Below, piece after piece: positions 1-64,000 of a stretch of DNA of 64,000 nt; the first letter of the stretch is position 1, and the number at the start of each line of letters is the position of its first letter. A program made the position numbers and the translations under genes. Location of the stretch: the NCBI GenBank assembly GCA_017656135.1, contig JACDOJ010000006.1:1-64000 (forward strand). The letters are read 5' to 3'. The notes beneath the pieces were generated by a model. That model saw only the letters and a program-made list of their open reading frames with translations, was not told the origin of the DNA and did not search any database. Source of the DNA: Bacillota bacterium (GTDB lineage: Bacteria > Bacillota > UBA5301).

Positions 1-38
1 ATTATTATAATATAGTTGAATATGAGTCTTTATACCAT

Positions 39-449
39 CTATTTTACTCCCCGGACAAAACGCAGATTGGGTATGTAGTCAAAGGTGAGGATGTCCGCAG
101 ACCGCGCCCAGCTTGGGGGCACCTCATCCAGGGATTTATCGTAATAATGGTAGACACCGGGGATGGGATTGTGCTCTTCTTTGGCATGAACAATCGCCTG
201 GGCTATACCTTTGCAGACCTCCCAGGCATCTCCTTTGGGGTTCATAATCGCCCTGTAGTTGGGATCGCTCTCCAGCCAACTGCTGAACTGGTAGGGTTTA
301 GTTACGACCTCTTCGTAAGAATCCCCAAACCAGGAATTGGCTTTAACCCTATTCCGAATAACCCAACCAATGTAGAGCAGCGTCTCCAGATTTTCTCCTC
401 TTGCCTCTCCGTAGAGAGTGCGAGCCAGGTATTCCACCTCTCTACGCAT
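39..449 (-). CDS. SleB-type cell wall hydrolase without signal peptide
   Basis: A 136-residue protein of the Hydrolase_2/SleB family, which cleaves peptidoglycan. The visible family signature is the EARGE motif near residue 16 with its catalytic-type Glu, followed by the conserved asparagine/arginine segment VIRNRV and a late Ser/Trp-rich region. Unlike spore SleB or the LysM-SleB protein at 38.4 kb it has no signal peptide and no binding domain, as expected for a phage-type endolysin released by a holin. The start is fixed by a strong ribosome site (AAGGAGGG, 6 bases before ATG). It is the third gene of a unit with a holin-like and a spanin-like gene. Family is fairly sure; the lysis role is inferred from context. 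Confidence 0.75.
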   Translation of the reverse strand: MRREVEYLARTLYGEARGENLETLLYIGWVIRNRVKANSWFGDSYEEVVTKPYQFSSWLESDPNYRAIMNPKGDAWEVCKGIAQAIVHAKEEHNPIPGVYHYYDKSLDEVPPSWARSADILTFDYIPNLRFVRGVK

Positions 450-534
450 GAAGATCCCTCCTTAGTACAGTCTATGAGCTTGTACCAGAGAGAGACACCT
501 CAGGCATGGTTTCATTAGGTTTCATTGACTTGCG

Positions 535-1086
535 CTAGAAGGTATAGGTGAGGGCGGTGAGAAATCCATAGCCACTTTGGGTGAAGGTTACACCGGCAGA
601 AATGGCCAGCCTATCTTTTTTAAAGAGGGATTCGATGATCTTTTGCTGTTCTTGGACTAGTTTTTGCAGGTTCTTGTTGGATTCTATTAACCGGCTCACG
701 TCTTTTTCCGCCTCTTCGTAAAGCTTTTTGTATTCTGCGGCTATTTGGCTCATCTCCCGGTAGTACTGAAGCAATTGGTCATAGTCGCTGGGGATCTCAC
801 TGGTTTCGGCAAGAACCGTGATTGGAAATGCGCAGCCGATAAGAATTACGAAAACAATGACCGGTAACCTGTCGAGCCATTCAGACAACCACTTTGATTT
901 CTTTGTACGTTTCTCTTGGTTTTTTTCAATGTCTCTGACAGCATCCATCTCTCTTTCCGCTTCCCGATCCACTCTCTCGCTGACTTCCCGCCACAGGTCA
1001 ATTGCGGGGTTTTTCCACAACAGCCACGCGACGATGGCTCCGAGCACCGCCAGGAGAAAATAACCGATTTTCTTCAACCAATTCAT
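535..1086 (-). CDS. Spanin-like membrane/coiled-coil protein with beta-rich C-terminus
   Basis: I do not recognise a family. The 183-residue product has a hydrophobic helix (about 7-24), a charged middle (about 36-70), a second hydrophobic segment (about 74-93) containing LIGC, which resembles a lipobox, and ending VLA-ET like a signal peptidase site. A long predicted coiled coil follows (about 100-157), and the last 25 residues alternate polar and apolar and end in Phe, as outer-membrane strands do. The ATG at 1086 overlaps the stop of the upstream gene (ATGA) and has a GGTGG site just before it; a longer form starting at 1140 is less likely. Placement between a holin-like and an endolysin-like gene suggests a spanin. 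That role is inference only. Confidence 0.5.
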   Translation of the reverse strand: MNWLKKIGYFLLAVLGAIVAWLLWKNPAIDLWREVSERVDREAEREMDAVRDIEKNQEKRTKKSKWLSEWLDRLPVIVFVILIGCAFPITVLAETSEIPSDYDQLLQYYREMSQIAAEYKKLYEEAEKDVSRLIESNKNLQKLVQEQQKIIESLFKKDRLAISAGVTFTQSGYGFLTALTYTF

Positions 1087-1346
1087 TTTTCCACCTTCTT
1101 CTGAAAGACATTTGCACCAAGATAGGTCAGGGCTACCCAACGTGACAAGTCCACCCAGTCAGAGCTGTCTAGTTTGCTGTAGAAGAGCCCCACGGTTCCG
1201 ATAGCCAGAATTGCGGCGCACACCAGAAACTTGCGGCTTCCGTATTTACTGGAGGATATCTTTTTTTCCAGCCCCTCTGAGGTGTTTTCGGGCAGCTGCT
1301 GGGTCAATTCCTCATCCTGCGTTCTCTCATTAACAGTCTCACCCAT
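1083..1346 (-). CDS. Small holin-like membrane protein
   Basis: An 87-residue protein with an acidic, Glu/Thr/Gln-rich N-terminus (1-36), a clear transmembrane segment at about 40-57, a second weaker hydrophobic stretch at about 67-80 and a basic tail ending KKVEK. This shape (short, one or two membrane helices, charged tail) is common for holins, but no family motif is visible. The start has a GAGGAG ribosome site. It is first in a tight unit, overlapping the spanin-like gene by four bases, with a SleB hydrolase third. No other phage gene is visible in the window, so this may be a prophage edge or a domesticated lysis or release module. Confidence 0.5.
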   Translation of the reverse strand: MGETVNERTQDEELTQQLPENTSEGLEKKISSSKYGSRKFLVCAAILAIGTVGLFYSKLDSSDWVDLSRWVALTYLGANVFQKKVEK

Positions 1347-1520
1347 CTTCGAGCGCTCCTCTGACTGCCATTTGTGCCAAAGGCACTCTACGTCATTGTA
1401 TGAATGTGGGGCCGGAGATGGTGAGTGATAAGAGGAACGCCCTTGCCTACGAGTTGTCTTCCCGCTGGTTAGGTGACAGGGTTTCCTTCAACCCATCGGC
1501 TCAGCAGACATGCTGGGCGT

Positions 1521-1550
1521 ACGAAAAATCGGCAACCTCGTGGGTTGCCG
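1521..1550 (-). terminator. Rho-independent terminator after the beta-barrel gene
   Basis: Perfect 8-bp stem CGGCAACC (1530-1537) / GGTTGCCG (1543-1550) with a 5-base loop; on the minus strand it is followed by ATTTTTCGT. It lies 29 bases past the stop of the outer-membrane barrel gene and closes the amyloid-like locus. The rest of the 232-base gap to the holin-like gene shows no other clear feature. Confidence 0.75.
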
Positions 1551-1578
1551 GTGAAGACACGTGGGAAAAATACTTGGT

Positions 1579-2457
1579 TTAGAAGCTAAATGGCCAGGCA
1601 ATCTTGACAGTTAAATCAGCGGCATCTTCCGTGAGACCCGCGCCAACAGTAAAGTCGATGTTTTGCCCTGAATCTGTGATATAACTGCTCCCCAGGTATA
1701 GAGTAGCGGCATTCATGTCAGATCCCTTTTCCGGAGTCCCGTCGACCTTCGTTTGACCGGTGAAAGCCTGCTCTAGACGGGCATTTAGTGAAAACCGATC
1801 ATTAATGGCAAAGGCCATGCCGACAGAGTATTGCCAAGTGTTACCGGGATCAATCGTACCGTATTCCTCCTGATTACGGGGGCTGTTGGCAAAATAACTT
1901 ATCCCACCAAAAAGGACAACTGGGTCAATCTGCTTCATCCTCATGAAACTGGCCTTTGCACCCCAGTGACCGGTGCCAAGAACCAGTCGTGAATCCCCCG
2001 CTTCATACGGATCCAATCCGGTTGGAACTTTGATACCAAGAGTAATCATATTTTGGACATCATCTTGCTGCAGCTCTGGCTGAAGGTTCAGCAAGAGTTC
2101 TATGTCGCCAATCCCAACCTCCCTGACAACTTTTTCTGTTCCCCCGTCACAGTATTTAAAGGTGTCATCGACCCTAAACTTATAGGGAACAATAACTTCA
2201 AAATCTGCTTCCGGGCTCAGATTTTGCCTTAGAGTCAACGTAGGCATCAATATATCACGCTTAATTTCGTCTACTTGAAGCCTTCCAATTATAATGACGT
2301 CGTAGAAACTATATCCATTTACATCTAGACGGTTTTTGGAATAATGGGAATAGGTTAGCCCCAGCTCCACTTGAGCATTATCTCCTTCAGCTAATACCGG
2401 AAAACCAAATAGAGACAATAATGAAAAAAGACATATAACAAGGGTGGCCCTTCTCAC
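1579..2457 (-). CDS. Outer-membrane beta-barrel (FapF-like exporter candidate)
   Basis: About 292 residues. A signal peptide ends near residue 23 (FPVLA-EGD). The rest is alternating amphipathic strands separated by polar turns, ending LTVKIAWPFSF with the terminal Phe typical of BAM-inserted barrels. The fold resembles the 'MetA pathway of phenol degradation' transporter family, to which, as I recall, the FapF amyloid exporter barrel is also related. It lacks the N-terminal coiled coil of FapF. The preferred start is GTG at 2457, 9 bases after a GGGGGGG ribosome site; an ATG at 2478 has no ribosome site. It is last in a four-gene unit with a C39 peptidase and two repeat-bearing secreted proteins. 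Barrel call strong, exporter role inferred. Confidence 0.7.
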   Translation of the reverse strand: MRRATLVICLFSLLSLFGFPVLAEGDNAQVELGLTYSHYSKNRLDVNGYSFYDVIIIGRLQVDEIKRDILMPTLTLRQNLSPEADFEVIVPYKFRVDDTFKYCDGGTEKVVREVGIGDIELLLNLQPELQQDDVQNMITLGIKVPTGLDPYEAGDSRLVLGTGHWGAKASFMRMKQIDPVVLFGGISYFANSPRNQEEYGTIDPGNTWQYSVGMAFAINDRFSLNARLEQAFTGQTKVDGTPEKGSDMNAATLYLGSSYITDSGQNIDFTVGAGLTEDAADLTVKIAWPFSF

Positions 2458-2487
2458 AGGCACATACCCCCCCTTCATCTTGAATCG

Positions 2488-2826
2488 CTATTCCAGTGGT
2501 AGTGTAAATGTTAAACCGCCAGTATCAGGAATTACAATGTTTCCATCGATACGAACATTGTTGAAAAAATAGATGTTAAATGTAATCGGATAAGATATCT
2601 GATTACCATCGCCTGTCACCTGAGCAATGACTGATATACCCTTTGCGTTTTGAAAGGCATGCCCAGATACCGTACTGGCCTTAACAGTATGTGGACTTCT
2701 TCCACCCAAAACTACACCCAACTGTTCGTTGGAAAGTGTTTCCAAACCCGTGGCACTAGCAAGCTGAGAGAACACCAGAATACCCAGCATGGTGATGATC
2801 AATGTAATCAGTTGTTCTTTGGCCAT
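2488..2826 (-). CDS. Secreted single-repeat protein with GG-type leader (minor amyloid subunit candidate)
   Basis: A 112-residue exported protein. The signal peptide runs to about residue 25 (QLASA-TG). Next comes LSNEQLGVVLGG (31-42), which looks like a double-glycine bacteriocin leader, the usual substrate of C39 peptidases. Residues 54-86 carry one copy of the repeat found twice in the 147-residue neighbour: SGHAFQNAKG, a Val/Ile-rich strand, then GDGNQ and a second strand. The glycine/asparagine spacing recalls FapB/FapC repeats. The tail (87-112) is Thr/Ile-rich. The start is set by GGGGGG 7 bases before ATG; it begins only 20 bases after the peptidase gene. The function is inferred from composition and context. 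Confidence 0.7.
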   Translation of the reverse strand: MAKEQLITLIITMLGILVFSQLASATGLETLSNEQLGVVLGGRSPHTVKASTVSGHAFQNAKGISVIAQVTGDGNQISYPITFNIYFFNNVRIDGNIVIPDTGGLTFTLPLE

Positions 2827-2845
2827 GTAACTGCCCCCCGAATTT

Positions 2846-3526
2846 TTAAAATTCCATCGGACCAGACCTGCTCGTAAAGCTTGAATATAAGAGCCTTCGC
2901 ACATTATCAAATTCTGGGGCTCTTAATGGCTCAGCCCCTACTCTCTTACGTTGATCCTGCTTTCCATCAACTGTTAACAGAATACCGTTCCACATTGACT
3001 GAAATTCATCGACATTAAGAAGTCTGTTACCTTTAAATGGATCAGCGATGATAACATTGTTTTCCTTAACATGTCTAACCATTACAAAATAAGCAGAACT
3101 GCTAGAATTGAGCAAAACGATTGCAGGCGACCTAAGTGATCTTAGTCCATTTAAATCCCCTTTTAGCCCTCTGGCAACGTATCCCAATTGTTCGGCCGCA
3201 TTTTTAATGTCCAGCAACGAAAGCCCTTCATTGGCTGGGGTGTTACTCAGCTTCCGGAAGTTAATTATTTCTTTGATAATGTCTGTTTCCGAAACTGAGT
3301 CATCATAGTAGTAGTTAAGTATTGAAGCTAAAACAGCTGATCCACAACTGGCATCATATCGTGGCCGGACTATGCCTTGAAATTTTATATCAGCGAAAGT
3401 ATCAATGGTAATCTTTAAAGATGAGCCAATCAACGAACCAATATTCAGCTCCAAAGCTTGAGCGTAAAAGGTCGGCATCAATATAGAGAGAATAACAAGT
3501 CCTAGCAGAACCTTAGCAGGTCTCAT
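2846..3526 (-). CDS. Exported C39-family cysteine peptidase (FapD-like)
   Basis: A 226-residue protein with a signal peptide (cleavage near AQA, residue 24) and a single C39 peptidase domain. Visible catalytic features: Cys61 in YDASCGSA, His152 in VMVRHV and Asp162 in IIADP. There is no ABC-transporter part, unlike bacteriocin exporters, which matches the stand-alone FapD protease of Fap operons. The residue expected to be an oxyanion-hole Gln a few residues before the Cys appears as Pro/Arg (RPRYD), which may alter activity. A 40-residue basic extension follows the domain. The ATG at 3526 has GGGGATG upstream. It probably processes the neighbouring GG-leader protein; this is inference. Confidence 0.75.
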   Translation of the reverse strand: MRPAKVLLGLVILSILMPTFYAQALELNIGSLIGSSLKITIDTFADIKFQGIVRPRYDASCGSAVLASILNYYYDDSVSETDIIKEIINFRKLSNTPANEGLSLLDIKNAAEQLGYVARGLKGDLNGLRSLRSPAIVLLNSSSSAYFVMVRHVKENNVIIADPFKGNRLLNVDEFQSMWNGILLTVDGKQDQRKRVGAEPLRAPEFDNVRRLLYSSFTSRSGPMEF

Positions 3527-3557
3527 ACAAAAACATCCCCGTTTTGAAAAGAACAAA

Positions 3558-3576
3558 GAGCGGAGATTCTCCGCTC
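3558..3576 (-). terminator. Intercistronic stem-loop between subunit and peptidase genes
   Basis: Perfect 8-bp stem GAGCGGAG (3558-3565) / CTCCGCTC (3569-3576) with a 3-base loop; on the minus strand it is followed by TTTGTTCTTTTC. It sits in the 67-base gap between the two-repeat subunit gene and the peptidase gene. It could be a partial terminator or an mRNA-stabilising hairpin that keeps subunit output above that of downstream genes. Confidence 0.55.
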
Positions 3577-3593
3577 CGCCCCTTATTTTCACT

Positions 3594-4037
3594 TTATTCA
3601 CAGCCAAGATCAACATTGGCAATAAACGAAACATTGGACTGTACGGTATTGAAATTACCGACGCTCTGCTGGACGGTAATAATCCCCTTGGCATTTTGGA
3701 AAGCTTCCCCGCAAATTCTGTTGAAGGCCACTTTTCCTGGACAGCCAAGCTCTCCAGCACTTCCATTACCAGATAACACACTGAAATCAAAAATAAGGGG
3801 CATGATTGTATTAGTATTTTGAAGGTCATTAATCACGACGCTGACATTGTCTTGTACTGTGCTAGCCACTCCAACTACATTATTGACTGTCACAACACCC
3901 TCAACGTACTCAAAGGCTTCACCAGAGATCATGTTCCATCTCTTAGAACCACTATCTTCATGATGAGCTGCTACAGGCAATACCATAATCGCAAAGACCA
4001 AGATCAAAATGATACTAAATGACAAAATTTTCCTCAT
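3594..4037 (-). CDS. Secreted two-repeat protein (major amyloid subunit candidate)
   Basis: A 147-residue exported protein: signal peptide to about residue 24 (LPVAA-HH), then two copies of a ~33-residue repeat at 38-70 and 109-141. Shared positions are G-x-AF, a small residue, G, a Val/Ile/Thr strand, VG, then Asn/Gln/Val, ending in another Val-rich strand. A linker (71-108) is Asn/Gly/Ser-rich. Three Cys occur in the mature part (99, 109, 146). Fap fibre subunits have the same plan of Gly/Asn/Gln/Val repeats joined by linkers and C-terminal Cys residues. The start has AGGAGTG 8 bases before ATG. A lone TATACT (4134-4139, reversed) is the only promoter-like element upstream. Function inferred. 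Confidence 0.7.
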   Translation of the reverse strand: MRKILSFSIILILVFAIMVLPVAAHHEDSGSKRWNMISGEAFEYVEGVVTVNNVVGVASTVQDNVSVVINDLQNTNTIMPLIFDFSVLSGNGSAGELGCPGKVAFNRICGEAFQNAKGIITVQQSVGNFNTVQSNVSFIANVDLGCE

Positions 4038-4171
4038 ACCAATCACTCCTATTAGAATCATCCAGCATGATCCTGCAGCAACCGGTGGGCCCTGACCTGT
4101 TACCTTTTTCCGAGAAATCATGCTGTCAAACCTAGTATAATCCTGCCAAACCAAAATATACCTGTGCATAT

Positions 4172-4198
4172 AAAAAAAGCGCCTTCCATCTAAGGCGC
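4172..4198 (-). terminator. Second of two tandem terminators after tRNA-Gln
   Basis: Stem GCGCCTT (4179-4185) / AAGGCGC (4192-4198), 6-base loop, followed on the minus strand by seven Ts. It backs up the neighbouring terminator and insulates the amyloid-like locus from gltX/tRNA transcription. Confidence 0.85.
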
Positions 4199-4203
4199 CA
4201 CAT

Positions 4204-4228
4204 AAAAAAACCCGGCCGATAAGCCGGG
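4204..4228 (-). terminator. First tandem terminator after tRNA-Gln
   Basis: Stem CCCGGC (4211-4216) / GCCGGG (4223-4228), 6-base loop, followed on the minus strand by seven Ts. It lies about 18 bases past the CCA end of the tRNA. Confidence 0.85.
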
Positions 4229-4246
4229 ACAACTATTCGAGAATTT

Positions 4247-4320
4247 TGGCTGGGGAGGAAGGATTCGAACCCTCACTACCAGGGCCAGAACCTGGCGTCC
4301 TACCCTTAGACGACTCCCCA
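4247..4320 (-). tRNA. tRNA-Gln (anticodon CUG)
   Basis: On the minus strand the acceptor arms TGGGGAG and CTCCCCA pair, followed by G and an encoded CCA. The T arm is GAGGG-TTCGAAT-CCTTC. The anticodon stem CCAGG/CCTGG encloses the loop TTCTGGC, giving anticodon CTG for Gln. U1-A72 is usual for tRNA-Gln. It lies 48 bases after gltX and is probably co-transcribed with it. In an organism with GatCAB, this tRNA would be mischarged with Glu by GltX and then amidated. Confidence 0.95.
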
Positions 4321-4368
4321 GCAACGACAGTTAGTAGTATACCACACTACTTTCGCCTTTTCAATACC

Positions 4369-5847
4369 TTATTCAGCCAGTAATTCTTTCGCTTTCTGGG
4401 CACCAGCCCTTAGCCTCTTCACCACTTCCTCTTGGCCGATAAGGACTATGGTATCATAGATGCCGGGGCTCACTGTACGGCCCGTTAGAGCTGCCCGCAC
4501 CGGATGAATCAGCTTACCCAGCTTCAGATCGTACTCTTCCTGGAGTTTCTTGAACTCCTTCTCCACCGTCTCCTGGTTGAAGGGCTCCAGGGTGGAAAAG
4601 ATGTCCGCCAGCCGCTCCAGAAGCTCTGGGACGTACTCTTTTTTTAGGTTCTTGAGAGCCTTCTCTTCATACTCCTCCACATCTTTGAAGAAGTAGGTAG
4701 TCAGCTCCACGATCTCATCCAAAGTCTTCAGCCTGGTCTGCATCTCGGCAACAATACCCCTAAGCCGCTCCTCTTCAGGCTGCGAAAGCTCCTCAGTTAT
4801 GTAACCGGCATCCAGCAGATAGGGTTTCATCAACTCCACCAGCCTATCCAAGGAGGCCTCTCTTATGTAGACACCGTTCATCCACTGGAGCTTAGCCAAA
4901 TCAAAGACCGCCGGGTTCTTGGAAACCCCATCTAAGCTGAAGTACTCCACCAGCTGGTCTTTGGTGAAGAGGTTATCAGTGGCATTGTAGGACCAACCGA
5001 GCAGGGCCAGGTAGTTGACCATCGCCTCCGGCAGGTATCCATCTGCCTTATACTGCATGACCGAAGTGGCCCCGTGCCGCTTGCTGAGCCTGGTTCTATC
5101 CGGACCCAGGATCATCGAGATGTGGGCAAATTTAGGGACCTCCCAGCCCAGCGCCTCATAGATCTGGATCTGTTTGGGAGTGTTGGAAAGGTGATCCTCC
5201 CCCCTAATAACATGGCTAATCTTCATGAGGTAGTCATCGACCACCACAGCGAAGTTATAGGTGGGCATCCCGTCGGATTTGAAGATCACAAAATCATCGA
5301 TGACCTCATTATCGAAAACCACTTTCCCCCTAACCAGATCGTCAACAATGGTCTTGCCGCTGTTCTTCGCCTTGAACCGGATCACCGGTTTGCGGCCCTC
5401 GGCCCTATATTTTTCCGCCTCTTCTTCGGTCAAGTGCAGGCATCTCTGATCATAGCGGGGTGCCTCTCCTGCTTCCTGCATCTTTTTCCGGCGCTCATCC
5501 AGCTCCTCAGGAGTGCAATAGCAGTAGTAGGCCCGTCCGGCATCCAAAAGCTCCTGGGCGTACTTCTTGTATAAGTCCAGGCGTCCGGTTTGGAAGTAGG
5601 GGCCGTAGCCTCCGTCCTTGCCGGGACCCTCATCCCAATCCAAACCCAGCCAGCTCATACCGTCCAAGATGGCCTGGACCGACTCCTCGGTGGACCGGAC
5701 TTGGTCTGTGTCTTCTATTCGCAAAATAAAATCTCCGCCGTGGTGACGGGCAAACAACCAATTAAAAAGCGCCGTCCGGGCGCCACCAACGTGTAAATAC
5801 CCGGTGGGGCTGGGAGCAAAACGTACTCTGACTCGCTCCAAGATCAT
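4369..5847 (-). CDS. gltX: Glutamyl-tRNA synthetase
   Basis: A class I synthetase of about 492 residues that loads glutamate on tRNA-Glu and, in GatCAB organisms, often on tRNA-Gln too. The HIGH-type signature appears in FAPSPTGYLHVGG (10-22) and the KMSKS-type signature as SKRHGA (255-260). Catalytic GEDH is near 217. A strong AGGAGGTG site lies only 3 bases before the ATG at 5847 but 9 bases before a TTG two codons later (MERVRVRF...), so the TTG may be the true start. tRNA-Gln follows directly, and gatCAB lies at 26-29 kb, which supports a non-discriminating role, though residues alone do not prove it. Confidence 0.95.
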   Translation of the reverse strand: MILERVRVRFAPSPTGYLHVGGARTALFNWLFARHHGGDFILRIEDTDQVRSTEESVQAILDGMSWLGLDWDEGPGKDGGYGPYFQTGRLDLYKKYAQELLDAGRAYYCYCTPEELDERRKKMQEAGEAPRYDQRCLHLTEEEAEKYRAEGRKPVIRFKAKNSGKTIVDDLVRGKVVFDNEVIDDFVIFKSDGMPTYNFAVVVDDYLMKISHVIRGEDHLSNTPKQIQIYEALGWEVPKFAHISMILGPDRTRLSKRHGATSVMQYKADGYLPEAMVNYLALLGWSYNATDNLFTKDQLVEYFSLDGVSKNPAVFDLAKLQWMNGVYIREASLDRLVELMKPYLLDAGYITEELSQPEEERLRGIVAEMQTRLKTLDEIVELTTYFFKDVEEYEEKALKNLKKEYVPELLERLADIFSTLEPFNQETVEKEFKKLQEEYDLKLGKLIHPVRAALTGRTVSPGIYDTIVLIGQEEVVKRLRAGAQKAKELLAE

Positions 5848-5915
5848 ACACCTCCTAGAAACATACCGTGATTTGTTCAACAAAACCGGCCCACGCTCCT
5901 GCTTCGATAAATAGA

Positions 5916-5954
5916 CAGCCAAAAAAGTGCGGAGTGGCCGCACTTTTTTGGCTG
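5916..5954 (-). terminator. Strong symmetric terminator between the spore-protein-like gene and gltX
   Basis: A 17-bp perfect stem, 5916-5932 against 5938-5954, with loop AGTGG. Each arm holds a run of six A or T, so it can act in both directions. It lies 37 bases past the stop of the small spore-protein-like gene and about 70 bases before gltX. Confidence 0.9.
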
Positions 5955-5991
5955 TACCTTAGCCCGTGTTACTTGTGCAAAATCGAGACAA

Positions 5992-6201
5992 TTACTTCTT
6001 TTTTAACTGGTTTTTCTTCTGCTTCTGTTGTTGGGCACCTAGTTCACTGGCAAATTCGTAGAACTCGTTGGATTCTTTCTTACCGCCGTAATGGTTTATT
6101 TTCTCATTACGCTGGCCGACCCCAAGAGCCCCGATTTCCTGCATCTGCTGCTGTTGCTGCTTCTGGAGCTGTTTCATCTTGTTCTTGTTCATTTTTGCCA
6201 T
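5992..6201 (-). CDS. Gamma-type small acid-soluble spore protein-like
   Basis: A 69-residue, Gln/Lys/Asn-rich, hydrophilic protein with no Cys or Trp. The segment NEFYEFASELGAQQQKQ near residues 45-61 closely resembles the repeat of gamma SASPs such as SspE (EFASE-x-x-AQQ-x-x-x-Q-NQ). Gamma SASPs are amino-acid stores broken down at spore germination. A strong AAGGAGGG site lies 8 bases before the ATG, and a perfect terminator follows, so it is a single-gene unit. Only one repeat copy is present and the lysine content is higher than usual, so the family assignment is likely but not certain. It supports a spore-forming ancestry. Confidence 0.6.
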   Translation of the reverse strand: MAKMNKNKMKQLQKQQQQQMQEIGALGVGQRNEKINHYGGKKESNEFYEFASELGAQQQKQKKNQLKKK

Positions 6202-6224
6202 TAAACGAGCCCTCCTTAAGGTGT

Positions 6225-6242
6225 TCTCTAGGGCCCTAGAGA
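6225..6242. promoter_or_regulatory. 18-bp perfect palindrome upstream of the spore-protein-like gene
   Basis: TCTCTAGGG/CCCTAGAGA is fully self-complementary and lies just before the ribosome site of the small gene at 6201. It could be an operator or an mRNA hairpin in the 5' leader. No specific regulator is recognised. Confidence 0.4.
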
Positions 6243-6248
6243 CACTCT

Positions 6249-6278
6249 TAATGTGCGGCAGCAGAAGGTTCTTTATAC
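6249..6278 (-). promoter_or_regulatory. Possible sigma-G-like promoter for the spore-protein-like gene
   Basis: On the minus strand GTATA (6274-6278) and CACATTA (6249-6255) are 18 bases apart. This resembles forespore sigma-G elements (GNATR, then CATNNTA) with one mismatch. It overlaps the end of the mtaD gene. The match is short, so this is a weak call. Confidence 0.3.
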
Positions 6279-7577
6279 TTGTAATTTCCTGGCTCTCTTA
6301 CTGGCCTGCCAGAGCAGCTCTTCCGGATCAATAGTGGTCAGCTCGCCCTTTCGCACCACGCTGCGGCCGGCCACCATTACATGCTCGACGTTGGCACCCC
6401 TGGCGGCGTAGACTAGGTTGGAGATGTAATCGTGAACCGGCTGCAGGTTAACAGCCTCAAAATCCACCACCTGCAGGTCCGCTTGGAAACCCGGTTCTAT
6501 CCGGCCCACAGGAGCTGAAACCCCGAAAGAGGTAGCGCCCGGATGAACAACTCTCTGCAGGAGGTAACCGGCGGGAATCTTGGTGGGATCGCCGGTGGAA
6601 ACCTTTTGAAGATACCCGGCCAAACGCAGCTCTTCGTAAAGATCCAGGTTGTTGTTGCTGGCAGCTCCGTCGGTACCAATCCCGACATTGATACCCCTTT
6701 CCCGCCAAGCAGTGAGGTTGGCAATGCCGCTGGCCAGCTTCATGTTGCTGGCTGGGCAGTGGGCTATGAAGGCGTTGGCCTCAGCCAGAAGATCCAGGTC
6801 CTGCTCTGATAAGTGAACTCCATGGGCCGCTAAGAGGGGCAGTTCCAGAAGGCCGGTTTCAGCCAGAATCTCTGTAGGAGTTTTGCCGTACCGGTCCAGG
6901 ACAGTCTGGTTCTCCACCTTGGTTTCCGAGAGGTGGATATGGATAGGCAGGCCCAATTCACCTGCGGCTTCGGCAGCCTTTTTCAACAGCCCCGGCGTAC
7001 AGGTGTAGGTTCCGTGGGGAGCGATGGTAAAAGTCACTCGTCCTTGAGCGGCACCGTTGTACTCTCGGCTGAAGGAGAGGGCCTCGTTGAAGGATGCCCG
7101 GCCTGACTCCTCATCGCCGACAAAACCCCGGGCCAGACAGGCGCGGATCCCTGACTCCTCCACCGCCTGGACCATCTGGGGAATGCCCATGTACATATCG
7201 AAGAAACACGTAGTCCCTGAAAGCAGCATTTCGGCGATAGCCAGCAGGCTGCCCCAGTAGTAGTCATCATCCTCCAACCTGTCCTCGGCCGGAAAGATTT
7301 TCTCTTCCAGCCATCTCTCCAAAGGCAGGTCTTCACCTAAACCCCGCAAAAGGGTCATTGGAGCGTGGGTGTGAAGGTTGATGAAACCCGGCAAGAGCAC
7401 TTTGCCTTTCCCGTCGATAACTTCATCTGCAACGAGGTCAGGCGGTACCTCACCGGAGGCCACCGCGACAATCTTGGTTCCCTCAACCAGAACATACCCC
7501 TGCTCAATCAAGTCCCAATCCTGATCGGAACCGGGTTTTGGCGATAAAATGACGATATTTTTAAAGAGCGTACCCAT
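6273..7577 (-). CDS. mtaD: 5-methylthioadenosine/S-adenosylhomocysteine deaminase
   Basis: A 434-residue metal-dependent amidohydrolase of the MtaD/SsnA group. It deaminates MTA and SAH to inosyl products. The metal site is visible as HTHAPMTLLRG near residue 68 (N-terminal His-x-His), HIHLSE in the middle, AAHGVHL, and GTDGAASNN with the final Asp. The ATG overlaps the stop of ahcY (TGATG) with AGGTGG just upstream. It is last in a unit with ahcY, mtnA and mtnP, all acting on products of S-adenosylmethionine use, which supports the MTA/SAH substrate over other amidohydrolase roles. Confidence 0.85.
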   Translation of the reverse strand: MGTLFKNIVILSPKPGSDQDWDLIEQGYVLVEGTKIVAVASGEVPPDLVADEVIDGKGKVLLPGFINLHTHAPMTLLRGLGEDLPLERWLEEKIFPAEDRLEDDDYYWGSLLAIAEMLLSGTTCFFDMYMGIPQMVQAVEESGIRACLARGFVGDEESGRASFNEALSFSREYNGAAQGRVTFTIAPHGTYTCTPGLLKKAAEAAGELGLPIHIHLSETKVENQTVLDRYGKTPTEILAETGLLELPLLAAHGVHLSEQDLDLLAEANAFIAHCPASNMKLASGIANLTAWRERGINVGIGTDGAASNNNLDLYEELRLAGYLQKVSTGDPTKIPAGYLLQRVVHPGATSFGVSAPVGRIEPGFQADLQVVDFEAVNLQPVHDYISNLVYAARGANVEHVMVAGRSVVRKGELTTIDPEELLWQASKRARKLQV

Positions 7578-8824
7578 CAGTCCACCTGCCAACTGTTCAC
7601 GTATTGCTCCTGTTCTGGGCTGAGCTCATCGATGGTGATGCCTAGGGAAGCCAACTTCACCTTGGCTACCTCGTTGTCAATGCTCTCCGGAACCCTGTGC
7701 ACCTTCGGCCCCAGTTCGGTGGAGTGCTCCATAACGTACTTGATGGCCAGGGCCTGAATGGCAAAACTCATATCCATGATCTCCACCGGATGCCCGTCCC
7801 CGCAGGCCAGGTTAACCAGGCGTCCCTCACCCAGCACATTGATCCTCCGACCGTCATGGAGCGTGTACTGTTCAATACCGGGACGAACCTCTTTGTGGGA
7901 AACCGAGAGCTCCTCCAAGTCGTTTAGGTTGATCTCCACATTGAAGTGCCCGGCGTTGGAGAGGATCGCACCATCTTTCATCACCTTGAAGTGCTCAGCC
8001 GTGATGATGTCCTTGCAGCCGGTGGTGGTAACGAAGATATCACCCCTAGTGGCCGCCTCATCCATAGGCAAAACCTCATACCCGTCGCAGTAGGCCTCCA
8101 GAGCCTTGACGGCATCTACTTCCGTGATGATGACCTTGGCTCCTAGGCCTTTGGCCCGCATGGCCACACCCCGGCCGCACCAGCCATATCCGCTCACGAT
8201 CACGGTTTTGCCGGCCACCAGTAGGTTGGTTGTCCGCATGATGCCGTCCCAGACAGACTGTCCGGTGCCGTAGCGGTTATCAAAAAGGTGCTTGCAGTAG
8301 GCGTCATTCACGGCCATCATCGGGAAACGCAAAACCCCGTCCTTTTCCATAGCTCGGAGCCGGATGATGCCGGTGGTGGTTTCTTCACAGCCACCAAGGA
8401 CCCCATCAGCCAGGTCCTTCCTTTCGGTGTGCAGCAGGTTGACCAGATCACCGCCGTCGTCGATGATCAGGTCAGGACCGAAATCCAAGGTCCGGTTGAG
8501 GTGCTCGAAATACTCGTCCTTGGTTGCTCCATGCCAAGCAAAGACCTGAAGTCCCTCTTCGGCCAAGGCGGCAGCGATGGCATCCTGGGTAGAGAGGGGG
8601 TTACTGCCGGTCACCGCCACTTGGGCACCGGCTGCTGCCAAGGTTTTGGCAAGGCAGGCCGTTTTCGCCTCTAAGTGTACGGAGACGGCAATCTTTTTGC
8701 CTTTGAAGACTTGCTTTGCACTGAATTCTTTAGATAGAGAGTTAAGAATGGGCATGTTCTGCCAAGCCCACTCGATTTTCTGTTTTCCTAACGGTGCTAG
8801 ACCTGGGTCTCTGATAATTGACAT
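7577..8824 (-). CDS. ahcY: Adenosylhomocysteinase
   Basis: A 415-residue S-adenosylhomocysteine hydrolase that splits SAH to homocysteine and adenosine using tightly bound NAD. Visible features: SVHLEAKTACL near the N-terminus, substrate-site DDGGDLV, NDAYCKHLFDNRYGTGQS with the conserved Lys/Asp/Asn, the NAD-binding GYGWCGRGVA loop, and SNAGHFNVEI. It lacks the plant/animal-type insertion, as in other thermophile and Clostridia enzymes. It sits between mtnA and mtaD; together these genes clear the by-products of methyl transfer and polyamine synthesis. Confidence 0.95.
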   Translation of the reverse strand: MSIIRDPGLAPLGKQKIEWAWQNMPILNSLSKEFSAKQVFKGKKIAVSVHLEAKTACLAKTLAAAGAQVAVTGSNPLSTQDAIAAALAEEGLQVFAWHGATKDEYFEHLNRTLDFGPDLIIDDGGDLVNLLHTERKDLADGVLGGCEETTTGIIRLRAMEKDGVLRFPMMAVNDAYCKHLFDNRYGTGQSVWDGIMRTTNLLVAGKTVIVSGYGWCGRGVAMRAKGLGAKVIITEVDAVKALEAYCDGYEVLPMDEAATRGDIFVTTTGCKDIITAEHFKVMKDGAILSNAGHFNVEINLNDLEELSVSHKEVRPGIEQYTLHDGRRINVLGEGRLVNLACGDGHPVEIMDMSFAIQALAIKYVMEHSTELGPKVHRVPESIDNEVAKVKLASLGITIDELSPEQEQYVNSWQVD

Positions 8825-8855
8825 CTTTCGCCATCCTTCCCGGAAATCTATCTGT

Positions 8856-9905
8856 CTATTTCTTCAGTGCTTCGGCTATGCTTTCAGTGAATGGTGGTTT
8901 CAGTACTCCGACCTCGGTGATGATTCCGGCGATATACCTGTGTGGAGTGACGTCAAAGGCAGGGTTGATGACGTCAATACCCGTCGGGGCCACCTGAGTC
9001 CCGAAGACGTGGGTCACTTCGCTGTGGTGCCGCTCCTCGATGGGGATTTCCTCCCCCGTGGCCAGTGAAGCATCGATGGTGGAGCGGGGAGCGGCAACGT
9101 AGAAAGGAATCCCGTGCTCCTTAGCGAGGATGGCCACGCCGTAAGTGCCGATCTTATTAGCGGTATCGCCGTTGGCCGCAATCCGGTCTGCTCCGGTGAT
9201 AACCAGGTCGACCAGGCCCTGCTGCATGGCGTAAGCAGCCATGTTATCTGTAATCAAGGTGACCGGAATCCCATCCTGTTGGAGTTCCCAAGCGGTGAGC
9301 CTGGCCCCCTGCAGGAAGGGCCTGGTCTCATCGGCGTAAACGTGAATGTCTTTACCCTGCTCATGGGCAACCCGGATAACCGCCAGAGCGGTTCCGTAGT
9401 CGACAGTAGCCAGGGCCCCGGCGTTACAGTGGGTCAAGATCCCGGCCTTCTCCGGCACCAAGGCGGCACCGTACTCACCTATCTTGCGGTTGGTGGCCAC
9501 ATCCTCATCGGCGATGGCTTTAGCTTCCTCTTCCAGACGCTCTTTCAGTTGCTCCGGCTTCAAGTCCCTATTGGCCTGGTATAACCGGTTCATTCTGTCC
9601 AGAGCCCAGAAGAGGTTTACAGCCGTGGGTCTGGTTTGGGCCAGGGTTTCCCTGACCTCCTTCAAGTACTCCGGTAACTCAGAGCGATCTCTCTCTTCCT
9701 CGACAAACTGGTACATGGCAAGGGCCACGCCATAGGCCGCAGCTGCTCCAATGGCCGGCGCCCCGCGGACGATCATGTCCTTGATGGCCCTGGCCACCTC
9801 AGAGTAAGTGCGGCAGACGACTACCTCTTCTACCACCGGGAGCTTGCGCTGATCGATTAGGTGCAGCTCACCGGGGCGCCACTCCATGGTTTTAATTCTA
9901 GCCAA
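8856..9905 (-). CDS. mtnA: Methylthioribose-1-phosphate isomerase
   Basis: About 349 residues of the eIF2B-like MtnA family, converting 5-methylthioribose-1-phosphate to methylthioribulose-1-phosphate in methionine salvage. Conserved segments include [32 protein letters not shown] with the catalytic Cys, [15 protein letters not shown], and [18 protein letters not shown] with the catalytic Asp. The best start is TTG at 9905, 8 bases after AAGGAGGT. The gene directly follows mtnP, its upstream partner. Later salvage genes (mtnB-D) are not in the window. Confidence 0.92.
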
Positions 9906-9925
9906 AAACCTTACCTCCTTGGGTC

Positions 9926-10711
9926 TCAAAACTGGTTTAATTCCCTGGTCGCATGGTGACAGGGGCAGTCTGGGTCCTCAGTGAGGGCTGTGATGCTTTT
10001 CATCAAGAGGCGGCGCAATTTGGCGATATTGGCGTTCATGATCTCCACCACCTCTTTGTGAGTCAAGGGGTGAGGCGAAATGCCGGCAGCCCAGTTAGTG
10101 ACGAGAGCCACTGAAACGTAGCAGAGACCGGCTTCCCGAGCCAGCACCACTTCCGGGACGTTGGTCATCCCCACCAAGTCTCCGCCGAGAACGCTGAAGG
10201 CCTTGATTTCAGCTGGGGTCTCGTAGCGTGGGCCCTCGGTGCATACATAAGTCCCTTTCGGAATCAGGTTGATTCCTTCCTCTTTGGCTGCTGCAAGCAG
10301 GACCTCCCGGACCCGGGGGCAATAAGGCTCAGAGTAGTCCACGTGGACAACCCCGGCCGGACCGCCATCGTAAAAAGTATAGACTCTGTTTTTAGTGAAA
10401 TCCAGGAACTGGTCTAGGAGCACCATCTCCCCTGGGGGCATCTCTTTGTTGAGGGAGCCTACCGCAGAAGTGGAAATGACCTCAGTGACATCGAGCATCT
10501 TCAGTCCCCAAATATTGGCCCGATAGTTGATCTTGTGCGGGGGAACCTTGTGGCCGGCTCCGTGCCGGGGCAGGAAGACAACTTCTTTCTCCCCGAACTT
10601 ACCCAGGGTCACTTTGATGGTGCCGTAAGGAGTGACCACTTCTTCTTCGGAAATGTCACTTAAAATCTCCGGGTCATAGACCCCGGTACCGCCGATAATG
10701 CCGATTCGCAT
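9926..10711 (-). CDS. mtnP: S-methyl-5'-thioadenosine phosphorylase
   Basis: A 261-residue PNP/MTAP family-2 phosphorylase that cleaves MTA to adenine and methylthioribose-1-phosphate. Seen in sequence: N-terminal [29 protein letters not shown] (phosphate and substrate site), [18 protein letters not shown] and [13 protein letters not shown]. The NVPEV form and small mid-protein residues fit MTAP or MTIP rather than guanosine phosphorylase; exact base preference is not provable by eye. GGGAGG precedes the ATG. mtnA begins a short distance downstream. Confidence 0.88.
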
Positions 10712-10726
10712 AGAGCTACCTCCCAG

Positions 10727-11692
10727 TTACAACTTTAGTTTCCCGTCTTCCATGATCACTACGCCGTCAATTTCAATGGTGGCATCGAGCATAATGCCGT
10801 CCAAGTGGCTGGGAACAGCTGTGTTCCCGCCGAAAGTCTTGTTGTCACCGATGGCGATGTGAGCGGTGCCTAGGACCTTCTCATCCTCCAAGGGGCTGCC
10901 ACAGAGCTGGGCCTGATCGTTGATTCCGATGCCCAGTTCGGCGATGTTGCGGGCGGCTTTGCCGAAGGGTTTGATAATCTCGACAATGCGCCGGGCCGCC
11001 TCTCCACCGGTGATATCGGTGACATAGCCTTCCTTGACGTTGAAGGTAATCTTTTCGTTTTCCAAAACTCCTGCCCCAGACATGGAGCCATCCACTACGA
11101 AGATACCGTTGGCAGTGCCTTCCACCGGAGCGATGAAGGCTTCACCGGCTGGAAAGTTGCTGAAAAGCCCCGGTTCCCTAACCAAACCGGTATCAGGATG
11201 ACCCTTCCGCCCTTCTAAACTCATAGTGATATCAGTACCGGCCGGGGTGGTCACCCGAGCGGTCTTGCCCTTGGTTAGGATATCCGCCAACTGCACACCG
11301 ATTTCAGCGATGTGCTCGTAGTTGGCCTGAACCGCCCGTTCCAAGGTTTCCGGCAAGATTCCAGGCAGGGTGAAGATCCGGGCCCCAGCCTCGTTGGCGG
11401 CCTTCCGGGCTGCCGTGTGGGAGAGGGACTTGCTGGTGGGGGCCAGTACCACCGCCGCCTTTTTCATGGCTTCAGCCACCATCTCCGGCGGCTCTTGACC
11501 GTGGGTGGCCCGGGGAATAATCTCTATAATGCTGGCATCGGCCCCCAAGTCTTTGGCTGCTCGCCAGAGCAGTTCCCCGATCTCACGCAGGGGCTCGTCT
11601 GTGACAACCAGCACCTCTTCTCCCTCCTTGACCCCAAGACAGGTCTCGAGAATCCGGGCAGCATCTCCCCGGAGTCGGCTTAAATCTTTCAT
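10727..11692 (-). CDS. M29-like aminopeptidase (AmpS/T related)
   Basis: A 321-residue protein resembling leucyl aminopeptidase/aminopeptidase T proteins of anaerobes. The N-terminal half carries the Rossmann-like segment VKEGEEVLVVTDE, the middle has TPAGTDITMSL, and the C-terminal half has FPAGEAFIAPVEGTANG and GDNKTFGGN-x-x-VPSHLDG, where the Glu and His/Asp would bind metal as in M29 peptidases. It is shorter than classical M29 enzymes (about 410 residues). It lies between the GlcF-like gene and mtnP, with no obvious functional link to either. Family likely; substrate unknown. Confidence 0.7.
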   Translation of the reverse strand: MKDLSRLRGDAARILETCLGVKEGEEVLVVTDEPLREIGELLWRAAKDLGADASIIEIIPRATHGQEPPEMVAEAMKKAAVVLAPTSKSLSHTAARKAANEAGARIFTLPGILPETLERAVQANYEHIAEIGVQLADILTKGKTARVTTPAGTDITMSLEGRKGHPDTGLVREPGLFSNFPAGEAFIAPVEGTANGIFVVDGSMSGAGVLENEKITFNVKEGYVTDITGGEAARRIVEIIKPFGKAARNIAELGIGINDQAQLCGSPLEDEKVLGTAHIAIGDNKTFGGNTAVPSHLDGIMLDATIEIDGVVIMEDGKLKL

Positions 11693-11697
11693 CCTAA

Positions 11698-12876
11698 CTA
11701 CCCCTCTCTGATTAATTCTGCTACTAACTCCGCTATATCCAAAACCCTAACTGGGGACTTGCGGTCCTGTAGGCCCAAGGTGAAGACCTGGCGGCACTCG
11801 GCACAGGCGGTGACCAGAGTGTCGATGCCGCTCTCCTCGATCTGGTCCAACCGGGGCTGGCTGATCTTGTTGGCCAGTTTCTGGTCGACCATGTACAGGT
11901 TTCCCCCGGCACCGCAGCACAAGCTGTCCTGGTGGTGATTGGCAAGTTCTACAAACTCAAGTTCGGGAATGGCCCGTAAAATCCTGCGAGGAGCTTCGTA
12001 GATACCCAGGTGCCGGCCTAAATCACAGGAGTCGTGATAGCTGACTCGCCGGGGATAAGGTTTCAAGTCCAAACCACCCTGGTCCACCAGATCAGCCAAG
12101 TACTCCGTGTAGTGGAGCAGCCTGAAAGGTAGCTGGCCCTTATTATACCTGGGGTATTCCTCCAGCCAGGTGCTCTGGCACGAGGGACAGATAAAGACCA
12201 GTTTATCCACACCCAGCTCCCGAACCTTGGAGATGTTGTTTTCCGCCAAAATCTCAGCGGTTGCCAAGTCCCCTGCAGTGGTCAGAGGGTTTCCGCAGCA
12301 GTGTTCATCGGCACCTAAGAAGTAGGCCTTGACCCCCGCCTTCAAAAAGACATTGGCCAGAGCCAGGGGGATTCCGGAAACTAAAGGATAAAAAGAAGCC
12401 ACACACCCTACAAACACGGCGATATCGGGGTTTTCCGGCTTGAGCACCTTCGGATAGCCTTGCAGGGGCATAGCCCAGAAGCTGCGGTTTTCATTGGCCA
12501 GGGAAAAGATGTTTTTGTTCCTTTTGACCCGTTCTCGGGTGGACCTGAGACTGGCAGGTTCATAGCCCTTTTTGCCCAGGTGGTGTTTAACCCCCTGCCA
12601 GAGATTCATCAAATCCAAGTGAGTCGGACAGACTTGTGTGCAGCGGCGACAGTTAGTGCACTGCCAGAAGCGCTGGGAAAACTCCTCAGGCAAGTTGGCC
12701 AGAGGAGGATAGGTGCTTAACAAGTTCTGCAGCTGGTAGACCTTGTTGCGGGGAGAGGTGCTCTCCCAACCCAATGCTCGGTAAACCGGGCAGACCCGGC
12801 GACAGTACCCGCATTGAATGCAGGAGAAGGCTTCACTATGTAATTTGCCGAAAGAAAAATCCTTCTCGACCCCCAT
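11698..12876 (-). CDS. GlcF-type iron-sulfur oxidoreductase subunit
   Basis: A 392-residue protein with two N-terminal 4Fe-4S motifs, CIQCGYCRRVCP (17-28) and CTNCRRCTQVCP, followed by two CCG domains (HCCGNPL and LCCGAGGN). This is the electron-transfer partner of GlcD-type flavoproteins, as in glycolate or lactate oxidases, and is also related to HdrD. The start codon touches the stop of the flavoprotein gene (TTAAATG), so the two are translationally coupled. Here the pair is preceded by a lipoyl-carrier gene and a lipoate ligase, which is unusual for glycolate oxidase. Confidence 0.85.
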   Translation of the reverse strand: MGVEKDFSFGKLHSEAFSCIQCGYCRRVCPVYRALGWESTSPRNKVYQLQNLLSTYPPLANLPEEFSQRFWQCTNCRRCTQVCPTHLDLMNLWQGVKHHLGKKGYEPASLRSTRERVKRNKNIFSLANENRSFWAMPLQGYPKVLKPENPDIAVFVGCVASFYPLVSGIPLALANVFLKAGVKAYFLGADEHCCGNPLTTAGDLATAEILAENNISKVRELGVDKLVFICPSCQSTWLEEYPRYNKGQLPFRLLHYTEYLADLVDQGGLDLKPYPRRVSYHDSCDLGRHLGIYEAPRRILRAIPELEFVELANHHQDSLCCGAGGNLYMVDQKLANKISQPRLDQIEESGIDTLVTACAECRQVFTLGLQDRKSPVRVLDIAELVAELIREG

Positions 12877-14331
12877 TTAACTCTCCACTCTTCCTAGGCG
12901 CTGCAAAATTTTCCTAAAAATTCGCAGAGCCGTCATGGAGGCCCCAAAAAGCCTGGGCTTTAAGACGACAGGCGGATTATGGGCTTTGCCGGGGTTAATG
13001 ATCCCGCTGGGATCCAGGCGCTCTTTACGCTCTCTGATTTTCCGCCGCTCACTGGCTGAATAAGCGTATTTCAGATACGGGGTGTTCCAAAGACCGATCC
13101 CCAGGGGTTTGGCCCCAAACTTAAAGGCTGTCCGATAGATGGAGTTGACCAGTGAAAGGTCCAAAAGGTACTGAACTGTCCTGGCCTCATCGGTCCAAAA
13201 CATGGTGGTCACATAGGCCTCCTGACGGCTGGTGACGTACCCGAAGGTGATCATAGGCTTCTGAGAACCGGTGGCCAGGGCACCAATCCCCTCTACATAG
13301 GAGCTGATTTTATTTAACGGCATCAGGGTTTCGGCCCCTAAAAGAGATGGACCTGTCCTCTGGAGCCGGAAATTGTAGAAGCGGTCAGCCCAAAACTTCT
13401 CCGCCTGCCACTTGGGGAGCTGGTGAAGTTCGTGTTCCAGTTTGAGCCACCTCACTCGCTGCACGCCCTGTTCCACCTGGTCGGCATCGCCGAAGAAATC
13501 AACGGCCAAAAACGTCCCGGGCAAAATAGCATCCCAGTTGATGCGCCTGATCGGCTGCCCACCCAGGGTGGCCGAGACGAAGGTGAGGTTGTAGGGCAGA
13601 AAGGGACCGTCTATAGTCTTCAAGAGAAACCGCTGCAGTTCACCGATATTGGAAAAGCCAAAAGCCATATGGGCTTCCGAGGTCGGTTTCGGCTCCAGTT
13701 TCAGCTCTAAAGAAGTCACCACTCCTAAAGTACCTTCGGAGCCAAAGAACCACTGAATCGGTGGATCGCTCTGGTGGGTGCACTGGACAATCTCGCCGCC
13801 GGCCAAGACCACTTCCAGCCTCTCTACCTGGTTTAGCAAGGAGCCGTGCTGGAGAGAGCCGTAGCCTCGGCCGCCGTTGTTAAACCAGCCCCCGATAGTT
13901 CCCACCGGAGCGCTGGAGGGAAAGGTCGCCAAAGAGAGACCTCGCTTTTTGGCTTCCTCCTGCAGTTCGTAGATGATGGTTCCGGCCCCTACTTGAACAC
14001 TGGGTCTCTCTAAGTTCCAGGGGCCAATGGTATTGAGGCAATTGAGATCCAAGAGCACCCCGCCTTTGGCAGGCACGCTCTGAAAAAGAGAGGTGGAACC
14101 GGCACCCCTGGGAGTCACCGGAACCCGGTGCTCTGCCGCCCACTTCAGCAAGGCTGCAACCTGCTGTACATTCCGGGGCAAGACAACCAAATCAGGCAGG
14201 GTCTTGAGCCAGTCGCTGGTCAGAAAGCCATCCAATGAAGACATATCGTGGGTGTAGGCCAACCGTTCGTAGTGGGAATCGGTGGCAACCTTTTTTAATT
14301 CCGGAGGTAAACTGGCCATTAACTCGGACAC
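12877..14331 (-). CDS. GlcD-type FAD-linked oxidase
   Basis: About 484 residues of the PCMH/FAD oxidase family (GlcD, D-lactate dehydrogenase group). The FAD-binding part is visible as VVLPRNVQQVAALLKWA and PRGAGSTSLFQ, then GTIGGWFNNGGRGYGSLQHG and FGSEGTLGVVTSLEL. The C-terminal end has ERLDPSGIINPGKAHNPP, where GIINPGK is standard for the family. The start is a GTG at 14331 only 4 bases after the GcvH-like gene stop, with GGGTGA upstream. Likely oxidises a 2-hydroxyacid; its true donor and the role of the adjacent lipoyl protein are unknown. Confidence 0.85.
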   Translation of the reverse strand: MSELMASLPPELKKVATDSHYERLAYTHDMSSLDGFLTSDWLKTLPDLVVLPRNVQQVAALLKWAAEHRVPVTPRGAGSTSLFQSVPAKGGVLLDLNCLNTIGPWNLERPSVQVGAGTIIYELQEEAKKRGLSLATFPSSAPVGTIGGWFNNGGRGYGSLQHGSLLNQVERLEVVLAGGEIVQCTHQSDPPIQWFFGSEGTLGVVTSLELKLEPKPTSEAHMAFGFSNIGELQRFLLKTIDGPFLPYNLTFVSATLGGQPIRRINWDAILPGTFLAVDFFGDADQVEQGVQRVRWLKLEHELHQLPKWQAEKFWADRFYNFRLQRTGPSLLGAETLMPLNKISSYVEGIGALATGSQKPMITFGYVTSRQEAYVTTMFWTDEARTVQYLLDLSLVNSIYRTAFKFGAKPLGIGLWNTPYLKYAYSASERRKIRERKERLDPSGIINPGKAHNPPVVLKPRLFGASMTALRIFRKILQRLGRVES

Positions 14332-14335
14332 TGTA

Positions 14336-14764
14336 TCACCCGCTGTGCCGCTCAATTTCCCTCTCCAACCAGTCCACAGCGTCTTTCCCGTAATAAAGCC
14401 GTTTGAGCGCCTCATCAACCGGCTCCGAGGGTTCAATCACCACCACCCAACCCTCCCCGTAAGGATCCTCATTGACCAAGGCCGGATACTCGGTAAGCTG
14501 GTCGTTGACCTCCACCACTACACCGGAAGCGGCAGGTTTGATCCAACCCACCCATTTGGCGGACTGAAAAGAGAAGACCGGAGTGGTCAACTCAGTACGC
14601 TGGCCTTTATCCGGCAGTTTAACAAAGGTAAGTTTTCCAGCCATCTTCTGGGTAAAATCAGTCAGGCCCATCTGAAGACGCCCGTCCGACAGTAACCTGA
14701 CCCAGGCATGGTCAGAGGTGTAATACAGGTCATCCGGAACTGAATACCCTTGGACCTCTGACAT
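14336..14764 (-). CDS. GcvH-like lipoyl carrier protein
   Basis: A 142-residue glycine-cleavage-H-like protein. The N-terminal YYTSDHAWVRLLSDG matches the H-protein start, GLTDFTQKMAGKL follows, and the lipoyl-lysine site is the Lys in FSFQSAKWVGWIKPAASG (about residue 70), where GcvH has ESVKA. The usual acidic residue before the Lys is missing. No gcvT or gcvP is near; instead it sits between a lipoate ligase and a GlcD/GlcF pair. This recalls the LbpA lipoyl carriers of sulfur-oxidising Hdr-like systems, which also have dedicated ligases. Start at ATG 14764 after AAGGGTGA. Confidence 0.8.
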   Translation of the reverse strand: MSEVQGYSVPDDLYYTSDHAWVRLLSDGRLQMGLTDFTQKMAGKLTFVKLPDKGQRTELTTPVFSFQSAKWVGWIKPAASGVVVEVNDQLTEYPALVNEDPYGEGWVVVIEPSEPVDEALKRLYYGKDAVDWLEREIERHSG

Positions 14765-14766
14765 TC

Positions 14767-15654
14767 TCAATCACCCTTCTCCATATAATTCTCGGTATAC
14801 TTACCTTTAATCCGAACGCCAACTACATCCCACGTCAAACCCGCCTTTTGAATGGGGAGATAGTCCACGTTAACCGACTCTGCTACCTTAAAACTTGCAG
14901 GCCTGCGGCGTTTACTCCGACCATACTCCATCAAGCGGGACGGGTCCAGATACACTGGTTTCAGCTCTTGCATCTTCTTTTCCAGGCTAGGATCGACTTC
15001 GGTCCTGCACAACGGGCCTAACACGCCGGCCAGCTGCTCCTCTAGAGCCTGGCAGACCTCACTGTACTCTGAAGACAACCTGGAAAGCCAGCCCACATAG
15101 GTTTGAACTTTGCTGGAAACCACCTGTTTCTGCAGGGGGGAGTCGAATTTAAGTCCGGCCAGAAACCCAGCGGTATCAAAATGGGTCAGAACGTTTCCGG
15201 AAAGAACCACTGTTTCCCCAATCTCTCCAGCACCGTTGCCGGATATCTTCCGTCCACCCGCCCAGATGTCGGCCACCGGCACGTAGGTTGCGGGAATACC
15301 CAGTCCCCGCAAGGCAGCTGCAACAGGCTCCAGGAACTGACCGTAAAACTTAGGGCGGTTCAGGGTGAAGAGGGGACTCGTTTTTGGCAAAACAATCTGG
15401 TAGAAAAACTGCCCCGGGTGCAGGTAAACTAAACCGCCACCTAAATCCCGGCGCATAACCGGAATCCCCTGCTCCGTAAGATAAGCCAAATCCAAGAGCT
15501 CCACCGAATCATGGTAGCCCAGACAGTAAAAAGGACGGTCCGGCTCACAAAAAACCAGGGCCCTACGGCCCAAGTCTGCTAAAGCGGCGTAGATTACCTG
15601 CGTCTGCCACCAAGGGATTCTCCCCAAGTCATACAGGAGAAACTCCTCTCCCAT
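14767..15654 (-). CDS. Lipoate-protein ligase A family protein
   Basis: About 295 residues of the LplA/BPL fold. It activates lipoate (or transfers octanoate) onto a carrier lysine. Visible motifs: RRDLGGGLVYLHPGQF (the RR-x-x-GGG lipoate loop), GRKISGNGAGEIG with the conserved catalytic-type Lys, and LTHFDT. It has a C-terminal extension of about 90 residues ending near the GcvH-like start. ATG at 15654 begins 2 bases after the aminotransferase stop. Adjacent placement strongly suggests that the GcvH-like protein is its target. Confidence 0.85.
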   Translation of the reverse strand: MGEEFLLYDLGRIPWWQTQVIYAALADLGRRALVFCEPDRPFYCLGYHDSVELLDLAYLTEQGIPVMRRDLGGGLVYLHPGQFFYQIVLPKTSPLFTLNRPKFYGQFLEPVAAALRGLGIPATYVPVADIWAGGRKISGNGAGEIGETVVLSGNVLTHFDTAGFLAGLKFDSPLQKQVVSSKVQTYVGWLSRLSSEYSEVCQALEEQLAGVLGPLCRTEVDPSLEKKMQELKPVYLDPSRLMEYGRSKRRRPASFKVAESVNVDYLPIQKAGLTWDVVGVRIKGKYTENYMEKGD

Positions 15655-15656
15655 GG

Positions 15657-16838
15657 CTAGCCCGTCATCCGCCGCACAAATTCGGCTATCCTCCGGCACC
15701 CTTCAGCTATATCCTGCTCAGACGCGGCGTATGACAACCGCATATGGCCAGGAGCGCCAAAGGCCTCACCTGGAACTGTAGCTACATAACTTTCACTCAA
15801 AAGCCTGCGGCAGAATTCCTGGGAGCTGGAGATGCCCTCTACTCCCCTGATATCAACAAAGAGGTAAAAGGCTCCCTGAGGCAGTGCTACTTTCAGACCG
15901 GGCACCTCTTTGAGCATGGAATACATCAACTCCCGACGCCGGGCAAAGGCCTGCCGCATTTGGGCCACTTCCGGAACCTCGTGAGTCAGAGCGGCTAATG
16001 CAGCGTACTGGGCTACGGAGGTGGCATTGGAGGTGGAGTGGCTCTGCAAAGTCACCATGGCTTTGATCAAAACCTCGGGGCCTACCGCCCAACCCAGACG
16101 CCACCCAGTCATACTGTAGCTCTTGGAGACACCGCTGATCACCACAGTGCGCTCCCGGGCACCGGAAAGCGCCGCCGTACAAGTATGCTCACCCTGGTAG
16201 ACCAAGTCCTCATAGATCTCATCTGAGATTATGAGGAGGTTGTGTTCTGCAGCCAGTGTCACCAGCTCCTCCAGGAACTTGCGGGGATAGACAGCACCAG
16301 TGGGGTTATTTGGTGAGTTGATCAGGATGGCCTTGGTCTGGTGGGAGAGGACGGTTTTGATTCTCTCTAAGTCTGGCACAAAGCCATCATCCAGTTCAGT
16401 AGAAACAATTATCGGCCGCCCCCCGGCCAGTTTGATCATCTCAGGGTAGCTCACCCAGTAGGGGCTCATCATTACCACTTCGTCCCCAGACTCCAGAATG
16501 GTCTGAAAAAGATTATATAGGGCCTGCTTGCCGCCGACGGTGATGACAGTCTCACCAGGCTCATAAGTTACCCCGTAGCGTTCCCGGTACCTTTCGGCCA
16601 CCGCCTCTCTCAGCTCTGGAATCCCTGGGGTTGCAGTGTACTTGGTCTTTCCTTGCTTTAAAGCCTCCACTGCCGCCGCAGTCACCGCCGGTGGGGTCGA
16701 GAAATCCGGCTCACCGGTGGCGAAACTAAGCACCGGCTTCCCCTGCCTGAGGTACTCCTTAGCCAGGGCGTTGATCTCCAATGTCGCCGAGGGGGTTATT
16801 TGCATCACCCGCTGGGACAGAAAGTTAGTGTAGTCCAT
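15657..16838 (-). CDS. Class I pyridoxal-phosphate aminotransferase (AspC-like)
   Basis: About 393 residues of the aspartate aminotransferase subgroup Ib. Visible: LSFATGEPDFSTP near residue 40, NSPNNPTGAVYP, ISDEIYEDLVY, the PLP-lysine site SGVSKSYSMTGWRLGW and FYLFVDIRG. It moves amino groups between aspartate/glutamate and 2-oxoacids. The ATG at 16838 has GGAGGAG 7 bases upstream. The window's his operon lacks hisC, so this or another aminotransferase may fill that step, but the sequence looks like AspC rather than HisC. Confidence 0.88.
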   Translation of the reverse strand: MDYTNFLSQRVMQITPSATLEINALAKEYLRQGKPVLSFATGEPDFSTPPAVTAAAVEALKQGKTKYTATPGIPELREAVAERYRERYGVTYEPGETVITVGGKQALYNLFQTILESGDEVVMMSPYWVSYPEMIKLAGGRPIIVSTELDDGFVPDLERIKTVLSHQTKAILINSPNNPTGAVYPRKFLEELVTLAAEHNLLIISDEIYEDLVYQGEHTCTAALSGARERTVVISGVSKSYSMTGWRLGWAVGPEVLIKAMVTLQSHSTSNATSVAQYAALAALTHEVPEVAQMRQAFARRRELMYSMLKEVPGLKVALPQGAFYLFVDIRGVEGISSSQEFCRRLLSESYVATVPGEAFGAPGHMRLSYAASEQDIAEGCRRIAEFVRRMTG

Positions 16839-16856
16839 ACTCACTCCTCCAACTGG

Positions 16857-17543
16857 TTATTTTTCCACACCCGGTTCCCCTTCTCCTCCAGTGGGGAAGC
16901 AGCAGATTGCCGCCAAGGGGCAGTCCCCGCACTTAGGGTTCTTGGCCTTACAGTACCTGTTACCAACCCCGTCTATCAGGGCGTGAAACTCGTTGTAGAG
17001 TGCCACATCCTCCGGAAGCCGGTCCATGAAGTAGGCCCTAAGCTCCTCATAATCGATATCCTCTGGATGAACCCCCAGGCGGGCCCAGATCCGCTTGGTG
17101 TAGGCATCCACCACGAAGGTAGGTTTCTCCCCAGCATAAAGGAGAATGCTGTCCACCGTCTCCGGTCCCAGCCCCCAGACTCCCAACAGCTCTTCCCGCA
17201 GCTTGGGCCAGGGTTTGGCAAACATCTTGGCCAAGTCGCCGTCGTATTCTTCCACTAGGTGCCGGCAGAAGGCCTTCAGTTTTTTGGTTTTCATCCGGTA
17301 ATAGCGAGTGGGGCGCACCGCTTCCTCGATTTGTTCATCCGGCGCCGCAAGCAGAGCCAACGGATCCAGCAAACCCTGTCCTTTCAGGTTCGCTATGGCC
17401 TTTTCCACGTTTCGCCAGGCCACCGATTGGGTGAGAATGGCCCCTACCACCACTTCGAAGGAAGTTTCTCCCGGCCACCAGTTCCGGGGCCCAAAGTGCT
17501 GGTAGAGCATACGGTAGACCTGGAGCAAGCCCTCTTTGTCCAC
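16857..17543 (-). CDS. Endonuclease III-family DNA glycosylase
   Basis: About 228 residues with the HhH-GPD fold. The hairpin-helix-hairpin reads GVWGLGPETVDSILLYA, and the catalytic Asp lies in FVVDAYTKRI. Where Nth has a catalytic Lys in the hairpin, this protein has Glu (GPETV), as in MagIII-like or Nth-like monofunctional glycosylases. A 4Fe-4S loop is present: YCKAKNPKCGDCPLAAIC. It would remove damaged (possibly alkylated) bases. The start is GTG 17543; its ribosome site GGAGGTAGG directly follows the T-run of the upstream terminator. Confidence 0.8.
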   Translation of the reverse strand: MDKEGLLQVYRMLYQHFGPRNWWPGETSFEVVVGAILTQSVAWRNVEKAIANLKGQGLLDPLALLAAPDEQIEEAVRPTRYYRMKTKKLKAFCRHLVEEYDGDLAKMFAKPWPKLREELLGVWGLGPETVDSILLYAGEKPTFVVDAYTKRIWARLGVHPEDIDYEELRAYFMDRLPEDVALYNEFHALIDGVGNRYCKAKNPKCGDCPLAAICCFPTGGEGEPGVEK

Positions 17544-17556
17544 TGTACCTACCTCC

Positions 17557-17587
17557 AAAAAAAGGCACCCCGTTATTCGGAGTGCCT
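17557..17587 (-). terminator. Terminator after the glutamate-synthase-like gene
   Basis: Stem AGGCACCCCG (17563-17572) / CGGAGTGCCT (17578-17587), with one mismatch or wobble, loop TTATT, and seven Ts on the minus strand. The T-run merges with the ribosome site of the next gene, so any read-through goes directly into the glycosylase operon. Confidence 0.8.
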
Positions 17588-17613
17588 AACTTCACCTTAT
17601 CTTTTATTATACC

Positions 17614-19221
17614 CTAATCGGCCAATTCCTCTTCAGCCCTGGGGACCGAGGAGAGGATCTCGTCAACCTCCAGCGCGTCCAGTTCGGTTACAAAGGGGAT
17701 GCCGGTGAGCTCAGCTGCCTCCCTGGTGAGGGATGCCAGGTCACCGCGGTCGATATACTTCAAGGCGAACTTCCTGGCACCGCACATCAGCTGTTTGAGG
17801 CCCTGGGCAATCCGAGAGTAGTAGGTATAGACCGCAATTGCTCCAGCCGGGATATACTTGAAGTCGGAACCGTACTTGGCTTTCAACTCAGTGGCTCCGG
17901 CAAAGAGGTTCTCGTAGTCGGAACCGTATTTAGCCAAATCCCGGGGAAGCTTACCCTCAGCAGCCAGTTTGCCCACGGTCTTGCCGACCATAGCGGCAGC
18001 CAACGGGCCCCGACCCATGCCTACAGCCTTAGTGTAGGGCGCGCTTAAAGCCAAACCCTTGAAGACGGCATCCTCGAGGGTGAAACCGCCGGCAATGGCC
18101 ACATCAGGCACATAGGCACCGGCTTTCTCGATCCGCTGGAGATACTCGTAGAGGAGGCTCTGGAGGTAAACGGTTGGTACGCCCCACTCGTTCATCATCC
18201 GCCACGGGCTCATCCCGGTACCGCCGCCGGCTCCGTCTACCGTCAAAAGGTCGATCCTGGCCTGGGAGGCGAACTTAACGGCCCTGGCCAGGTCAGCCGG
18301 ACGATAGGCTCCGGTTTTGAGGAAGACATGTTTGGCACCTAAGGAGCGCAGCTCCTCAACCCGGCGCATGAAGTCTTCTTCATCGACCATGCCCACCCGG
18401 GAGTGCCGCTCAAACTCGGTGAAAACCCCAGCTTTGAAGGCAGCCTGAATCTTGGGGTCTTCCGGATCCGGAAGAACGACATAACCCCGAGACTTGAGCA
18501 TCAAAGCCTTCTCCAGGTTGTCGATTTTAACCTCGCCGCCGATGTCTTTGGCCCCTTGCCCCCACTTGAGCTCAACAGTGTCCACACCCAGCTCACTTAT
18601 GGCATACTCCAAGGTGCCCAGCCTAGTGTCTTCCACGTTGGCCTGAACAACTATGGTTCCGTAGCCGTCGTACCAGTCTTGGAAGAGCTTAACCCTTTCA
18701 GCCAGGTCCGGAGCCTTGACTACCCGGCCGTTTTTGAATTCGCTCTTGGGATCCATGCCCACTACGTTCTCGCCGATCACCAGCATGCTGCCGCTGATGG
18801 CACTGCCGATGGCAAGACCATCCCAGTTGATCTTAGCTACATTAGTGGACCCTAGGCCGGGAATGAACCAGGGTACTTTGAGCTTAATTTTGTCTTTGTA
18901 TCCAAATTCGGTTTCAATATTGACGTTAGGAAAGATGGCTTTATCGCTGTCAGATTCGATGCCATGGGCACCTACTGCAGTACCCATGATGTTGAAGTGG
19001 GAATAATCAATAGGGTAGTCTTTCTCTGAGGCAGCGGTCATGGTTCCGTAGGGGGCGGGGTAGATCACTTCACTTCCCCTGAGAGCCGATTTGCCGACTT
19101 CACAAAGCCCGGTACACCCTTCGATACAGGTGGCGCACATACCGCTGAAAGGGCTGACACTGCCCGCCGTTCTGTTTTTCGTAAAGGTTGCCGCGGTAGC
19201 ATTAGTCTTACTATAACTCAT
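17614..19221 (-). CDS. FMN-binding glutamate synthase family protein (orphan)
   Basis: A 535-residue protein with the central/FMN domain of glutamate synthase but no glutaminase or GltD part. The N-terminus has a Cys cluster, CATCIEGCTGLCEVG (about 29-43), which may bind metal or an iron-sulfur cluster. The FMN barrel region includes LLTVDGAGGGTGMSPW, DVAIAGGFTLEDAVFKGLALSA and VGMGRGPLAAAMVG. Such stand-alone proteins are common in anaerobic Clostridia and archaea; the true reaction is not well settled. It has its own sigma-A promoter and a terminator, so it is a single-gene unit. GGAGGAG precedes the ATG. Confidence 0.8.
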   Translation of the reverse strand: MSYSKTNATAATFTKNRTAGSVSPFSGMCATCIEGCTGLCEVGKSALRGSEVIYPAPYGTMTAASEKDYPIDYSHFNIMGTAVGAHGIESDSDKAIFPNVNIETEFGYKDKIKLKVPWFIPGLGSTNVAKINWDGLAIGSAISGSMLVIGENVVGMDPKSEFKNGRVVKAPDLAERVKLFQDWYDGYGTIVVQANVEDTRLGTLEYAISELGVDTVELKWGQGAKDIGGEVKIDNLEKALMLKSRGYVVLPDPEDPKIQAAFKAGVFTEFERHSRVGMVDEEDFMRRVEELRSLGAKHVFLKTGAYRPADLARAVKFASQARIDLLTVDGAGGGTGMSPWRMMNEWGVPTVYLQSLLYEYLQRIEKAGAYVPDVAIAGGFTLEDAVFKGLALSAPYTKAVGMGRGPLAAAMVGKTVGKLAAEGKLPRDLAKYGSDYENLFAGATELKAKYGSDFKYIPAGAIAVYTYYSRIAQGLKQLMCGARKFALKYIDRGDLASLTREAAELTGIPFVTELDALEVDEILSSVPRAEEELAD

Positions 19222-19278
19222 CTTGGTTCTCCTCCCGTTTTCGTACCCATCCCAGATACTACTTTAGCATTTTGGATA

Positions 19279-19307
19279 ATTTTAAATTAATTACCTCTTT
19301 CTGTCAA
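19279..19307 (-). promoter_or_regulatory. Sigma-A promoter of the glutamate-synthase-like gene
   Basis: On the minus strand a perfect -35 TTGACA (19302-19307), exactly 17 bases, then -10 TAAAAT (19279-19284). Transcription should start near 19272, about 50 bases before the ATG at 19221. Confidence 0.85.
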
Positions 19308-19351
19308 CAAGAGGAGGGCAAGTATCCTGTATGCACGAACGTCTATTCCTG

Positions 19352-19783
19352 TTAAAGTCGGTAAAGTTTCTCGGCGGGAATCACGTTGATCCCCTGCTGG
19401 CTGAGAATGGCACGAGCGCGAGAGGGCTCGGAAACCCTGAAGATGACCAGAGCGTCATCGGAGGCCTTCTCCACAAAGGCGTACATATATTCCACATTAA
19501 CCCCATCGGCCTCCAAGACCTCCAAGACCTGGGCCAAGCCGCCGGGCTCATCGGGCACTTCCACCGCCAAGACCTCAGTCTCACTGGCAGAGAAACCCTT
19601 TTCCAGCAACACCTCAACAGCCCGGCCGGGGTCATCCACAATCAGGCGCAAGATCCCGTAATCGCTGGTATCAGCGACAGACAGCGCTCTGATGTTGATA
19701 CCCGCCTTTCCCAGTATCCTGCTGACCTCAGCGAGTCTCCCCGCTTTGTTCTCTAAAAAGACCGAAACCTGCTGTACGCTCAT
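19352..19783 (-). CDS. Tandem ACT-domain protein
   Basis: A 143-residue protein made of two ACT domains (about 3-68 and 70-140), each beginning VFLENKAGRLAEVSRIL or VEVPDEPGGLAQVLEVL. ACT domains bind amino acids and regulate partners. There is no catalytic domain. It follows paaK with a small gap, and paaK-ACT pairs are common in anaerobes that use aromatic amino acids via indolepyruvate-type oxidoreductases. It probably senses an aromatic or branched amino acid. Start chosen at ATG 19783, with GGGAGG 9 bases upstream. Confidence 0.85.
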   Translation of the reverse strand: MSVQQVSVFLENKAGRLAEVSRILGKAGINIRALSVADTSDYGILRLIVDDPGRAVEVLLEKGFSASETEVLAVEVPDEPGGLAQVLEVLEADGVNVEYMYAFVEKASDDALVIFRVSEPSRARAILSQQGINVIPAEKLYRL

Positions 19784-19784
19784 G

Positions 19785-21107
19785 CTACCCATCCTCCCTT
19801 TGGAGTTTGTACAGGCTACGCCTGTCTACCACCCGCTGAGCCTTGCCGGCACCTCTGGGTATTGTCTTCGGCTCCACCAGCTTGACCTGGAGGCGTATTC
19901 CTAACGTACTCTGGATGGCGTGGTCGATCTTCTTGCTCAACTGCTCCAGGCGCCTGACCTCATCCAAGGAAATGTGAGCCGGCACCTCCACCCAGAGTTC
20001 CGCATCATCCAAGGCACCCTTGCGGTCCACCACCAGCTGATAGTGGGGCTCTACATCCTCCAGCCCCAAAAGGACCGCTTCAATTTGGGATGGGAAGACA
20101 TTGACGCCCCGGATAATCAGCATATCGTCAGTGCGGCCCATGACCTTGCTCATCCTCAAGAAAGGCAAGCCGCACGAACACTTCTCCGCATTTAAAACAG
20201 TGATATCTCCTGTTCGGTAGCGAAGCAGGGGCAAGGCCTCTTTGGTCACTGTGGTGATCACCAGTTCCCCGACCTCTCCCAGTGGGAGCTGCTCACCGGT
20301 GGCGGGGTCGATGATCTCCGGAATGAAATGGTCTTCATAGAGGTGCAAGCCGTCTTGATTCGTACACTCACAGGCCACCCCCGGACCCATGATTTCGCTA
20401 AGGCCGTAAATATCAAAGGCTTTGATGGCCAGCCGTTCCTGGATCTCCTGGCGCATCTCCTCAGTCCAGGGCTCGGCACCGAAAATACCTACCCTGAGTT
20501 TAAGGTCTTTGGGATCAACCCCTAGTTTCTCCATGGTTTCGGCGATATACAGGGCGTAGGAAGGGGTACAAGCCAAAACGGTGGTTTCAAAATCCTGCAT
20601 CAATTGGATCTGGCGCTGGGTGTTGCCGCCGGAGATGGGGATCACTGAGGCTCCCAACTTTTCCGCACCGTAGTGCATCCCCAGGCCCCCGGTGAAGAGG
20701 CCGTAACCGTAGGCGATCTGAATGACATCATCCTCGCCGACCCCGGCGTACTTTAGGGCCCTGGTCATCAGCTCAGACCAGGTTTCAATATCCTGCCTGG
20801 AGTAGCCGACCACAGTCGGCCGACCGGTGGTTCCAGAGGAAGCATGGATCCGGACCACCTTCTTCATATCCACGGCAAAGAGCCCAAAGGGGTAACTGTC
20901 TCTGAGATCTGATTTGCGGGTGAACGGGAGTTTGGGGAGATCGTGGATGCTGCGGATGTCTTCCGGCGAGACCCCGGCAGCATCCATGGCCTTTCGGTAA
21001 AAAGGGACCTTCTGGTAGACCCGGGCTACTGTCCTGACCAGACGTTGGCTCTGCAGGTGCTCCAGCTCCACCCTGCTGCCAACAAGATCGTAATTCACTC
21101 TGCTCAC
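19785..21107 (-). CDS. paaK: Phenylacetate-CoA ligase
   Basis: A 440-residue AMP-forming CoA ligase of the PaaK family, activating phenylacetate or another arylacetate to its CoA thioester. Visible: the P-loop-like [16 protein letters not shown] near residue 93, [27 protein letters not shown] and the C-terminal hinge region [17 protein letters not shown] Cys pair (CSCGLPF) is typical for the family. It is followed by an ACT protein. In anaerobes such ligases often recover ATP from, or activate, products of aromatic amino acid fermentation; the exact acid is not shown by sequence. Confidence 0.92.
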
Positions 21108-21133
21108 TCCTCTGCTACGTCTAGCCTCACAGG

Positions 21134-21838
21134 CTACAGGCGTTCTACGAACTCCAACAAGTCCCGGAGGCTCCCTTGGTAATCAGGAACGAAATCCACA
21201 TTCTTCCTGGTGATGACGTAGTCTTCCACCAAGAAGGTCTTCATTCCTAGCTTGGAGGCGACTAAATCCTCCAAGGGGTCGTTTCCGGCCATGAGACATT
21301 CTTTTGGATCCAAGCCGGTCATCTCCAAGATCTCCTGGTAGTAGCCTATCTGCGGCTTGCAGAAGTGCATAATCTCATAGGTAGTTACCAGGTCAAAGGG
21401 GTAATCCTCCACCCCGATCCAACGGAGACGCTCCTGAATCGCCTCAGTGGGGAAAACCGGGTTAGTGGCCACTACCACCCGGAGACCCTTCTCGGCCGCA
21501 GTCTCTACAATCTGTTTGCTGAGCGGGGTGGGTGAGGTGTATTTAACCAGTTTGGGGAATTGGTTGGCATAAAAATCGTCCAAAACAGGCATGAGCTGCT
21601 CCTCGGGCACATTCACTCTTTTCAGAAAGTCATCCCAGAAGACCTCTTTGTTGGTTCGGGTCTTATCGGTATTCTTCACCATGACCTCAGTGGAGGCCAT
21701 CAGGGAGTCCACAAACTCTTTAGGGTCAGTGAGGTGGGCCACATGGGCAGCGATGGACTTTAAGTAGTGGCGGAGAAAACCATCGGTGTCCAGAGGCAGT
21801 AAGGTACCGTCTAAGTCCAAAAGTAACGCTTTGATCAA
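21134..21838 (-). CDS. HAD-family hydrolase
   Basis: About 234 residues. HAD motif I is [11 protein letters not shown] at the N-terminus, motif II is [10 protein letters not shown], and motif IV is [25 protein letters not shown] helical cap domain lies between about residues 20 and 100. The start is TTG at 21838, 6 bases after AGGAGG, overlapping closely with the end of the dehydrogenase gene. It is a small-molecule phosphatase of unknown substrate, lodged between the isocitrate-dehydrogenase-like gene and paaK. Confidence 0.82.
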
Positions 21839-21849
21839 AATTATCCTCC

Positions 21850-22857
21850 TCACAGCCGGCTGATTACTTCTTCAGTGTATTCAGTGGTGGTGGCGGTGCC
21901 ACCCAAGTCCGGGGTTAAGATCTTCCCTTCGGCGATGGTCTTTTGCACGGCCTCTCTCACCCGGCCGGCCTCAGTCTGAAAGCCTAAGTGCTCCAGCATC
22001 AACGCTGCCGTCAAAATCAAGGCTGTAGGGTTGGCGGTGTTTGTCCCGGCGATCTGAGGAGCGCTGCCGTGCACAGCTTCAAAGACGGCCACTTCGGCCC
22101 CGATGTTGGCTCCTGGGGCCACCCCTAACCCGCCGACCAGCCCAGCACAGAGGTCAGAGACGATATCTCCGAAGAGGTTTGGCAGGACCAGGACATCAAA
22201 TTCACTGGGGTTAAGGACCAGCCGCATGCATAAGGCATCGACAATGACTTCATCGTACTCGATCTCCGGATACTCAGCGGCCACCTCCCGAACCGCCTCC
22301 AGGAAAAGACCGTCCCCTAGTTTGAGGATATTAGCCTTGTGCCCGGCGGTTACCTTGCGGCGCCCGTTTTCCCGGGCATACTGGAAGGCTTTTTGGGCGA
22401 TCCTCCTGCTGGCTTTCCGGGTGATGATCCGGATGCTCTCGGCGGCATCCTCCCCCACCATGTGCTCGATGCCGGCATAGAGCCCCTCAGTGTTCTCCCG
22501 AAAAATCACCAGGTCCACGTCACTGTAGCGTGAGGGGAAGCCCGGTATACTCTTGGCCGGTCGAACATTGGCGTAAAGATCCAGGGCCTTGCGAATACCT
22601 ACGTTGACACTGCGAAACCCGGTGCCCACCGGTGTCGTCACCGGGCCCTTTAAAGCCACCTTGTTTTTTTTGATAGAGCGAAGGGTTTCCTCAGGCAGGG
22701 GTGTTCCGGTTTTTTCTAAAGCCGCTGTCCCGGCTATGGCCTCTTCCCATTTGATGTCCAGGTTCAAGGCGTCAACCACCCGAGTGGCGGCGGCAGTGAC
22801 CTCTGGGCCAATGCCATCACCGGGGATTAAAGTAATCGTCACAGGCTCTTGTTTCAT
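21850..22857 (-). CDS. Isocitrate/homoisocitrate dehydrogenase family, probably NAD isocitrate dehydrogenase
   Basis: About 335 residues of the beta-decarboxylating dehydrogenase family. [12 protein letters not shown] opens the protein, [14 protein letters not shown] is the substrate loop, [17 protein letters not shown] supplies catalytic Lys and neighbours, and [14 protein letters not shown] is near the NAD site. The RENTE loop and GIEH fit isocitrate or homoisocitrate, not isopropylmalate (which has RELTGG). Its operon also has an aconitase-type pair and a homocitrate-synthase-family enzyme, so it likely makes 2-oxoglutarate. ATG at 22857 follows GAGGA and lies 1 base from the preceding gene. 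Confidence 0.82.
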
Positions 22858-22858
22858 C

Positions 22859-23362
22859 TTAATCCTCCAATGCGAAACCTTTATTCTTCTTGATATGGTT
22901 GGCCAAGCCGCCGTCATTGAGGATTTTGATCATCACCGACGGCAGGGGTTTGGCGGTGATCTCCTCGTCCCGGGTGATATTGACCACTTTTCCCTTAGAT
23001 AGGTCTACCTCCAGCTCATCCCCGTCCTCGATCCGGGAGGTATCCACTTCAACCACGGGAAGCCCGGTGTTGATGGCGTTGCGGTAAAAAATCCGGGCGA
23101 AAGAAGAAGCCAATACGGCGGCGATATCGGCGTACTTGATGGCCAAGGGAGCCTGTTCCCGGCTGGAACCGCAGCCGAAGTTACGCCCGGCCACAATGAA
23201 ATCACCGGGCCGAACCTTGTTGTAAAAATCAGGGTCCAGATCCTCCATCACGTGCATGGCCAGCTCTTTCATATCCAAGGTCTTGAATTTGTATTTACCT
23301 GAGATGATGTAGTCGGTGTTGACATCATCACCGAAACGGTGGGCTCTGCCCCGTAGAATCAT
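22859..23362 (-). CDS. Aconitase-family small subunit (LeuD/HacB type)
   Basis: A 167-residue swivel subunit of the isopropylmalate isomerase/homoaconitase family. It begins [27 protein letters not shown]; the loop after the first strand, which sets substrate choice, reads KYKFKT rather than the YLRT of homoaconitase or the loops usual in Leu[19 protein letters not shown] is the conserved Ser-Arg region. It forms a two-subunit dehydratase with the next gene upstream. In this operon it could act on citrate/isocitrate, homocitrate, or citramalate-type acids. Confidence 0.85.
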
Positions 23363-23376
23363 TTTTGAGCACCTCG

Positions 23377-24636
23377 CTATCTAGTAATATAGGGCCTGGG
23401 ATCGGTAATTTCGCCGGCCAGAGCGGATGCCGCCACAGTAGCCGGAGAAGCCAGGTAAATGTAGGCGTTGCTGTTGCCCATCCGACCCTTGAAGTTGCGG
23501 TTAGCAGTGGAAATAACGTTTTCCCCGTCAGAGGGCACACCGTTGTGGGTTCCCACACAGGGCCCGCAGCCAGGAGTGACCACGGCAGCACCGGCCTCGA
23601 CCAGAGCAGATATGGTGCCGTCAGCCATGGCCTCAAGGAAAACCCGCCGGGAGGCCGGGGCCACAATCAGGCGGACCTCAGGGTGAACCTTGCGACCTTT
23701 AAGAATGCTGGCGGCAATCCGCAGGTCTTCCAGGCGGCCGTTGGTGCAGGTACCGATGACGGCCTGCTGAATTGGGGTGCCCGCCACTTCCGAAATAGGA
23801 GAGACATTGTCCACGGTGTGGGGCTTGGCTACCTGTGGCTCTAATTCGGAAACATCGTACTCCAAAACCTTTTCGTACACAGCATCCGGATCCGGGTAGA
23901 CCGGGTTCCACTTGGTGTACCCGTGGGCCACCAGCCACTCTCTGAGCTTCTCATCAGGCTCCATCAACCCGGCCTTGGCCCCCATTTCGATGGCCATATT
24001 GGCGATAGTCATTCTGGCGTCAATGCTCAAAGCCGAGATGGCCTCTCCGGCGTATTCAGCGGCTTTATAGGTGGCCCCGTCGGCGGTGACCTGACCGATG
24101 AGGAAGAGAATCAGGTCCTTGGCGAAGGCACCGGCCGGCAGGATGCCCTTCAGCTCAAACCTGATGGTCGGTGGCACCTTGAACCAGAGTTTGCCGGTAG
24201 CCATGGCTGCCGCCAGGTCTGTGGAACCGACGCCGGTGGAGAAGGCGTTCAAGGCTCCGTAGGTACAGGTGTGAGAGTCGGCCCCCACCACCAAGTCACC
24301 GGTCCCTACGTGGCCCCGTTCCGGCATGAGCTGATGACAGACGCCTTCACCGATATCATAGAGGGTAATCCCTTGTTCTTTCTTGAATTCCCGCATCAAA
24401 TTATGCAGGGCTGAAACCCCTTCATTGGGGCTGGGAGCGCTGTGGTCGATGACCATGGCGATCTTGGTAGGATCGTAAACCCGCTCCACTTCCATCTCCC
24501 GAAAGGCCTTAATGGCCAGCGGGGAAGTGCCGTCTTGTCCCATAATTTGGTCCACTTCGGCCAGAACGATGTCACCAGCGCTGGCATCCTGACCGCTGTG
24601 GGCGGAAAGAATCTTTTCAACTATTGTTTTGCCCAT
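23377..24636 (-). CDS. Aconitase-family large subunit (LeuC/HacA type)
   Basis: A 419-residue 4Fe-4S dehydratase large subunit. Cluster ligands appear in IGTCTNGR and TPGCGPCVGTHNG, with an upstream GADSHTCTYGALNAFSTGVGSTD region. At 419 residues it is the short archaeal/Clostridia form used by 3-isopropylmalate dehydratase, homoaconitase and some aconitases. The partner small subunit follows 14 bases later. Neighbours point to citrate or homocitrate chemistry. GGGGAGAT precedes the ATG. Confidence 0.88.
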   Translation of the reverse strand: MGKTIVEKILSAHSGQDASAGDIVLAEVDQIMGQDGTSPLAIKAFREMEVERVYDPTKIAMVIDHSAPSPNEGVSALHNLMREFKKEQGITLYDIGEGVCHQLMPERGHVGTGDLVVGADSHTCTYGALNAFSTGVGSTDLAAAMATGKLWFKVPPTIRFELKGILPAGAFAKDLILFLIGQVTADGATYKAAEYAGEAISALSIDARMTIANMAIEMGAKAGLMEPDEKLREWLVAHGYTKWNPVYPDPDAVYEKVLEYDVSELEPQVAKPHTVDNVSPISEVAGTPIQQAVIGTCTNGRLEDLRIAASILKGRKVHPEVRLIVAPASRRVFLEAMADGTISALVEAGAAVVTPGCGPCVGTHNGVPSDGENVISTANRNFKGRMGNSNAYIYLASPATVAASALAGEITDPRPYITR

Positions 24637-24665
24637 GTTAATGATCTCCCCTACTGTAGTCTTTG

Positions 24666-25946
24666 TTAAGGAGTTACGGTTAGAAGCTGTCTAACCTCTT
24701 CCGGGTAGTTGGCGATGAGCCAGATCTCATCCGGCGTCAATTCCATCTGGTTGTGCTGCCAGGCGTACTGCACCAAGCGCAGGGTTTCCTTGGGATCATC
24801 CACTTCAATTCCGAGCTGATCCAAAACGTACATCAGGCCCTTGGTGCCTCCGTACTCACCGGTGGTGATCACCCGGCCGATCCTTTTGACTTCGATCTCA
24901 CCGATACCCAATTCCTCTGGTCCGTAGAGCTCGTAGTTGTTACGGTCCTTGAGCATCCCGTCGGCGTGGATTCCGGACTCATGGGCGAAGGCATTGGCCC
25001 CGACCCCCACCTGATTGATGGCAATGGGCTGGCCGAAGGCATTGGCCACATAGTTGGCTATCTTCCAGGCCATCTTGAGGTTGACTTTGGGATCAAGGAT
25101 CCCTGAGTCCTTCAGGCCCCGGGACTTGGTCAAGGCCAAAATTACTGAAACCAAGTCGGCGTTGCCGGCCCGCTCGCCCATGCCATTGACAGTGGTGTTG
25201 ATGTAGGCGTCAACTCCGGCATCCACTGCACCCATGGCACCCTCCACGGAGTTAGCCACGGCGTAACCCAAGTCGTTATGACAGTGTAACTCAATCGGGA
25301 GCTGGACTGCTTTGGCCAAGCGATGGACGGAGTCGTAGATGGAAACAGTCCGGTCGTAACCGAGAGTATCGCAGTAGCGAATCCGATCGGCTCCGGCCTC
25401 TTTGGCGGCCAGAGCGAACTCAATGAGGTAATCCTCATCGTAGCGTTCATCGGTTCTGGAGGCGTCTTCGGCATTAACGCCCACCGTCTCGACCCCTTTT
25501 TCCTTGGCCAGGGCCACCGCCTCAGTCATCATTTTGATGACATCTGAGCGGGTCATCCGGCCGCCGAACTTGCCCTGGGTCATGATTTGTGAGGTCGAGA
25601 TGGAAAGATTCAAGTGCTTGAGTCGGGTATACTTCAGGGCAATTTCCACATCCTCGGCTTTAGCCCGACACCAACCGGAAAGAATTATCGGGGAAAGGAG
25701 GCCTTTCTCTTGCAAGCGGAGATTGGCTTCGATATAGTTCCTTTCGTGTTCAAGAGCCGGGAAGCCCATCTCACTCTGATGGATCCCCATTTGATTAAGG
25801 TAAATATTGACCATGGTTTTTTGTAGTTTGGATAAGCTGATGCGCGCGGTCTGAACCCCGTCCCGGTTTGTTACATCCATGATGTAAATGCGGTTTTTAC
25901 GGGGCTTTCCTTGATAACGCAACCCTTCGCTCCTTTTCTCCTCCAC
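24666..25946 (-). CDS. Homocitrate synthase family protein (Re-citrate synthase candidate)
   Basis: About 426 residues of the HMGL-like acyl transferase family. The TIM barrel starts IMDVTNRDGVQTAR; the metal ligands are in IELHCHNDLGYAVANS, and NTTVNGMGERAGNADL follows. The C-terminal third has the LeuA-like linker GVGANAFAHESGIHADG but no full allosteric domain. In several Clostridia this subgroup acts as Re-type citrate synthase. Here it leads an operon with an aconitase pair and an isocitrate-dehydrogenase-like enzyme, which fits that role; homocitrate synthesis is the main alternative. Start is GTG at 25946, after GGAGGAG. A strong promoter lies just upstream. Confidence 0.8.
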   Translation of the reverse strand: MEEKRSEGLRYQGKPRKNRIYIMDVTNRDGVQTARISLSKLQKTMVNIYLNQMGIHQSEMGFPALEHERNYIEANLRLQEKGLLSPIILSGWCRAKAEDVEIALKYTRLKHLNLSISTSQIMTQGKFGGRMTRSDVIKMMTEAVALAKEKGVETVGVNAEDASRTDERYDEDYLIEFALAAKEAGADRIRYCDTLGYDRTVSIYDSVHRLAKAVQLPIELHCHNDLGYAVANSVEGAMGAVDAGVDAYINTTVNGMGERAGNADLVSVILALTKSRGLKDSGILDPKVNLKMAWKIANYVANAFGQPIAINQVGVGANAFAHESGIHADGMLKDRNNYELYGPEELGIGEIEVKRIGRVITTGEYGGTKGLMYVLDQLGIEVDDPKETLRLVQYAWQHNQMELTPDEIWLIANYPEEVRQLLTVTP

Positions 25947-25977
25947 TGCTCCTCTCCTCCCACTAAATTTTAGAGAT

Positions 25978-26006
25978 ATACTACCATTAATGGCTGGTAC
26001 TGTCAA
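25978..26006 (-). promoter_or_regulatory. Sigma-A promoter of the citrate/2-oxoglutarate operon
   Basis: Minus strand: perfect -35 TTGACA (26001-26006), 17-base spacer, -10 TAGTAT (25978-25983). The transcript would start near 25971, leaving only about 25 bases before the GTG start, so no riboswitch or T-box fits in this leader. Confidence 0.85.
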
Positions 26007-26022
26007 TTATAGTAATAGTTAA

Positions 26023-26044
26023 GAGGGAGAACCCTGTCTCCCTC
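26023..26044 (-). terminator. Hairpin after gatB (weak terminator)
   Basis: Perfect stem GAGGGAGA (26023-26030) / TCTCCCTC (26037-26044), 6-base loop, followed on the minus strand by TTAACTATT, a poor T-run. It lies 47 bases past the gatB stop and just before the next promoter. Confidence 0.5.
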
Positions 26045-26091
26045 CGTAGGCTTTCTGAAACCTTTCTTTGTCTCGATTGCTTCAACTCCAG

Positions 26092-27534
26092 CTACTGCAG
26101 CTTCTTTCTGAGGAGCTCGTTAACCAGCTTCGGATTGGCCCGGCCTTTAGTGGCTTTCATAACTTGACCCACCAGAAAGCCAATGGCCCGGTCCTTACCA
26201 TTGCGGAAATCCTCTACCGACTGCGGGTTGGCGGCGATAACCTCGGCGACCACCTTCTCCAGCTCTGCGGTATCACTGATTTGGGCCAGACCCTTCTCCT
26301 TGACGATGTCATCCGGGTCTTTGCCGGTTTTGAAGCTCTCCTCCAGAACTGTTTTGGCCGCTGTGTTGCTGATGGTCCCTTTGTCCACCAGTTTAATGAC
26401 CCTGGCCAGAACCTCCGGGGTCACCTTAGACTCGGTGATCGCCTGGCCGCTTTCTTTCAAGAGCCTGGTCAGCTCGCCCATGACCCAATTGCTGACAGTC
26501 TTGGGATCGTTGTGGAGCTTGACGGTAGCCTCAAAGAACTCAGCCATATCACGGTTGGAGATGATCAGTTCCGTGTCGTACTCCGGCAGGCCGTACTCAT
26601 GGACGAAACGCTGCCACTTGGCCTCAGGCAGCTCCGGCAGCCTCTCCCTGACCTTCTCGATCCACTCCGTGGAGATGACCACAGGAACCAGGTCCGGCTC
26701 CGGGAAGTACCGGTAGTCGTTGGCCTCCTCCTTGCTGCGCATAGAGTGAGTCCGGCCGGTGCTCTCGTCCCAGTGCCGGGTCTCCTGAATCACCTTTTCA
26801 CCCCTATCGAGCAGCTTAGCCTGACGCTTCTCCTCGTACTCCAAAGCCTTCTGCACCGCCCGGAAGGAGTTGAGGTTCTTCAGCTCCACTTTGGTTCCGA
26901 ATTTATCGCTGCCCACCGGCCTGATGGAGATATTAGCGTCGCAGCGGAGCGAGCCCTCCTCCATCTTACAGTCAGAAACCCCGGTGTACTGCAGGATATT
27001 CTTCAAGGTAGTTAAGTAGGCGTAGGCCTCGGCCGGAGAACGCATATCCGGCTCAGAAACGATCTCGATCAAAGGAATACCGGTCCGGTTGTAGTCCTCT
27101 AAAGAATACTCTGAGCCTAGGATGTTGTCTCCGGAGTGTACGCTCTTACCCGCCTCCTCCTCCAGGTGGATTCGGGTAATCCCGATCTTCTTGGTCTTCC
27201 CGTCCACGTGGATGGTGACGTAACCGTTCCGGGCCAGAGGCAGATCGTACTGGGAGATCTGGTAGGCCTTGGGTAGATCCGGGTAAAAGTAGTTCTTTCG
27301 GTCAAACTTATTATACGGCTGTATCTCACAGTTCAAAGCCAGGGCCGCCTCGATGGCATACTCCACAGCCTGTTTGTTTAGGACCGGGAGCACCCCAGGC
27401 AGTCCCAAGCAGATCGGGCAGACCTGGGTGTTGGGTTCGGCCCCAAAAGTTGTGGAGCAATCACAAAAGAGTTTGGATTTTGTTCGGAGCTCGGCGTGAA
27501 CCTCCAGGCCGATGATGGTTTCATACTTACTCAC
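26092..27534 (-). CDS. gatB: Asp-tRNA(Asn)/Glu-tRNA(Gln) amidotransferase subunit B
   Basis: About 480 residues. GatB carries the kinase and tRNA-binding part of GatCAB. Visible: IGLEVHAEL at the start, [13 protein letters not shown], the Cys-type metal site near [41 protein letters not shown], and [20 protein letters not shown]-terminal YqeY-like tail domain follows from about residue 330. The GTG at 27534 overlaps the end of gatA by 8 bases with AAGGAGGT upstream. With gatA, gatC and a single gltX, it supports Gln-tRNA made by amidation. Confidence 0.97.
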
Positions 27535-29014
27535 AGGCAGCACCTCCTTTTTCCGGCAGCTTGGGCCGTCTTTCTCTGGCACCGGTCAGCTTCTCCACAG
27601 CATAGGCCACATGGAGGATGGTGCCTTCACCGAAGGCCGGTCCCATAATCTGAAAGCCCACCGGCAGACCTGCTTCTGTATAGCCGCAGGGAACCGAAAT
27701 CGCCGGAATGGCTGCCATATTCGCCGGCAAGGTGAACATATCCGACAGGTACATGCTCATCGGGTCATCGATCTTGTCTCCCATTTTGAAAGCCGGGGTG
27801 GGAGTGGTGGAGCTGACGATCACATCCACTTCCTCGAAGGCCTTCTGGAAGTCTTGGACAATCAGAGTCCGGACCTTTTGGGCCTTCAAATAGTAGGCAT
27901 CATAGTAGCCCGAACTTAAGGCGTAGGTGCCCAGCATGATCCGGCGTTTCACCTCGGGACCAAAGCCCTCACTGCGGGTCTTTTTATACATGGTCAAAAC
28001 ATCCGGCGCGGTTTCGCTGCGGTATCCGTAGCGGACACCGTCGTACCGGGCCAAGTTAGAACTGGCCTCCGCCGGAGCAATGATATAGTAGGTAGCTAAG
28101 GCGGCATCGGTATGCGGCAGAGAGATCTCCTTGACCTCAGCACCGGCCTCCTCCAGCTTCTGGACGGTCTCCATAACCTTGGTTTTAACCTCGGGATCGA
28201 TGCCTTCCACGAAATACTCCTTGGGCAGGCCTATCTTGAGTCCTTTGACATCTTCCTTCAAAAACTTGGTATAGTCAGGTACCTCCTTGTTAACGGAGGT
28301 GGAATCCATGGGATCATGACCGGCGATGGCGGTGAGAACCAAGGCGGCATCGGTGACGTCCTTGGTTATAGGACCGATCTGGTCCAAGGAGGAGGCGAAG
28401 GCCACCAACCCGTAGCGGGAAACCCGGCCGTAGGTGGGTTTCAGACCGACCACACCACAAAAAGCCGCCGGCTGCCGGATGGACCCGCCGGTGTCAGAGC
28501 CCAAGGTGAAAATGGCCTCATCAGCCGCCACAGCCGCCGCGGAACCGCCACTGGAACCGCCGGGGACCCGCTCTAAGTCCCAGGGGTTGGCGGTGTTAAA
28601 GAAGGCACTGTTTTCGGTGGATGAACCCATGGCGAACTCGTCCATGTTCAACTTACCTAAAAGCGGCGACATGGACTTGATCAGCTTCTCATAGACCGTG
28701 CTGTCATAAGGGGAGATGTAATTCTCCAGCATCTTGGATGAACAGGTGGTCCTGATTCCTTTAGTATTCAGGTTATCCTTGAGGCCCATAGGAATGCCGG
28801 CCAATTCTGGCAGATCAGACCCTTGTGCAAGCTGTGCATCCACGGCCTTGGCCATGGACTTGGCTACCTCCGCGGTAACCGTGACGTACGCTTTGATCAC
28901 CGAATCCAAGCTGTCAATCCGTTCCAGCACCGAGTCGGTGATCTCAGCGGCGCTGACTTCCTTGCGTCGGAGCATGTCCCGGAGTTCATGGGCGGTATAT
29001 TGATAAAGACTCAA
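27527..29014 (-). CDS. gatA: Asp-tRNA(Asn)/Glu-tRNA(Gln) amidotransferase subunit A
   Basis: A 495-residue amidase-signature protein, the glutaminase subunit. The catalytic Lys lies in [10 protein letters not shown], and the two serines lie in [13 protein letters not shown] and [14 protein letters not shown]-terminal [13 protein letters not shown] and [10 protein letters not shown] are standard. It begins with TTG, 7 bases after GGAGGAG. It is placed between gatC and gatB. Ammonia released here is channelled to GatB. Confidence 0.97.
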
Positions 29015-29028
29015 CTCGACTCCTCCTT

Positions 29029-31945
<2,917 letters not shown>

Positions 31946-33616
31946 CTATAGCTGCACCTCCTGTACTGCCCTTCCCAAAGGCGGAACCACCTGTTTCTTG
32001 CGGGAAAGGACTCCTGGGAGAAAAACTCTCTTATTCTGAACTGGGTAGCCGAAGGCCTTTTCCACTACATGAACGGCGGGACCGCTTACCAGAAGTTCGC
32101 TACCGTGCTTGAAGAGATCGGTCACCATGAGCAGGAACAAGTCTAGACCGTTATTCTTCCGGTACGCTTCCATTTCCTCTAAAACCTGGCCGCTCCTTTC
32201 CAAAAACCGATCCAGATTAACTGTTTCCACCTGGGCCACTCCTACTTGGAAACCCTCACCAAAAGTATATTGCTTGAGGTCCTCGGTGATCATCTCCGCC
32301 GGGGTCAGACTCTCCAGGTCGGTTCCGGCCTCAAGCAATTCCCGGCCAAAGGCCTCGATATCTGTTATACCGCTGATACCGGCTAAACGTTCGGCCACCC
32401 GCTTATCTTTTTCCGTGGTGGTCGGGGACTTAAACAAAAGGGTATCACTTAAAACCGCCCCCAAAAGCAGGCCGGCAATCTCCGGGGACATCAGCACTTT
32501 TTCCTCCCTGAAGGCCTCCGCCACCAAAGTTGCCGTGCTGCCCACGGGTTCATTACGGAAGTAGATGGGGTTGACGGTCTGAACGTCTCCTAAGCGGTGG
32601 TGGTCAATGACCTCCAGGATTTCAGTCTGAGAGAGCCCCTCAACCGACTGGCTCTCCTCATTGTGATCCACCAGAATCACCTTTTTGGCCGGTCCTGCCA
32701 GAAGGCTGCCCCGGTTGATCAAGCCGACCAACCGGTTGTTTTCATCCACCACCGGGTAGTTGCGGTGCTTGTACTTAACCATGCGCTCCCTGACCTCATC
32801 CAGGAGGTCAGTAGGTTTAAAGGTCAAAACCTCCCTGTTCATGGTGGTGCTCACCGGAAGGCTCATGGTGATCCGTCTGGCCACCATGTAGGTATCCAGA
32901 GGTGAAGAGATAATGAAAACACCCCTCTCCTTGGCCTTGGCCAAAACCTTCTGGGAGACGGGGAAACCACCGGTGATAATCAGGCAGGCACAGCCGGCCT
33001 CAATCGCCGCTTCCTGAGCGTTTTCCCGGTCTCCGATGAGCAGGATATCTCCTTGGGAGAAGTAGGTAGCCATGCTCTCCGGGCTCATCGCTCCGATGAG
33101 CACCCGGCCGGGTAAGATCTGCTGCAGGACCTTATCGCCAGTCGGGGTCAGGAGCCTGCCCTCAACGGCGGTGACCAGGTTTTTGATTTTCAAAGGGGTT
33201 TCACTGAGCCTGAGGTGATCCTCGGCAAAATACTTCTTGGCCACATCCCCGACGGTCACAATGCCGACCAGGCGCATATCCTCCTCAACCACTGGAACAG
33301 CCCGGAGCTCTTTCTCTCTGATGAACTTGCCGATATCAATCAAAGGGGTGTTTGGGTGAACATGCGGGACACTCCGCTGCATGACGTCACCGACTCGGCC
33401 CCAGAGATCAGGAACAAAATCGGGGGGATCAAAACCGAATCTATCCAGGACGAACTCGGTCTCAGAATTAATTGGTCCGAGCCTGCCCGGCTTGGCATAG
33501 AGTTCAACTCCGTCCCGGCGCCAGACGGCGTTTTTCAGGTGACTATAGGCAATTGCTGAAGCGATGGAATCTGTATCAGGATTTTTGTGTCCAATGACCC
33601 ATACCTGGTTGCTCAA
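31946..33616 (-). CDS. Manganese-dependent inorganic pyrophosphatase with CBS and DRTGG domains
   Basis: A 556-residue family II pyrophosphatase. The DHH part opens WVIGHKNPDTDSIASAIAYS; two CBS motifs flank a DRTGG domain at about 70-300 (VPVVEEDMRLVGIVTVGDVAKKY and YPVVDENNRLVGLINRGSL); the second DHH half has LVDHNEESQSVEG and IDHHRLGD, with a DHHA2 domain to the end. The long CBS-DRTGG form is known from Clostridia and is controlled by adenine nucleotides. It hydrolyses pyrophosphate from biosynthesis. A short gap separates it from pcrA. Confidence 0.93.
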   Translation of the reverse strand: MSNQVWVIGHKNPDTDSIASAIAYSHLKNAVWRRDGVELYAKPGRLGPINSETEFVLDRFGFDPPDFVPDLWGRVGDVMQRSVPHVHPNTPLIDIGKFIREKELRAVPVVEEDMRLVGIVTVGDVAKKYFAEDHLRLSETPLKIKNLVTAVEGRLLTPTGDKVLQQILPGRVLIGAMSPESMATYFSQGDILLIGDRENAQEAAIEAGCACLIITGGFPVSQKVLAKAKERGVFIISSPLDTYMVARRITMSLPVSTTMNREVLTFKPTDLLDEVRERMVKYKHRNYPVVDENNRLVGLINRGSLLAGPAKKVILVDHNEESQSVEGLSQTEILEVIDHHRLGDVQTVNPIYFRNEPVGSTATLVAEAFREEKVLMSPEIAGLLLGAVLSDTLLFKSPTTTEKDKRVAERLAGISGITDIEAFGRELLEAGTDLESLTPAEMITEDLKQYTFGEGFQVGVAQVETVNLDRFLERSGQVLEEMEAYRKNNGLDLFLLMVTDLFKHGSELLVSGPAVHVVEKAFGYPVQNKRVFLPGVLSRKKQVVPPLGRAVQEVQL

Positions 33617-33632
33617 AGTGGAAACCTCCTTG

Positions 33633-35822
33633 TTAGTTCACATTCTTCAACGGCGCAAACCCAGCCAAAAGCTTCTTCACACCTTCTCCTGGAAAGGCGA
33701 CCACCAGCACGGCATCAGGACCTTGTCCATCCACCTTGACCACGGTCCCGGTTCCCCACTTGGTGTGAACCACTTTCTGCCCAGGGACGAAACCGGCTGG
33801 TTGAGAGGTGGGTTTCCGATAGATAGACTGGCCGGCAGCGGCTCTCGGCTCAGGTTTGGCTGAGGATTTCACACTAATCCTGCCACCTAGAGCCGGGGAC
33901 CTGATCTCCTCTTTAAGCTCCCCGGGAATCTCCTCTAAAAACCGAGAAGGCAGGCGGTTCTCAGTCGTGCCAAAAATCGTGCGTCGGCCGGCGCTGGTCA
34001 AATAGAGGCGTTCCTGGGCTCTGGTAACCCCGACGTAACAGAGCCGGCGCTCCTCTTCCAGCTGCTCCATCTCCCAGATCGACCGGGCGTGGGGAAAAAT
34101 TCCCTCCTCCAGGCCGGCCAAAAAAACCACCGGAAACTCCAACCCTTTGGCACTGTGCAAAGTCATCAGGGTCACGGAATCATCGCCTTCATCATAGGTA
34201 TCAGGATCTGAAAGCAGGGCCAGCTGCTCCAAGAACAGGCCGACGCCCTCTCCGGGCAGCTCTCGGTCGTACTGCTGGGTGGCAGAGAGAAACTCGCTGA
34301 TATTCTCCAGCCGACCTTTAGCATGCTCATCTTTGGTCTGTTGCAACTCCGCCCGGTAGCCGGAAAGCTCCAAGAGCTCCTCAACCAAAGAGGTCAGCGG
34401 GGTCTCCTCTTGTTTGGCCCGGAGTTGTTCCATGAAGGTCACAAACTCCACCAACTTCTGCTGGGTCCGACCTGGAAAGTCCACCTTACCCTTGGCGATA
34501 TCCAACAGGGCATCGTAGACGCTCTGACCTCTTTCAGCGGCGAGCTGTTCCAGCTTGGCGTAGGTGGCAGCACCGATGCCACGTTTGGGAACATTGATGA
34601 TCCTCTGCAAACTGATGTTATCGGCCGGGTTGTAGATGACCCGGAGATAGGCGATTATATCCTTGATCTCCTTGCGGTCGTAAAAGCGCAAGGAGCCGAC
34701 CACTTGGTACGGGATCCCGGCGTAGAGAAAAGCCTCCTCGAAGGGGCGGGACTGGGCGTTGGTCCGGTAGAGGATGGCCATATCCTGATTACGGTAGCCT
34801 TCCCGCTGCAGTTTGGCGATCTCCTCCACGACATACCTGGCTTCATCCCGTTCATCGGCTGCCCAGTACACTTTGATAGGTTCGCCCCGGCCTCGGTCGG
34901 TCCAGAGTTTTTTATCGGTCCGGGCGATATTGTACTGGATGAGGCTGTTGGCGGCATCCAGAATGGTGCCGGTGGAGCGGTAGTTCTGCTCCAGCTTGAT
35001 GACTTTGGCATCAGGGTAATCCCGTTCAAAGGCGAGAATGTTTTCGATGTCCGCTCCCCGCCAGCCGTAGATACTCTGGTTGTCGTCACCGACCACACAG
35101 AGGTTGCGGTACTTGGCGGCCAGGAGCTTGACCAGCTCATACTGGGCCTTGTTGGTATCCTGGTACTCATCGACCAAGAGGTACCGGAAACGCTCCTGGT
35201 AGTAGTCGAGAACATAAGGCTGTTCCTTGAAGAGCAGGGTGGTTTCCATAATTAAGTCATCGAAGTCCAGGGCTTTGTTCTCCTTGAGCCGCTCTTGGTA
35301 CCGCTTGTACACCCGCTCGACCTGCTGTTCCCAGAAGTCTCCCGCCTGGGAGCTGTACTCCTCGGGGGTCTTCAGCTCGTTTTTGGCCTTGCTGATGGCC
35401 TCGAGAAGACTGCGGGGCGGGAAGTTCTTGTCGTTGATATTCAGTTCTTTTAACACCTCTTTGACCAAAGCAATCTGATCAGAGCTGTCGTAGATGACAA
35501 AATGGGGGTCGAGGCCGTTTTTGGCCCCGTCTGCCCGCAAGATCCGGACACAGGCTGAGTGGAAGGTGCTGACCCAAATCCGCTCGGCTGAGTAGCCCAA
35601 AAGCTTTTCCACTCGTTCTTTCATTTCCCCGGCTGCTTTGTTGGTGAAAGTGACAGCCAGGATGTTGGCAGGGCTGACCCCTCGCTCAGCGATGAGGTAG
35701 GCGATCCGGTGAGTCAAAACTCTGGTCTTGCCTGACCCGGCCCCTGCCAAAACCAGTAGGGGACCGTCGCCGTAGGTCACTGCTTCCTTTTGCTGTGGAT
35801 TTAGGTTACTCAATATCTCCAT
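33633..35822 (-). CDS. pcrA: UvrD/PcrA-type 3'-5' DNA helicase
   Basis: About 729 residues of superfamily 1A. Motif I is LAGAGSGKTRVLTHR, Ia is AVTFTNKAAGEMKERV, II is LLVDEYQDTN, III is VVGDDNQSIYGWRGA, IV is LEQNYRST, V is VTLMTLHSAKGLEFPVVFL and VI is YVGVTRAQERLYLT. The C-terminus has a PcrA/UvrD Tudor-like end (GQKVVHTKWGTGTVVKVDG). It works in repair, plasmid replication and removal of RecA. The start at 35822 has only a weak ribosome site (GGGAG 14 bases away). It leads the lepB-ligA-gat unit. Confidence 0.95.
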   Translation of the reverse strand: MEILSNLNPQQKEAVTYGDGPLLVLAGAGSGKTRVLTHRIAYLIAERGVSPANILAVTFTNKAAGEMKERVEKLLGYSAERIWVSTFHSACVRILRADGAKNGLDPHFVIYDSSDQIALVKEVLKELNINDKNFPPRSLLEAISKAKNELKTPEEYSSQAGDFWEQQVERVYKRYQERLKENKALDFDDLIMETTLLFKEQPYVLDYYQERFRYLLVDEYQDTNKAQYELVKLLAAKYRNLCVVGDDNQSIYGWRGADIENILAFERDYPDAKVIKLEQNYRSTGTILDAANSLIQYNIARTDKKLWTDRGRGEPIKVYWAADERDEARYVVEEIAKLQREGYRNQDMAILYRTNAQSRPFEEAFLYAGIPYQVVGSLRFYDRKEIKDIIAYLRVIYNPADNISLQRIINVPKRGIGAATYAKLEQLAAERGQSVYDALLDIAKGKVDFPGRTQQKLVEFVTFMEQLRAKQEETPLTSLVEELLELSGYRAELQQTKDEHAKGRLENISEFLSATQQYDRELPGEGVGLFLEQLALLSDPDTYDEGDDSVTLMTLHSAKGLEFPVVFLAGLEEGIFPHARSIWEMEQLEEERRLCYVGVTRAQERLYLTSAGRRTIFGTTENRLPSRFLEEIPGELKEEIRSPALGGRISVKSSAKPEPRAAAGQSIYRKPTSQPAGFVPGQKVVHTKWGTGTVVKVDGQGPDAVLVVAFPGEGVKKLLAGFAPLKNVN

Positions 35823-35922
35823 AAAAAACAAAAACTCCCAAAAGATATTCTGAAGAGCATATTTGGTTTGTATTCTCCTTTTTGGCCTCCTACTCCTCCG
35901 GCAGATTTTTCTGGAGAATGCT

Positions 35923-35931
35923 ATTTTACCA
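35923..35931 (-). promoter_or_regulatory. Extended -10 promoter candidate for the pcrA unit
   Basis: Minus strand TGGTAAAAT: extended -10 TGn followed by TAAAAT (35923-35928). The -35 region (CTGTCA, 17 bases upstream) is poor and lies inside the fbp terminator. It is the only promoter-like site in the gap before pcrA. Confidence 0.4.
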
Positions 35932-35933
35932 TA

Positions 35934-35980
35934 TAAAAAGGCTGCTGACAGTACTCTCAAGAGTACTTGGTCAACAGCCT
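35934..35980 (-). terminator. Terminator after fbp
   Basis: Long stem 35939-35956 / 35961-35980 with loop TCAA. The core GTACTC/GAGTAC pairs perfectly and the lower part AGGCTG(C/T)TGAC pairs with small defects. The minus strand continues TTTTTAT. It ends fbp transcription 29 bases past its stop. Confidence 0.8.
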
Positions 35981-36008
35981 ATCTTTCAAATACGCTCTCA
36001 CACAATTC

Positions 36009-37106
36009 CTATTCCACCGGGACGAACCGGTCCTTGAGCCTCTCCATCACCTGAGGCATGGTGGTGTATTCCATCTGATCCAGAGGGAGCCGGTGCGGTT
36101 CAAAAGGACCCATGCGGCGCATATAATCCGCTACCTGCATCGCATACTCCCTTGCCGTCTGGAAGCTGGGATCAGCGAACATATCCCTAGGACCGATAAG
36201 TTTGCCGTTGCAGAGCTGATATCCATAGCAAACCACCCGGGGCGGCCCGTCGAACCGGCTCGGAGTATCCTCTTCAAAGGAGACCGGCATCAGAGGACCG
36301 TAGTGAGAACCTCGCATCCACCCGGCCACCAAGTGTGGGTATCCAAAGGGTTCTAAGGCCTCCCCCACGGCCGGCAAGCCGCTCTGGCAGCGCACCATTA
36401 GAACAGGGTCGTCTTTACCGACATAACGGCCGGCCATGAGGTTCAAGCGCTGGGTAGAGGTGACAGCCACCGACTCAAAGCTCCCTTTCTTATATACGTT
36501 TTTAACCACAAACCGGTCCGGGGCCCCGATGAAGAGCAGAAGATCATAAAGCTCCTCCGGAGTCCGGAACCGGGCCTTCTTATGCTCGATGAGATCTAAA
36601 ACCTCAAACTCGAAACCATCATGCATCTTAGGATCGATGACCAAACCTGGAGTATTAAAGGGGTCAGCGAACATCTTGTAAAGCGGCAAGTTCCACGCTC
36701 CCGGCTCGGTCTTGTCGGCCAGGAAGATCAGGATAGGCTCACTCTTTCGCTCTTCAATGGTGAACTCGGCGATGCCCGGGCCCATACCCCGGATGTTACC
36801 GCTGAAGGCATCGCTTAAAAGGTCCTGACCGGCTCCATAGAGCTTGAGCTCCTTGGCCAGTTCAGTGGTAGCCTCAAAGGTCTCCCAGGCCAGGCGGTGA
36901 ATGGCCTCCTCATCAACTTTGCCGTTATGGGTAAGGATCAAAGCCAGGTCATCGCCGACCTTGGCTAGGTCGAAATCGATTATCAAACCCTCCTGCTGGG
37001 CTTCGATCAGTCGCTCCTCGGCAATATCAAAAGAATCCGGGTGGACCGCCGAGTGACCGACAAACCCACCAGTATCAGCCTTAATAACGGATACAGTAAT
37101 GCTCAT
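36009..37106 (-). CDS. fbp: Fructose-1,6-bisphosphate aldolase/phosphatase
   Basis: A 365-residue bifunctional enzyme (class V FBPase) that makes fructose-6-phosphate from triose phosphates, a one-way gluconeogenic step. It begins ITVSVIKADTGGFVGHSAVHP, has the metal-binding GDDLALILTHN-x-GKVDEEAIH, the Schiff-base Lys/Tyr region, and PSRFDGPPRVVCYGYQLCNG. This enzyme is typical of archaea and deep-branching, often autotrophic or thermophilic, bacteria. The ATG at 37106 has GGAGGA 7 bases upstream. The leader upstream holds a terminator with a possible competing structure. Confidence 0.95.
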   Translation of the reverse strand: MSITVSVIKADTGGFVGHSAVHPDSFDIAEERLIEAQQEGLIIDFDLAKVGDDLALILTHNGKVDEEAIHRLAWETFEATTELAKELKLYGAGQDLLSDAFSGNIRGMGPGIAEFTIEERKSEPILIFLADKTEPGAWNLPLYKMFADPFNTPGLVIDPKMHDGFEFEVLDLIEHKKARFRTPEELYDLLLFIGAPDRFVVKNVYKKGSFESVAVTSTQRLNLMAGRYVGKDDPVLMVRCQSGLPAVGEALEPFGYPHLVAGWMRGSHYGPLMPVSFEEDTPSRFDGPPRVVCYGYQLCNGKLIGPRDMFADPSFQTAREYAMQVADYMRRMGPFEPHRLPLDQMEYTTMPQVMERLKDRFVPVE

Positions 37107-37153
37107 ATACATCCTCCTTCTTCCTTGAGATTTCGCCTTGATGGGTTTCGACT

Positions 37154-37250
37154 AAAAAAGAAAACTAGCCATACCACCTCCATCTTGGATATCCAAGAGG
37201 GGTGAGTAATGGCTAGCCAGATTCGTCGATAAACCTGGGAGGCATTACTC
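37154..37250 (-). promoter_or_regulatory. Putative transcription attenuator upstream of fbp
   Basis: Minus strand: a long terminator hairpin (37165-37216; outer stem CTAGCCAT/ATGGCTAG, inner palindrome TTGGATATCCAA) runs into TTTTCTTTTTT (37154-37164). Upstream, GAGTAATG (from 37243-37250) can pair perfectly over 8 bases with CATTACTC (from 37204-37211), which lies in the terminator's 5' arm, so the two folds exclude each other. It lies 106 bases past the phospholipase stop and about 50 bases before the fbp start, with no clear promoter between the hairpin and fbp. It may be only the phospholipase terminator, but the competing arm suggests regulated read-through. No known riboswitch class is recognised. 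Confidence 0.5.
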
Positions 37251-37321
37251 CAGCCCGTTATTACTTTTTACTTAGTCTATATTTCGCGGATCGAAGAAAC
37301 ATTCCTTCTAATTTTATTTTA

Positions 37322-38314
37322 CTAATTCGAAAGAGATTTTGCTCTATTCCCCATGAAATAACTGTGGTTGAGAAACTTAATCACCAGTCCCCTGGTACTG
37401 GCTGCTGTTGCCTCTAACCTGCTCTGAACCAGTTTCCAGAGTTCATTCAGCTCTTCCTGGGGCTCTGTACAGTCGTAATCTGACTCAGGAATCCTAACAT
37501 CTTCTGCCGTGTTCAGTTCAGGCCAAATTGCGAGGATCAATCTATACATTCTTACAGCCTGTTTCCTGGCCTTCATGTTTTCCCCCTCTGCGTAGTTAAC
37601 GATGTCATTAATCTGAGCAACCTCCGGGCCGGTCAAGGCCCTCAGTAGAGAGGGGGATCCCTTCCGAAGGTGGTAATCGTAGTACTCTTCTATGCTGTAG
37701 TGAACATTGGTAGCCACGGCATCTGCCGCTTTGATATTAAACCGATGTCGAAAGATGAAGTCGCTGACCGGCAGGGGCAAGGCGTGCAGGGGCTGACCCA
37801 GATCCTGCAGGTAGTGGATGGACCTGGCCAAAAAGCGAAAGGCCCAGTAGAGGTCCCCCTTCTCATACGCAATCAGGGCCAAATCGTAGAAGTGCTGGGC
37901 TCTTTGGGGAGCCTCACCTAAAGAGATTAGGCCCCCCCAGAGAGTGTAGCGCTGGTGCCGCCACCCCTGGCTGCCTCCGGTCAAAGCCTGCTTAGGGTCA
38001 AGTTCCAGATCTGTATCCAGGTCCCAATCCGGTTCCGAAGCGTAGGTGGCCAGTATCTCCAGGGCCGAAACCCGTTCACCGAACCCCCCCAACTTGTACT
38101 CGATCATGAAATCTGGGTTGTAGCTGGACTGGTCATACTCCCCGTAGGAATACGGGGTTATTTCGATGGAATCGTAGGCTGTCAGGGCCTTAAGGTCCTT
38201 AAGAGCCTCATAAGTGATCACATCATGGCCATCCCAAGCCAAAACAGTTGGGGCCAGAAGAACCACCAAGAGCAGAGTGGCCACCGGCCCCAGAGATTTC
38301 AATTGAAAACGCAT
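37322..38314 (-). CDS. Secreted zinc-dependent phospholipase C-like protein
   Basis: About 330 residues. The signal peptide ends VLA, so the mature protein starts with Trp (WDGHDVITYEAL). In Bacillus cereus-type phospholipase C the N-terminal Trp binds zinc, and this arrangement is kept. Further ligands appear in WRHQRYTLWGG, ARSIHYLQDLGQPLHALP (His, Asp, His) and NVHYSIEEYYDYHL (His, Glu). It is longer than PLC and could also be related to S1/P1 nucleases. It would hydrolyse phospholipids, possibly outside the cell. ATG 38314 follows GGGGGGAGA. It lies downstream of a LysM wall hydrolase gene. Confidence 0.8.
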   Translation of the reverse strand: MRFQLKSLGPVATLLLVVLLAPTVLAWDGHDVITYEALKDLKALTAYDSIEITPYSYGEYDQSSYNPDFMIEYKLGGFGERVSALEILATYASEPDWDLDTDLELDPKQALTGGSQGWRHQRYTLWGGLISLGEAPQRAQHFYDLALIAYEKGDLYWAFRFLARSIHYLQDLGQPLHALPLPVSDFIFRHRFNIKAADAVATNVHYSIEEYYDYHLRKGSPSLLRALTGPEVAQINDIVNYAEGENMKARKQAVRMYRLILAIWPELNTAEDVRIPESDYDCTEPQEELNELWKLVQSRLEATAASTRGLVIKFLNHSYFMGNRAKSLSN

Positions 38315-38397
38315 TCTTCTCCCCCCTGTCTGCTGCTTCCAGTACGCTAAAAATTTTTCATTACAGGCTGTTTCTCCTTTAGCGGGGGGCTTGTCCA

Positions 38398-39393
38398 CTA
38401 ACTTCTGAAGAAAACATGGTTTCCGATGACGGCAGTGACCGGTTGGGATCTGACCCAGCTGCCGACCGCGGTCTTCGGGTTGTAGAAACCATTGGCTCCG
38501 TTGCTGGGGTCTATGCCGGCCAGGGCATCATCAACCGCCCGGTAGGCCGAAGGAATCGCCGGGTTGTTTATGTAGCCGTTTAGCACCGGTTCATACTGGT
38601 AGATTCCGTTCCATTGTTGATAGATGACATCTCTCACGTTATTGGGGTAACGTGGATCCCGCACCCTGGCGAGCACGGTCGCGGCGACGGCAACTTGCCC
38701 TTCATAGGGCTCACCTCCGGCTTCAGCAGTAACCAGCCGAGCCAAAAGGTCCCGCTCGGCTGCGGTCAAGGTATTGGTACCGGGAGTGGTGGAAGCCGGA
38801 ACCGTGCCATCGTTACCTGTAGGAATGACGAGTTTCTGACCGACGTAGATGTAGTCGCTCCAGAGGTCGTTGGCCTGTCTTAGATCAGCAATGGTGATCC
38901 CAAACCGCCGGGCAATCAGATATAAGCTATCGCCAGGCTGAACCTGGTAGACCACTTTGCCGTCTGCAGTTTCACCAGAAAAACTACTGGACGGAATAAC
39001 CAGTTTCTGGCCAACTGCCAGGAATATCCCAGAGAGGTTATTGGCCCTCTGGAGCGCTCCTACCGTGGTGTTAAAACGCCGAGCAATCAAGAACAAAGAA
39101 TCACCGGGCCTAACAGTGTAAACTTGCGTCCCGGAAGTAACCTCCGAGGGCTGAAAGCTGCTTTCGGTGGCTGGAACCTTGATCACCTGTCCCACTTCCA
39201 GGTAGGACATGCGGGCGGAGTTAATCTTCTGTAGGTCTTCTGCACTAATGCCGTAGCGCAAACCAATCAAATAGTATGAATCACCAGGCCGCACCACATA
39301 AGTGGTAAGTTCGAGGGCTTGCACGCTTCCGGCTGAGAGAACTGAGATAAATACCACAAATGCAGCGACAAGCAGTAACGAACGAGAAATCAT
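38398..39393 (-). CDS. Secreted cell wall hydrolase: three LysM domains plus SleB domain
   Basis: A 331-residue exported protein. A signal peptide ends near QALE (residue 27). Three LysM domains follow, each with the PGDS-x-x-x-I hallmark (about 34-77, 95-138, 151-194). The C-terminal Hydrolase_2/SleB domain has RLVTAEAGGEPYEGQVAVAA with the catalytic Glu, then PVLNGYINNPAIPSAYRAVDDAL and NGFYNPKTAVGSWVRS. LysM domains bind peptidoglycan. SleB-like proteins act in spore-cortex lysis or in vegetative wall turnover. Its own promoter is visible upstream. GGGGGTAA precedes the ATG. Confidence 0.92.
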   Translation of the reverse strand: MISRSLLLVAAFVVFISVLSAGSVQALELTTYVVRPGDSYYLIGLRYGISAEDLQKINSARMSYLEVGQVIKVPATESSFQPSEVTSGTQVYTVRPGDSLFLIARRFNTTVGALQRANNLSGIFLAVGQKLVIPSSSFSGETADGKVVYQVQPGDSLYLIARRFGITIADLRQANDLWSDYIYVGQKLVIPTGNDGTVPASTTPGTNTLTAAERDLLARLVTAEAGGEPYEGQVAVAATVLARVRDPRYPNNVRDVIYQQWNGIYQYEPVLNGYINNPAIPSAYRAVDDALAGIDPSNGANGFYNPKTAVGSWVRSQPVTAVIGNHVFFRS

Positions 39394-39434
39394 GGAAATT
39401 ACCCCCTTTATTGCCGAATTATCCGGTTGATACT

Positions 39435-39464
39435 ATTGTAGCAATTACTTACACAGCCTGTCAG
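39435..39464 (-). promoter_or_regulatory. Promoter of the LysM-SleB gene
   Basis: Minus strand -35 CTGACA (39459-39464), 18-base spacer, -10 TACAAT (39435-39440), about 40 bases before the ATG. The rest of the 227-base gap toward hisIE shows no clear terminator. Confidence 0.65.
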
Positions 39465-39620
39465 CGACGACCAAAAGGCCAAAACCAGCCTCAACAGGCA
39501 AGACTTCAACTAGTTAAGGGGGGGCAAGCTCTCTTTTATCCTTTTGACCCAGATTCTCCTTGAATACCAGAAAATGTCATAGACGGACCGCTTTGGCCAG
39601 CACTCTTCAGATTGAACAGG

Positions 39621-40238
39621 CTATTTTCTCCGTTTAGCCAGCACCGACCAGACCGCCTCGTTAGGTGTTTGACCGTCTTCCAACAAGACCATCAGATGGT
39701 AGAGCAGGTCGGCTGCTTCCTGAGAAAGTTCTTCCGGGGATCGGTTTTTGGCGGCAACGATAACCTCAGCCGCCTCTTCTCCAATCTTTTTACAGATCTT
39801 ATCGACACCTTTCTCCAACAAGTAGTTGGTATAGGATCCTTCGACCGGATTCTCCTTCCGGTCCCTGATCACCCGGCGCAGCTCATCTAAAATCTTGGGC
39901 GTTGCAGCCAGTTCCTGCTCTCCCTTGATCGGATAATGAAAACAGGACCAGGTGCCTTCATGACAGGCACCGGTTCCTTTTTGGTGGACTTTGATGAGCA
40001 AAGTGTCCTGGTCGCAGTCGGTGGTGATGGAAACCACCTCTTGGATGTTCCCGGAGGTTTCCCCCTTCGGCCAGAGTTCCTGCCGACTCCGACTGTAAAA
40101 CCAGGTTCGCCCTGTCTCCAGAGTCTTAGCCAGCGACTCCTGGTTCATGTAGGCGAGCATCAATACTTCACCGCTATCAGCATCCTGAACGATGGCTGGA
40201 ATCAGTCCGTTGATATACTTCAACTTGGTGATATCCAT
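39621..40238 (-). CDS. hisIE: Phosphoribosyl-AMP cyclohydrolase / phosphoribosyl-ATP pyrophosphatase
   Basis: A fused enzyme of about 205 residues for steps 2 and 3 of histidine synthesis. The HisI half (about 1-110) has [34 protein letters not shown] and [23 protein letters not shown] (Zn/Cys and Asp site). The HisE half (about 115-205) has [32 protein letters not shown] and [12 protein letters not shown]. The best start is the ATG at 40238, 7 bases after AGGAG. It is the last gene of the his operon. Confidence 0.96.
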
Positions 40239-40249
40239 ATCCAAACTCC

Positions 40250-41014
40250 TTACTCTACAGGTCTGACCGGTATTCCGGCCTGGGCCAGGTATTCTTTGGT
40301 TTCAGCTATGGTGAACTCTTTGTAGTGAAAAATGGAAGCCGCCAGCACCGCATCGACCCGGCCTTTCAGGATGGCGTCTTTGAGGTGGACCAGCTCCCCG
40401 GCTCCCCCTGAGGCAATCACCGGAATGTTCACTTCCCGGGCCACAGCCGAGTTTAACTCATTATCGTACCCGGATTTGGTGCCGTCCCGGTCCATGCTGG
40501 TCAAGAGGATCTCCCCGGCGCCCAAGGCCTCGGCCCGTTTGGCCCACTCTACGACGTCAATGCCGGTGGGAGTTCTGCCACCGTGGATGAAAACCTCCCA
40601 ACCTCCACTCTCCCGACTTTTGGCGTCAATGGCCACCACAATGCACTGGCTCCCAAACTCGCTGGCACCCTTTTGAATCAGCTCCGGATTGAGAACAGCG
40701 GCCGTATTAATGGAAACCTTGTCCGCGCCGGCCAGGAGCACCGCCCGGACATCCTCGATGCTGGAAATGCCGCCGCCGACGGTAAAGGGAATGAAAACCT
40801 CTTCGGCCGTGCGCTGAACTAGGTCCACCAGGATCTTGCGCTTCTCGTGGGAGGCGGTGATATCCAGAAAGACTACCTCATCGGCGCCTTCCTTATCATA
40901 CAAGGCAGCGAGCTCCACCGGGTCACCGGCGTCTTTCAGGCCGACGAAGTTGGTCCCTTTGACCACCCGCCCGTCCTTCACATCCAGGCAGGGGATAATC
41001 CGCTTGGCTAGCAC
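40250..41014 (-). CDS. hisF: Imidazole glycerol phosphate synthase, cyclase subunit
   Basis: A 254-residue TIM barrel. It opens with [21 protein letters not shown], with the catalytic Asp, and carries [17 protein letters not shown], the second catalytic Asp in [15 protein letters not shown], and [12 protein letters not shown]. It partners HisH to form imidazole glycerol phosphate and AICAR. GTG start, overlapping hisA by 7 bases, with GGAGGTGAGG upstream. Confidence 0.97.
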
Positions 41015-41748
41015 CCGCCCTCACCTCCGGCCAAGTCCAGGGCTTCCGCCAGGTTAACAGCCCCGGTGTAGAGGGCCTTGCCCACAATGATCCCGGAGAG
41101 CAGCGGGTTCTTCCTGGCAGCCTCCGCTGCCTCTTCAATGTCAACTAGGCCCGAGACGCCGCCGGAGATAATCACCTTGAGGCCGGTCTTTTCCGCCAGG
41201 TCCAAGCTGGAGGCGATGTTGGGACCGGAAAGCATCCCGTCCCTGGCGATGTCAGTGAAGATCACCGTCTCCACCCCCAGTTCCTTCATCTGGGTACCTA
41301 GCTCCCAGGCGGAGACTTGGACCTTCTCTTGCCAGCCCTCTACTGCCACTTGGCCGTCTCTGGCGTCGATTCCCACAATGATACGGTCGCCGTACTCCTT
41401 TACAGCCTCGGCCACAAACCGTGGATCCCGGTAGGCGGCTGTGCCGATGATGCCGTAGCGGGCCCCGGCGGCAAAGACCTCTTCTAGGTTTGCCATGCTC
41501 CGCAAGCCTCCTCCCACCTCAATGGGGATCGCTAGCTCCTTAGCGATAGCCTTGATCACGTCCCGGTTCTCTCCAGACCGGCGGGCGGCATCCAAATCCA
41601 CCAGGTGCAGCCTTTCGGCACCCAAAGAAGCCCACTTTACAGCGACCTCCACCGGATCCTCACTGTAGACGGTTTCCTGGTTATAATCACCCTGCCGCAG
41701 ACGGACACAGCGCCCACCGAGCAGGTCTATAGCTGGGATTACTAGCAT
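41008..41748 (-). CDS. hisA: Phosphoribosylformimino-AICAR ribotide isomerase
   Basis: A 246-residue TIM barrel with [20 protein letters not shown] at the N-terminus (catalytic Asp), [38 protein letters not shown] (second catalytic Asp) and [12 protein letters not shown]. It catalyses the Amadori step before HisHF and is translationally coupled to hisF. The ribosome site GGAGAGAG lies before ATG. Confidence 0.97.
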
Positions 41749-41759
41749 GGTCTCTCTCC

Positions 41760-42374
41760 TTAAGCTTTCATGGATGCGAAATTGTCCAGGATCTTCAGCC
41801 CCAAACGGCTGCTTTTTTCCGGGTGAAACTGAAGGGCACAGACTTTACCCCGACCGACGATGGCCGGATAAGACAAGCCGTATTCCGCCTTGGCCAGAGT
41901 CACCTCGTCTACTTCCGGTGGGGCGTGGTAAGAGTGGACGAAATAGAAGTAATCGCCGTCAGAGATCCCGTGCAAGATGGGGTGGTCCCTGACCTCCTTC
42001 AGACTGTTCCACCCGATCTGAGGAACCTTCACTTTCTCCGGAAAACGGCGCACAGTCCCGCGAAAGAAGCCCAAACCCTTGGGTCTCTCCCCGGCAAAAG
42101 ACTCTTCGCTCTCGGTAAAAAGCAGCTGGAGTCCTAGGCAGATGCCTAAGAACGGCCGGTCTGAAGCTAGATACTCTTGAATAGCTTCTACCAGGCCATA
42201 CTGGTGGAGGTTGCGCATCCCGGCTCCAAAAGCCCCGACCCCTGGAAGAACCAGGTGATCGGCATCAGTGATATCCTCTTTTTTGCTGGTCAAGAAAACC
42301 TTGTGCCCTAGGTGTTCAAAGGCCTTCTGCACGCTGCGCAGGTTACCTAAGCCGTAATCGATGATGGTTATCAC
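41760..42374 (-). CDS. hisH: Imidazole glycerol phosphate synthase, glutaminase subunit
   Basis: A 204-residue class I glutamine amidotransferase. It shows IIDYGLGNLRSVQKA, VLPGVGAFGAGM, the nucleophile in FLGICLGLQLLF (Cys near residue 80), and the His/Glu pair in ALQFHPEKS. It supplies ammonia to HisF. Its ATG overlaps the stop of hisB (ATGA-type overlap). Confidence 0.97.
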   Translation of the reverse strand: MITIIDYGLGNLRSVQKAFEHLGHKVFLTSKKEDITDADHLVLPGVGAFGAGMRNLHQYGLVEAIQEYLASDRPFLGICLGLQLLFTESEESFAGERPKGLGFFRGTVRRFPEKVKVPQIGWNSLKEVRDHPILHGISDGDYFYFVHSYHAPPEVDEVTLAKAEYGLSYPAIVGRGKVCALQFHPEKSSRLGLKILDNFASMKA

Positions 42375-42964
42375 TCTAGTACCCCTTTTGTGGAAGGTAT
42401 ACCGCTGATTTTCGGGTTTCGGGCAGCTGCCATGCGCAAGGCCCGCCCTAGGGCCTTAAAGAGCGCCTCAATCATATGGTGGCTGTTCTGGCCGGTGACT
42501 TGGGCGTGGAGGGTGATCCCAGCGTAGGTGCAAAAAGCCTGCAAAAACTCTTTGACCAAGCAGGTTTCAAAATCCCCCACCCGCTCCTGAGGAAATTGCG
42601 CAGTCAATACCAGATACGGGCGGCCGCAGATATCCAAAACCACCCGGGCTAAGGCATCATCCATAGGAACATCAAAGGTCCCGTACCGCTCAATTCCCTC
42701 CTTGCTCCGAAGGGCTTCTTTCAAGGCCTGACCCAGGGTAATCCCCACATCCTCCACAGTATGGTGGAAGTCCACCTCCAGGTCCCCCTGGGCCTGAATG
42801 GAAAGGCCGAAGAGACTGTGCTTGGCCAACTGTTCCAGCATGTGATCGAAGAAACCAATTCCGGTATCGATGACCGCAGGTGAAGTCACATCAAGGTTAA
42901 CTCCTACCTGTACCAGGGTTTCCTTGGTTTTGCGCTCGACGCGACTGACCCGAGCCTCACTCAT
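42371..42964 (-). CDS. hisB: Imidazoleglycerol-phosphate dehydratase
   Basis: A 197-residue monofunctional HisB (no phosphatase domain). Metal-site motifs are GFFDHMLEQLAKHS, VDFHHTVEDVGITLG, and the second repeat TYAGITLHAQVTGQNSHHMIEALFKALGRAL. It catalyses step 6. It overlaps hisD by 8 bases. Histidinol-phosphate phosphatase must be elsewhere. Confidence 0.97.
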   Translation of the reverse strand: MSEARVSRVERKTKETLVQVGVNLDVTSPAVIDTGIGFFDHMLEQLAKHSLFGLSIQAQGDLEVDFHHTVEDVGITLGQALKEALRSKEGIERYGTFDVPMDDALARVVLDICGRPYLVLTAQFPQERVGDFETCLVKEFLQAFCTYAGITLHAQVTGQNSHHMIEALFKALGRALRMAAARNPKISGIPSTKGVLE

Positions 42965-44273
42965 TGTTATCCTCCTTCAAACGTACCCGTACCGCATTGG
43001 CGTGGGCGGTAAAGCCTTCAGTCTCAGCCAAGACCAGCACACTGGGGGCCAATTTCTCGAGGGCCTCCGGTCCGTACTGAGAGTAACTCATCCGCTTCAG
43101 AAAATCATCAACGCTCAAGCCAGAAGAGAACCGGGCGGTGCCGTGGGTGGGCAAGACGTGGTTCGTCCCCGAGGCGTAATCCCCCAGTGGTTCAGGGGTG
43201 TATCCACCGATGAAGACCGTCCCGGCGGCTTTGACCTTTTCCAGCCAGTCTCTGGCCCCGGCAAAGTAGAGCTCCAGGTGCTCGGGAGCCAGGATGTTAA
43301 CTAGCTCAATAGCCTCATCCAGAGAACTAACCAGGATGCACCTGCCCCACCTCTTAAGAGCCTGGCGGGCGGTTTCGGCCCGCTCCAGCTCAGCCAGCTG
43401 CCGGATGAGTTCGGCCTCCACCTCTTTGGCCAGGTGCAAACTGGTGGTGAAGAGAAAAGCCCCGGCCTCAGGGTCGTGTTCGGCTTGGGAGAGCAGGTCC
43501 GCGGCCACATAGACCGGGTTGGCCGTTTCATCAGCCACCACCGCGATCTCCGAGGGACCGGCTAACATGTCGATGCCCACATTGCCGTAAACCAGCTTCT
43601 TAGCAATGGTAACGTAAATATTACCGGGCCCGCAGATCTTATCGACCCTGGGAATAGTTTCGGTGCCGAAAGCCATGGCGGCGATGGCCTGAGCACCGCC
43701 GATTCGGTAGATCTCCTTAACTCCCAGAACCTTGGCGGCCGCCAGTATATGCGGGTTTACCGTTCCCTCTGGCCCCGGCGGGGTCACCAAGCAGATTTCC
43801 TCGACCCCGGCGACTTGAGGAGGGATCACATTCATTAGCACCGAGGAAGGATAGGGGGCCCGGCCTCCCGGAACGTACACCCCCACCCGGCGCAGCGGCA
43901 AATAGCGGCGGCCTAACACAGCTCCGGTCTCATCCTGGTATGACCAGTTCTCCGGCAGCTGCTTCCGGTGGTATCGCCGGATGCGTTCAGCGGCGAACTT
44001 AACGGCCTCCAGGAACTCGGTTGAAACCGCCCCTTGGGCGGCATCCAGTTCGGCTGCGCTCACCTGGAGTTTCTCGGATGTGAGCTCCACTCCGTCGAAT
44101 TTAGCGGTGTACTCCAAGAGGGCTGCATCGCCTTTTTGCCGCACCGCCTCTAGAATCTCTCTCACTGCCGCCTCTTTGGCCGGGTCAAACTCTAGGCCCC
44201 GGTTCAAAAGACTCTGATCAAATTCAGTATCCTTCGAATAGCTAATAACCTGCCATATTCGTTCTTCAGACAC
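42957..44273 (-). CDS. hisD: Histidinol dehydrogenase
   Basis: A 438-residue zinc and NAD enzyme for the last two oxidations to histidine. Motifs: YVPGGRAPYPSSVLMNVIPP, YRIGGAQAIAAMAFGTETIPRVDKICGPGN, GPSEIAVVADE, LLSQAEHDPEAGAFL with Zn and catalytic residues, and GYTPEPLGDYASGTNHVLPT. Full length. It overlaps hisG and hisB at each end, so the operon is tightly coupled. Confidence 0.97.
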   Translation of the reverse strand: MSEERIWQVISYSKDTEFDQSLLNRGLEFDPAKEAAVREILEAVRQKGDAALLEYTAKFDGVELTSEKLQVSAAELDAAQGAVSTEFLEAVKFAAERIRRYHRKQLPENWSYQDETGAVLGRRYLPLRRVGVYVPGGRAPYPSSVLMNVIPPQVAGVEEICLVTPPGPEGTVNPHILAAAKVLGVKEIYRIGGAQAIAAMAFGTETIPRVDKICGPGNIYVTIAKKLVYGNVGIDMLAGPSEIAVVADETANPVYVAADLLSQAEHDPEAGAFLFTTSLHLAKEVEAELIRQLAELERAETARQALKRWGRCILVSSLDEAIELVNILAPEHLELYFAGARDWLEKVKAAGTVFIGGYTPEPLGDYASGTNHVLPTHGTARFSSGLSVDDFLKRMSYSQYGPEALEKLAPSVLVLAETEGFTAHANAVRVRLKEDNNE

Positions 44274-44922
44274 TGGCCTTTTCCCCCTGTACTGCAGAAA
44301 GTCTTTTCACCATCTCTTGGATCAACGGATAGCGGACCTTATAACTGATTTTGTTGCTGACCAGCCGGGCACTGACCGTCCGGATCTCCTCCACCACCCG
44401 CAGGTTGTTCTGGGCCAAGGTAGATCCGGTTTCGGTGATATCCACGATGGCTGTAGCCAGGCCGGCTTTAGGGGCCAGTTCAATGGAACCGTTAAGTTTC
44501 AGGATCTCCACTTGAATACCGTGGGAGGCGAAGAATGAGCGGGAAATGCGGGGAAACTTGGTGGCAATCCTGGAACCCGGCAAGAGGTCAGTGGCTTTGG
44601 TGATCGGGGAATCATCTGGAACCGCCATGATCAGCCGGCACTTGCCGATCCCTAAATCCACCAGCTCACAAAGCTCCCGGCCGGCTTCAAGCAGGACGTC
44701 TTTGCCGGCGACCCCTAGGTCAACCGCGCCGTACTCTACATAAACCGGAACATCCGCCGGCTTGACCAGCAAGAACTGCCAGCTGCCATCGGGTGTGGAG
44801 AGCATCAGGCGCCGCTCTGGATCCAGATCGGGTTCGAGATCGATGAAACCCGCTTGAGCCAACATTTTGAGCACTGGTGTAAACAATCTTCCTTTGGGTA
44901 CTGCAACCTTAATGGGATCCAT
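44266..44922 (-). CDS. hisG: ATP phosphoribosyltransferase, short form
   Basis: A 218-residue short HisG without the C-terminal ACT-like regulatory domain. It therefore needs HisZ, which is encoded just upstream. Motifs: VAVPKGRLFTPVLKML, VDLGVAGKDVL, GSRIATKFPRISRSFF and TAIVDITETGSTLAQNNL, which holds the PRPP loop. It performs the first committed step of histidine synthesis and is inhibited by histidine through HisZ. Confidence 0.96.
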   Translation of the reverse strand: MDPIKVAVPKGRLFTPVLKMLAQAGFIDLEPDLDPERRLMLSTPDGSWQFLLVKPADVPVYVEYGAVDLGVAGKDVLLEAGRELCELVDLGIGKCRLIMAVPDDSPITKATDLLPGSRIATKFPRISRSFFASHGIQVEILKLNGSIELAPKAGLATAIVDITETGSTLAQNNLRVVEEIRTVSARLVSNKISYKVRYPLIQEMVKRLSAVQGEKASV

Positions 44923-44954
44923 CTCTCTCCTCTTTCTTTATTTACCGAGATAAA

Positions 44955-44988
44955 GTGATAAATCAATAAATTACAGTCATGTTATCAC
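44955..44988. repeat. Spaced inverted repeat between hisZ and hisG
   Basis: GTGATAA (44955-44961) and TTATCAC (44982-44988) form a perfect 7-bp inverted repeat with 20 bases between, inside the 81-base AT-rich hisZ-hisG gap. It could be a small hairpin or an operator. A weak promoter-like pair (TTGATT, 16 bases, TAAATA) overlaps it on the minus strand. Confidence 0.3.
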
Positions 44989-45003
44989 ACCGCCCGTGAG
45001 CTG

Positions 45004-46245
45004 TCAACCCCAGAGCTCGTTCACGAAATCCACTACTTCATCTAGGGAAATAGCTGTTCTTTCCTGATCTTTAGTCCGAATCTCAAACCGGCTGTCGGCT
45101 GTGACAAGGACGTTCAGCTCGGCCTCCTTGGACTCAGTCTTATTCAGACTGACGACGGCAGTGTGGCCTGCCTCCCGCAGCCGGGCAGCCAGCTCCTGGG
45201 CCCTTTCCCTCAGGGGGTCGTTATAATCCACCACCACTACCCTTTGCTTTTGGTCTTCAGCAGTAGCTGCTTTTAGCTCCAAGAGCCGCTCCAGACCGAA
45301 ACCGAAACCAACCGCCGGCTTATCCGCCCCGAAACGCCCAATCAAGCGGTCATACCGGCCTCCGCTACAGACCGTGTACCCGATGTCGGCCACATACCCC
45401 TCGAAAACCACACCGGTGTAGTACTCTAAGTCTTTTAACATACCCAAATCAATCCGGACTCGTTCCAAGACTTGATCAGGGAGGAGTTCGCAGACGGCTT
45501 CCAAGTGCTCCAAGGCTGCCTGAGAAGTGCTGCTTTTGGTAAGCTCTTTGGCTCGGCTGATCACCTCTACTCCGCCCCGCAGGGCCAATAGCTCCTCTAA
45601 CTGTTCCTGAGTCTCGGAGGGAAGATGCGCCGCCGCCAGGATCTCTTTAAGGGTGACAAAATCTTTGTTGAGAAGCGCCCCCCGGATAAGCCGCTGCTCT
45701 CGAGGAGAGAGGCCGGAGTCCTCTAAAATTCCCAGGCTGAAGCTGACCTCCCCAAGGTCCAGAGCATACCCGGTAATTCCTAAAGCCTCAAAGACCGTGG
45801 CCGCCAGCTGAATGACCTCAGCATCAGCCTTTGGGCTGCTGGAGCCGATGAGTTCCACTCCCGCTTGGTGAAACTCCCTTTCCCGACCCATGCCTGGCTC
45901 CACATAACGAAAGATGTTGGTCAAGTAAGCTAGGCGAAGAATCCGATTCTCATCATTGAACCTAGTGGCAGCGAGACGGGCAATTGGCGTGGTGGCATCT
46001 GAGCGCAGCCCCAGAATGTTACCTTCCCTGTCGAAAAAACGGAAGATCATCTCATCAGATTCAGGGCCGGTACCCTGACGAAGGACTTCCATGTATTCAA
46101 AAGTGGGGGTAATCACCTCACTGTACCCCCACAACCGAAAAATCTCCCGAATTGTTGCCTCAATCTCCCGGATTAAGTCGGCGGCACCAGCCAGATAATC
46201 CCTAGTGCCCCTAGGTCTTTGCAACAGCAAATCCTCTTTAGTCAA
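45004..46245 (-). CDS. hisZ: ATP phosphoribosyltransferase regulatory subunit
   Basis: A 413-residue HisRS-like protein. The class II synthetase core is visible as RGTRDYLAGAADLIREIEATI, VITPTFEYMEVLRQGTG, RSDATTPIARLAATR, GMGREREFHQAGVELIG and VCSGGRYDRLIGRFGADKPAVGFGFGLERLLEL. The histidine-A motif and tRNA-anticodon features of true HisRS are altered. Together with short HisG next to it, it forms the HisGZ complex. It may carry the histidine-sensing site. It overlaps yerC by 8 bases. Confidence 0.93.
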   Translation of the reverse strand: MTKEDLLLQRPRGTRDYLAGAADLIREIEATIREIFRLWGYSEVITPTFEYMEVLRQGTGPESDEMIFRFFDREGNILGLRSDATTPIARLAATRFNDENRILRLAYLTNIFRYVEPGMGREREFHQAGVELIGSSSPKADAEVIQLAATVFEALGITGYALDLGEVSFSLGILEDSGLSPREQRLIRGALLNKDFVTLKEILAAAHLPSETQEQLEELLALRGGVEVISRAKELTKSSTSQAALEHLEAVCELLPDQVLERVRIDLGMLKDLEYYTGVVFEGYVADIGYTVCSGGRYDRLIGRFGADKPAVGFGFGLERLLELKAATAEDQKQRVVVVDYNDPLRERAQELAARLREAGHTAVVSLNKTESKEAELNVLVTADSRFEIRTKDQERTAISLDEVVDFVNELWG

Positions 46246-46549
46246 AGTTGACCTCTCCCAGTTTCTCCAGATTGTCTAAGACCAGGGTATAGCCGTCTGC
46301 CCCATAGTTCAAACAGCGTTTCACCCGACTGACCGTGGCGGTGCTGGCGCCGGTCTTGTCCACAATTTCCTGGTACTTGCGCCCCTGTCTGAGCATTATC
46401 GCCACCTCTAGCCGCTGGCTCATGGCCTTTAATTCAGAGACCGTGCAAATATCCTCAAAAAAACGGTAGCACTCGTCCAGGTTCTGTAGAGACAAAACTG
46501 CCTTAAAAAAACGGTCCAACTCTGCACTTTTTAATTTGTCCAGAGACAT
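46238..46549 (-). CDS. YerC/YecD-type TrpR-like DNA-binding protein
   Basis: A 103-residue protein of the TrpR-like YerC family. The helix-turn-helix is seen in SQRLEVAIMLRQGRKYQEIVDKTGASTATVSRVKRCLNYG (about 45-84). It heads the his operon, a known position for YerC proteins in Firmicutes, and may be a histidine-responsive repressor. Start ATG 46549 has GGGGAGAGAG upstream; longer reading is blocked by lack of a ribosome site. It is coupled to hisZ by an 8-base overlap. Confidence 0.88.
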   Translation of the reverse strand: MSLDKLKSAELDRFFKAVLSLQNLDECYRFFEDICTVSELKAMSQRLEVAIMLRQGRKYQEIVDKTGASTATVSRVKRCLNYGADGYTLVLDNLEKLGEVNFD

Positions 46550-46583
46550 TGCTCTCTCCCCTGTCCAGATGTTTTCACTCTTT

Positions 46584-46612
46584 ACCATACTAAAAAGAAA
46601 CTTTAAATGCAA
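46584..46612 (-). promoter_or_regulatory. Promoter of the his operon
   Basis: Minus strand -35 TTGCAT (46607-46612), 17-base spacer, -10 TATGGT (46584-46589), about 35 bases before yerC. The leader is short, so there is no room for a T-box or his leader peptide; regulation by the YerC protein is more plausible. Confidence 0.7.
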
Positions 46613-46685
46613 GTGAAAAAGTTTAAGGCACATTCCGGGGCACTGGAATATATTGAACTGCAAATCTATCTGGGAGGTGCAGTGC

Positions 46686-47394
46686 ATGCACAAACATTGG
46701 CTTTTGGCGTTAGTTTTGGGCTTGTCACTTTGTCTGGGGTTGCCTGTACTCGGGGCTGAAGTAAAGTTCTCGGTGGAGGAAGAGATCTGGATCCCCAGGG
46801 TCAAGATGGAATCTGAGAACCGGGAAGAAGGCTGGGATCCGGCAACTCAAGTCTTTGACGGCTCTTTTCTCTCCTCCTTCACCACTCTCCGGGCTGATTT
46901 TCACAACGGCCTAGGTGGGCGGGTGCTCTTTAATTTAAGTAACCTGACCAAACTGGATTACCCTGAACACCGTTTTGGAGAGGGACCTGACTGAAGTTGC
47001 GAACTGGACATTCATCCCGACGGCGCCTCGGATACGATAGGGGCCGACCTAACTTATGCCTTTTCAGACTGGGGAAGGCTCTCGGTTGGGTATCGGGATT
47101 ACAAGCTTCTCTTAGGAGCTAGGGGTACCAAGACAAATCCTTGGCTGCCTGAAGAAGGCACTTTCCTCAAAGAGTACGGCATCCGGGCCAGTGGTCTGCG
47201 CATCGGGGCCGAAGCGGAATTCCCAGTAAATGACAAGCTTTCGATTTTACCGGTACTTGCACCTGATGGTCGACCAGTTAGCAGACCTCTCTGAGGACTC
47301 CGATTCGTCCCACGATCATTTTTACCGGCGGTGGTACGATTCCCACGATGCTACCATCGACGGACTGATGGTGGGAGCTACCTACAGGTTCTAA
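46686..47394 (+). pseudogene. Degraded outer-membrane beta-barrel protein gene
   Basis: Rare plus-strand gene. From ATG 46686 (GGGAGGTG ribosome site) a signal peptide (LALVLGLSLCLGLPVLGA) and strand-like sequence run to TGA at 46992-46994. The same frame stays open beyond it and keeps barrel-like sequence (GADLTYAFSDWGRLSVGYRD, SGLRIGAEAEF) to a stop near 47290. A +1/-1 shift near 47250 then opens a frame ending GLMVGATYRF-stop at 47394, a classic barrel C-terminus. So one nonsense codon and one frameshift break a full-length gene of about 235 residues. Assembly or sequencing error is the alternative. Confidence 0.75.
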
Positions 47395-47410
47395 AACTCG
47401 TGTTTATGCA

Positions 47411-47447
47411 AAGAGGACCTGGGGCACCCCCTAGGTCCTCTTTTATT
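47411..47447 (+). terminator. Terminator after the barrel pseudogene
   Basis: Stem AAGAGGACCT.GGG / CCC.AGGTCCTCTT (47411-47424 with 47429-47442), followed on the plus strand by TTATT. It lies between two convergent genes and may also serve the permease gene in the other direction, although its minus-strand T-run is poorer. Confidence 0.75.
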
Positions 47448-47464
47448 CCCTCCTAATTTGGGTC

Positions 47465-48766
47465 TTACGCACCCAACCAGGCAAACCTGATGATGAAAAG
47501 GATGGATAAGACCCAGACCAACCAGTTGACCTCCTTACCCTTCCCGGCAAAGAGCTTGATGAAGGGATAAAGGGCGAAGGCCACAGCTATTCCGGTGGCA
47601 ATGCTGTAAGAGAGGGGCATTGTAATAATCCCCAAAAAGGCCGGAATTGCGTCGGAGAAGTCTTGCCAGTTGATCTTAACAATGCTGGTAATCATCATAG
47701 AACCCACGATGATCAGGGCCGGAGCGGTAGCAGCCGCCGGAACTATGCCGATCAACGGACTGAAAAAGAGGGCCAAAAGAAACATAACAGAAACAGTGAG
47801 TCCGGTCAGACCGGTCCGACCACCAGCAGCAACACCGCTGGCGCTTTCTACATAGGTAGTTACAGTGGGAGTACCGAAGATAGAACCAGCGACGGTACCC
47901 AGAGAGTCAGCGAGCAGAGCTTTGCTGGCCCGGGGGAGTTTCCCGTCTTTAAGGAAACCGCCTTTTTCAGAAACCCCAACCAGAGTCCCTATTGTATCGA
48001 ACATGTCCACAAAGAGGAAAGCGAAGATGATATTAAAAAGACCCAGTGAGAGGGCTCCTCCAATGTCCAGTTTGCCAAAAACAGGCGCCCAATCCTCGAA
48101 GTGGGGAAAGGCAATGAAGCCTTCAGGTACTTTGGTGACACCGAAAAAGAAACCGACAATAGTAGTGACGATTATACCTAAAAGAATAGCTCCGTTAACA
48201 CCTCTGGCCAACATAACCGCAGTGATGACCACTCCGATGACGGCGAGCAAGGGAGTTGGCTGACTCAAATCGCCCAATCCAACCAAAGTCGCCGGGTTAT
48301 CGACAATGATGCCGGCGTTTTGCAGGCCGATGAAAGCAATAAAGAGACCGATACCGGCGCTGATGGCCAGCTTCAGTGGAGATGGAATAGCATCAATAAT
48401 CATTTCACGAATCTTGGAAACCGTTAAAATCAAAAAGACAATACCGGAAATGAAAACGGCGCCCAGAGCAGTCTGCCAAGAAACGCCCATTCCCAGAACA
48501 ACCGAGTAGGTAAAGTAGGCATTCAGACCCATCCCAGGTGCCAGTGCAAAAGGATAATTCGCTAAAAGAGCCATAAAAAGGGTAGCCAAAGCAGCTGAAA
48601 AACAGGTAGCCATGAGGACGGCATTGAAGGGCATGCCAGTTGCTGAAACAATACTTGGGTTAACGAAAATGATGTAGGCCATAGTCATGAACGTAGTCAG
48701 ACCGGCTACGATTTCAGTACGAACATCCGTCTTATTCTCTGATAGTTTAAACAGTTTTTCCAGCAT
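47465..48766 (-). CDS. NCS2/AzgA-family purine permease
   Basis: A 433-residue membrane protein with about 12-14 hydrophobic helices. Motifs of the AzgA/PbuG group are TEIVAGLTTFMTMAYIIFVNPSI, ALAPGMGLNAYFTYSVVLGMG, LFVDMFDTIGTLVGVSEKGG and GTPTVTTYVESASGVAAGGRTGLT. It likely imports hypoxanthine/guanine or adenine by proton symport. guaA and hpt, immediately upstream, convert such bases to GMP. ATG 48766 has AAAGGAGGT upstream. It has a long structured leader. Confidence 0.9.
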   Translation of the reverse strand: MLEKLFKLSENKTDVRTEIVAGLTTFMTMAYIIFVNPSIVSATGMPFNAVLMATCFSAALATLFMALLANYPFALAPGMGLNAYFTYSVVLGMGVSWQTALGAVFISGIVFLILTVSKIREMIIDAIPSPLKLAISAGIGLFIAFIGLQNAGIIVDNPATLVGLGDLSQPTPLLAVIGVVITAVMLARGVNGAILLGIIVTTIVGFFFGVTKVPEGFIAFPHFEDWAPVFGKLDIGGALSLGLFNIIFAFLFVDMFDTIGTLVGVSEKGGFLKDGKLPRASKALLADSLGTVAGSIFGTPTVTTYVESASGVAAGGRTGLTGLTVSVMFLLALFFSPLIGIVPAAATAPALIIVGSMMITSIVKINWQDFSDAIPAFLGIITMPLSYSIATGIAVAFALYPFIKLFAGKGKEVNWLVWVLSILFIIRFAWLGA

Positions 48767-48883
48767 TTTTCCATACCTCCTTTGAAATCTCAATCCCTCG
48801 ACCCACCCGCCTGGTCAATCCAGGCTCAAAATTGAGGACGTTGATATGCGCTACCTGTGTATGATTCCCTGTAAACACCCCCT

Positions 48884-48936
48884 AAAAAAGAAAAGAGCTT
48901 GGCTAAACCCAAAGGCTTGACCTCGGATTTTGCCAA
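48884..48936 (-). promoter_or_regulatory. Attenuator-like hairpin in the leader of the purine permease gene
   Basis: Minus strand: a 12-bp stem with one A-A mismatch (arms 48899-48910 and 48925-48936) is followed by TCTTTTCTTTTTT (48884-48896). It lies about 120 bases before the permease start and after the separate guaA terminator, so it has no other gene to terminate. It looks like a riboswitch expression platform. The conserved purine-riboswitch core is not visible in the 301-base gap. A possible start of the leader is TAATGT near 48970; a second hairpin (GCCTGG/CCAGGC, 48810-48826) lies before the ribosome site. Confidence 0.5.
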
Positions 48937-49003
48937 ATATCGTAATTCAGTGTTAGTTTTTCGACATTAAGAAAGAATTTCCTGCCACAAATGGCTGCCA
49001 ACT

Positions 49004-49034
49004 AAAAAGGCCATCGCCTCTGAAGGCGATAGCC
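49004..49034 (-). terminator. Terminator after guaA
   Basis: A 10-bp stem (49009-49018 with 49025-49034, one G-T wobble) and five Ts on the minus strand, 33 bases past the guaA stop. Confidence 0.88.
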
Positions 49035-49067
49035 GTACGTTGACTCTAGGTTAACTCTAAGATGAGA

Positions 49068-50612
49068 TTATTCCCACTCGATGGTTGCCGGGGGTTTGGA
49101 TGAGATGTCGTAGACAATGCGGTTGACGCCGGCAACCTCATTGAGAATCCGCCGGGAGATCCGATCCAAAACTTCGTAAGGAATTCTGGCCCAATCGGCT
49201 GTCATCCCGTCTTCACTGATCACCGCTCGGATGGCCAGAACCGGAGCATATGTCCGGCTGTCGCCCTGCACGCCGACGGACTTAGTATCAGTGAGGACCG
49301 CGAAAGACTGCCAGATCTTCCGGTACAGCCCGGCACTGCGGATCTCCTCCCGGATGATGTAATCAGCATCCCGGAGCAGGTCGCACTTCTCTTTGGTCAC
49401 CTCGCCGATAATCCTGATGGCCAAACCCGGACCGGGGAAAGGCTGCCGCCAGACAATCTCTTCAGGAAGCCCCAATTCCTGGGCGAGAACCCTGACTTCA
49501 TCCTTGAAAAGGTTTCTGATGGGCTCGAGCAGTTTCAACTTCATGTGTTCCGGCAGACCGCCGACGTTATGATGGGACTTGATAACTTCCGCTTTGCCCC
49601 CACCGCTCTCGATGACATCAGGGTAGGTGGTCCCCTGTACTAGATAACTGATGTCTCCGAGCTTGGCCGCCTCTTCCTCAAAGACAGCGATAAATTCGTT
49701 GCCGATGATCTTCCGTTTCTCTTCTGGATCAGTCACGCCACAGAGTCTGGAAAGAAAGCGTTCCCTAGCATTGACGTGAATGAGGTTCATCTGGAACTGA
49801 TCTCGGAAGGTTTTTTCCACCTGCTCAGGCTCGTATTTACGCATGAAACCGTGATCCACAAAAATGCAGGTAAGCTGGTCACCGATGGCCTTGTGAACCA
49901 GGGCTGCCGCCACTGACGAATCGATTCCGCCACTGAGTGCACAAACCACTTTGGAGTCGCCAACGATCTCCTTGATTTCAGCCACCATCGAATCAATGAA
50001 GGACTCCATGGTCCAAGTTCCCGAGCAACCGCAGATATCCAGGAGAAAGTTGCGGATCATATCCTTGCCCCAGGGAGTATGGTGAACCTCGGGGTGAAAC
50101 TGGACAGCATAAAAGCGGCGGACAGGGTCCCGCATAGCTGCCACTGGGCTGTTCTCGGTAGTAGCGATGACCTCAAAACCCGGCGGAACCTGAGTAATTA
50201 GGTCACCGTGGCTCATCCACGCCTCCAGGAGTCCTTCGGTAAACTCCAAGCCTTTGAAGAGATCCTGGTACTCTTGGACAAAGAGTTCAGCCCGGCCGTA
50301 CTCTTGTTTGTGGGCTTTGTCCACGGTGCCCCCGAGCATCTTGGCCATGAGCTGCATGCCGTAGCAAATGCCAAGAACAGGCAGCCCCAGGTTGAAGATC
50401 TCCGGGTCGCATTTGGGAGCGTCAGGATAGTTGACGCTGCTAGGACCGCCGGAGAGAATGATTCCCTTAGGGTCGTAGGCCTTGATTTCGTCTATGGTAA
50501 TGTCGTAGGGAACAACTTCACAGTAGACATTACACTCCCTGACCCTCCTGGCTATCAACTGGTTGTACTGGGCGCCAAAATCCAGCACCAAGACAAGTTC
50601 CTGCGGCCGCAT
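49068..50612 (-). CDS. guaA: GMP synthase (glutamine-hydrolysing)
   Basis: A 514-residue enzyme converting XMP to GMP. The N-terminal glutaminase has [33 protein letters not shown] (nucleophile Cys near 83) and [10 protein letters not shown]. The ATP-pyrophosphatase domain begins [21 protein letters not shown] (about 225). The C-terminal dimer domain includes [19 protein letters not shown] and ends [11 protein letters not shown] directly follows the hpt stop; the two genes form one unit for guanine nucleotide salvage and synthesis. Confidence 0.97.
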
Positions 50613-51158
50613 CTACTTCACCAACTCCGGTTTCAAGATGCCAATATAGGGAAGATTGCGGTAGCGTTCGGCATAGTCTAAGCCATAACCGACGACAAAT
50701 TTGTCAGGTATGCTGAAACCTTTGTAATCCACCTGGACTTCCACCTGGCGGCGTTCCGGCTTGTCCAGAAAGGTGCAGACCTTAAGAGAGGCTGGCCGGC
50801 GAGACTTCAGGTTTTGCACCAGGTAATTCAGGGTAAGACCGCTGTCAACGATATCCTCAACGATCAGCACGTTTTTGCCCTCAAGGCTCTGCTCCAAATC
50901 TTTGAGGATCCGGACGACTCCTGAAGACTCCATGGCATCACCGTAGCTGGAGACGGCCATGAAATCCAGTTTCACCTTCAAATCGATGCTACGAAGCAGG
51001 TCGGCTAAAAAAACAATGGCCCCTTTGAGAATGCCGACGACCAGGAGATCCTTTCCTTCGTAATCACGGGTTATCTCAGCTCCTAATTCCCGAACCCGTG
51101 CCTGGATCTGCTCTTCCTCAAAGAGAACCTCAGCCATGTCATTGCGCAGTCTATCCAT
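50613..51158 (-). CDS. hpt: Hypoxanthine phosphoribosyltransferase
   Basis: A 181-residue PRTase joining hypoxanthine or guanine to PRPP. The PRPP loop is NVLIVEDIVDSGLTLNYL, with KGAIVFLADLLR upstream and DKPERRQVEVQVDYKGFSIPDKFVVGYGLDYAERYRNLPYIG near the end (base-binding and metal Asp). In Firmicutes hpt often lies near tilS/ftsH; here it is with guaA and a purine permease, which is a salvage context. ATG 51158 follows GGGAGGG. Confidence 0.95.
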   Translation of the reverse strand: MDRLRNDMAEVLFEEEQIQARVRELGAEITRDYEGKDLLVVGILKGAIVFLADLLRSIDLKVKLDFMAVSSYGDAMESSGVVRILKDLEQSLEGKNVLIVEDIVDSGLTLNYLVQNLKSRRPASLKVCTFLDKPERRQVEVQVDYKGFSIPDKFVVGYGLDYAERYRNLPYIGILKPELVK

Positions 51159-51211
51159 ACAGTCATCCCTCCCATCCCTTAGTGTTTTCCATTCGTACTC
51201 ATATATGTCGG

Positions 51212-51240
51212 ATAATAACATAATTGGTTCACAAATTCAA
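51212..51240 (-). promoter_or_regulatory. Promoter of hpt-guaA
   Basis: Minus strand -35 TTGAAT (51235-51240), 17-base spacer, -10 TATTAT (51212-51217), about 50 bases upstream of the hpt start. No riboswitch fits in this short leader. Confidence 0.65.
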
Positions 51241-51361
51241 TACAAGGGTAGGGTCAGGTCCAGCAACCTCCAATTAGGCTAAATGGCTGTATTACAGCTA
51301 CCTGATTTCCTCACTTAACTTTGACTCAGAGTAGGCACCACCGCCAAAGTCCTGAAGACAT

Positions 51362-51398
51362 AAAAACAGAGGTGCAGGGAGATCCCCTGCACCTCTGT
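51362..51398 (-). terminator. Terminator after groEL
   Basis: Perfect 14-bp stem ACAGAGGTGCAGGG (51366-51379) / CCCTGCACCTCTGT (51385-51398) with loop AGATC and five Ts on the minus strand. Confidence 0.92.
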
Positions 51399-51418
51399 AA
51401 GGGGACGTTTTATTTAGC

Positions 51419-53056
<1,638 letters not shown>

Positions 53057-53071
53057 CTATATGGTAATGGT

Positions 53072-53353
53072 TTATAAAGTAGCTAAAATATCGCTTTCTC
53101 TCAGGATGAGGTACTCCTCGCCGTCCAGCTTGATCTCGGTACCGGCGTACTTAGCAAATACCACGGTATCCCCTTCCTTGACGGTCATCGGAACGAGGTT
53201 ACCGTTCTCGTACTTGCCGGGACCTACAGCCAAGACTTTGCCCTGCTGGGGTTTTTCTTTGGCGGTATCAGGCAAGACGATACCACTTTTGGTCTTCTCT
53301 TCACTCTCCAAGACTTGGACGACAACCCTATCAGCCAGTGGTTTAATCTTCAT
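53072..53353 (-). CDS. groS: Co-chaperonin GroES
   Basis: A 93-residue heptamer-forming lid of GroEL. It starts [21 protein letters not shown], has the mobile loop region with [16 protein letters not shown], and closes [33 protein letters not shown] site precedes ATG. It is the first gene of the heat-shock operon. Confidence 0.98.
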
Positions 53354-53395
53354 AGACTTACCTCCTTAATTTTATGCTCCTCTTTTGCTTTGTTG

Positions 53396-53422
53396 TTAGC
53401 ACTCACCTCAAGCGAGTGCTAA
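53396..53422 (-). promoter_or_regulatory. CIRCE operator (HrcA site)
   Basis: Exact CIRCE: TTAGCACTC (53396-53404), 9 bases, GAGTGCTAA (53414-53422). It lies just downstream of the groES promoter, so HrcA can repress groESL until heat stress. Confidence 0.97.
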
Positions 53423-53435
53423 TTACACAATTCAT

Positions 53436-53464
53436 ATGATATGAAACGCTACCATCCATGGCAA
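53436..53464 (-). promoter_or_regulatory. Promoter of groESL
   Basis: Minus strand -35 TTGCCA (53459-53464), 17-base spacer, -10 TATCAT (53436-53441). The predicted start near 53429 places the CIRCE element in the 5' end of the transcript. Confidence 0.85.
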
Positions 53465-53777
53465 GTCATCCCTATCCCGGAAAATCGGTGATTTTTGCAG
53501 TTGGCTCAAACTATCTCCCCATTTCTTTCATTATCTAGTAATCTTTCCAAAACAGCATTCTCACCTTGACTTGAAAATATGCACCAACATTATCTTGTCT
53601 TGGAAATGATGGTGGGAATAAACAGGGATAAGAAACATAAGGGTTCTACCGGGCGAAGGTAATGGCCCTGCCGTATCACATATATGCCTTGGTCACAGCC
53701 GGGACATTTCCACACCAACAGATACCTCTGGCTTACGGTCTTACTGAAGCTGGTATTACTCATTATACTAGCGAAAC
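53465..53777. other. Intergenic region between groES promoter and deoC
   Basis: A stretch of about 310 bases with no recognised RNA gene or repeat. It holds one small minus-strand reading frame (53590-53781), listed separately with low confidence, and a TTGACT element on the plus strand with no gene behind it. No terminator for deoC is evident. Confidence 0.5.
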
Positions 53778-53781
53778 TCAC
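53590..53781 (-). CDS. Possible small CxxC protein after deoC
   Basis: A 63-codon frame starting with a GTG that overlaps the deoC stop (GTGA); an internal ATG lies six codons later. The product has one CPGC pair in LVWKCPGCDQGIYVIRQGHYL, which looks protein-like, then a hydrophobic tail. AGGTGAG nearby is a weak ribosome site at a poor distance. I do not recognise a family. It may be a non-coding accident. Confidence 0.25.
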   Translation of the reverse strand: MSFASIMSNTSFSKTVSQRYLLVWKCPGCDQGIYVIRQGHYLRPVEPLCFLSLFIPTIISKTR

Positions 53782-54446
53782 CTGGATAGAAATTCGGCGA
53801 GTATCTTCATCCCGGAAGAGGTGCCAATCCGATTGGCCCCGGCTTCCACCATTTTCTCCAGGGTTTCCAGGTCTCGAATGCCGCCGGAGGCCTTAACGCC
53901 CATCTGGGAACCGACGACCTCCCGCATCAGGCGGACATCCTCCACAGTGGCTCCTCCCTTGGCGAAGCCCGTGGAGGTCTTGACAAAGGCCGCCCCCGCC
54001 TCCTTGGCCAGCTGGCAGGCGGTAATTTTCTCCTCCTGAGTAAGCAAAGCTGTTTCAATGATTATCTTCACCGGAGTGTTCCAGACGGCCTTGACTATCC
54101 GCCGGATCTCACCGGCGACGTAGTCATGGTCTCCTGCTTTCAGCCTGCCTATATTGATAACCATGTCCAGCTCGCCGGCACCGGCCTCCACTGCCTGGAC
54201 CGCCTCGTGGAGTTTGGTGTCACTAGTGGTGGCCCCCAGGGGAAAACCGATCACCGTAGCCACGACCACTTCCGTCCCGGATAGCTCCTTTACCGCCAAC
54301 TCCACAAAACTTGGGTTGATGCAGACCGCCTGAAAACCATGTTCCGCAGCTTCCCGGCACAACTGGACTACCTGGTCCACAGTGGCCTCAGGTTTCAGCA
54401 GGGTGTGGTCAATGTACTTGACGAGTTCCTCTTTACTCTGAATCAT
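53778..54446 (-). CDS. deoC: Deoxyribose-phosphate aldolase
   Basis: A 222-residue class I aldolase splitting 2-deoxyribose-5-phosphate to acetaldehyde and glyceraldehyde-3-phosphate. Visible: KYIDHTLLKPEATVDQV, ELDMVINIGRLKAGD (catalytic Asp), VKIIIETALLTQEE, the Schiff-base Lys in AAFVKTSTGFAKGGAT, and GVKASGGIRDLE. The ATG lies inside the end of the MoeA-fusion gene (overlap of 14 bases), so it is coupled to it, though the pathways are unrelated. Confidence 0.96.
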   Translation of the reverse strand: MIQSKEELVKYIDHTLLKPEATVDQVVQLCREAAEHGFQAVCINPSFVELAVKELSGTEVVVATVIGFPLGATTSDTKLHEAVQAVEAGAGELDMVINIGRLKAGDHDYVAGEIRRIVKAVWNTPVKIIIETALLTQEEKITACQLAKEAGAAFVKTSTGFAKGGATVEDVRLMREVVGSQMGVKASGGIRDLETLEKMVEAGANRIGTSSGMKILAEFLSR

Positions 54447-56361
54447 ATAGCTCCTCCCCCATCTGCCGGGCATCATAGCCGGGCAGTGAATTAATCAAAT
54501 CCTGGAACACCGGGTCCCTAAGTACCTCTAAAACCCTCTGCACCTTGGGTGTATCCAGGAACTCCTCCCTAATGATCAGGTCATAGCGCTCTTCTGCCAC
54601 GGGAATGAAGTCCAGGCCCAAGTTTTGGGCGGCGGCCTGAATGCCCAGTCCCACATCGGCGACACCGGCGGAGACCGCCACCGCCACTCCGGTATGGGTG
54701 AACTCCTCCCGTTCGTATCCTTTAACCTCTCCAGGGTCGATTTCCAGCTCCGCCAGTTTGCTGTCTAAGAGGATCCTGGTCCCGGCACCCCGTTGGCGGT
54801 TGACTATGGTGACATCAGCCCGCTTAAGGTCCTCAAAAGAGGTAATCCCCTTGGGGTTACCCGGTGGAACGATGAATCCCTGCATCCGGTAGACGAGGTT
54901 GAAGACCCTCACCGGGAGATTGGCCAGGTATTTGCGGATAAATGGCCAGTTGTACTCGCCGGTCTCGGGGTCCAGGAGGTGAGCACCGGCCAGGTGAGCT
55001 TCTCCCTTAGCCAGGGTCAGCAGCCCACCGAGGCTGCCGATGGGAGCCACTGTGAGCCGAGCATCACCAAACCTGCCTCGCAAGTAGCTGTCCAGCTCAT
55101 CAAGGACCAGGTCGTGGCTACCGGCCAGTACAATGGTCTGGGCAATCTCTTCCGGCTTGCGGAAGAGCTCCACCTTGACCTGAGCTCCCGCGGGATAGCC
55201 TTGGCTTAACCTAGGAACCCGCAACATACCGTCGGCATGAACCATCGACATAATCAAACCGGCTCCCCGGGCAATGGGGGTGGCCAAAACCTTATCTCCC
55301 ACCTGCCCTAGTCTCACCCGGACGAACTCCTCGGCTCCGGGATTGGAAACCACCCGCTGGGTCAGCTGGGCATCCATGGTGGGGTAACCAGGAGGATTCC
55401 AGCCCTGAAGAGCACCGACAGCGGCCTTCAGAAAAAGCTCGGCAGCAACGATGGCCGAAACCGGGTACCCAGGCAGGCCAATCACCGGTTTGTCCTGGAT
55501 CATCCCGAGCATCACCGGTTTGCCTGGTTTGATGGCGGCGCCGTGGGCCAAGAGTTCCCCTAGTCTCTCGATGGTGTCGGCGGTGTAGTCCTTGGAACCG
55601 GCGGAAGAACCGGCATTGATGACCACCAAATCGTTCTCGGCTACCGCTTTGGTGAGAGCCGCAGCGATTAAATCAGGGTCATCCTCAACCACCGGATAGA
55701 CTGTGGTTTCACACCCCCACTGGCGCAGTAGGCCCTTGATGACGTGAGAGTTAAACTCCACAATCTCCCCCGGCTCCAGTTCCGTTTTCTCCAGGCACTG
55801 GGTCAGGTCTGTTATCTCCGAACCCGAGGGAATGAAACCGACTCTGGGAACAGCTTTCACCTGCACCTGAAGAACTCCGGAAGCGAGGAGCGCCCCGATG
55901 TCGGCTGGGCCGATTTTATGGTTCGGGGGCAGAATCATTTCCCCTTTAACAATATCCTCACCTACTGGGCGCACATTCTCCCAAGGTGCCACCGCTTTGA
56001 TGATCTCATAACCTTCTGAGGTCTCGTGGACATCTTCGATCATCACCACAGCGTCCTTGCCGTGGGGTAGAGGGTTTCCGGTATTTACAGGGATAGCGGC
56101 CTTAAAAGGCAGGGTGATGGGTGTGGCCTCGGAAGCGCCGAAGGTGTCTTCTGAACGCACTGCAATCCCGTCCATAGCCGAGGCGTGGTAGTGGGGGGAG
56201 TTGATTTTGGCTCGCACCGGCTCAGCGGTGATGCGGCCCAAGGCGTCGGCCACCGGCACGGTTTCCGTGGCCAGTTTAACCTTGGAGGCCTTAATGCGCT
56301 GAACAAACAGTTGCTGCAATTCCTCCCAGGGTTTTTGGTTCAAATATACCCGGCGCGTCAT
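54433..56361 (-). CDS. MoeA-like molybdopterin protein fused to a binding-protein-like domain
   Basis: A 642-residue fusion. Residues about 1-410 are MoeA: HASAMDGIAVRSEDTFGA, PVNTGNPLPHGKDAVVMIED, the MPT-binding NAGSSAGSKDYTADTIERLG and VIGLPGYPVSAIVAAE. Residues about 420-642 form a PBP-like domain (LAGSHDLVLDELDSYL, NRQRGAGTRILLDSKLAELEIDP, HTGVAVAVSAGVADVGLGIQAAA), related to LysR-substrate and molybdate-binding folds. It inserts molybdate or tungstate into molybdopterin; the extra domain may bind the metal oxyanion or a ligand. It overlaps the second moeA by 4 bases. Confidence 0.9.
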   Translation of the reverse strand: MTRRVYLNQKPWEELQQLFVQRIKASKVKLATETVPVADALGRITAEPVRAKINSPHYHASAMDGIAVRSEDTFGASEATPITLPFKAAIPVNTGNPLPHGKDAVVMIEDVHETSEGYEIIKAVAPWENVRPVGEDIVKGEMILPPNHKIGPADIGALLASGVLQVQVKAVPRVGFIPSGSEITDLTQCLEKTELEPGEIVEFNSHVIKGLLRQWGCETTVYPVVEDDPDLIAAALTKAVAENDLVVINAGSSAGSKDYTADTIERLGELLAHGAAIKPGKPVMLGMIQDKPVIGLPGYPVSAIVAAELFLKAAVGALQGWNPPGYPTMDAQLTQRVVSNPGAEEFVRVRLGQVGDKVLATPIARGAGLIMSMVHADGMLRVPRLSQGYPAGAQVKVELFRKPEEIAQTIVLAGSHDLVLDELDSYLRGRFGDARLTVAPIGSLGGLLTLAKGEAHLAGAHLLDPETGEYNWPFIRKYLANLPVRVFNLVYRMQGFIVPPGNPKGITSFEDLKRADVTIVNRQRGAGTRILLDSKLAELEIDPGEVKGYEREEFTHTGVAVAVSAGVADVGLGIQAAAQNLGLDFIPVAEERYDLIIREEFLDTPKVQRVLEVLRDPVFQDLINSLPGYDARQMGEELYDSE

Positions 56362-57617
56362 CGCAATCCTCCTTCATCCCAAGGTAAGATTTCAACCAGT
56401 TCGCCGGCTTTGACTCCCTCTGAGCCCAGGGGAATTACCGCTATGGCTTGACCCTTGAGGAGCGTGGAAACCATCCCCGACTTGCCCAAAACTGGCTGAG
56501 CCCAGAACTTCCCCTCCTGCTCCTCAATCCTAACCCGCACATACTCCTCCCGGCCGGCCGGGGAGGAGAGGCTTCTGGTGATGGGCAGTCGGATAAATCT
56601 TCGGGTCAGGTAGTTCTTTTCCCCCTGCAGGTACCGCACCAAAGGCTCTACCAGCACTTTGTAAACCACCAGAGCACTGGCAGGGTGGCCTGGCAAGCCG
56701 ATGATCGGCACTTTTCCCGCCATACCGGCCAAGGTGGGTTTGCCCGGTTTTATGGTCACCCCGTGAAAAAGGAGACCAGGAGGGCCCATCCGCTCTATGA
56801 CATCCACCGTGTGGTCCCGCATGCCCACAGAGCTTCCCCCAGATAAGAGCACCAGGTCGCAAGACTGAACCAACTGCTCTACAGCTGCCACCAGCCGGTC
56901 AAAGTCGTCGAGGATGATCCCGCCAAATTCCGTTTCACAGCCTAATCTCACCAGATGGCCGGCTAAAGCGTAGGAGTTGACATCCCGGATTTGCCCCGGT
57001 GCCAGCGGCCGGGTCTCGATAGGTACGATTTCATCGCCGGTGGAGAGGAGCCCCACCTTCAACCGGCGGTAAACCGGGATCCTGCTGATCCCGCAGGCAG
57101 CCAAAGCCCCCATATCCTGAGGCCTGATCCGGTGACCTTGGGCCACAATTACCTCTCCCTGAGCTAAGTCCTCGTCAGGGGCGACCATGTTCTCTCCGGG
57201 AGAAACCCCTTGGTAGACCTGTAACAGGTCCCCGGTACGCTCCACGTACTCCACCATGACGACGCTGTCGGCACCCTCTGGAAGCATGCCGCCGGTAGGC
57301 ACCTCCACAGCCTCTCCAGGTTTGAGAGAGAGATTATTGACCTCACCCATGCCGACCTTCCCCATCACAGTCAAAAGGCCAGGAATACTCTGGGAAGACC
57401 CGAAGGTATCCTTGGCCCTAACTGCATAACCATCAACTGTGGAGCGGGGAAAGCCAGGGATGTCCTCTTCGGAGGTGATGTCACCGGAGGTCACCCGTCC
57501 TAGGACCTCCAGCAAAGGAAGCTCAACTTGGTCCTGAACGGGGCTGGCTGCAGCGATCAGCTTGTTTATGGCATCATCCACCGTAATGAGGTCATACAAC
57601 TCCCTGAACCCACTCAT
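56358..57617 (-). CDS. moeA: Molybdopterin molybdenumtransferase MoeA
   Basis: A 419-residue MoeA. Conserved parts are FPRSTVDGYAVRAKDTFG, VEVPTGGMLPEGADSVVMVEY, the MoCF domain with STGDEIVP, RDVNSYALAGHLVRLG, LLSGGSSVGMRDHTVDVIERMG and IIGLPGHPASALVVYKVL, and a C-terminal domain IV. Two MoeA paralogues side by side are common in anaerobes that use both Mo and W enzymes. It overlaps the downstream fusion by 4 bases (ATGA) and follows a 60-residue Cys-rich gene. Confidence 0.95.
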   Translation of the reverse strand: MSGFRELYDLITVDDAINKLIAAASPVQDQVELPLLEVLGRVTSGDITSEEDIPGFPRSTVDGYAVRAKDTFGSSQSIPGLLTVMGKVGMGEVNNLSLKPGEAVEVPTGGMLPEGADSVVMVEYVERTGDLLQVYQGVSPGENMVAPDEDLAQGEVIVAQGHRIRPQDMGALAACGISRIPVYRRLKVGLLSTGDEIVPIETRPLAPGQIRDVNSYALAGHLVRLGCETEFGGIILDDFDRLVAAVEQLVQSCDLVLLSGGSSVGMRDHTVDVIERMGPPGLLFHGVTIKPGKPTLAGMAGKVPIIGLPGHPASALVVYKVLVEPLVRYLQGEKNYLTRRFIRLPITRSLSSPAGREEYVRVRIEEQEGKFWAQPVLGKSGMVSTLLKGQAIAVIPLGSEGVKAGELVEILPWDEGGLR

Positions 57618-57630
57618 TGCACAACGCCCT

Positions 57631-57813
57631 TTACTTGAAGCAGCCCAGCTGACAGCCGGCTATTTTGATTTCCAATTCGTTGGCCACATCGCCCACTTTC
57701 CGGGGTGGAATATTCAGTTCATCAGCGATTTTAAAAGCAACTTTGCAGGCTAGTTTGCCGTTTTTGGCGTTCTCCAAGACTTTTTCTTTGATCTTATCGT
57801 AATCAACAGTCAT
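57631..57813 (-). CDS. Small conserved Cys-containing protein next to moeA
   Basis: A 60-residue protein with an N-terminal helix region, VLENAKNGKLACKVAFKIADELNIPP with one Cys, a helix-turn-helix-like stretch (ADELNIPPRKVGDVANEL) and a closing GCQLGCF motif with two Cys. Such short proteins with a C-terminal C-x3-C are found beside moeA genes in anaerobic Firmicutes, as I recall. They might bind metal. GAGGAACAG precedes the ATG. Function unknown. Confidence 0.7.
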   Translation of the reverse strand: MTVDYDKIKEKVLENAKNGKLACKVAFKIADELNIPPRKVGDVANELEIKIAGCQLGCFK

Positions 57814-57837
57814 CTCTGTTCCTCCTCAGACCAGTAT

Positions 57838-58821
57838 TTACATATTTATAGCCATGGATACCGTCCCGGACCAGGCCGGTTCCTGGTAGTTGGCGGCGAA
57901 ATTCACACTGAAAGCACCTAATCGCAGGCTGAACCCGCCGGTATAGACCAGCTCCTTCTCCGGCTCAATTATACCACCTACCCGAATAGTGAAGAGCTTC
58001 CAAAAATCCTTGGCCAGCCCCAAATGATACCGGCGCAATTTCTTTTGGTCCCACTCCCAGTCAAAGGCGGCTCTAAAAGAGGGCCTGTCCCAGGCCAGGC
58101 CGGCCTGAAACCTGGGCTCTGTACTCTGAAGGGAAACCAGAGAGTGGGATTCATCCCACTGGAAGTTGCCGAGAACATTCCAAGCGGTAATGCCGAGCCA
58201 CAGTGAATCGGTCAAATCGAACTGGGCGCCCAGATCCAGGGACTGCCCCTGACCGCTGTAAACCTGCTGGGAGAAGAGATCCACAGAGGTTCCCTCCTCC
58301 GGGAGGCCGGCGGTGTACTCATGGCCGCTGAAGTAGTTCAAGGTACCGCCAAGGGCAAGGGTACGGGATCCCAGCGGTATCGGTGCGGCCATGCTAATCT
58401 TCGAGTTGTAGATAACTAGCGCCTCTGCCCTGCCGGGCTCACCCTCCGCCGGAGATGCGTCCAGAGCGGCTTTGCCCAGCATGTTGATGGCAAACCGAGG
58501 GGTTGCAAAACCCACAATCCCACCGGCCGCTGCCTTTAGACCCTCGCCGGGCTGATCTCCTCCCTGAAAGTAATCGGTCCACTTCGTAAGCTGGGAGGGG
58601 TTATCCGTGAAAAAAGCAAGGTTAGGAGCGATTGAAAACTTGTTGATCCTGGCCAGCCCGGCCGGATTCCAGTAGGCAGCGTAGACGTCTTTGGTCAGAG
58701 CCACCCCAGCCCCACCCATGCCGGCCAGGGCCGTACCGAATACCGGTTCTCCTGCTAGGGCGCTTCCAGAGATGCAGAAAAGAAAGACGAGAACGATGAC
58801 AAGTACCTCTTTGGCCTCCAT
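57838..58821 (-). CDS. PorV/UPF0164-type outer-membrane beta-barrel protein
   Basis: A 327-residue exported protein with signal peptide (FLFCISGSALA-GEP). The mature start, GTALAGMGGAGVALTKDVYAAYWNPAGLARI, is the hallmark of the PorV/PorQ and FadL-like group. The rest is alternating beta strands (for example SLDLGAQFDLTDSLWLGITAW), ending in a short strand with terminal Met rather than Phe. It shows that the cell envelope has an outer membrane. AAAGGTGAGG precedes ATG. Role unknown; PorV proteins act as shuttles in type IX secretion, but no such genes are nearby. Confidence 0.85.
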   Translation of the reverse strand: MEAKEVLVIVLVFLFCISGSALAGEPVFGTALAGMGGAGVALTKDVYAAYWNPAGLARINKFSIAPNLAFFTDNPSQLTKWTDYFQGGDQPGEGLKAAAGGIVGFATPRFAINMLGKAALDASPAEGEPGRAEALVIYNSKISMAAPIPLGSRTLALGGTLNYFSGHEYTAGLPEEGTSVDLFSQQVYSGQGQSLDLGAQFDLTDSLWLGITAWNVLGNFQWDESHSLVSLQSTEPRFQAGLAWDRPSFRAAFDWEWDQKKLRRYHLGLAKDFWKLFTIRVGGIIEPEKELVYTGGFSLRLGAFSVNFAANYQEPAWSGTVSMAINM

Positions 58822-58903
58822 GACTACCTCACCTTTTGTTTTGACCTGACCTAGTGGCGATTCGACGCAAGACGAACAGAATCCTGTACAAACTTAGGAA
58901 AAC

Positions 58904-59941
58904 CTAAACCCCAGAAAAGCGTAGGTCAGGAATGGCATTTAAGGACATCTCCGACCGCTCGCCAGCCATGAGTCGATAGTAACCGGCAGAGGCGATCATG
59001 GCGGCATTATCGGTGGTGTACTTCAATGGAGGAGCGAAAAACTGGGCACCTCGCTCTTTGGCGACAGCTTCAAGTCTCTCCCTAAGGGCCATATTGGCGG
59101 AAACCCCACCGGAGAGGGCAATCTGCTTGATGCCGGTCCGCTCCATGGCCAGCACGGTCTTCTCGACCAACGAGTCGATGATGGCAGCTTGAAAAGAAGC
59201 GGCTATATCCGCAACCTCATCTTGGGACAAGGAAGCGGCACCCGTCTTCTGCCGGCGCTGGTTGAGGTGGTTCAAGACCGCCGTCTTCAGGCCGCTAAAG
59301 CTGAAATCCAGCGTGTCCTCTCCTTGTAGGGCCCGGGGGAAACTGAAAGCCTCAGGATCGCCCCGGCGCGCCGCTTTTTCAATTTCCGGTCCGCCGGGAT
59401 AACCCAGCCCCAACACCCGGGCTACCTTGTCAAAGGCTTCACCGGCTGCATCATCTCTGGTGTTGCCTAAAACCTCATATCGACCAGGTTCGTGGATGAC
59501 CAACAGGGCCGTGTGGCCGCCGGAGACCGTCAAACAGAGGAAAGGAGGCACCAACTCCGGGAAGGCCAGGAAATTGGCGTAGATGTGCCCCTCAATGTGG
59601 TTGATCCCGATGAGGGGAACTTTCAGGGCAAAGGCCAAAGCTTTGGCCACTGAAACACCTACCAGCAGACTGCCGACTAAGCCCGGTCCATAGGTCACTG
59701 CCACCCCGGCCACTTCCCTGAGACTGACCCCGGCAGTTCTAACGGCCTCATCGACAACGGGCAGAACCCGTTCCAGGTGGTTTCTGGAGGCCACCTCGGG
59801 AACGACCCCGCCGTACTTCTGGTGAATCTGGACCTGAGAGGAGATCACATTGGAGAGAACCTCCCGGCCGTTTTTGACCACAGCAGCCGCGGTTTCATCA
59901 CAACTTGATTCAATTCCCAAAACCAGCTCAAACTGTTCCAC
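58904..59941 (-). CDS. tsaD: tRNA N6-adenosine threonylcarbamoyltransferase
   Basis: About 345 residues of the Kae1/TsaD family. It opens LVLGIESSCDETAAAVV; the metal-binding His pair is in GINHIEGHIYANFL, with LTVSGGHTALLVI, LGLGYPGGPEIEKAA, FSFSGLKTAVLNHL and ALSGGVSANMALRERL. With TsaB and TsaE it adds threonylcarbamoyl to tRNAs that read ANN codons. The start is GTG 59941, 7 bases after GGAG, 10 bases past rimI. Confidence 0.96.
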   Translation of the reverse strand: MEQFELVLGIESSCDETAAAVVKNGREVLSNVISSQVQIHQKYGGVVPEVASRNHLERVLPVVDEAVRTAGVSLREVAGVAVTYGPGLVGSLLVGVSVAKALAFALKVPLIGINHIEGHIYANFLAFPELVPPFLCLTVSGGHTALLVIHEPGRYEVLGNTRDDAAGEAFDKVARVLGLGYPGGPEIEKAARRGDPEAFSFPRALQGEDTLDFSFSGLKTAVLNHLNQRRQKTGAASLSQDEVADIAASFQAAIIDSLVEKTVLAMERTGIKQIALSGGVSANMALRERLEAVAKERGAQFFAPPLKYTTDNAAMIASAGYYRLMAGERSEMSLNAIPDLRFSGV

Positions 59942-59951
59942 AGCCCCGCTC

Positions 59952-60419
59952 CTAACGGATGTCTTTCCACATGATGATGGCATCCTCGTTGTTATCCCGG
60001 TAGTATTTTGGCCTGATGCCGGCGGAAACGTAGCCTTCGCTCAAGTAGAGAGAGTAAGCCACGTGGTTAGACTTGCGGACCTCCAGGGTCATCTTGGTCG
60101 CTCCTCTGGACTCGGCCACCGCGGTCAGCCTGCGCAGCAAGCGGCGACCGATTCCCCTGCCCCTTTCCTTGGGGTCCACCGCTAAAGTGGTGATATGGCC
60201 TTCATCGAAGATGAGCCACATACCGGTATAGCCTACCACCCGGCCGTTCCGCTTGGCGACAATGTAAACCGCTTTATCGTTCTCCAGAAGTTCCGAGAGA
60301 TAAGCCAGGCGAGACCAGGGGGTGGGAAAAGACTTTCGCTCAATCTCGATGACTTCCGGGATATCGCTAACCTGCATAAAATCGTATTCTAAATCATCGT
60401 CCCAGGTTTTGGCCTGCAT
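59952..60419 (-). CDS. rimI: Ribosomal protein S18-alanine N-acetyltransferase
   Basis: A 155-residue GNAT acetyltransferase. Acetyl-CoA loop: LAVDPKERGRGIGRRLLRRL; then LEVRKSNHVAYSLYLSEGYVSAGIRPKYY, and ending EDAIIMWKD. Its place between tsaB and tsaD is standard in Firmicutes. It acetylates S18 or other N-termini. Confidence 0.93.
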   Translation of the reverse strand: MQAKTWDDDLEYDFMQVSDIPEVIEIERKSFPTPWSRLAYLSELLENDKAVYIVAKRNGRVVGYTGMWLIFDEGHITTLAVDPKERGRGIGRRLLRRLTAVAESRGATKMTLEVRKSNHVAYSLYLSEGYVSAGIRPKYYRDNNEDAIIMWKDIR

Positions 60420-60435
60420 AACTCTTCAGCTCCTG

Positions 60436-61107
60436 CTATTTCACGTAGGGGCGCCGCAAGTACAAAGGTTTGAGCGCAAAGACGCTGACCGCATCGCCTA
60501 TTCGCGCCTCGGCCAAAAGACCCAGGCGGCCGGCCTGAGGATAGGCGAGCCCGCTGGGAACAATACTGGCTCTATCCCCGAAGAGTTCCTCCAAAGTCTC
60601 CTGGTGTAAGAGGGCACCGGGGCCCACGAAGGTAACCGGCTCCCCCTGTACCTTCTGGGGTAGGCTGGTCAGCTTCTCCACTGCCGGCTCCTCCTGTTGA
60701 ATTAGATAAGGAGGCCTGGGCTTGGTGCGGTAGATTCCGCAGTAAACCTCGTTCCGCCTGGCATCCAGCAGGGAAACAACAACTCCCGGCGCCGGCCAAA
60801 CCGCCATAGCCAAGGTATCCAGGGTAGGTATCCCCACCACCGGCAAATTCAGAGCGTACCCAATGCCCATGGCCGTCCCCAAAGCAATCCTGATGCCCGT
60901 GTACGAACCGGGGCCTGTTCCCACGGCCAAAGCATCCAGCTGCTCCAAGTTTAGGCCGCTGGCAGCCACAACCTCTTCTACCGCCGGCATCAAGTGCTCT
61001 GAGTGGGTTCTCTGGACACTCAGAGTCAACTCTGCCTTTACCTCCCCACCGGAAAGCACAGCCACGCTCCCGACCGGAGTTGAACTGTCAAAAGCCAATA
61101 AATTCAC
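60436..61107 (-). CDS. tsaB: tRNA threonylcarbamoyladenosine biosynthesis protein TsaB
   Basis: A 223-residue inactive paralogue of TsaD that scaffolds the complex. Visible: LLAFDSSTPVGSVAVLSGG, QRTHSEHLMPAVEEVV, DALAVGTGPGSYTGIRIALGTAMGIGYALNLPVVGIPTLD and VVSLLDARRNEVYCG. It overlaps tsaE by 4 bases. Confidence 0.95.
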   Translation of the reverse strand: MNLLAFDSSTPVGSVAVLSGGEVKAELTLSVQRTHSEHLMPAVEEVVAASGLNLEQLDALAVGTGPGSYTGIRIALGTAMGIGYALNLPVVGIPTLDTLAMAVWPAPGVVVSLLDARRNEVYCGIYRTKPRPPYLIQQEEPAVEKLTSLPQKVQGEPVTFVGPGALLHQETLEELFGDRASIVPSGLAYPQAGRLGLLAEARIGDAVSVFALKPLYLRRPYVK

Positions 61108-61601
61108 TGGCGTCCTCCCTCGTATACTACGCTACCCGAAGCCAAGTTGTCCACCAATTCCTCGTACTTTTCCCCTACTGCCGTCAATGTTAACCGGCGC
61201 TCCTTTGGCCCCAGCTGTTCCAGCTCCACCTCCAAGTACTCTTCTGGCCAAAGCTCCTCCCCGAGACGCTGGGGCCACTCAACGAGCAGGACTCCGCCCC
61301 GCCGATAATACTCTTCAAAACCGATTTCTTCTAATTCCTCCGGAAATCCTACCCGGTAGAGATCGGCGTGAAAGAGGGGCAGCCGGCCGGAGCTGTGTTC
61401 TTGGATGATGGTAAAAGTCGGACTGGTGACTCTCTCGGTGAGACCGAGCCCTGCTCCAATCCCTTGAGCCAAGACTGTCTTGCCTGCTCCCAGGTCACCG
61501 GAGACCAGAACTACCGAGTCAGGCCACAGCAGCCTGCCCAGCTTGCTGCCTAATGCCTTGGTTTCCTCAGGAGAACCGGTTGTCAGCTGAGTACTCTTCA
61601 T
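61104..61601 (-). CDS. tsaE: tRNA threonylcarbamoyladenosine biosynthesis ATPase TsaE
   Basis: A 165-residue P-loop ATPase. Walker A is VSGDLGAGKTVLAQGIGAGLG, then VTSPTFTIIQEHSSG, LFHADLYRVG and GVLLVEWPQRLGEELWPE. It drives the TsaBD complex. It overlaps tsaB and the DedA gene by 4 bases on each side, so the whole tsa unit is coupled. Confidence 0.95.
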   Translation of the reverse strand: MKSTQLTTGSPEETKALGSKLGRLLWPDSVVLVSGDLGAGKTVLAQGIGAGLGLTERVTSPTFTIIQEHSSGRLPLFHADLYRVGFPEELEEIGFEEYYRRGGVLLVEWPQRLGEELWPEEYLEVELEQLGPKERRLTLTAVGEKYEELVDNLASGSVVYEGGRQ

Positions 61602-62230
61602 CTGTCTCCCTCGCTGTAGCTGGCCCTAACCTGCCAAAACCGCACAAACAAGTAGATGACAAAAACAGCAGCCGCAATCAGAACCCCCCTAGCCAGGTAC
61701 TCGAAGTAAGGGGTGATCTGTTCCCACTTCTGACCCATTTTGAAACCCAGGAAGGTAACAAAAGCAACCCAGGGCAGAAAGCCGGCCAGGGTGTAGAAAA
61801 AAAACTTGAACCCGTGCATCTTGGAGAGGCCTGCCGGGAGTGTGATCACATTACGCAAAACAGGCAGGGCCCGGGTGGCAAAAACCACCCACTCTCCGTA
61901 CTGGTTGAACCAGCGCCGCACCTTCCTAACCCGGCTGTGGGTCAGATGCACATACTTGCCGTAATGCATGATCAAGGGCAGCCCTCCGTACCGGGACATA
62001 AAGAAGGGAATTAAAGAACCTAGGGCAAACCCCAGAGCCCCCGCCAATACAATCCCCCAGAAAGAGAACCGACCCTCGAAAACCAGAAAACCTCCAAAAA
62101 GCAAGAAAACTTCGCTGGTAATTGGCACCCAAGCACCTTCAGCAAAGTGGGCTACAAAGACACCGGTGTATCCTAAGGTGGCCACCAAATGCATGATAAA
62201 GTTGACCAGTAGTTCAATCCACTCAGCCAA
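61598..62230 (-). CDS. DedA-family membrane protein
   Basis: A 210-residue membrane protein with about five hydrophobic helices. DedA motifs: FVAHFAEGAWVPITSEVFLLFGGFLV, ALGFALGSLIPFFMSRYGG, FNQYGEWVVFATRALPVLRNVITLPAGLSKM (the conserved Arg/Gly/Pro part) and FLPWVAFVTFLGFKMG. DedA proteins flip undecaprenyl phosphate or other lipids across the membrane and support envelope balance. It overlaps the lipid-kinase gene by 8 bases. Confidence 0.88.
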   Translation of the reverse strand: MAEWIELLVNFIMHLVATLGYTGVFVAHFAEGAWVPITSEVFLLFGGFLVFEGRFSFWGIVLAGALGFALGSLIPFFMSRYGGLPLIMHYGKYVHLTHSRVRKVRRWFNQYGEWVVFATRALPVLRNVITLPAGLSKMHGFKFFFYTLAGFLPWVAFVTFLGFKMGQKWEQITPYFEYLARGVLIAAAVFVIYLFVRFWQVRASYSEGDR

Positions 62231-63164
62231 GTGCTCGCTCCTCCCCAGCCCTGGATTGGGACTGGGCTACCGCCTTAGGCACAATCACCTCTTGAGCTCC
62301 GGGAACAATCCGGAATTCCTTAGGAGCGTACCCGATGAAGTTGCCTTCAGCCTGAGCTGGAACATCCTGCTCGTGCACCGGCTCCACTCGGACCTGCCTA
62401 GCCCGATAGACCTTAATTCTCGGATGAGACAGGTGTTTCCCTTGAAAAACACTGGGAAAAGCTCGCAAGAAAGCAGGCACCGACAGATGTTCTACGACAA
62501 CCACATCAAAGAACCCGTCATCCACTTCAGCGGTGGGAGCCACGTACATACCGCCGCCGAAATAGCGGCCGTTGGCCACCACCACTAGGAGGGTATCCAG
62601 TTCACGCACCTTACCGTCCAGGCTGAGCCTGATATCCACCGGCCTGAAAGTGAGGAGGCAACGCAAAACGGAGTAAATGTAAGCGGTAGTCCCCTTTAAC
62701 CACCTGGCCTTCATGGCCATAGTCGAGGCAACCTGGGCGTCAAAGCCCACTCCGGCCACGTTGATGAAGTAGGTCTCTCCAACCTGCCCAAGATCAACGC
62801 TGATACTGTCTCCATCGGCCAACACCTGAACGGCGGACTCAATCTCAGTCGGGATGCTGACACTCCTGGCAAAATCGTTCCCTGAACCGACAGGTATTAA
62901 CCCCAACTTCGATCCGCTGCCGGCAATGCCGTTTAGCACCTCAGTGAGGGTTCCGTCACCGCCAACGGCAACCACAGTGTCAAACCCACTGGCCACTGCC
63001 TTAGCAGCCAGCTCTCTGGCGTGTCCCGCGTATTCGGTAAACGCCGTGGTAAATATCAAGCCCTGCCGGTGGAGCTCTTTTTGAATCCGAGACCAGACCT
63101 TTCGGCCCCGGTTGCGACCGGCCACCGGATTGACGATAACGAACAAGGCCTTGTTCCTCCCCAC
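62223..63164 (-). CDS. Diacylglycerol kinase-family lipid kinase
   Basis: A 313-residue DagK/YegS-type kinase. The ATP loop is VNPVAGRNRGRKVW, then the catalytic-site VVAVGGDGTLTEVLNGIAGSGSKLGLIPVGSGNDFARS. The beta-rich C-terminal domain has INVAGVGFDAQVA, NGRYFGGGMYVAPTAEVDDGFFDVVVV and VEPVHEQDVPAQAEGNF. It probably phosphorylates diacylglycerol or another lipid, fitting with the DedA neighbour in lipid turnover. Confidence 0.88.
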   Translation of the reverse strand: MGRNKALFVIVNPVAGRNRGRKVWSRIQKELHRQGLIFTTAFTEYAGHARELAAKAVASGFDTVVAVGGDGTLTEVLNGIAGSGSKLGLIPVGSGNDFARSVSIPTEIESAVQVLADGDSISVDLGQVGETYFINVAGVGFDAQVASTMAMKARWLKGTTAYIYSVLRCLLTFRPVDIRLSLDGKVRELDTLLVVVANGRYFGGGMYVAPTAEVDDGFFDVVVVEHLSVPAFLRAFPSVFQGKHLSHPRIKVYRARQVRVEPVHEQDVPAQAEGNFIGYAPKEFRIVPGAQEVIVPKAVAQSQSRAGEERALG

Positions 63165-63171
63165 AAAAACC

Positions 63172-63534
63172 TCAAATGACGGTTAAACCCAAGCTAATCT
63201 CCAGAGCATCATTTACCTTTTCCATATACTCTAAGTCCAGCTTACAAACCTTCTGTTTAAGACGATGTTTGTCGATGGTCCGAATCTGTTCCAGTAAAAT
63301 CAGAGAATCTTTCTCCAAACCAAACCGGGAACAGGAAAGCAGAACATGGGTCGGGAGTTTCGGCTTATTCACCCGAGAGGTCACCGCAGCCACGATAGTC
63401 GTGGGGCTGTACTTGTTCCCCAGGTCATTCTGGAGCACCAAGACCGGACGAGTTCCTCCTTGCTCTGAACCGCGAACCGGACTGAGGTCAGCGTAGTAGA
63501 CCTCACCCCTGGATATCCGCAAGATCTTACTCAC
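63172..63534 (-). CDS. MazF/PemK-type endoribonuclease toxin (EndoA)
   Basis: A 120-residue Maz[30 protein letters not shown] is the family start, with Arg in the RP loop; [21 protein letters not shown] and [15 protein letters not shown] (catalytic Thr and neighbours) follow. It cleaves mRNA at specific sites when free of its antitoxin. It overlaps the antitoxin gene by 8 bases. Like chromosomal EndoA (NdoA) of Bacillus, this pair is likely a core stress module rather than an acquired one. Confidence 0.95.
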
Positions 63535-63808
63535 CAGGATCCGCCTCCATCAGGTACTCCTCATAGAACTCCCAGGAGCCGTCCAAGTTTTCCTCGGCCA
63601 GCTCCAGATTCAGCTCGCCCATCTCAGTGTACCCCGACTGCATCTGGTTGAGGATCTCCCGGTGACGCCGCACCCTGATATACAGCCGCATGGCCGCCCG
63701 CACAAATTCACTGCGGTTGCAGTTTCCTTCCTTGACCAGCCTATCCACCTCTTCCAGCAGACTGCCTGGAAGAGAGATAGCGATCCGTTTCACAGTAGAT
63801 CCCGCCAC
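63527..63808 (-). CDS. EndoAI-type ribbon-helix-helix antitoxin
   Basis: A 93-residue protein. The N-terminal RHH fold is [39 protein letters not shown]; the acidic C-terminal tail ([29 protein letters not shown]) would block the MazF active site. The start may be GTG at 63808 or a GTG five codons later (VKRIAIS); ribosome sites do not settle this. It precedes mazF in one unit and probably autoregulates it. Confidence 0.88.
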
Positions 63809-63847
63809 CTACTCTCTAACCTCCTCTGTCAGCAGTTTTTTCCTCTC

Positions 63848-64000
63848 CTAGTATTGGCGCAATTTCTTCACGGCCATACCGGTTACGGCACCGGTGAGGA
63901 GAGAAACCAACAAAAGGGGTGGCAGGAGGTAAAAGACTCCGCTGGACCCTACTACTATTGAATATGTTCCCAGCTGTGCCAAGTTGTGTGAAACCGCTCC
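63848..64000 (-). CDS. Gx/HepT-type transporter family membrane protein (partial, C-terminus only)
   Basis: A minus-strand frame open to the right edge encodes the last 50 residues of a larger protein: GAVSHNLAQLGTYSIV, then SSGVFYLLPPLLLVSLLTGAVTGM and a basic end. The GA-x-SHN-x-x-QL motif followed by a PLLL-type membrane helix matches the 'heptaprenyl diphosphate synthase component I'/Gx transporter family, related to ECF S components. The N-terminus is outside the window, so the function is tentative. It lies just upstream of the toxin-antitoxin genes. Confidence 0.6.
   Translation of the reverse strand, partial: GAVSHNLAQLGTYSIVVGSSGVFYLLPPLLLVSLLTGAVTGMAVKKLRQY

Follow-up and report, generated by a model that had tools for sequence, protein, structure and literature searches.

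In Pseudomonas, the C39 peptidase FapD of the Fap functional-amyloid system is periplasmic, and its active-site residue Cys38 is required for secretion (PMC5557850). The same study found no peptides from the first ~70 residues of FapE in mass spectrometry, called the target of FapD unclear, and described the Fap proteins as lacking canonical C39 sequences (PMC5557850). A 2018 review lists the FapD substrate as undetermined (PMC6173800), and a 2025 review names FapE and FapF as the presumed targets of FapD (PMC12822426). In other settings, C39 peptidases read a leader whose consensus includes Glu-8 (PMC6363468), and the C39-like domain (CLD) of HlyB has been proposed to tether unfolded substrate (PMC8277102). 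Here, we analyze a 64,000-nucleotide stretch of a Bacillota genome (the window) that encodes, at positions 2488-2826, a small exported protein with a double-glycine leader next to an exported C39 peptidase. We consider it probable, from the sequences described below, that this protein corresponds to FapE as the minor subunit encoded by a minimal Fap-type operon, and that the C39 protein binds its leader without cutting it.

The protein is encoded third in a row of four minus-strand genes separated by intergenic gaps of 67, 19 and 9 bases (Table 1), an arrangement whose likeness to Fap had escaped the initial annotation. NCBIfam models match the first, second and fourth genes, all under their strict equivalog cut-offs, in the order fapB/C-D-E-F, which therefore places protein 2488-2826 in the FapE position; the NCBIfam FapE model does not match it, though it lies between the FapD- and FapF-like genes. 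The operon has a single subunit gene with two repeats, SGEAFEYVEGVVTVNNVVGVAST and CGEAFQNAKGIITVQQSVGNFNTVQSN, and a repeat of the same kind (AFQNAKGI..) recurs in the mature part of the FapE-position protein. The FapF-like match is likewise below its cut-off (a 700-bit equivalog) and covers the barrel part only: the N-terminal coiled coil and plug region of FapF are absent from the window protein, whose mature barrel starts directly after the signal peptide. The host genome encodes BamA/Omp85 (3.6e-48) and therefore has an outer membrane. Gene content and order mark the operon as a minimal and diverged version of the Fap functional-amyloid system, in a diderm host grouped with Bacillota. The hairpin between the first two genes could dampen expression of the genes that follow, or set subunit stoichiometry. 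The host assembly is fragmented (86 contigs), with the genome 99% complete. At the contig end, a cell-wall hydrolase gene (39-1346, minus strand; PF07486; PHROG endolysin 3e-14) adjoins two small membrane proteins, a grouping suggestive of a lysis-type cluster or of a spore-hydrolase one.

Table 1. Features of the Fap-like operon in the window, in order of transcription.
Feature	Position	Strand	Evidence
FapB/C-like amyloid-repeat subunit, 147 aa, exported	3594..4037	-	NCBIfam FapB 5.3e-5, below cut-off; homologue in G086
Terminator-like stem-loop, repeat subunit-fapD gap (67 bp)	3557..3577	-	consensus scan only
FapD-like exported C39 peptidase	2846..3526	-	PF03412 and NCBIfam FapD
FapE-position protein, 112 aa: Sec signal peptide, GG leader and one Fap-type repeat	2488..2826 (2491-2826 without stop)	-	
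Sec signal peptide MAKEQLITLIITMLGILVFSQLASA, residues 1-25	2752..2826	-	hydrophobic core and AxA site, by eye
Propeptide, residues 26-42, containing the GG leader	2701..2751	-	
Double-glycine leader LSNEQLGVVLGG, residues 31-42	2701-2736	-	held-out leader profile and motif expectation
Predicted mature part, 70 aa, with repeat VSGHAFQNAKGISVIAQVTGDGNQ	2491..2700	-	BLASTP to amyloid-repeat protein, E 2e-7
FapF-like outer-membrane barrel	1579..2478	-	NCBIfam FapF 2.2e-34, profile 124-420 of 420
Terminator-like stem-loop, operon end	1530..1550	-	consensus scan only

The FapE-position protein begins at an ATG at 2826, preceded by a GGGGGG ribosome-binding stretch, and its N-terminus is laid out as MAKEQLITLIITMLGILVFSQLASA / TGLETLSNEQLGVVLGG / RSPHTVK... 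The leader carries L-12, S-11, L-7, V-4, G-2 and G-1; L-12, L-7, V-4 and the GG pair agree with the known C39 consensus, while the Glu-8 of the ComA consensus is replaced by Gln, with a Glu at -9. The claim of a Sec signal peptide followed by a GG leader thus holds: a leader profile built with the protein's own group held out ranks the GG site above all others in the protein (shuffle p=0.008), and the classic GG motif is expected only 0.08 times in residues 16-60 of all 60 window ORFs together. An AF2 model of the protein is uninformative (pLDDT 43). The bacteriocin flavor first given to the protein does not survive its mature part, whose Fap-type repeat is homologous (by BLASTP) to gene 1 and to orthologues in two other Fap-like operons. 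That it is a bacteriocin or signaling peptide taking an unusual Sec route is very improbable: the GG leader would fit such a product, as would the glycine-rich, bacteriocin-like proteins that adjoin related exported C39s on small plasmids of Acinetobacter, Deinococcus and Campylobacter, but no Pfam or PHROGs family and no NCBIfam bacteriocin model matches the protein, and no immunity or ABC gene lies nearby. We reject this reading on content, for the repeat homology and the missing bacteriocin-model match.

Leaders in the same register occur in 37 proteins from 21 groups that adjoin exported C39 peptidases, in Bacillota, Pseudomonadota, Campylobacterota and Deinococcota. The leaders were marked by eye, and each protein was then scored with a profile whose training set excluded its own group, with shuffles providing p values; marking by eye is a weakness that this held-out test removes only in part. 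The marked site scores highest in 34 of the 37 proteins and reaches p<0.02 in 31, as against none of 20 controls from the same operons (FapB/C, FapD, FapF and others). In the remaining three, the Polymorphobacter small subunit and two Acinetobacter proteins, another site scores higher, and the held-out profile gives no statistical support to the leaders of FilA, G373 and one Campylobacter protein. Position -2 is Gly in 36/37 and Glu-8 is present in 20/37; position -1 is relaxed (G 17, E 7, R 3, K 3, A 3, M 2, Q 1, D 1). We suggest that this common leader is probably the sequence that FapD recognizes.

Two assemblies, G086 (a Bacillota metagenome assembly, of the same phylum as the window host) and G324, have the identical four-gene order, and their FapE-position proteins are homologous to that of the window (for G086, 29% identity over 111 aa, E 1e-10). 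Their leaders read LSDDELTTIAAM/G and VSEDELSGIAGM/G, with the slash at the end of the leader. The leader proposed at the outset is thus conserved in register and in its hydrophobic/acidic pattern in the two nearest orthologues, and its GG pair is not, being replaced by AAM/G and AGM/G; of the three Bacillota Fap-like leaders, that of the window comes closest to the canonical form. This change of GG counts against our preferred explanation, as do the window FapB and FapD matches, which fall far below the NCBIfam cut-offs, and the missing FapE match. It also lends something to the view that the GG leader is a chance likeness in an ordinary exported protein, as do the shortness of the motif and the Gln at -8. 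We give that view next to no probability, given the score obtained with the protein's own group held out, the shared register of its orthologues, and the 37 proteins beside exported C39s with their negative controls. Searches around G086 and G324 found no more Fap-type operons in Bacillota, and a contig scan with the FapF alignment, whose patterns were too strict, returned one locus only.

Beyond Bacillota, FapE-position proteins of plasmid-borne proteobacterial Fap-like operons carry the leaders LSEEVLARQRGG (Croceicoccus), ITDYELATMRGG (Polymorphobacter), LSNSSLEEYRGG (Vibrio), LTDDEMSSLRGG (Photobacterium), LADGELAHLRGR (Aeromonas, whose protein NCBIfam recognizes as FapE at 2.3e-12) and VAQARLEESRGG (Cupriavidus). 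One Cupriavidus operon bears the leader in three proteins: the small repeat subunit, FapE and the FapF linker. In Cupriavidus FapF (L050:6895-8367 and L138:6443-7894), the leader lies in the linker past the coiled coil (VDSESLARKRGG, ISPDALARKRGG), which supports FapD also cutting FapF. The motif thus fits FapD processing of FapE and, in Cupriavidus, of the FapF linker.

The gene upstream of the FapE-position protein was correctly recognized as an exported C39 peptidase: it matches PF03412 (Peptidase_C39) with 84 bits (E 7.9e-24) and the NCBIfam FapD model at 1.6e-28, under cut-off, and begins with a signal peptide, MRPAKVLLGLVILSILMPTFYAQA, identified by eye. Its AF2 model is usable in the C39 core only, and this core matches PCAT1, ComA and LahT (Foldseek, E ~1e-8 to 1e-7) and also the non-cutting HlyB domain. 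What had been overlooked is the state of its catalytic site. Mapping Q21/C27/H101/D117 of LahT (6mpz) onto the window protein gives P55/C61/Y146/D162: Cys61 and Asp162 are kept, Tyr146 (3089-3091) replaces the catalytic His, and Pro55 (3362-3364) replaces the oxyanion Gln. The Cys-His-Asp triad plus Gln is therefore incomplete, and so is the protein as a catalytic FapD. Among other exported C39 homologues with a readable site, His is present in 36/36 and Gln in 35/36, the exception being G086, which has Ala. The window peptidase has probably lost activity. No other C39 above the family cut-off is encoded in the window genome, and a second C39 acting in trans was rejected on this ground. With the catalytic His and the oxyanion Gln both replaced and no further C39 to stand in, cutting is doubtful here, and leader binding without cutting appears more likely. 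Several deposited records hold split or shortened FapD/FilB-like genes, in Vibrio SCSIO 43009 (L052:9290-9968), Photobacterium GJ3 (L054:3044-3577) and A. baumannii VB1190 (L056:4998-5837), whose relatives have intact copies.

Two other readings of the altered site deserve consideration. The window C39 may be active and cut after GG in the periplasm, with Tyr146 and Pro55 tolerated or the His change an assembly error. The perfectly canonical GG leader retained beside it speaks for this, as do the kept Cys61 and Asp162, the open gene in a tight operon, and the work on LahT that questions Gln as the oxyanion residue (PMC6363468); moreover, each of the two changes lies one base from the active residue. 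This short distance, and the reliance of both changes on one fragmented assembly, also count against our preferred explanation. We nonetheless find active cutting unlikely, given that His belongs to the catalytic triad (PMC6363468), that both residues are so constant among the other exported C39s, and that random error is unlikely to strike exactly two active-site positions in a frame that is otherwise open. The second reading is that the system is decaying: the peptidase was recently lost, leaving the leader as a relic, with export of the uncut protein from an operon that is disappearing. Two catalytic residues are indeed gone, the operon is missing from two other sampled family members, and the FapD end branch is longer in the window and G086 than in G324. 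Yet all four genes are open, closely spaced and conserved in order, the FapF-like barrel is 56% identical to that of G324 (44-56% across the G086 and G324 homologues), and the leader is, as noted, the most canonical of its group, so that we regard decay as quite unlikely. From the FapF tree, we used only the values for the window, G086 and G324, as the Aeromonas, Croceicoccus and Polymorphobacter rows were in the wrong frame.

Taking non-cutting leader binding as our preferred reading, we propose the following model. Sec would take the FapE-position protein over the inner membrane, and signal peptidase would remove residues 1-25, baring the leader TGLETLSNEQLGVVLGG, which would then dock, in the periplasm, in the groove of the FapD-like C39 protein via L-12, L-7 and V-4; docking would tether the amyloid-prone subunit, which may then be passed on to the barrel, FapF. 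Where relatives have kept the catalytic site intact, the leader would be cut after position -1, while in the window genome the C39 protein, lacking His and Gln, would probably bind the leader uncut, or cut it poorly. The two-step maturation first proposed for this protein is thus the best reading for the family as a whole, with its register shared by 37 proteins and a FapD that is periplasmic in Pseudomonas (PMC5557850); cleavage by the window enzyme is the part of the proposal that we do not retain. The reversed order of events, with Sec acting first and C39 in the periplasm, is equally the best family reading, and it is not new, having already been proposed for FapD.

Exported C39 proteins also adjoin signal-peptide proteins that carry the same leader and have glycine-rich, bacteriocin-like or toxin-like (Ntox33) mature parts. 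This non-amyloid cargo occurs in Limnochordia-like genomes (a label that is a guess for the class of G192 and G105), in Deinococcus, and on Acinetobacter and Campylobacter plasmids. On a plasmid of Deinococcus sp. NW-56, one protein (L057:4000-4557) joins a Sec signal, the leader LSDAELDEVKGE, a hydrophobic stretch and an Ntox33 domain (PF15533, 3.7e-23); its neighbors are an exported C39 (5037-5639) and an outer-membrane barrel (5642-6394), making it a toxin-like cargo for a pathway of this kind. Acinetobacter plasmids of 6.3 and 135 kb (L133:404-2033 and L134:1463-4543) encode an exported C39 and a barrel, together with either one or two exported, glycine-rich proteins whose leader reads LS(N/R)QEMKDTQGA, in what looks like a Sec-exported bacteriocin-like system. 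On the mobilizable Campylobacter concisus plasmid pCCON16 (L136:1602-6875), an exported C39 and a barrel are accompanied by two exported proteins whose leaders read LNNNEMKNIKGG and LNETELQEILGG. In Limnochordia-like and related Bacillota (L108, L114, L117, L012 and L011), there are three- to four-gene operons that encode a protein with a signal peptide, a GE-ending leader and a glycine-rich stretch, a small membrane protein, an exported C39 and a small barrel. We put forward, as a proposal that may prove right or wrong with equal ease, that a general pathway operates in diderms: precursors would be exported by Sec, a free periplasmic C39 would read a GG-type leader with Gly-2 fixed and -1 relaxed, and a FapF-like barrel would release the cargo, comprising amyloid subunits as well as, in Limnochordia-like and Deinococcus genomes and on small plasmids, bacteriocin- or toxin-like proteins. 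In some lineages, that of the window among them, the C39 protein would have become a non-cutting leader receptor.

FapD is essential to Fap amyloid secretion, and its cleavage sequence has been reported as unrecognizable; the leader described here offers a shared motif that can be tested. Since FapE-position proteins carry the motif, as do small repeat subunits and some FapF linkers, point mutation can test FapD targeting. The motif also connects the export of amyloids with that of bacteriocin-like and toxin-like cargo. The window itself is a natural case that separates binding from cutting, with the leader retained and catalytic residues lost.

Among known systems, the window operon shares with Fap (fapABCDEF, Pseudomonas and relatives) the exported C39, the repeat subunit, the FapE-position protein, the FapF barrel and the gene order. 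It differs in having four genes only, without FapA; one subunit with two repeats, where Fap has FapB and FapC with three N/Q-rich repeats; a FapF that lacks the coiled coil; a FapE-position protein that is small, has a single repeat and bears a canonical GG leader; and a peptidase without catalytic His and Gln. The Acinetobacter Fil system (FilA, the C39 FilB and the barrel FilC) likewise has an exported C39 and a barrel in one operon (the window proteins match the FilB model at 2.4e-25 and FilC at 9e-14), but the window matches it more weakly than Fap, and the resemblance of the FilA leader MDDAALSAATGQ is unsupported (p=0.30). With the peptidase-containing ABC transporters ComA, PCAT1 and LahT and their GG-leader bacteriocins, it shares the C39 fold and the leader consensus of L-12, L-7, V-4 and GG. 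A GG-leader bacteriocin system would combine an ABC transporter bearing C39, a precursor without a Sec signal and a bacteriocin core; in the window, by contrast, the C39 protein is free-standing and exported, its substrate is a Sec substrate with an amyloid-type product, and there is no ABC transporter. The HlyB CLD, finally, has the C39 fold and an incomplete catalytic site in common with the window peptidase. HlyB, however, has lost Cys, sits in an ABC transporter and handles leaderless substrates, whereas the window peptidase keeps Cys and loses His and Gln, and its substrate retains the leader.
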